Origin: Treponema sp.
GTDB taxonomy: Bacteria > Spirochaetota > Spirochaetia > Treponematales > Treponemataceae
NCBI GenBank assembly: GCA_003455655.1
Contig: DMQP01000055.1
Coordinates: 1-16,976 of the forward strand
Length of the DNA: 16,976 bases
Direction of reading: 5' to 3'
Shown: piece after piece, positions 1 to 16,976 of the stretch
Layout of the letters: each line of letters starts with the position of its first letter
How positions within the stretch are numbered: the first letter of the stretch is position 1
Translations under genes and position numbers: made by a program
The notes under the pieces: model-generated
Databases searched by the model: none
Seen by the model: only the letters and a program-made list of their open reading frames with translations
Told to the model about the DNA's origin: nothing

Positions 1-366
1 ATGCCTCAGGAATCAACACTTAAGGTTTTCCGCGAACTGGGACTTATGCTCTTTTTGATTGGAGCAGGTGTTGCTGGAGGAGCAAGCTTTGTCAAATACT
101 TCGAATGGGTATACTTCATCTACGGAATTATTATGACAATGCTTCCAATGATTATTGGTTACATCTTTGCAAAGTATGTTCTTAAACTGAACTTGTTGAA
201 CAACTTGGGTTCAATTTGTGGAGGCATGACATCAACTCCTGCTTTGGGAACATTAATTTCTACAGCGGGAACAGAAAAAGTTGCAGGCGCTTACGCTTCA
301 ACATATCCCATTGCACTGGTTGCAGTAGTCATTGTTTCTCAAATGCTTATCATTCTGTTCAGATAG
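1..366 (+). CDS. C-terminal part of an AspT/YidE-type membrane transporter (5' end outside window)
   Basis: The frame is open from the first base, so this is only the last ~121 codons of a longer gene; the ATG at position 1 is probably internal. The fragment is very hydrophobic, with about three or four membrane segments. It carries a glycine-rich GGMTSTPALGTL stretch near residues 74-85. This resembles the AMTxTPgLG-type motif of the AspT-YidE-YbjL duplication domain, found in aspartate:alanine exchangers and related putative permeases of about 550 residues, where one copy lies close to the C-terminus. The substrate cannot be inferred. The gene ends at TAG and is followed within 20 bases by a strong terminator, so it closes its own transcription unit. 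The family call is moderate because only about a fifth of the protein is visible. Confidence 0.7.
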   Translation: MPQESTLKVFRELGLMLFLIGAGVAGGASFVKYFEWVYFIYGIIMTMLPMIIGYIFAKYVLKLNLLNNLGSICGGMTSTPALGTLISTAGTEKVAGAYASTYPIALVAVVIVSQMLIILFR

Positions 367-382
367 TCTAACTTTGAACACC

Positions 383-415
383 AAGGGCTAGTCCAACCGA
401 CTAGCCCTTTTTTTT
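383..415 (+). terminator. Rho-independent terminator of the transporter gene
   Basis: A perfect 9-bp GC-rich stem (GGGCTAGTC, 385-393, with GACTAGCCC, 399-407) has a 5-nt loop and is followed by eight T residues. Flanking A/T pairs extend the stem by two. It begins 17 bases after the transporter stop codon. Confidence 0.88.
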
Positions 416-485
416 ACACTAAAGTAAACAAAAAAGCCGTCCCTCTCGGAAAAAAAATCCTTTTTGCAATTAGTTTGACACACGC

Positions 486-524
486 AAGAAAAACCTAGTT
501 TATTATATAAACTAGGTTTTTCTT
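486..524. repeat. 17-bp perfect inverted repeat with 5-nt loop
   Basis: Bases 486-502 are exactly complementary to 508-524, with a TTATA loop at 503-507. The stem is A/T rich with a central CCTAG/CTAGG core. Poly-A/poly-T lies inside the arms, so it could act as a weak bidirectional terminator. A TTGACA at 475-480 lies just upstream, so it could also be an operator overlapping a -10 region. I cannot choose between these. Confidence 0.7.
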
Positions 525-527
525 GAC

Positions 528-575
528 GACAAAAAATAAAAGGCTACCCGTTAGAGTAGCCTTTTATTTTTTGTC
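528..575. terminator. Bidirectional hairpin terminator downstream of tRNA-Glu
   Basis: A perfect 20-bp inverted repeat (528-547 with 556-575) encloses an 8-nt loop. The GGCTAC/GTAGCC core next to the loop is flanked by A-rich sequence on the left and T-rich sequence on the right. A U-tract therefore follows the core on whichever strand is read. On the minus strand it begins one base after the tRNA 3' end, so it is well placed to end the tRNA transcript, and perhaps also read-through from the (p)ppGpp synthetase gene. Confidence 0.87.
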
Positions 576-576
576 A

Positions 577-648
577 CATCTCCTGTGGGAATTGAACCCG
601 CGTTGTCGGGATGAAAACCCGATGTCCTAACCACTAGACGAAGGAGAC
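577..648 (-). tRNA. tRNA-Glu (anticodon TTC)
   Basis: The minus strand folds into a complete 72-nt cloverleaf. The acceptor stem GTCTCCT pairs with AGGAGAT (one G-T pair at 1-72). The D arm is GTCTAGTGGTTAGGAC. The anticodon arm is TCGGG-TTTTCAT-CCCGA, placing TTC at positions 34-36 for glutamate GAA/GAG codons. A 4-nt variable loop and a T arm with TTCAATT loop follow. The discriminator base is G and CCA is not encoded, so CCA must be added by nucleotidyltransferase. The T stem as read (GCGGG/CCCAC) has one C-A mismatch. The gene has its own strong promoter (662-690) and a terminator directly after it. Confidence 0.95.
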
Positions 649-661
649 TTAAGATGATAAT

Positions 662-690
662 ACTATATCGAAATACAAAAGTTTTGTCAA
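662..690 (-). promoter_or_regulatory. Sigma-70-type promoter of tRNA-Glu
   Basis: On the minus strand TTGACA (690-685) is followed by a 17-nt spacer and TATAGT (667-662), a near-consensus promoter. The predicted start is around 655, a few bases ahead of the tRNA 5' end at 648. The -35 box begins 18 bases beyond the stop codon of the upstream synthetase gene. Confidence 0.85.
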
Positions 691-707
691 GCGGTCAAAG
701 ACAAATT

Positions 708-1964
708 TTATAAAGACATATCAAATTTTTTCATAAGCTTTGAACGCAAAAGCTGAGCATCTTCAGACTTAAGCCCAAGACGGTCTGCTGCATCCAAATC
801 TGCAAGCGCTTTTTGGTAGTCGCCTAAATTAAAATACGAAAGCGCTCGTCGGTAATAAACATGACTATGATATGCATTAAGTTCAATTGAAGCATCAAAA
901 CTTTTAATTGCATCTTTTTCATTACCTTGCACACTGTATACAATACCTTCGTAATAATAGGCTCTAAAGTTTTTAGGATCTTGTGCAATACTCTGCTTAA
1001 AGTCGGCAAGGCTTTCGTCATAGCGGTTTTGTGCAAAGTATGCCATACCTCGGTGCTTAAGAATTACCGACTGAACAATTGCTGGTGGCTGTGGAGTCGA
1101 TTCCAAAATTTGTGTGTAAATATGAACAGCCTTCTGTAAGTTACCTGTGTTGTGTGCATGAAGCGCTTCAAGCACTAAATCATCTATCGTACCCTTTGTG
1201 TAAGGAGAAGTGTCAACAATTGATTCGGGAGGAGGAAGTGGCGCCTGTTGCTTTGCGTCATGCTGTGTTTCTCCAGTAACAAAATCTGCTTTTTCGTAGA
1301 AAGTATTTCGTCTAAAGTCAAGTTCGTTTTGCAGTTTTTTCTGATAGTCACGAATTTCCTGAAAAATAATGTCTGCCAAAGTAAGACTTGCATTTATGGA
1401 AGCAAGTTTACGGCGCAAAGGTTTGTCAAAGGGATTAAACTCTGATTTATAAATAAGCTCGTGTTCTACTTCTGCCCAAGCATCTTGCAAAATGGTGCGT
1501 ATTTGAATTTCTACAACGGTATCAGCAGGCAGTTGCGGTTCTGCGAGTGTGGGCATACACTCTTTAGGAATTTTTACCAGCACATGTACTGACTCATAAC
1601 CAAACTCTTTAACCGTCTGATCATTTCCCTTGCGCTCTATTTCGGTAACATCAAAGGCTGCCTGTAACTGCTTTTCTACAACATCAAGATCTTCTAAAAA
1701 GGCACATATAACACGAATACCAATCATATCGGTAAGGGGAACTAAGGTGCGTGATGCTGCATCTTCCGATTTTTTTCTGAGAATTTTTTTATAATAACTG
1801 TCAAAAGATTTAATACGAGATTTATAAGTTGGATTTGAGGGCAAAGAAATGACGGTCTTTAACTTTTGTTCCATCAATTCAAGAACCTGCATAAACACCG
1901 GCTGATAGGAGGCATACAGATTTCTCATTGCTTCTTTTGCGGGTAATTGTTGTGTAGATTCCAT
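708..1964 (-). CDS. RelA/SpoT-domain (p)ppGpp synthetase with C-terminal TPRs
   Basis: This 418-residue protein should make (p)ppGpp from ATP and GTP or GDP. The synthetase domain covers roughly residues 40-215. Its markers are YKSRIKSF near 47, TDMIGIRV with the metal-binding Asp at 79, FGYESVHV near 121, and VEIQIRT with the catalytic Glu at 152, followed by DAWAEVEHELIYK. There is no HD hydrolase domain, so it looks synthesis-only. After a linker (about 225-258) residues ~255-400 form about four TPR-like helical pairs, which small alarmone synthetases usually lack. I chose the ATG at 1964 because GGAAAG sits 4 bases upstream (1969-1974). A TTG start at 1994 would fall within the U-tract side of the flaA terminator. 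No dedicated promoter is obvious. It lies between flaA and tRNA-Glu. Confidence 0.87.
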   Translation of the reverse strand: MESTQQLPAKEAMRNLYASYQPVFMQVLELMEQKLKTVISLPSNPTYKSRIKSFDSYYKKILRKKSEDAASRTLVPLTDMIGIRVICAFLEDLDVVEKQLQAAFDVTEIERKGNDQTVKEFGYESVHVLVKIPKECMPTLAEPQLPADTVVEIQIRTILQDAWAEVEHELIYKSEFNPFDKPLRRKLASINASLTLADIIFQEIRDYQKKLQNELDFRRNTFYEKADFVTGETQHDAKQQAPLPPPESIVDTSPYTKGTIDDLVLEALHAHNTGNLQKAVHIYTQILESTPQPPAIVQSVILKHRGMAYFAQNRYDESLADFKQSIAQDPKNFRAYYYEGIVYSVQGNEKDAIKSFDASIELNAYHSHVYYRRALSYFNLGDYQKALADLDAADRLGLKSEDAQLLRSKLMKKFDMSL

Positions 1965-1968
1965 TTTA

Positions 1969-1974
1969 CTTTCC
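1969..1974 (-). promoter_or_regulatory. Ribosome binding site deciding the synthetase start
   Basis: GGAAAG on the minus strand lies 4 bases before the ATG at 1964. It supports this start over the TTG 30 bases upstream, which has no comparable site. Confidence 0.65.
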
Positions 1975-1995
1975 GTACCAACTAAACTTTTCAAT

Positions 1996-2022
1996 AAAAA
2001 AAGCCGTTCAAGTTGAACGGCT
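1996..2022 (-). terminator. Rho-independent terminator of flaA
   Basis: On the minus strand AGCCGTTC (2022-2015) pairs with GAACGGCT (2009-2002) around an AACTT loop, followed by six T residues. The flanking AA/TT could close the loop further. It lies 57 bases beyond the flaA stop codon. Confidence 0.87.
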
Positions 2023-2078
2023 GTGTTTGACAGACTGAAAGCCCAATCGACTTACAGTCCGTCTGAAAACTTTGACGA

Positions 2079-3143
2079 TTACTGCTGAGAACCAGCGTTC
2101 TTGTAGTCGTCTGTATCAAAGAGTTCGTCTGCTGTAGACATCTTTGTGCGTTCGATAACACGGTTAACCTGCTTGTTACCAAAGCGACTGATTTCTGCAG
2201 CCTGGCGCTCTTTTTCTTTCTGTGTGATGATTCCCCACAGATCTTCTTCGTCGATGTCACGGTCAGCAGTAAGAACTGCCAAGTCATAGATAACGCGAAC
2301 GTCTTTGAAGTATCCTACGAAGTCTGCACCAATGTCAGCTGCGTCGCGGCAGATCTGGAAACCAGAGAACTTAACAAAAGGAACTCCACGAGGATAGATA
2401 GGATAAATGCGGATTTCGCGAGTACGAACTTCTGAAATGTAATCAGGGTTGTTCCATACAAGTGTCTTCCATCCGTCAAATTCCAAAGTACCCATGTAGT
2501 AGCGGCGTTCAACATTGTCGTTGTCGGTAAGCAGAACATAGAGTGAGTGGGGGAAGTTGTCTCCCATTGTTGTTACTGAAATTGATTTGATAGTTCCAAC
2601 ATTGTGGATAAGACCGTAACCTTCGTCAGCATTCTGTCCTTCGAACAGATATTTACCCTTCTGCTCTGCAGTGGGTTCCTGGCGGTTACCGTCAGCATCG
2701 TTATCTGAAAGTGGCTCATAAGCCTGAATCTCGAAGGGAGGAACAATTTTTGCGTTTGCATTTGAATTCCATGTGGGGAACAGGATGCGAACACCCATAA
2801 CGTCCTTACCTGCAAAGGGAACTTCTGCACTTTCTTTAACAGGAGCAGCCTTTACAACTGACAGACCCTTAGACTGCACATTCTGAGCAGAAGAGTTAAG
2901 AACAACTTCCCAGTTAGGCAGAGCGAGAGAAGTCTTCATCAATGACTTCTGATCATCAGTGAAAGAAGCACCTGCGGCAATTGAATAGTCCATCACAGTA
3001 CGGCCGTTCTCCGTGGCGTTTCCGTTTTCGTCCATGACGCAATCAGCTTCAAGATTGGTGAAGTCAATGAGCGTCTGTGTCTTTGCGAATGCACTTCCAG
3101 CCAAAAGCATGGCAGCTGCAGTCAACATTACAATTTTCTTCAT
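2079..3143 (-). CDS. flaA: FlaA, periplasmic flagellar filament outer-layer (sheath) protein
   Basis: The 354-residue product matches the spirochaete FlaA family in length (about 350 residues) and layout. A signal peptide occupies residues 1-20 and ends in SAFA before KTQ. Family-like segments follow, notably VMGVRILFPTWNSN (115-128) and IVPPFEIQAYE (133-143). FlaA is exported to the periplasm, where it coats the FlaB core of the flagellar filament. The ATG is preceded by AGAAGGAG with a 6-base gap, a strong ribosome site. The gene has its own sigma-70-type promoter (3188-3216) and hairpin terminator (1996-2022). No terminator separates it from the upstream operon, so read-through from that operon is also possible. 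Upstream neighbours are the GerMN-domain and amidase genes. Confidence 0.95.
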   Translation of the reverse strand: MKKIVMLTAAAMLLAGSAFAKTQTLIDFTNLEADCVMDENGNATENGRTVMDYSIAAGASFTDDQKSLMKTSLALPNWEVVLNSSAQNVQSKGLSVVKAAPVKESAEVPFAGKDVMGVRILFPTWNSNANAKIVPPFEIQAYEPLSDNDADGNRQEPTAEQKGKYLFEGQNADEGYGLIHNVGTIKSISVTTMGDNFPHSLYVLLTDNDNVERRYYMGTLEFDGWKTLVWNNPDYISEVRTREIRIYPIYPRGVPFVKFSGFQICRDAADIGADFVGYFKDVRVIYDLAVLTADRDIDEEDLWGIITQKEKERQAAEISRFGNKQVNRVIERTKMSTADELFDTDDYKNAGSQQ

Positions 3144-3187
3144 TCGAAGCTCCTTCTTATACGCTTTGATGTAGCCTTGTACAATAT

Positions 3188-3216
3188 AGTATCTAACAAG
3201 TCGGGTTTTTTGTCAA
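3188..3216 (-). promoter_or_regulatory. flaA: Sigma-70-type promoter of flaA
   Basis: TTGACA (3216-3211, minus strand) is followed by a 17-nt spacer and GATACT (3193-3188), a 4/6 match to the -10 consensus. This predicts a leader of about 38 bases before the flaA ATG. No sigma-28-type TAAA-N15-CCGATA is present here, unlike ahead of the operon upstream. The 117-bp gap between the GerMN-domain gene and flaA holds this promoter and no clear hairpin terminator. Confidence 0.72.
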
Positions 3217-3260
3217 CGGCTTTTTTTGCTTTTTACGCAAGTTTTTTTGACCTTAGAACC

Positions 3261-3719
3261 CTACCCTTCGACCTGTATACTGTCAATGTACACCTCTACA
3301 GTATCAATATTTGTGAAATTCCTCACAATATTCCGTTTAAGCATAGATATGCCTGTCTTTATATCGGCACATTCTTCTGAAAAGAACAGTGCGTTTTTAG
3401 ACAGACCTACATATACTTTTCCGTCCTTAACAATGCAGAATTCAACTGCGGTACCTTTAGCAAACAAAGGCAAAAAACGGTTGGTACGAGGACCCAACAC
3501 TAAGGATTCAGTAAAAGCACGAACTTGCTGCTGATTATCAGGCTCTTTGGAAACCAGGCGAGTCTCTGTATACACTTTATCTGAACCATATTCACCAAAA
3601 AACATAACATAAGGGTGCCAGGGGTTATGCATTGCATACAAAAGGGCACTTACAATAAAGGCAAGTCCTAAAATGAAAAGAGGAATTAGAAAAAGCTGTT
3701 TTTTTACGCTTTCTTTCAC
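3261..3719 (-). CDS. Membrane-anchored GerMN-domain protein
   Basis: This 152-residue protein has a short basic N-terminus, one membrane segment at about 9-29, and a periplasmic domain. ESLVLGPRTNRFLPLFAKGT (71-90) followed by KDGKVYVGLS (98-107) matches the GerMN fold pattern, first seen in spore-germination protein GerM and linked to the cell envelope. There is no lipobox cysteine after the hydrophobic stretch, so it looks membrane-anchored, not lipidated. The start is GTG, supported by GGAG 6 bases upstream. It lies 23 bases after the amidase stop, so the two are probably co-transcribed. The pairing with an amidase suggests a role in peptidoglycan remodelling near the flagellum; that role is inference. 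Confidence 0.75.
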   Translation of the reverse strand: MKESVKKQLFLIPLFILGLAFIVSALLYAMHNPWHPYVMFFGEYGSDKVYTETRLVSKEPDNQQQVRAFTESLVLGPRTNRFLPLFAKGTAVEFCIVKDGKVYVGLSKNALFFSEECADIKTGISMLKRNIVRNFTNIDTVEVYIDSIQVEG

Positions 3720-3725
3720 AAGTTA

Positions 3726-3729
3726 CTCC
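3726..3729 (-). promoter_or_regulatory. Ribosome binding site deciding the GTG start of the GerMN-domain gene
   Basis: GGAG on the minus strand lies 6 bases before GTG at 3719. The protein begins directly with its basic N-terminal flank and membrane segment from this codon. Confidence 0.65.
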
Positions 3730-3742
3730 AAAACCCAAAGAC

Positions 3743-4786
3743 TTACATTCCGGTAAATCCGCGGGAACGTTCAAAATGCGTTACAAACGCAGCAAGCCCA
3801 TTATATATCCCAAGGCTCAGTTTCTGCAAGTAGGTCTCATCTATAAGTTGCAGAGCTTCTTTTTCGTTAGTTAAAAATCCTGTTTCAATAAGAACACTGG
3901 GCATATTTACATTACGAACAACAAACCATTCTTCTGCTTTTATGCCACGAGAATTACTCAGATTTCCCACTTGAGCACCAATTCCATCGAGAATAAAGTT
4001 AGCAATAAGCATAGACTCTGTAGTAAATTCTTCTTCCATCATGTCGTTAAGAATTGAATTGACGGTTGAGTCTCCAGATAAATCTTCATTCAAAACTTGA
4101 CGGCGGTAACCAGGATTAAGATACCAAACTTCATAACCGCTTGCTTTTTTGTCGAGACTTGCATTCACGTGAACAGAAACATACAGTATTGCTTCGTTAG
4201 CAGAAAGTTTTACCGAATTAGCAATTTCAGTGCGCTGTTCAAGAGATAAAAACACATCGGTACTTCGTGTCATAAGAATGCGCTTATCTGGATACGCTTT
4301 TTTAAGACGGTCGTACAAAAGAAGTGCAACATTTAAGTTTATGTCTTTTTCGTTAACCGTAACTTTTTTTCCGCCAACAGTATAGCTTGCATTTGCTCCG
4401 GGGTCTTTTCCGCCGTGACCTGGATCTATAAGAATTGCTCCAATGCGATACTGAGCTGCGTTTGTTTCTGTCTTAAAGAAATTTTCTGCTGATGTCAAAA
4501 AGGCTTTTGTTACCATAAGATTTCCGTTTTGAACAAGGGGTGCATCGACAGAACGAATATGTGTATAATCTTCAAGAACAAAATCATCTCCCGCCTGGAA
4601 TGCAATCTGATGTCCGTTCTGTTCAAGAATTCCACACAAAGCAAGGGGATCCCAGTACAAAGTCATACCTGATTGAGCAGACGCTTCGCTTAAATTAACC
4701 AGTGCAGAAGTTTGCGCAAAAGTATGTGCTGCAAAAAAGAGACTTACAAAACAAAGACAGATAGCAAGGCGGAAGTACTTTTTCAT
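3743..4786 (-). CDS. Periplasmic N-acetylmuramoyl-L-alanine amidase (Amidase_3 type)
   Basis: This zinc enzyme should cleave the amide bond between N-acetylmuramic acid and L-alanine in peptidoglycan. The 347-residue protein has a signal peptide at 1-24 (cleavage after HTFA). A small domain at about 28-105 loosely resembles copper-amine-oxidase N-terminal modules. The catalytic domain covers about 115-338. Zinc ligands are His124 in DPGHGGKDPG, Glu146 in VNEKD and His206 in SVHVNA. The catalytic Glu301 is in IETGFL. An insertion between the last His and the catalytic Glu could be a regulatory helix, as in AmiB/AmiC-type enzymes. The ATG overlaps the ATP-grasp stop codon (ATGA, 4 bases) and has GGAGG upstream, so translation is probably coupled. 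Confidence 0.92.
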   Translation of the reverse strand: MKKYFRLAICLCFVSLFFAAHTFAQTSALVNLSEASAQSGMTLYWDPLALCGILEQNGHQIAFQAGDDFVLEDYTHIRSVDAPLVQNGNLMVTKAFLTSAENFFKTETNAAQYRIGAILIDPGHGGKDPGANASYTVGGKKVTVNEKDINLNVALLLYDRLKKAYPDKRILMTRSTDVFLSLEQRTEIANSVKLSANEAILYVSVHVNASLDKKASGYEVWYLNPGYRRQVLNEDLSGDSTVNSILNDMMEEEFTTESMLIANFILDGIGAQVGNLSNSRGIKAEEWFVVRNVNMPSVLIETGFLTNEKEALQLIDETYLQKLSLGIYNGLAAFVTHFERSRGFTGM

Positions 4787-6441
4787 TTGTTCCTCCGAGA
4801 ATGTCGGGCTGTTTTTTGTTCAAGTTGGAAAGAAGTGTCATCTGCAACATAGAGAGCGCCCTGAATTCCTCCGCGAATAAGAGCAGACCAAAATCGTTTT
4901 GCATTTAACACAGGATGTTGGGGACAAATTTGGTCAAAGAGTCTAAGCGTTTGCTTTAAGCTTCGGTGATTACAATCTTCTAAACTGTCTGCAACACTTT
5001 CTAAGACAGAAGGTAATTGCGAAAGAACAGGACTGTCTTGTTCAATATCAGGCAAAGATGAAAGTGAATCAACAAAATTTTGTCTAAGCGTTTCTTCAAG
5101 CGTAAAGAGAGAGGGAGGGAATCCCTTTTCTGATTTAAGCACTTTACCTGCAAGGAAGGCATCTGTTTCTTGATTAGGAGCTTCAAGACGAAGCACAAAA
5201 CATGCGGCACAGGTTTGGCTTGCATTAACGGCAAGTTCTCTTGTGGGAGCACGAGAAATAGCATTACCGCATTTTTCTACATTGTTACGAGGGAAGACAA
5301 CTTCACTACCCTCTTTTGCTCTAAGGAATGTATCTTGTACAAAGGGAACAGCGGTTGCCTGCTCTGCTCCATACACTTTTTTTACAATTCCCGGAACAGA
5401 AAGCCATGCTCTTTCTGCACTCACTTGCTGACAGGGAACTTCATAAATACCAAAAGGAACATCATGTATGGCAAGGGGGCGACGGTGCTGTAACAAATCC
5501 TCGGGTTCACGACCAGTTGCAATTAACAGCGCTTGTTTCGTTAAGTTAAGCGAAGAAGCATAAGGATATGTCCAACCAGACATATATCCTCCCGAAAGAC
5601 GAGCTGCAATTTCTCCAATCATGGGGCCTTTTTCTGTGTATTTGATATCAGCTTTTGCAACTCCGTTAGTAAGACCCAGTGCTTTTATGCCTCGAGCAAA
5701 ACATGCAATGAGTTCTGCCTTTACGTTTTCATCTGCTGATGTTGGCATAGTGTGACCCATTTCAATAAAGTAGGGTTCGTAAAAAATATGGCGGTCTGCA
5801 AAACCGGTGATGGTAAGTGTATCATGATACACAACTGCATCAATGGAATACTCAGAGCCCATCATGTAATCTTCAAGAATAGCTCGCCCACTCCGAGAAG
5901 CTCTGACTGCTTCTTCTACAGCAGGAAGAAACTCTTCTTTACTGCGAATCATACGACAACCGCGCGCTCCCATATTGTCTACGGGTTTAACAACAGAAGG
6001 AAAAGTAAGTTCGTCTAATTTTCCAGATGCAATAAACGATGCAATTTCTGTGCGAGAAATTTGTGTAAAGTGAGGAGAAGGAACAGCAGCTTCTTTGAAA
6101 CAGGTTCGCATGGCAATTTTGTCGCTTGCATTTAATGCAGCTTGGTAAGAATGTTGTTTTGGCAAATGACATTTTTCTGCAACATAAGAAACGGTGGTCG
6201 AAAAATCGGTTCCTGCGGTAAAAACGCCTGCAAGCTCAGAACCGAGCGACTGTGCAAGGGCAAGGACTGCATCTTTGTCCTTTAAGTCAATGGGCTCAAA
6301 GCGGTCTGCAAAGGGAACACATACTGCATGCGGATTTGCATCAACAACAACAGCCTTGTAGCCCAAAGCTTTTGCTGCTTCGATTGAAGGCTTTTGCATG
6401 AGGCCTGCTCCCAAAATAAGCACACAACTATTCTGCATCAT
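4783..6441 (-). CDS. ATP-grasp carboxylate-amine ligase-like protein
   Basis: The family joins a carboxylate to an amine or thiol through an acyl-phosphate, at the cost of ATP. An N-terminal Rossmann-like part (about 5-100) starts VLILGAGLMQKPSIEAAKA. The ATP-grasp core (about 110-310) shows FPSVVKPVDNMGARGC with Lys152, AILEDYMMGSEYSIDA with Glu190, and ADIKYTEKGPMIGEIAARLSGG-like metal-binding residues (Asp265, Glu277, Arg281). A KCGNAISRAPTRE segment follows near 395, typical of a closing domain in this superfamily. The last ~120 residues form a helical tail I do not recognise. AGGAG lies 6 bases before the first of two adjacent ATGs. The gene starts 9 bases after the fusion gene. The substrate is unknown; context suggests an amino-acid or similar group on the glycan. 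Confidence 0.83.
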   Translation of the reverse strand: MMQNSCVLILGAGLMQKPSIEAAKALGYKAVVVDANPHAVCVPFADRFEPIDLKDKDAVLALAQSLGSELAGVFTAGTDFSTTVSYVAEKCHLPKQHSYQAALNASDKIAMRTCFKEAAVPSPHFTQISRTEIASFIASGKLDELTFPSVVKPVDNMGARGCRMIRSKEEFLPAVEEAVRASRSGRAILEDYMMGSEYSIDAVVYHDTLTITGFADRHIFYEPYFIEMGHTMPTSADENVKAELIACFARGIKALGLTNGVAKADIKYTEKGPMIGEIAARLSGGYMSGWTYPYASSLNLTKQALLIATGREPEDLLQHRRPLAIHDVPFGIYEVPCQQVSAERAWLSVPGIVKKVYGAEQATAVPFVQDTFLRAKEGSEVVFPRNNVEKCGNAISRAPTRELAVNASQTCAACFVLRLEAPNQETDAFLAGKVLKSEKGFPPSLFTLEETLRQNFVDSLSSLPDIEQDSPVLSQLPSVLESVADSLEDCNHRSLKQTLRLFDQICPQHPVLNAKRFWSALIRGGIQGALYVADDTSFQLEQKTARHSRRNK

Positions 6442-6450
6442 ATAGCACTC

Positions 6451-8976
6451 CTAGTCCAAATCTGCGGTTTTACGGCAATAGACTTCAAATGTATCTCCAA
6501 GGTTAAAGAGATGACTTGCGGCTCCCAACATATTGTATTGGAGAGAATTCTTTTTCCAGCCATGTTTTTTTGCAGAAGGGAATCGTTCAGGATGAATTCC
6601 TGTTGAAACCGTTTTTACTACAGAAAAACCATAGCGCTTCAAAATAGACTGAGCTCGAGCTGGTTCCCACAGGGTATAATGGTCTGCGGGACTTTGGGTA
6701 AAGAAAGAACGCGTATTGTATTTTCCACTTACGCCAGAAGCTGACGGTGTACTAAAGGCAAAGACACCACCCTTTTTTACCAAACGAGAAACAGCTTTAA
6801 GCACACTATCTAAATCTTCAAAATGTTCAATAACGTACCACATAGTTACGGCATCAAACTGCTGAATACCAAATTCTCTTCCGGGATCAAACTGAGGAAA
6901 TGAAGAACATACTGCTGGATATTTAAGGGATGTCTGAACATATTCCACAGCATCTTTTGAAACATCAATGCCAAAGACTTGCCAACCACTATCATTTGCT
7001 GCATCCATAAAGGGTCCCATTGCACAGCCAATATCAAGTACCGTTGGAGTTACTGGAGAATGCATTCTGCGGTATACATAATCTATAAGTCCAACACGGC
7101 GCACTCCCTGAGCTTTAATTGACGCAAAATCATCAAGATAGGTTTTTCCATACTGCTTTTCGTAATCTTCAAAAAAGTATGCGTGATTGTATTGGGTTTC
7201 TTCAGACTGTAAAGTCCATGCCATATAGATCATGCCACAATTCTGACAGCGACGGAATGTTCTTTCGGGAGTTCGAGCTACAACAGGGTCTCGGTGACTA
7301 GAAAAAGTTCTACAGACAGGGCAAGAAATGCGACGACCTTGAGACAGACGAACAACAAAATCGGTAAGCGAAAGATTTTTCTGTTCAACAGGACGGAAGA
7401 GTGACTGTGGATTTGAAACTGCCTGTTTTACAGTCGATTCATTTACAGAAGCAGCAGGAATACAGGTAAAGCCATAGGTTTTTGCAAGGTCTTCGTGTAA
7501 AGCGGTCGTTCCCAAAAGTAAGACTGCACAGCCAGCATTTGCAGCTTCAAAAGCAGTAAATCCGTAATGAGTTACCACTAAATCGTAGGAAGCAAGTTTT
7601 TCACGCAAATTTTCTACAGGAGGAATAACTTTTACGAATTTGCTGATGTCTGCGTTTAAGTTTTCTTGCATAAGAATTGCATTTTCTTGCGAAGAGGCAA
7701 CAGCAGTTACATACATTCCCGTACGAGCAAGGGCAACGGTTGCGGGAACAGTAAGGCCAGCAGGATCTTCTCCGCCAAGAACAACAATTGCCGTATGAAG
7801 AGCGGCTTCTTTTGCACTTTCGTTTCTGCGGTTTTGTGGAAGCGGAATAAAAGCACTTTCGGTACGGTTTGCTTCACGACTAAGCCCTACTGAAGGAATA
7901 ATGTCCAGTAAGTAATCAACATAACTTGTATCGAGTCTGCCTTCGTCTAAAGCAGCAATAGCAACTTCAGGACAAGCAGTTAACTTTTGCACTATCTGAT
8001 CATCTGCATGGAACAAATCGGTAATAATCAGTTTGTAACAAGAGGCAGCGTTAATGTCTCTTACAATTTGGTACTGATTAAGACCTTCTTTTACTGCTTC
8101 TTGTAAAAGATTTTCGCACTGTTCAAGGCCTGCATCTTGGGGAATATAAATGTCCTGTCCTGTGGTGCAAGCAATATCAAGACAGCGTCTTAAGTGTCCG
8201 GTTCCCTTCCCTTTTTTTACACAGGGAACTAAAAGCACTGGATTTCTTACAAAGTTGTTCCACATGCCGTTAAGAATTTCTTCTGTGGTGTAAGCTTTCG
8301 TAACTGCCTTTTCTCCAGAAACAGCACGTACCAAAGCAAGTGCCCGACGGTAATCGGCAGGAGTGTCTATTGTGGTGCGTAATTCAGAATAATTCCAACG
8401 GTTGGGTGCCTTAATAAAAAGACAGTTATAAGATTCGCGGTGATTGTACAAAGCAGGTCCAACATGTTCGTGGTCGTAAGGATCTGAAGTTTCTGACGCT
8501 GCTTTCAAAAGTGAATGAGCATTAAACATTTCTACACCAGAACCGTGGGGTAAGTCGGAGAATGTAATATAGTCTACAGGGCTTGCTTCATCACGAACAG
8601 AAAATTCTTCTTCAAGAGCAGCTGCAGCTTCGTAAAACAAAAAGGGATTATCAGCGGTAGCACGAACAACTACATCTGCTTTTGACTGTTCTATGATGCG
8701 GCAAAAACGGTCAAGGACATCTTGAGTAGAACCAGCAAAAAGTTTCCAACCGTGACGCTCAGCAACAGCAGCAAGTTCTTTTTCACTATCGAAATCAGTT
8801 GCAAGATAGTATTCATCTGCAGGAACTTCTTTCATTGCATCTAAGACCCAGTCAATGACGCATTTTCCGCCTAAAGGAAGTAAAGCTTTGCGCGGTAATC
8901 GAGTCGAAGACAATCTGCACTGAACAATGAGAACTGTTTTTCTTTTTTTACGGTTGAACAAATTCAAAAACTTCAT
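6451..8976 (-). CDS. Three-domain fusion: SpsF-like cytidylyltransferase, PseG-like hydrolase/glycosyltransferase, zinc-ribbon SAM methyltransferase
   Basis: This 841-residue cytoplasmic protein joins three enzymes. Residues ~12-220 resemble the SpsF/CMP-sugar synthetase family: QCRLSSTRLPRKALLPL near 19-35, VVRATADNP (103-111) and TTIDTPADY (201-209). Residues ~246-545 resemble PseG, the UDP-sugar hydrolase of pseudaminic acid synthesis. GTGHLRRCLDIA has His261 at the place of the PseG catalytic His; ITDLFHADD (318-326), VVLGGEDP (398-405) and THYGFTAFEAANAG (469-482) also fit. Residues ~550-841 hold a zinc ribbon (Cys552, 555, 577, 580) and a class I methyltransferase with VLDIGCAMG (646-654). 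It starts one base after the preceding stop. The frame is intact throughout. The product is probably a methylated, CMP-activated sugar for flagellar modification, which is inference. Confidence 0.87.
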   Translation of the reverse strand: MKFLNLFNRKKRKTVLIVQCRLSSTRLPRKALLPLGGKCVIDWVLDAMKEVPADEYYLATDFDSEKELAAVAERHGWKLFAGSTQDVLDRFCRIIEQSKADVVVRATADNPFLFYEAAAALEEEFSVRDEASPVDYITFSDLPHGSGVEMFNAHSLLKAASETSDPYDHEHVGPALYNHRESYNCLFIKAPNRWNYSELRTTIDTPADYRRALALVRAVSGEKAVTKAYTTEEILNGMWNNFVRNPVLLVPCVKKGKGTGHLRRCLDIACTTGQDIYIPQDAGLEQCENLLQEAVKEGLNQYQIVRDINAASCYKLIITDLFHADDQIVQKLTACPEVAIAALDEGRLDTSYVDYLLDIIPSVGLSREANRTESAFIPLPQNRRNESAKEAALHTAIVVLGGEDPAGLTVPATVALARTGMYVTAVASSQENAILMQENLNADISKFVKVIPPVENLREKLASYDLVVTHYGFTAFEAANAGCAVLLLGTTALHEDLAKTYGFTCIPAASVNESTVKQAVSNPQSLFRPVEQKNLSLTDFVVRLSQGRRISCPVCRTFSSHRDPVVARTPERTFRRCQNCGMIYMAWTLQSEETQYNHAYFFEDYEKQYGKTYLDDFASIKAQGVRRVGLIDYVYRRMHSPVTPTVLDIGCAMGPFMDAANDSGWQVFGIDVSKDAVEYVQTSLKYPAVCSSFPQFDPGREFGIQQFDAVTMWYVIEHFEDLDSVLKAVSRLVKKGGVFAFSTPSASGVSGKYNTRSFFTQSPADHYTLWEPARAQSILKRYGFSVVKTVSTGIHPERFPSAKKHGWKKNSLQYNMLGAASHLFNLGDTFEVYCRKTADLD

Positions 8977-8977
8977 C

Positions 8978-9955
8978 TTATTTTCCCCAGTTTTCTATGA
9001 GCAGTGCCGCATCTGTTTTAAAGCGGTACTTGTTTTTTTCAGTCCATGCACGAGCTTCGGAAAAAGAACGAATCGCTTCGTGTAATCCCAGTGAAGCATG
9101 ACGCTTGTAAGAAAAAAATGATATTTTGGGAATAACCGCATGATCAACATCATATACAGGAGCAAGATTTTTCAAATAAAAGCGCAGGTATGAACGGTCA
9201 GCGGTAGTATCGACAATTGAAGGAAGCATATCATAAATAAGAACAAAGGCAGAAGACAGTGAACATTTTTCTCCCCACAGCCAGGCACGCATAAAAAGAT
9301 CAAGCTTTTGCCAGTATTCAGAAGTAATGGTATAGTCTGCTCCTCCCAGTTCAATGTAGGTTTTTCGATTGTACAAACCAACCCAATCTGCTGCAAAAAG
9401 AGTCAAACTTCCGTCTACAGTACTGGTTAAAGGAAGCACGGTAAACTGAGCTTTTTTTGTATCGGGAACAAAAATGACAGGACGGTTTTCTAGCTGAGCA
9501 TCGTACATGTTCTCTTGAGTAAGCGCACACAATCGCGGACACACGCAAAACTGTTTATGTTCAACAAGAAGCTTTTCTAAAAGAGGCGTAATGATTGTAT
9601 TTTGATGGCACAGATCATCGGTTAAAACAAGAACATAGTCATTAGTAAGTTGAGCCATACCTATGTTAATCATATCTCCAATAGTTAAGTCTTCGCGGGT
9701 TATAACAAAATGTACTTGCGGAAACTGATGTACCAAAGTGTCAAACTGTGCGCTGGGGTTACTTGCCATTACGCAAACAATATCTGAAAATCCGGAAGCA
9801 ATGCAGTGTTCCAAACTGTGAGTCAAAAGTTGGTGACCGTTACGGTTTAAAAGCAGACATCCGCTTGTAAGTAAGGGATGAGTAATTCGTTCACTTCCGC
9901 CTAAGACGGTGAGTGTTATTTGACGCTGATTAAAAATTGAAGGTATAGTACTCAT
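8978..9955 (-). CDS. GT-A fold glycosyltransferase or nucleotidyltransferase-like protein
   Basis: This 325-residue protein has an N-terminal half like sugar-nucleotide transferases: TVLGGSERITHPLL, then LLLNRNGHQLLTHSLEHCIASGFSDIVCV (33-61). YVLVLTDDL includes Asp113-Asp114 at the likely metal site. A later stretch, GGADYTITSEYWQKLDLFMR, resembles the C-terminal motif of family 2 and galactosyl-type transferases, where an acidic pair contacts the acceptor. It could transfer a sugar to protein or lipid, or make an activated sugar. I chose ATG at 9955 because AGGA lies 6 bases upstream. A GTG at 9985 would lengthen the protein by 10 residues but has no good ribosome site. It overlaps the preceding gene by 26 bases, so translation is probably coupled. 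No signal peptide or membrane segment is visible. Confidence 0.72.
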   Translation of the reverse strand: MSTIPSIFNQRQITLTVLGGSERITHPLLTSGCLLLNRNGHQLLTHSLEHCIASGFSDIVCVMASNPSAQFDTLVHQFPQVHFVITREDLTIGDMINIGMAQLTNDYVLVLTDDLCHQNTIITPLLEKLLVEHKQFCVCPRLCALTQENMYDAQLENRPVIFVPDTKKAQFTVLPLTSTVDGSLTLFAADWVGLYNRKTYIELGGADYTITSEYWQKLDLFMRAWLWGEKCSLSSAFVLIYDMLPSIVDTTADRSYLRFYLKNLAPVYDVDHAVIPKISFFSYKRHASLGLHEAIRSFSEARAWTEKNKYRFKTDAALLIENWGK

Positions 9956-11537
9956 CACACTTCCTGCACAATTCTGAATATTCACCGCTTACTTGACACG
10001 GTACCTGTTTTACAATCTGTTGCCACACTTCACTTACCGACTGACTGCATACATTTAAGTCTGAAGCTTCTGGCATCAGAGCCTGACACAGAGGCACAGA
10101 ACCGTCTGCACGAATAATCATGTCTCGCTTTACATGCCAACAGGGAGTTCGCACTAAGGGAGAAAGATCTGCTGGTTTTTCATCACTTAAAAATCCTGCA
10201 CAAGAGTCATATTTTTGAATAATGACATTTCCATCTGATGGAGATGAAGAGTCATGCCAGTAACGGTAAAATGTTTCTAGTTCTGCTTCATTTGCCTTCA
10301 TGCGAACCATTTGTGCATACACACGACCTTTAAACAGAGGACTCAGTATGCCCACCGCGGCTTTTGCTTTTGCAAAACACTCTCGCCCCGCACCTTCAGA
10401 AAGAGGAATGTGAATCGAAAGATATGTTGCTTCGCTTGCAGCATCAAGACAAACAATCCAGGTAAGTCGACCGTCTGCATCAAGTGATGCAATTTGAGAT
10501 GCAAGTTCTGGGGTAACTAATGTTCCGTCTGTTTCAATCAATACTTTCAGTTTAGGCTGAGCAAGCAGTGTTTTTACACATGCAATAAAATCTGGATGCA
10601 AAAGAGGCTCTCCTCCTGCTCCCAAGCAAATGTATGCATCATCTGAAAGTTCTACAATTTGCTGTGTAAGCGCTTGCAGTTGAGAAAGTCCAAGCACAGT
10701 CGTTTTGTGTTCCATTCCCAAAGTTGGATAAGCGTTAGTGCGTTTTTTAAAGCCTGCAGCAAAGGCATTGTAGCTTATGGTTGTGCAAGAGTCTGAAGTA
10801 AGTTGAATTGCATAGTAAGCAGGAACAGTTGCCTGAACGCTTGCATGTTGAGCGGCTAAGACAGAAAGTTCATTTGCAGAAAATTCAGATTTTTCTGCAG
10901 CAAGTTTATACAAGTGACAGCAAGCTAAATACCTGCCTTTTGTTTCTGTAGTAAAGTCTAAGCGAAGGTAACGCCAGTCACGGGGAGAAAGGACAGACTC
11001 TACTTCAAAAGAATTGATGTCTGTTTTTAGCGCATTCATTAGACAGTCTCCGTCAACGCATGAACGGGCACAGGCTTTGTCTTTAATAAGGTCTTTTAAA
11101 ATAACCGCGGTAGAAGCAGCAAGAACTTCTGGAGCAAGCGCTTTGGGGTAACCGTCGGCACAAGTGTATTCGGCACAGTAGCGCTGGTGGGCGTCTATAA
11201 CTTTTTGTGTAAGAGCTGAGTCAAGAAAAGGAGCTGCAAGAGGAGCAAGCAAAATACTATCTGCCGCATTTTCTGAACAAGCACTTATAAGAACATCAAG
11301 CAAAGTGTCTGTGTTCCAAAGCTCTTTTACAAGGGTTTTACCCGAAAGACCAGCCTTTAAAAAAGCGTTTTTTACCTGTTCTTCGTTTGAAGCAGTACAG
11401 GCAACATATACATTTTGGCAGGAAGAAAAAGCCTTTGCCCACTGTAGCGAGCGTTCAGCGGCACTTTTTCCGTCAAAAGAAGGTTCAAAGACATAAGGAG
11501 AATTGGTAACTGCATATAAAAAAACAAGGCTTTTCAT
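9930..11537 (-). CDS. Spiro-SPASM-type protein: nucleotidyltransferase-like N-terminus, degenerate radical SAM core, SPASM C-terminus
   Basis: This 535-residue protein is first in the operon. Residues 1-~200 look like a nucleotidyltransferase fold (VFLYAVTNSPYVFEPSFDGK, then ILLAPLAAPFLD and TCADGYPKALAPE). From about 240 it follows a radical SAM layout: AIQLTSDSC, LGAGGEPLLHPDF with the SAM-binding GGEP at 308-311, VLIETDGTLV at 332-341. Where CX3CX2C belongs, the sequence is Cys251-TTI-Ser255-YN-Ala258, so two of three cluster cysteines are missing. The C-terminus keeps SPASM-like cysteines (466, 484, 497, 514, 524, 527) around PCWHVKRDM and ELCRKC. I recall a spirochaete family named spiro-SPASM with this character. 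No ribosome site precedes the ATG; a sigma-28-like promoter ends 8 bases upstream. Role is unknown, probably sugar activation or target recognition for the pathway. Confidence 0.82.
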   Translation of the reverse strand: MKSLVFLYAVTNSPYVFEPSFDGKSAAERSLQWAKAFSSCQNVYVACTASNEEQVKNAFLKAGLSGKTLVKELWNTDTLLDVLISACSENAADSILLAPLAAPFLDSALTQKVIDAHQRYCAEYTCADGYPKALAPEVLAASTAVILKDLIKDKACARSCVDGDCLMNALKTDINSFEVESVLSPRDWRYLRLDFTTETKGRYLACCHLYKLAAEKSEFSANELSVLAAQHASVQATVPAYYAIQLTSDSCTTISYNAFAAGFKKRTNAYPTLGMEHKTTVLGLSQLQALTQQIVELSDDAYICLGAGGEPLLHPDFIACVKTLLAQPKLKVLIETDGTLVTPELASQIASLDADGRLTWIVCLDAASEATYLSIHIPLSEGAGRECFAKAKAAVGILSPLFKGRVYAQMVRMKANEAELETFYRYWHDSSSPSDGNVIIQKYDSCAGFLSDEKPADLSPLVRTPCWHVKRDMIIRADGSVPLCQALMPEASDLNVCSQSVSEVWQQIVKQVPCQVSGEYSELCRKCDEYYTFNF

Positions 11538-11545
11538 CTTATACA

Positions 11546-11572
11546 GTATCGGAATTTTATAAGTGTAGTTTA
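11546..11572 (-). promoter_or_regulatory. Sigma-28 (FliA/WhiG)-like promoter of the flagellar-modification operon
   Basis: On the minus strand TAAA (11572-11569) is followed by exactly 15 bases and TCCGATAC (11553-11546). The enterobacterial consensus is TAAA-N15-GCCGATAA, so the -35 core and CCGATA match with correct spacing. No sigma-70 pair of comparable quality is visible ahead of this gene. The predicted start is around 11538-11540, next to the ATG at 11537. Confidence 0.72.
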
Positions 11573-11595
11573 GACACAGCTTTACATTCTGAGCG

Positions 11596-11624
11596 TTGAC
11601 ACATACAATCAGATACGGTACAAT
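11596..11624 (+). promoter_or_regulatory. Sigma-70-type promoter of xseA-xseB-mutL
   Basis: TTGACA (11596-11601), a 17-nt spacer and TACAAT (11619-11624) form a near-consensus promoter. Only six bases separate the -10 box from the xseA ATG at 11631, so transcription is predicted to begin at or beside the start codon. A GATAC-N9-GTATC inverted repeat (11612-11630) overlaps the -10 box. Confidence 0.85.
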
Positions 11625-11630
11625 TGTATC

Positions 11631-12842
11631 ATGGGTGAAGGAAAGACGCTGACAGTCTCTCAGCTGACAAATCTTATAAAAGTATTGCTCGAAGATTCAT
11701 TTAAAACAGTCACTTTAGAGGGCGAAATTTCAAATTTTAAGCGGAACACCAACGGTCACCTCTATTTTCAACTAAAAGACAATTACAGTCAAATAAGCGC
11801 CGTTATGTTTAGGGGAAGTGCGTCAAAACTCAAATTTGAACCCAAAGACGGCATGAAAGTCATAGCACAAGGACAAATTACCGTCTACGAACCCCGAGGA
11901 AACTATCAGATTCTTATTACTTCCATGACCCCCGCTGGTGTGGGAAACATTATGGAAATGCTTGAACAAAGAAAGCAAAAGCTTTATCAAGAAGGTCTGT
12001 TTGATTCAAGCAGAAAAAAGCCCCTTCCCCGCTTTCCTCGCACAGTAGGCATTGTTACCAGTTCAACGGGAGCAGCCTTACGCGACATAATGAACATTGC
12101 TAAAAGCAGAAACAATTCGGTAAACCTTATTGTCTTACCGGCACAAGTCCAAGGGCTCGATGCCAGTCGCACTATTATTTCTCAAATTGAAGCCGCTAAC
12201 ACTTGGTCTCTTTGCGATGTTCTGATTGTAGGTCGAGGCGGCGGTTCTCTCGAAGATTTACTGCCCTTTAGTGACGAAGGAGTGGTAAGAGCAATTGCCG
12301 CATCCACCATTCCTATTGTTTCTGCAGTAGGACATGAAATTGACTGGGCACTGAGTGACTTTGCAGCAGATGTTCGGGCTTCAACCCCCAGTCATGCCGC
12401 AGAAATTGTTATTCCCCAAAAGCAGAACATACGAGATTCTTTGCATCAGATTGAATCAGACTTGTATACGGCAGTAAGCGCACGCACTCAAAACTTACGC
12501 CTTATGCTTAAAACCTTTACCCCACAAAACATGGAGCTTCAGTTCCGCAGCATAGAACAAAAACTGTCACTTCGTTACGACACAGCCCGAGAAGAATTGA
12601 TTAACGGCATAAAACAGCGCATAAGCGATTCCCGCACTTATATCAAACACTGCACAGACATTCTTGAAAGCGCAAGCCCCCAATCTATTTTTAACAGAGG
12701 CTACAGTATGGTAACCGATGCCCAAACAGGAAAGGTTATTCGAAACGCAGAAGACACTGCAGCTGGATTGTCTATAGTCATTCGCCCCGCACAGGGTTCC
12801 ATACACGCAAGCGTTACAAAAACGCAAAAGGCAGGTACATGA
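11631..12842 (+). CDS. xseA: Exodeoxyribonuclease VII large subunit
   Basis: XseA is the catalytic subunit of exonuclease VII, which digests single-stranded DNA from both ends to short oligonucleotides. The 403-residue protein has an N-terminal OB fold (about 8-105: LEGEISNFKRNTNGHLYFQLKD, VYEPRGNYQI). The catalytic domain (about 125-310) shows GLFDSSRKKPLP, VGIVTSSTGAALRDI (139-153), GRGGGSLEDL (201-210) and SAVGHEIDWALSDFAADVRASTPS. A coiled-coil C-terminal part binds the small subunits. It is slightly shorter than the E. coli protein (456 residues). The ATG at 11631 aligns with the family start, and no in-frame start lies just upstream. No ribosome site precedes it. The stop overlaps the xseB ATG by 4 bases. 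Confidence 0.95.
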   Translation: MGEGKTLTVSQLTNLIKVLLEDSFKTVTLEGEISNFKRNTNGHLYFQLKDNYSQISAVMFRGSASKLKFEPKDGMKVIAQGQITVYEPRGNYQILITSMTPAGVGNIMEMLEQRKQKLYQEGLFDSSRKKPLPRFPRTVGIVTSSTGAALRDIMNIAKSRNNSVNLIVLPAQVQGLDASRTIISQIEAANTWSLCDVLIVGRGGGSLEDLLPFSDEGVVRAIAASTIPIVSAVGHEIDWALSDFAADVRASTPSHAAEIVIPQKQNIRDSLHQIESDLYTAVSARTQNLRLMLKTFTPQNMELQFRSIEQKLSLRYDTAREELINGIKQRISDSRTYIKHCTDILESASPQSIFNRGYSMVTDAQTGKVIRNAEDTAAGLSIVIRPAQGSIHASVTKTQKAGT

Positions 12843-13114
12843 TGAATACATTCGAAACCAATTTACAGAGACTTGAAGAACTTACCGCACAAATTAAAAA
12901 GCCTGATATTTCTCTTGAAGATGCACTTAAAGATTTTGAAGAAGGCATTACGCTTGCAAAAAAGCTAGAAAAAGACCTCAATGCCATCGAAGGAAAAATA
13001 CAGATTCTTATGAATGGAGACGAAGCTACAAGTTCAAAAACGAAAGCAAAAGCTGCTCCAGAATTAGACTTGTTTAACCCCAGTACCGAACTAAATGGAA
13101 CTCGTAACGGATAA
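12839..13114 (+). CDS. xseB: Exodeoxyribonuclease VII small subunit
   Basis: XseB binds the coiled-coil part of XseA in multiple copies. The 91-residue product has the two-helix family pattern: FETNLQRLEELTAQIKKPD followed by ISLEDALKDFEEGITLAKKLEKDL. After it comes a charged, low-complexity tail of about 30 residues (ATSSKTKAKAAPEL), longer than the compact core and probably disordered. The start overlaps the xseA stop (ATGA). Two ATGs stand next to each other, so translation may begin at 12839 or 12842. GGCAGG upstream is a fair ribosome site. mutL starts 10 bases after its stop. Confidence 0.93.
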   Translation: MMNTFETNLQRLEELTAQIKKPDISLEDALKDFEEGITLAKKLEKDLNAIEGKIQILMNGDEATSSKTKAKAAPELDLFNPSTELNGTRNG

Positions 13115-13123
13115 GGAAAAATC

Positions 13124-14887
13124 ATGAGCGGTCGTGTTCATACACTCAGTCCTGAAGTCGCACGCAAAATTGCAGCTGGTGAAGTTATAGACAGACCCAA
13201 CGCCATAGTGCGCGAACTTATGGATAACGCAGTAGACTCTGGAGCTACTTCCATTCGAGTTGAACTAGCGGGTGGTGGCATAGAGCGTGTTAGAGTTATA
13301 GACAACGGTTGTGGCATGAGTAAAGAAGACTTACTTGCCTGTGCCCGCCCTCACGCAACAAGCAAAATTACAAGCGAAACCGATTTACTTACCCTTTCCA
13401 CACTGGGCTTTCGTGGAGAAGCCCTTGCTTCTATGGCGGCAGTAAGCAGACTGCTTATTCAAAGCGGCGGTTGGAAAATGAATGCGTCAATTACCCAAGA
13501 CCATCTGCTTACCCCCACCGCACAAACCGAAGGCACCATTGTTCAAACGGAAGCTCTTTTTGAAAATGTACCTGCCCGACGCATGTTCTTAAAAAGAGAA
13601 GCCAGTGAAGGCTTGTTGTGTCGCGCAACCTTCGAAGAAAAAGCCTTACCCCGACCAGATATTGCATTCAGTCTCTACATGGACGGAGAAGAAAAACTAA
13701 CCCTTCCCCAAGGTCAAAGTTTAATTGAACGCTTTACCCAAACCCTTTCCCTTTTTGAACAGTCAGATCTCTTTTACGAAATAAAAAATCAGGCAACAGA
13801 CAAAAGCTGGTCCTTTAGTCTTATTATAGGTGAACCCTCTGTTTCTCGGGCAAACCGCAAAAACATTTACATTTATGTTAACGGAAGACGCATTCAAGAA
13901 TACTCGCTCATGCAAGCTATAGAATATGGCTGTCAGGGTTACTTTCCAAACGGTCAGCATCCTATTGCCTGTCTTTTTGTTCAAATGGATTCGTCACTGG
14001 TAGACTTTAACATTCACCCTGCAAAAAGAGAAGCTCGCTTTAAAGACATTTCTTCCTTACATCATGCAGTAAGCACAAGCACATCATCTTTTTTCAAAAA
14101 CTACACAACCGCTTCCATGGTACACCAAAGTCCTGAATCTTCTGTAAGTAGCCCAGACTTATTTACACCCAACATGTCTTCTGTTCCCAAAGCAGATTAC
14201 AAAAGCGCCTACCGAGCCCCGCAAAAACTATTTTCGTTTAACAAAGCCACTTCTACTTCATCAATGCAAAGTCTTGCCCAACAAGCGGCAGAAGTAGAAA
14301 CAAGTTTTAAGCCCAATTATCTTCCCTCTCAAAACGACAGCACCGAAGATTCTTTTCACTTTGTAGGAAGTACACTGGGAACTTTTTTAATTGCCGAAAA
14401 AAACAACACCCTCTACATTATTGACCAACACGCAGCACACGAGCGCATTCTCTATAACACCATTATGCAAAATGCAGGCGAAAAACAGCAGCTTTTAGTT
14501 CCCTACCGCATTACCACAGATAACGAAGCAGATGACGCATACATTTCTCACATGCAAAAAACACTTGGTGAATGGGGCTTTGAATGTAGTCAAAAAGATG
14601 GTTCTTGGCTTTTTACCACCGTCCCCCTGCGTTGGAAAGGAACCGAAGCAGACTTAAAGCACGACATTTTAGACCGTCGCATAAACCCCAAAGACATTAT
14701 AAATGCAGTAGCAGCCTCTACCGCTTGTAGACGAGCCGTTATGGACGGAACAGTTTTAGATGATGATAGTGCAGCAGACCTTGCACGAAAAGCCCTTGAG
14801 CTTCCCGACCCCCACTGCCCTCATGGCCGACCTGTCTTTACCAAAATTACACGAGAACAACTTTTTGCTTTGGTTAAACGCACATAA
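13124..14887 (+). CDS. mutL: DNA mismatch repair protein MutL
   Basis: MutL couples mismatch recognition by MutS to downstream repair. The 587-residue protein starts with the GHKL ATPase: KIAAGEVIDRPNAIVREL with catalytic Glu31, DNAVDSGA with Asn35, VIDNGCGM (58-65), HATSKI (77-82) and GFRGEA (95-100). The transducer domain follows (VNGRRIQEYSLM, VDFNIHPAKREARFKD). A low-complexity linker spans about 325-410. The C-terminal dimerisation domain carries endonuclease-type motifs: DQHAAHERILYN (434-445), ACRRAVMDG (534-542) and CPHGRP (565-570). The DQHA(X)2E(X)4E motif has Asn445 instead of the last Glu. AAGGA lies 6 bases before the ATG. No terminator follows; the stop is 2 bases from the end of the convergent TPR gene. 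Confidence 0.95.
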   Translation: MSGRVHTLSPEVARKIAAGEVIDRPNAIVRELMDNAVDSGATSIRVELAGGGIERVRVIDNGCGMSKEDLLACARPHATSKITSETDLLTLSTLGFRGEALASMAAVSRLLIQSGGWKMNASITQDHLLTPTAQTEGTIVQTEALFENVPARRMFLKREASEGLLCRATFEEKALPRPDIAFSLYMDGEEKLTLPQGQSLIERFTQTLSLFEQSDLFYEIKNQATDKSWSFSLIIGEPSVSRANRKNIYIYVNGRRIQEYSLMQAIEYGCQGYFPNGQHPIACLFVQMDSSLVDFNIHPAKREARFKDISSLHHAVSTSTSSFFKNYTTASMVHQSPESSVSSPDLFTPNMSSVPKADYKSAYRAPQKLFSFNKATSTSSMQSLAQQAAEVETSFKPNYLPSQNDSTEDSFHFVGSTLGTFLIAEKNNTLYIIDQHAAHERILYNTIMQNAGEKQQLLVPYRITTDNEADDAYISHMQKTLGEWGFECSQKDGSWLFTTVPLRWKGTEADLKHDILDRRINPKDIINAVAASTACRRAVMDGTVLDDDSAADLARKALELPDPHCPHGRPVFTKITREQLFALVKRT

Positions 14888-14889
14888 AC

Positions 14890-16976
14890 TTAGAGTGAAG
14901 ACAAAAGCGCAGTAACTTCGGCACGACGGTGAGAAGGAGCTTGCTGTTGAACAACAGTAAGATAGCCCTTTGCCGATTCTGCGTCTTTTAAGGCAATGCA
15001 CACTTTTGCAAGTTCTATCATTGAATCATAATCTTTTGGATCTAGTTTTATAACATCTTCGTAAGTTGCACGAGCCAGGTCATAATTTTCTGCAGAAGCA
15101 TAAGTCTTTGCAAGGTTAATACGAACCGTGTTATCTTTGGGCTGAATTTTTAATGCTGCAACATAATAAGGAATTGCTTTGTCATAATTTTGATTCATGC
15201 GGTATGCGTTACCCATATTGTTGTTAACTTCAAAGTTTGTGCTCTGAAGACTATAGGCGCGGTTTAAAAGCACTAAGGCAGAGTCAGCATCGTTTTCGTT
15301 CAAAAAGAGAACTGCCAGGTTCACCATAGCCTTTACATGACTGGGGTCTTCTTTTATTACCTGCTGATACAAAGACATTGCATCAGTTGCATTTCCTGTT
15401 GCATCAAGAATAAGCGCATAATTGTAAATAGAATTAACTTGAACATCTTTGTTTGAAGAAGCAGTGCGCGTGTCGTAGGCTTTTTTAGCATAAGAAACAG
15501 CTTCGCTGGATTTTCCTTGGTTAAGCATTACCGTAGAAAGATTGTAATAAGTTGCAGGATCTTCTTCACCTGGGCCTTGCAGAGAAATTGCATGTTTGTA
15601 AGCATCTTCTGCAGCCTTGTCTTTTCCTACAGAAGCATAAGCTGAACCCAATTCTTTGTAAGTACTTGCATTCGAGGGATTTACCGAAACCGCTTGTTCG
15701 AAAATAGAAATTCCTTCTGTAACATTTCCCTCTTTGACTAAAATTCGAGCCGCCGCAAGATAAGCATTTTCGTGAGTCGGATCAATTGCAAAGGCTCTGC
15801 GGTATGCAGCAAGCGCTTGTGATGTTTGATTAAGTCGTGCACAGGCAATACCCAAATTATACTGACTTGATGCAAAAGAACTATTGTACTTAACCGAAGA
15901 AGAAAAAGACGTTTTTGCTTCAGAAAATTTTCCCAGTCGAGCCTGAACTCGTCCCAGCTGATAGTAATACAAATAGTTGGTGCTATCAGAAGAAATAGCT
16001 GCACGAAGTTGTTTTTCTGCTTCAGAAAGATTTCCTGCATCAAAGGCACGCATTCCCATAACGTAGAGAGAAGGTGCATCTGAAGAACCCTTTGCTATTG
16101 CCTCTTGAGCAAAAGAAGCTGCACTATCTGAAAGGCGCTTTCGTTCCATTGAACCTTCAGGTTTTTCCTGAGAAGCATCATAAAGCAGCCGAGCCATTTC
16201 TCCTAATTTACTAGCTGAGTACGAAGGGTCGTTTGCAGGAAGCTGATTTTTTGCATTATTAAAATGAGAAAGCCCATCATCCACATGACCTGAGTTTAAA
16301 GCAGCAGTTCCCTTTGCAATTTCATCATTGATAGAGGCAGAAAGCTGTCTAAAGGCTTCATCTTTTTTAGCACGTTCTGCTTCTTCTTGTGCCTTCTGAG
16401 CTTGAGCTTGGCTTTCCGCACGGGCAGATTCTGCATTCAACTGTTGCTGCCGAATCAGTTCTTCTACTGCTTCATTTTGAGAGTTTTGACCTGCAAGCTG
16501 TTCTGCTAACATACCCAAAGTGCCTTCCATAACAGAAGGGTCTCCAGAAGTAAGAGAAGCTAACTGTTCTGCTTCGCGTTTTAAGGTGGCAGTCTGTTCA
16601 AGTAAAGCTTTTGCTTCACTGTCTTCTGCATCACGAACAAGCATGTCGCCCAAAACATTAAGAGCATTGTCATAAAGACCTTGTTCCATATACTGACGGG
16701 CAAGAGAAAGTCTGTTGTCTCGCTGTACCGCCGCAAGTTCAGGTTCATTAACCGCAAGAGGTGCCGCTACTCGGTTTGCATTTGAAAGAGAAGCATACTT
16801 TAAGGCAAAGAAAACTCCTGTACCAACTCCCACAAAAGCAAGAAAGGCAAATAGAGCTAGCAGAACAAGAAAGAGTAAACGGTTTTTCGATTCTTTTTCC
16901 TGTTGAGCAAGTTGTTCTTCGGTTCTTCCCCAGAGAGACTTTTGTAACAAATCTTGAAGCGCAGGATCGAGCGTAG
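14890..16976 (-). CDS. Membrane-anchored TPR-repeat protein (5' end outside window)
   Basis: At least 694 residues are visible, and the frame stays open to the right edge. A TTG at 16950 has no ribosome site, and the residues before it (ending PALQDL) read smoothly into the protein, so the true start is probably beyond the window. Counting from that TTG, a short polar N-terminus precedes a strong membrane segment (about 24-51), so the bulk is probably periplasmic. Residues ~110-220 are rich in Glu, Gln, Ala and Lys and probably coiled coil. From about 280 to the end there are about ten TPR-like units (for example TNYLYYYQLGRVQARLGKFS and NYDKAIPYYVAALKIQPKD). TPRs bind partner proteins; the partner is unknown. 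It is convergent with mutL with only two bases between. Confidence 0.85.
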   Translation of the reverse strand, partial: TLDPALQDLLQKSLWGRTEEQLAQQEKESKNRLLFLVLLALFAFLAFVGVGTGVFFALKYASLSNANRVAAPLAVNEPELAAVQRDNRLSLARQYMEQGLYDNALNVLGDMLVRDAEDSEAKALLEQTATLKREAEQLASLTSGDPSVMEGTLGMLAEQLAGQNSQNEAVEELIRQQQLNAESARAESQAQAQKAQEEAERAKKDEAFRQLSASINDEIAKGTAALNSGHVDDGLSHFNNAKNQLPANDPSYSASKLGEMARLLYDASQEKPEGSMERKRLSDSAASFAQEAIAKGSSDAPSLYVMGMRAFDAGNLSEAEKQLRAAISSDSTNYLYYYQLGRVQARLGKFSEAKTSFSSSVKYNSSFASSQYNLGIACARLNQTSQALAAYRRAFAIDPTHENAYLAAARILVKEGNVTEGISIFEQAVSVNPSNASTYKELGSAYASVGKDKAAEDAYKHAISLQGPGEEDPATYYNLSTVMLNQGKSSEAVSYAKKAYDTRTASSNKDVQVNSIYNYALILDATGNATDAMSLYQQVIKEDPSHVKAMVNLAVLFLNENDADSALVLLNRAYSLQSTNFEVNNNMGNAYRMNQNYDKAIPYYVAALKIQPKDNTVRINLAKTYASAENYDLARATYEDVIKLDPKDYDSMIELAKVCIALKDAESAKGYLTVVQQQAPSHRRAEVTALLSSL

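Follow-up and report, generated by a model that had tools for sequence, protein, structure and literature searches.

The most likely role of a six-gene operon within a 16,976-nucleotide stretch of Treponema sp. DNA (contig DMQP01000055.1 of assembly GCA_003455655.1; hereafter the window) is to make and activate an unusual acidic sugar for the proteins of the internal flagella of spirochaetes. At a probability of roughly 0.7, we read the genes, their order and co-occurrence, the predicted folds of their products and the covariation of flagellin sites as the traces of a scattered nonulosonic-acid pathway for flagellin, each reaction of which we infer. Judged from sequence, this is best read as a variant form of a known class of pathway, with an ATP-grasp ligase in the place of PseH.

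All six open reading frames were present on the minus strand between positions 3261 and 11537 (Table 1). The operon is real, and its coordinates agree with the original prediction of a one-strand cluster with overlaps or gaps of at most 23 bases. The GT-A reading frame (8978-9985) begins with GTG, and starting from the ATG at 9955 it overlaps the spiro-SPASM frame by 26 bases. A single base separates the GT-A gene from the fusion gene and 9 bases lie between the latter and the ATP-grasp gene, which overlaps the amidase gene by 4 bases; another 23 bases lead to the GerMN gene. The contiguous order through flaA held in 51 of the 114 records compared (the window and 113 loci); the remaining 63, taken as a group, are short records, ones that stop sooner and ones with split hits.

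Table 1. Features of the operon and of the adjoining flaA gene (positions in the window)
Feature	Position	Strand	Basis or remark
Spiro-SPASM protein	9930..11537	-	Degenerate cytidylyltransferase-fold N-domain and pseudo-radical-SAM/SPASM domain
GT-A protein, polypeptide GalNAc-transferase-like fold	8978..9955	-	GTG start of the reading frame at 9985
SpsF-type cytidylyltransferase / PseG-like UDP-sugar hydrolase / methyltransferase fusion, with CPxC...CxxC stretch	6451..8976	-	Pfam, 6oew, invariant motifs
ATP-grasp carboxylate-amine ligase with LAL_C2	4783..6441	-	Pfam, PDB relatives, invariant D265/E277/R281
N-acetylmuramoyl-L-alanine amidase (Amidase_3)	3743..4786	-	Pfam; with GerMN and flaA in G045
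GerMN (Germane) protein	3261..3719	-	PF10646 31.7 bits, cut-off 23
flaA, filament outer-layer protein	2079..3143	-	PF04620 249.9 bits
flaA promoter TTGACA-N17-GATACT	3188..3216	-	Motif scan and conservation across gaps

The domain matches support the expected chemistry. The fusion protein matched CTP_transf_3 (PF02348, 99.2 bits) and Methyltransf_23 (75.3 bits) as well as PDB entry 6oew (E 9.5e-29), while its PseG-like domain reached 25.6 bits against a PseG cut-off of 153.55. The key residues of the SpsF loop, QCRLSSTRLP in the window, were invariant in 20 sequences, as were those of the CP.C, C..C and SAM motifs and of GTGH, which we take to be a motif of the PseG-like domain. For the GT-A protein the predicted fold was GT27-like, the GT27 DxH metal motif was absent, and a role as nucleotidyltransferase was discarded (hhalign to SpsF, probability 1%). 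The amidase (Amidase_3, 151 bits) is, from its sequence, probably exported.

Apart from the Lyme-disease family, almost every flagellated spirochaete sampled carries the key genes, a profile that depends on few independent losses. Among 246 Spirochaetota genomes, 229 carried flagellin and 17 did not. Spiro-SPASM was matched in 198 genomes (188 over the cut-off), 196 of them with flagellin; the ATP-grasp ligase (E<=1e-40) occurred in 193, all with flagellin; and Maf-like proteins (PF01973) occurred in 197, of which 196, each over the cut-off, were the same genomes as the set with spiro-SPASM and flagellin. Strong NeuB matches (PF03102, E<1e-30) were found in 193 of the 196 operon-type genomes: G026 and G038 had none, and G208 combined the operon with weak NeuB and Maf matches. 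The ATP-grasp ligase fell short of the threshold in G094, G148 and G149. In 14 control genomes spiro-SPASM never exceeded its cut-off, and PF01973, which also covers MptE-like proteins, did so in four, all archaea. The 33 flagellin genomes without spiro-SPASM were Borreliaceae-like, a label based on flagellin position and on PF02414 (Borrelia family), which was present in 31 of them (not G177 and G204) and in none of 8 other genomes tested; in these 33, none of the spiro-SPASM, ATP-grasp, NeuB, Maf or fusion profiles gave a match.

Candidates for the remaining steps of the pathway are encoded outside the operon. In the two genomes scanned, NeuB had the NeuB+SAF architecture while falling short of the NCBIfam equivalog cut-offs for both PseI and NeuB, and a PseB-family dehydratase (PF02719) lay beside the aminotransferase. 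The PseC model gave 239-367 bits in 16/16 operon-type genomes, below its cut-off of 423.5, and also matched 13/14 controls and the genomes G167 and G190 (173-187 bits). Indeed, the PseB-, PseC-, PseG- and NeuB/PseI-like proteins all scored below their NCBIfam equivalog cut-offs. In the nearest relative (G004), a region of ~31 kb on one contig holds the operon together with NeuB and the aminotransferase/dehydratase pair. PseH did not exceed its cut-off of 93.1 in any of 20 genomes; among the 16 operon-type genomes, seven had no match and nine a weak one (<=68.5 bits), and GNAT proteins missed by this model could still acetylate. By domain matches and co-occurrence, the general class of chemistry originally predicted, that of an activated sugar, is supported. 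The observation that no complete known pathway is represented held for the operon only: elsewhere in the genome there are a NeuB and a PseC-like aminotransferase, along with a PseB-family dehydratase in the two genomes scanned.

FlaB is the best-supported candidate target of the sugar. At two flagellin sites, Glu and Asp occurred in all 20 sampled Borreliaceae-like genomes versus mostly Ser in operon-bearing species, so that these sites covary with the operon. Alternatively, the operon could modify the adjacent sheath protein FlaA, alone or besides FlaB. The adjacency of flaA speaks for this idea, as does a review in which FlaA, FlaB and FlaB1 of Treponema denticola are described as heavily glycosylated (PMC9862357). 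However, FlaA was present in 228 of the 246 genomes, including all 33 operon-less Borreliaceae-like ones, the covarying sites are in flagellin, and the 450.2 Da glycan of T. denticola, which is reported to be essential for filament assembly, was described on its three FlaB proteins (PMC9481697). Moreover, flaA and the sugar cluster lie apart in G045 and G022, and in G045 the amidase and GerMN genes remain beside flaA. The ATP-grasp gene is likewise far from the sugar cluster in both genomes, a point against the pathway as proposed, although a phylum-wide search showed that each of them has the gene.

Also arguing against FlaA as the target, flaA has its own promoter. The gene starts 117 bases past GerMN, after the sequence TTGACA-N17-GATACT. 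Although the promoter scan as a whole was at chance (15 sites versus 15.4 expected), this site is credible because it is conserved: a match of at least 9/12 was found in 55 of 56 GerMN-flaA gaps (fraction in shuffled gaps, which preserve base composition only, 0.43), compared with 6/57 amidase-GerMN gaps (0.15), 3/56 ATP-grasp-amidase gaps (0.21) and 20/47 flaA-relA gaps (0.43). It is therefore probable that flaA is transcribed as a unit of its own, although read-through from the operon may occur. The terminator scan (13 sites versus 8.5 expected) found none between GerMN and flaA; that flaA follows with no visible terminator was correct to this extent, but the gap holds a conserved promoter. 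Together these findings leave FlaA as a special target unsupported, and we regard it as unlikely.

The nature of the acyl group would depend on the ATP-grasp ligase, which matched ATP-grasp_4 (49.6 bits) and LAL_C2 (46.2 bits). Its residues D265, E277 and R281, presumably the metal-binding Asp/Glu and the Arg of ATP-grasp ligases, were invariant in 21 sequences. Given its LAL_C2 domain and the L-amino acid ligases among its nearest solved relatives, which include 3vot and BacD, the enzyme might add an amino acid to form an amino-acyl sugar, as had been tentatively proposed. In distant lineages, however, it is fused to an FMN 2-hydroxyacid dehydrogenase domain, and none of the amino-acyl and dipeptide options that we tried on a mono-acetylated sugar gave the 450.2 Da of the T. 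denticola glycan. In contrast, a nonulosonic acid with one acetyl and one O-methyl-3-deoxyhexonoyl group, following the structure that an abstract reportedly gives for this glycan, has a calculated mass of 450.185, which fits. Although the glycan of the window's species need not be that of T. denticola, we consider an amino-acyl sugar improbable; for the window's species itself the acyl group is one that we infer.

A third explanation is that the sugar serves an envelope polysaccharide or lipid and that flagella correlate with it via lifestyle only. A NeuB and SpsF pathway of Bacillus subtilis does serve the spore crust (PMC7439481). Nevertheless, neither the ATP-grasp ligase nor an over-cut-off spiro-SPASM was found in any of the 17 flagellin-less genomes, despite strong NeuB in two of them (G167 and G190; 13 more had weak NeuB), and the Maf-like proteins track the operon genes. 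An operon common in spirochaetes without flagella, which would have contradicted the original prediction, was thus not encountered, apart from two weak spiro-SPASM matches below the cut-off. This makes the envelope reading very unlikely, and the proposal of an activated, methylated and acylated sugar for flagellar proteins is supported by genes that are found alongside flagellin, NeuB and Maf-like proteins but not in the genomes lacking flagellin.

The spiro-SPASM protein scored 459.7 bits against the curated TIGR04321 cut-off of 250, and the CxxxCxxC cluster motif of radical-SAM enzymes was absent from the window's copy, as its pseudo-radical-SAM/SPASM label had anticipated; on its motifs, the radical-SAM gene is degenerate in this species. 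That it acts as a peptide (RiPP) maturase in a cluster making a modified peptide is highly improbable, as the cluster cysteines are gone in 106 of 134 aligned sequences (the motif is kept in 28), the N-domain has a degenerate cytidylyltransferase fold by prediction, and the only PDB relative by sequence is the butirosin-biosynthesis radical-SAM enzyme BtrN.

Parts of the flagellin pathway resemble known systems. In T. denticola, a member of the same phylum, the FlaB glycan, with which the above mass agrees, requires pseI (TDE0960) (PMC9481697, PMC9862357). The sfmABCDE genes of Shewanella oneidensis likewise combine a methyltransferase with an ATP-grasp_4 carboxylate-amine ligase, the glycan is a mono-acetylated nonulosonic acid (274 Da) to which a second large, methylated group of 236-264 Da is joined, and deletions of the first four genes are listed as non-motile on soft agar. 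Unlike here, the other genes encode a TPP-dependent enzyme, a reductase and a further protein; the accessible text names no SpsF/PseG/methyltransferase fusion or spiro-SPASM, and, against our model, the ATP-grasp mutant still swims (PMC3765264). The B. subtilis legionaminic acid pathway SpsM-C-D-G-E-F shares the order of dehydratase, aminotransferase, acyl step, hydrolase, synthase and cytidylyltransferase, but uses the putative acetyltransferase SpsD rather than an ATP-grasp ligase, and for the spore crust rather than flagella (PMC7439481). The type B flagellin locus of Clostridium difficile encodes an ATP-grasp protein and a methyltransferase domain, yet its glycan is GlcNAc-rhamnose with a sulfonated peptidylamido end, and no nonulosonic acid is named in the text available (PMC5207246). 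In Leptospira, putative glycans were placed between flagellar core and sheath (PMC13144727). A point against our reading is that no nonulosonic acid could be identified in Leptospira biflexa by DMB-HPLC-MS (PMC3438082). A published phylogenetic profiling of spirochaete motility genes names two uncharacterised families, DUF2225 and OG9070, in the accessible text (PMC12236494), and TP0286 and TP0288 both occur in another report (PMC3265458). Our literature search did not find the fusion, ATP-grasp, GT-A or spiro-SPASM proteins assigned to the T. denticola glycan, which the primary paper may do.

In the proposed pathway, to which the first four genes of the operon would contribute, a UDP-4-amino sugar would come from a dehydratase of the PseB family and an aminotransferase of the PseC family, both encoded elsewhere, and to its amine the ATP-grasp ligase, replacing PseH, would join a sugar-derived hydroxy acid. 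The methyltransferase domain would methylate the 2-hydroxyl of this acid, the PseG-like domain would remove UDP, NeuB would add pyruvate and the SpsF domain would form the CMP sugar. Its transfer to Ser/Thr of FlaB would then fall to Maf-type transferases, which the GT-A protein might assist. Spiro-SPASM may have been kept as a partner of SpsF that does no radical chemistry in this species, and the amidase, GerMN and flaA may form a second, adjoining flagellar module, in which the first two could help to place the flagellum, as originally suggested. A more tentative extension, which we rate at somewhat below even odds, is that a PseH-less pathway was ancestral in flagellated spirochaetes, with an ATP-grasp enzyme installing a methylated sugar acid and a partner made of a dead cytidylyltransferase and a dead radical-SAM domain, and that the Borreliaceae lost it, coded Glu/Asp at the same two flagellin sites replacing the negative charge of the sugar.

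Most of the genes for this glycan were not found named in the literature searched, and the present set would provide candidates for each step of its synthesis across the phylum, testable by single gene removals. If the extended scenario is true, it would predict an acid-mimic swap in the flagellins of the Lyme group.

In the reading favoured here, the operon and genes scattered elsewhere in the genome would together make a nonulosonic acid for the flagellin FlaB. To map the distribution of these genes, one set of 246 Spirochaetota genomes was searched seven times, with thresholds of E ≤ 1e-40 for the ATP-grasp ligase and 1e-3 for the others, and overlaps between the searches were established by comparing the lists of positives by eye. 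Flagellin was found in 229 of the 246 genomes and FlaA in 228, namely in all flagellin-bearing genomes except G091. Spiro-SPASM matched in 198 genomes (188 above the cut-off), comprising 196 with flagellin, here termed operon-type, and the flagellin-less G180 and G220 (3e-5 and 5e-7); among 14 control genomes, 10 matched spiro-SPASM without the cut-off and none with it. The fusion profile was likewise matched in 198 genomes, consisting of the same 196 and weak matches in G165 and G214, with many matches spanning just one or two domains. For the ATP-grasp ligase there were 193 positives, the same 196 without G094, G148 and G149. NeuB was detected in 211 genomes, and also in 9 of the 14 controls. 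At E < 1e-30 it was present in 193 of the 196 operon-type genomes (the exceptions being G026, G038 and G208) and in the flagellin-less genomes G167 and G190, while 13 more flagellin-less genomes gave weak matches. The Maf-like family PF01973 was matched in 197 genomes, made up of the 196 (G208 at just 2e-12) and G190 (7e-13), as well as in 4 of the 14 controls, every one an archaeon. Most operon-bearing genomes contained three to five PF01973 matches, with four in G045. In the 33 flagellin-bearing genomes without spiro-SPASM, the same searches returned no ATP-grasp, NeuB, Maf or fusion match either, and 31 of these Borreliaceae-like genomes carried the Borrelia family PF02414. Because the genomes are related, few independent losses lie behind these co-occurrence counts.

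The other genes of the pathway are scattered in the genome. NeuB carried a SAF domain in both cases scanned, and six of seven NeuB neighbourhoods, read by eye, held no further evident pathway gene. At locus L157, a set consisting of ATP-grasp, amidase, GerMN and flaA starts about 5 kb from NeuB. In G045 and in G004, the nearest relative, a PF02719 dehydratase and a PseC-family aminotransferase either overlap or lie end to end, and similar-looking ORFs adjoin in G207. NeuB, this gene pair and the operon share one contig in G004. An ORF set that by eye gave the impression of being xanthine-dehydrogenase-like adjoins the PseB/PseC-like pair in loci L178 and L179 (G045 and G004).

Positions of features in the window and in related loci
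Feature	Sequence	Position	Remark
RelA/SpoT-domain protein with TPR repeats	window	708-1994	comes after flaA
xseA, small ORF, mutL	window	11596-14887	divergent from the operon
Promoter match, 11 of 12	window	11596	
Xanthine-dehydrogenase-like ORF set	L178	9050-12591	
Xanthine-dehydrogenase-like ORF set	L179	118-2783	
NeuB	G004 contig	17.5 kb	
Dehydratase/aminotransferase pair	G004 contig	29-31 kb	
Operon	G004 contig	from 47 kb	

ORF and family scans of the window bore out the six genes and their order as described in the original prediction. The source of the window is a rumen-type Treponema relative, and among the best 80 of 412 loci the closest was L001 (isolate RUG11131), with 76% identity over spiro-SPASM. 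The contiguous order through flaA was found in 51 of 114 records; the remaining ones, viewed as a group, stop too soon, are of short length or show split hits. In 42 of the 51 records with the complete order, flaA is followed by a gene for a RelA/SpoT-domain protein. On the other side, 93 bases separate spiro-SPASM from the start of xseA. The genes fall into two modules. The G045 genome has spiro-SPASM and GT-A grouped with the fusion, of 862 residues, at L126 and has amidase, GerMN and flaA grouped separately at L162; its ATP-grasp gene is located apart from both groups. In several far lineages (L133, L134, L136-L139 and L143), SpsF adjoins spiro-SPASM without a GT-A hit, and in L131, L141, L142 and L144 no match to the operon models was found beside spiro-SPASM. 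Furthermore, flaA has a promoter of its own, conserved in 55 of 56 gaps.

Profile searches gave no PseH above the cut-off in any of 20 genomes, and it is for this reason that we propose the ATP-grasp ligase for the acyl step, which it would carry out in place of PseH. In some far lineages, the ligase bears an additional domain that belongs to the FMN-dependent 2-hydroxyacid dehydrogenase family and scores 217.7 bits in L183 and 60.8 bits in L180; the closest NCBIfam relatives of this domain are lactate oxidases and dehydrogenases. The masses of a mono-acetylated nonulosonic residue (274.116) and an O-methyl-3-deoxyhexonoyl group (176.068) add up to 450.185, and the flagellin glycan of T. denticola has a reported mass of 450.2, according to PMC9481697. 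This arithmetic favours a hydroxy acid as the acyl group in T. denticola. The mono-acetylated core proposed here resembles that of Shewanella, for which a 274 Da core is also described in PMC3765264. Against the nonulosonic reading, L. biflexa is reported to have yielded no identifiable nonulosonic acid by DMB-HPLC-MS (PMC3438082); conjecturally, an unusual acyl form might escape this test.

Two serines lie in motifs reported to be glycosylated in Treponema, and they are substituted in FlaB of Borrelia burgdorferi and FlaB4 of L. interrogans, as stated in PMC7431986. Both sites were examined in 60 flagellins, each from a different genome and taken from listed rows, representing 20 of the 33 Borreliaceae-like genomes and 40 of the 196 others. 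Four of the 40 flagellins from operon-bearing genomes (L210-L249) failed to align; among the 36 aligned, each site was Ser in 33, and both were Ser in 31. Residues found instead of Ser were, among others, Asp, Glu, Lys, Asn and Leu; the genomes concerned have further flagellins outside the check. All 20 Borreliaceae-like flagellins (L190-L209) carried acidic residues at the two sites, Glu at one and Asp at the second. Since the Borreliaceae-like genomes form one clade, this change counts as one event. The Glu and Asp residues would be consistent with the sugar having been lost and an acidic substitute having taken its place.
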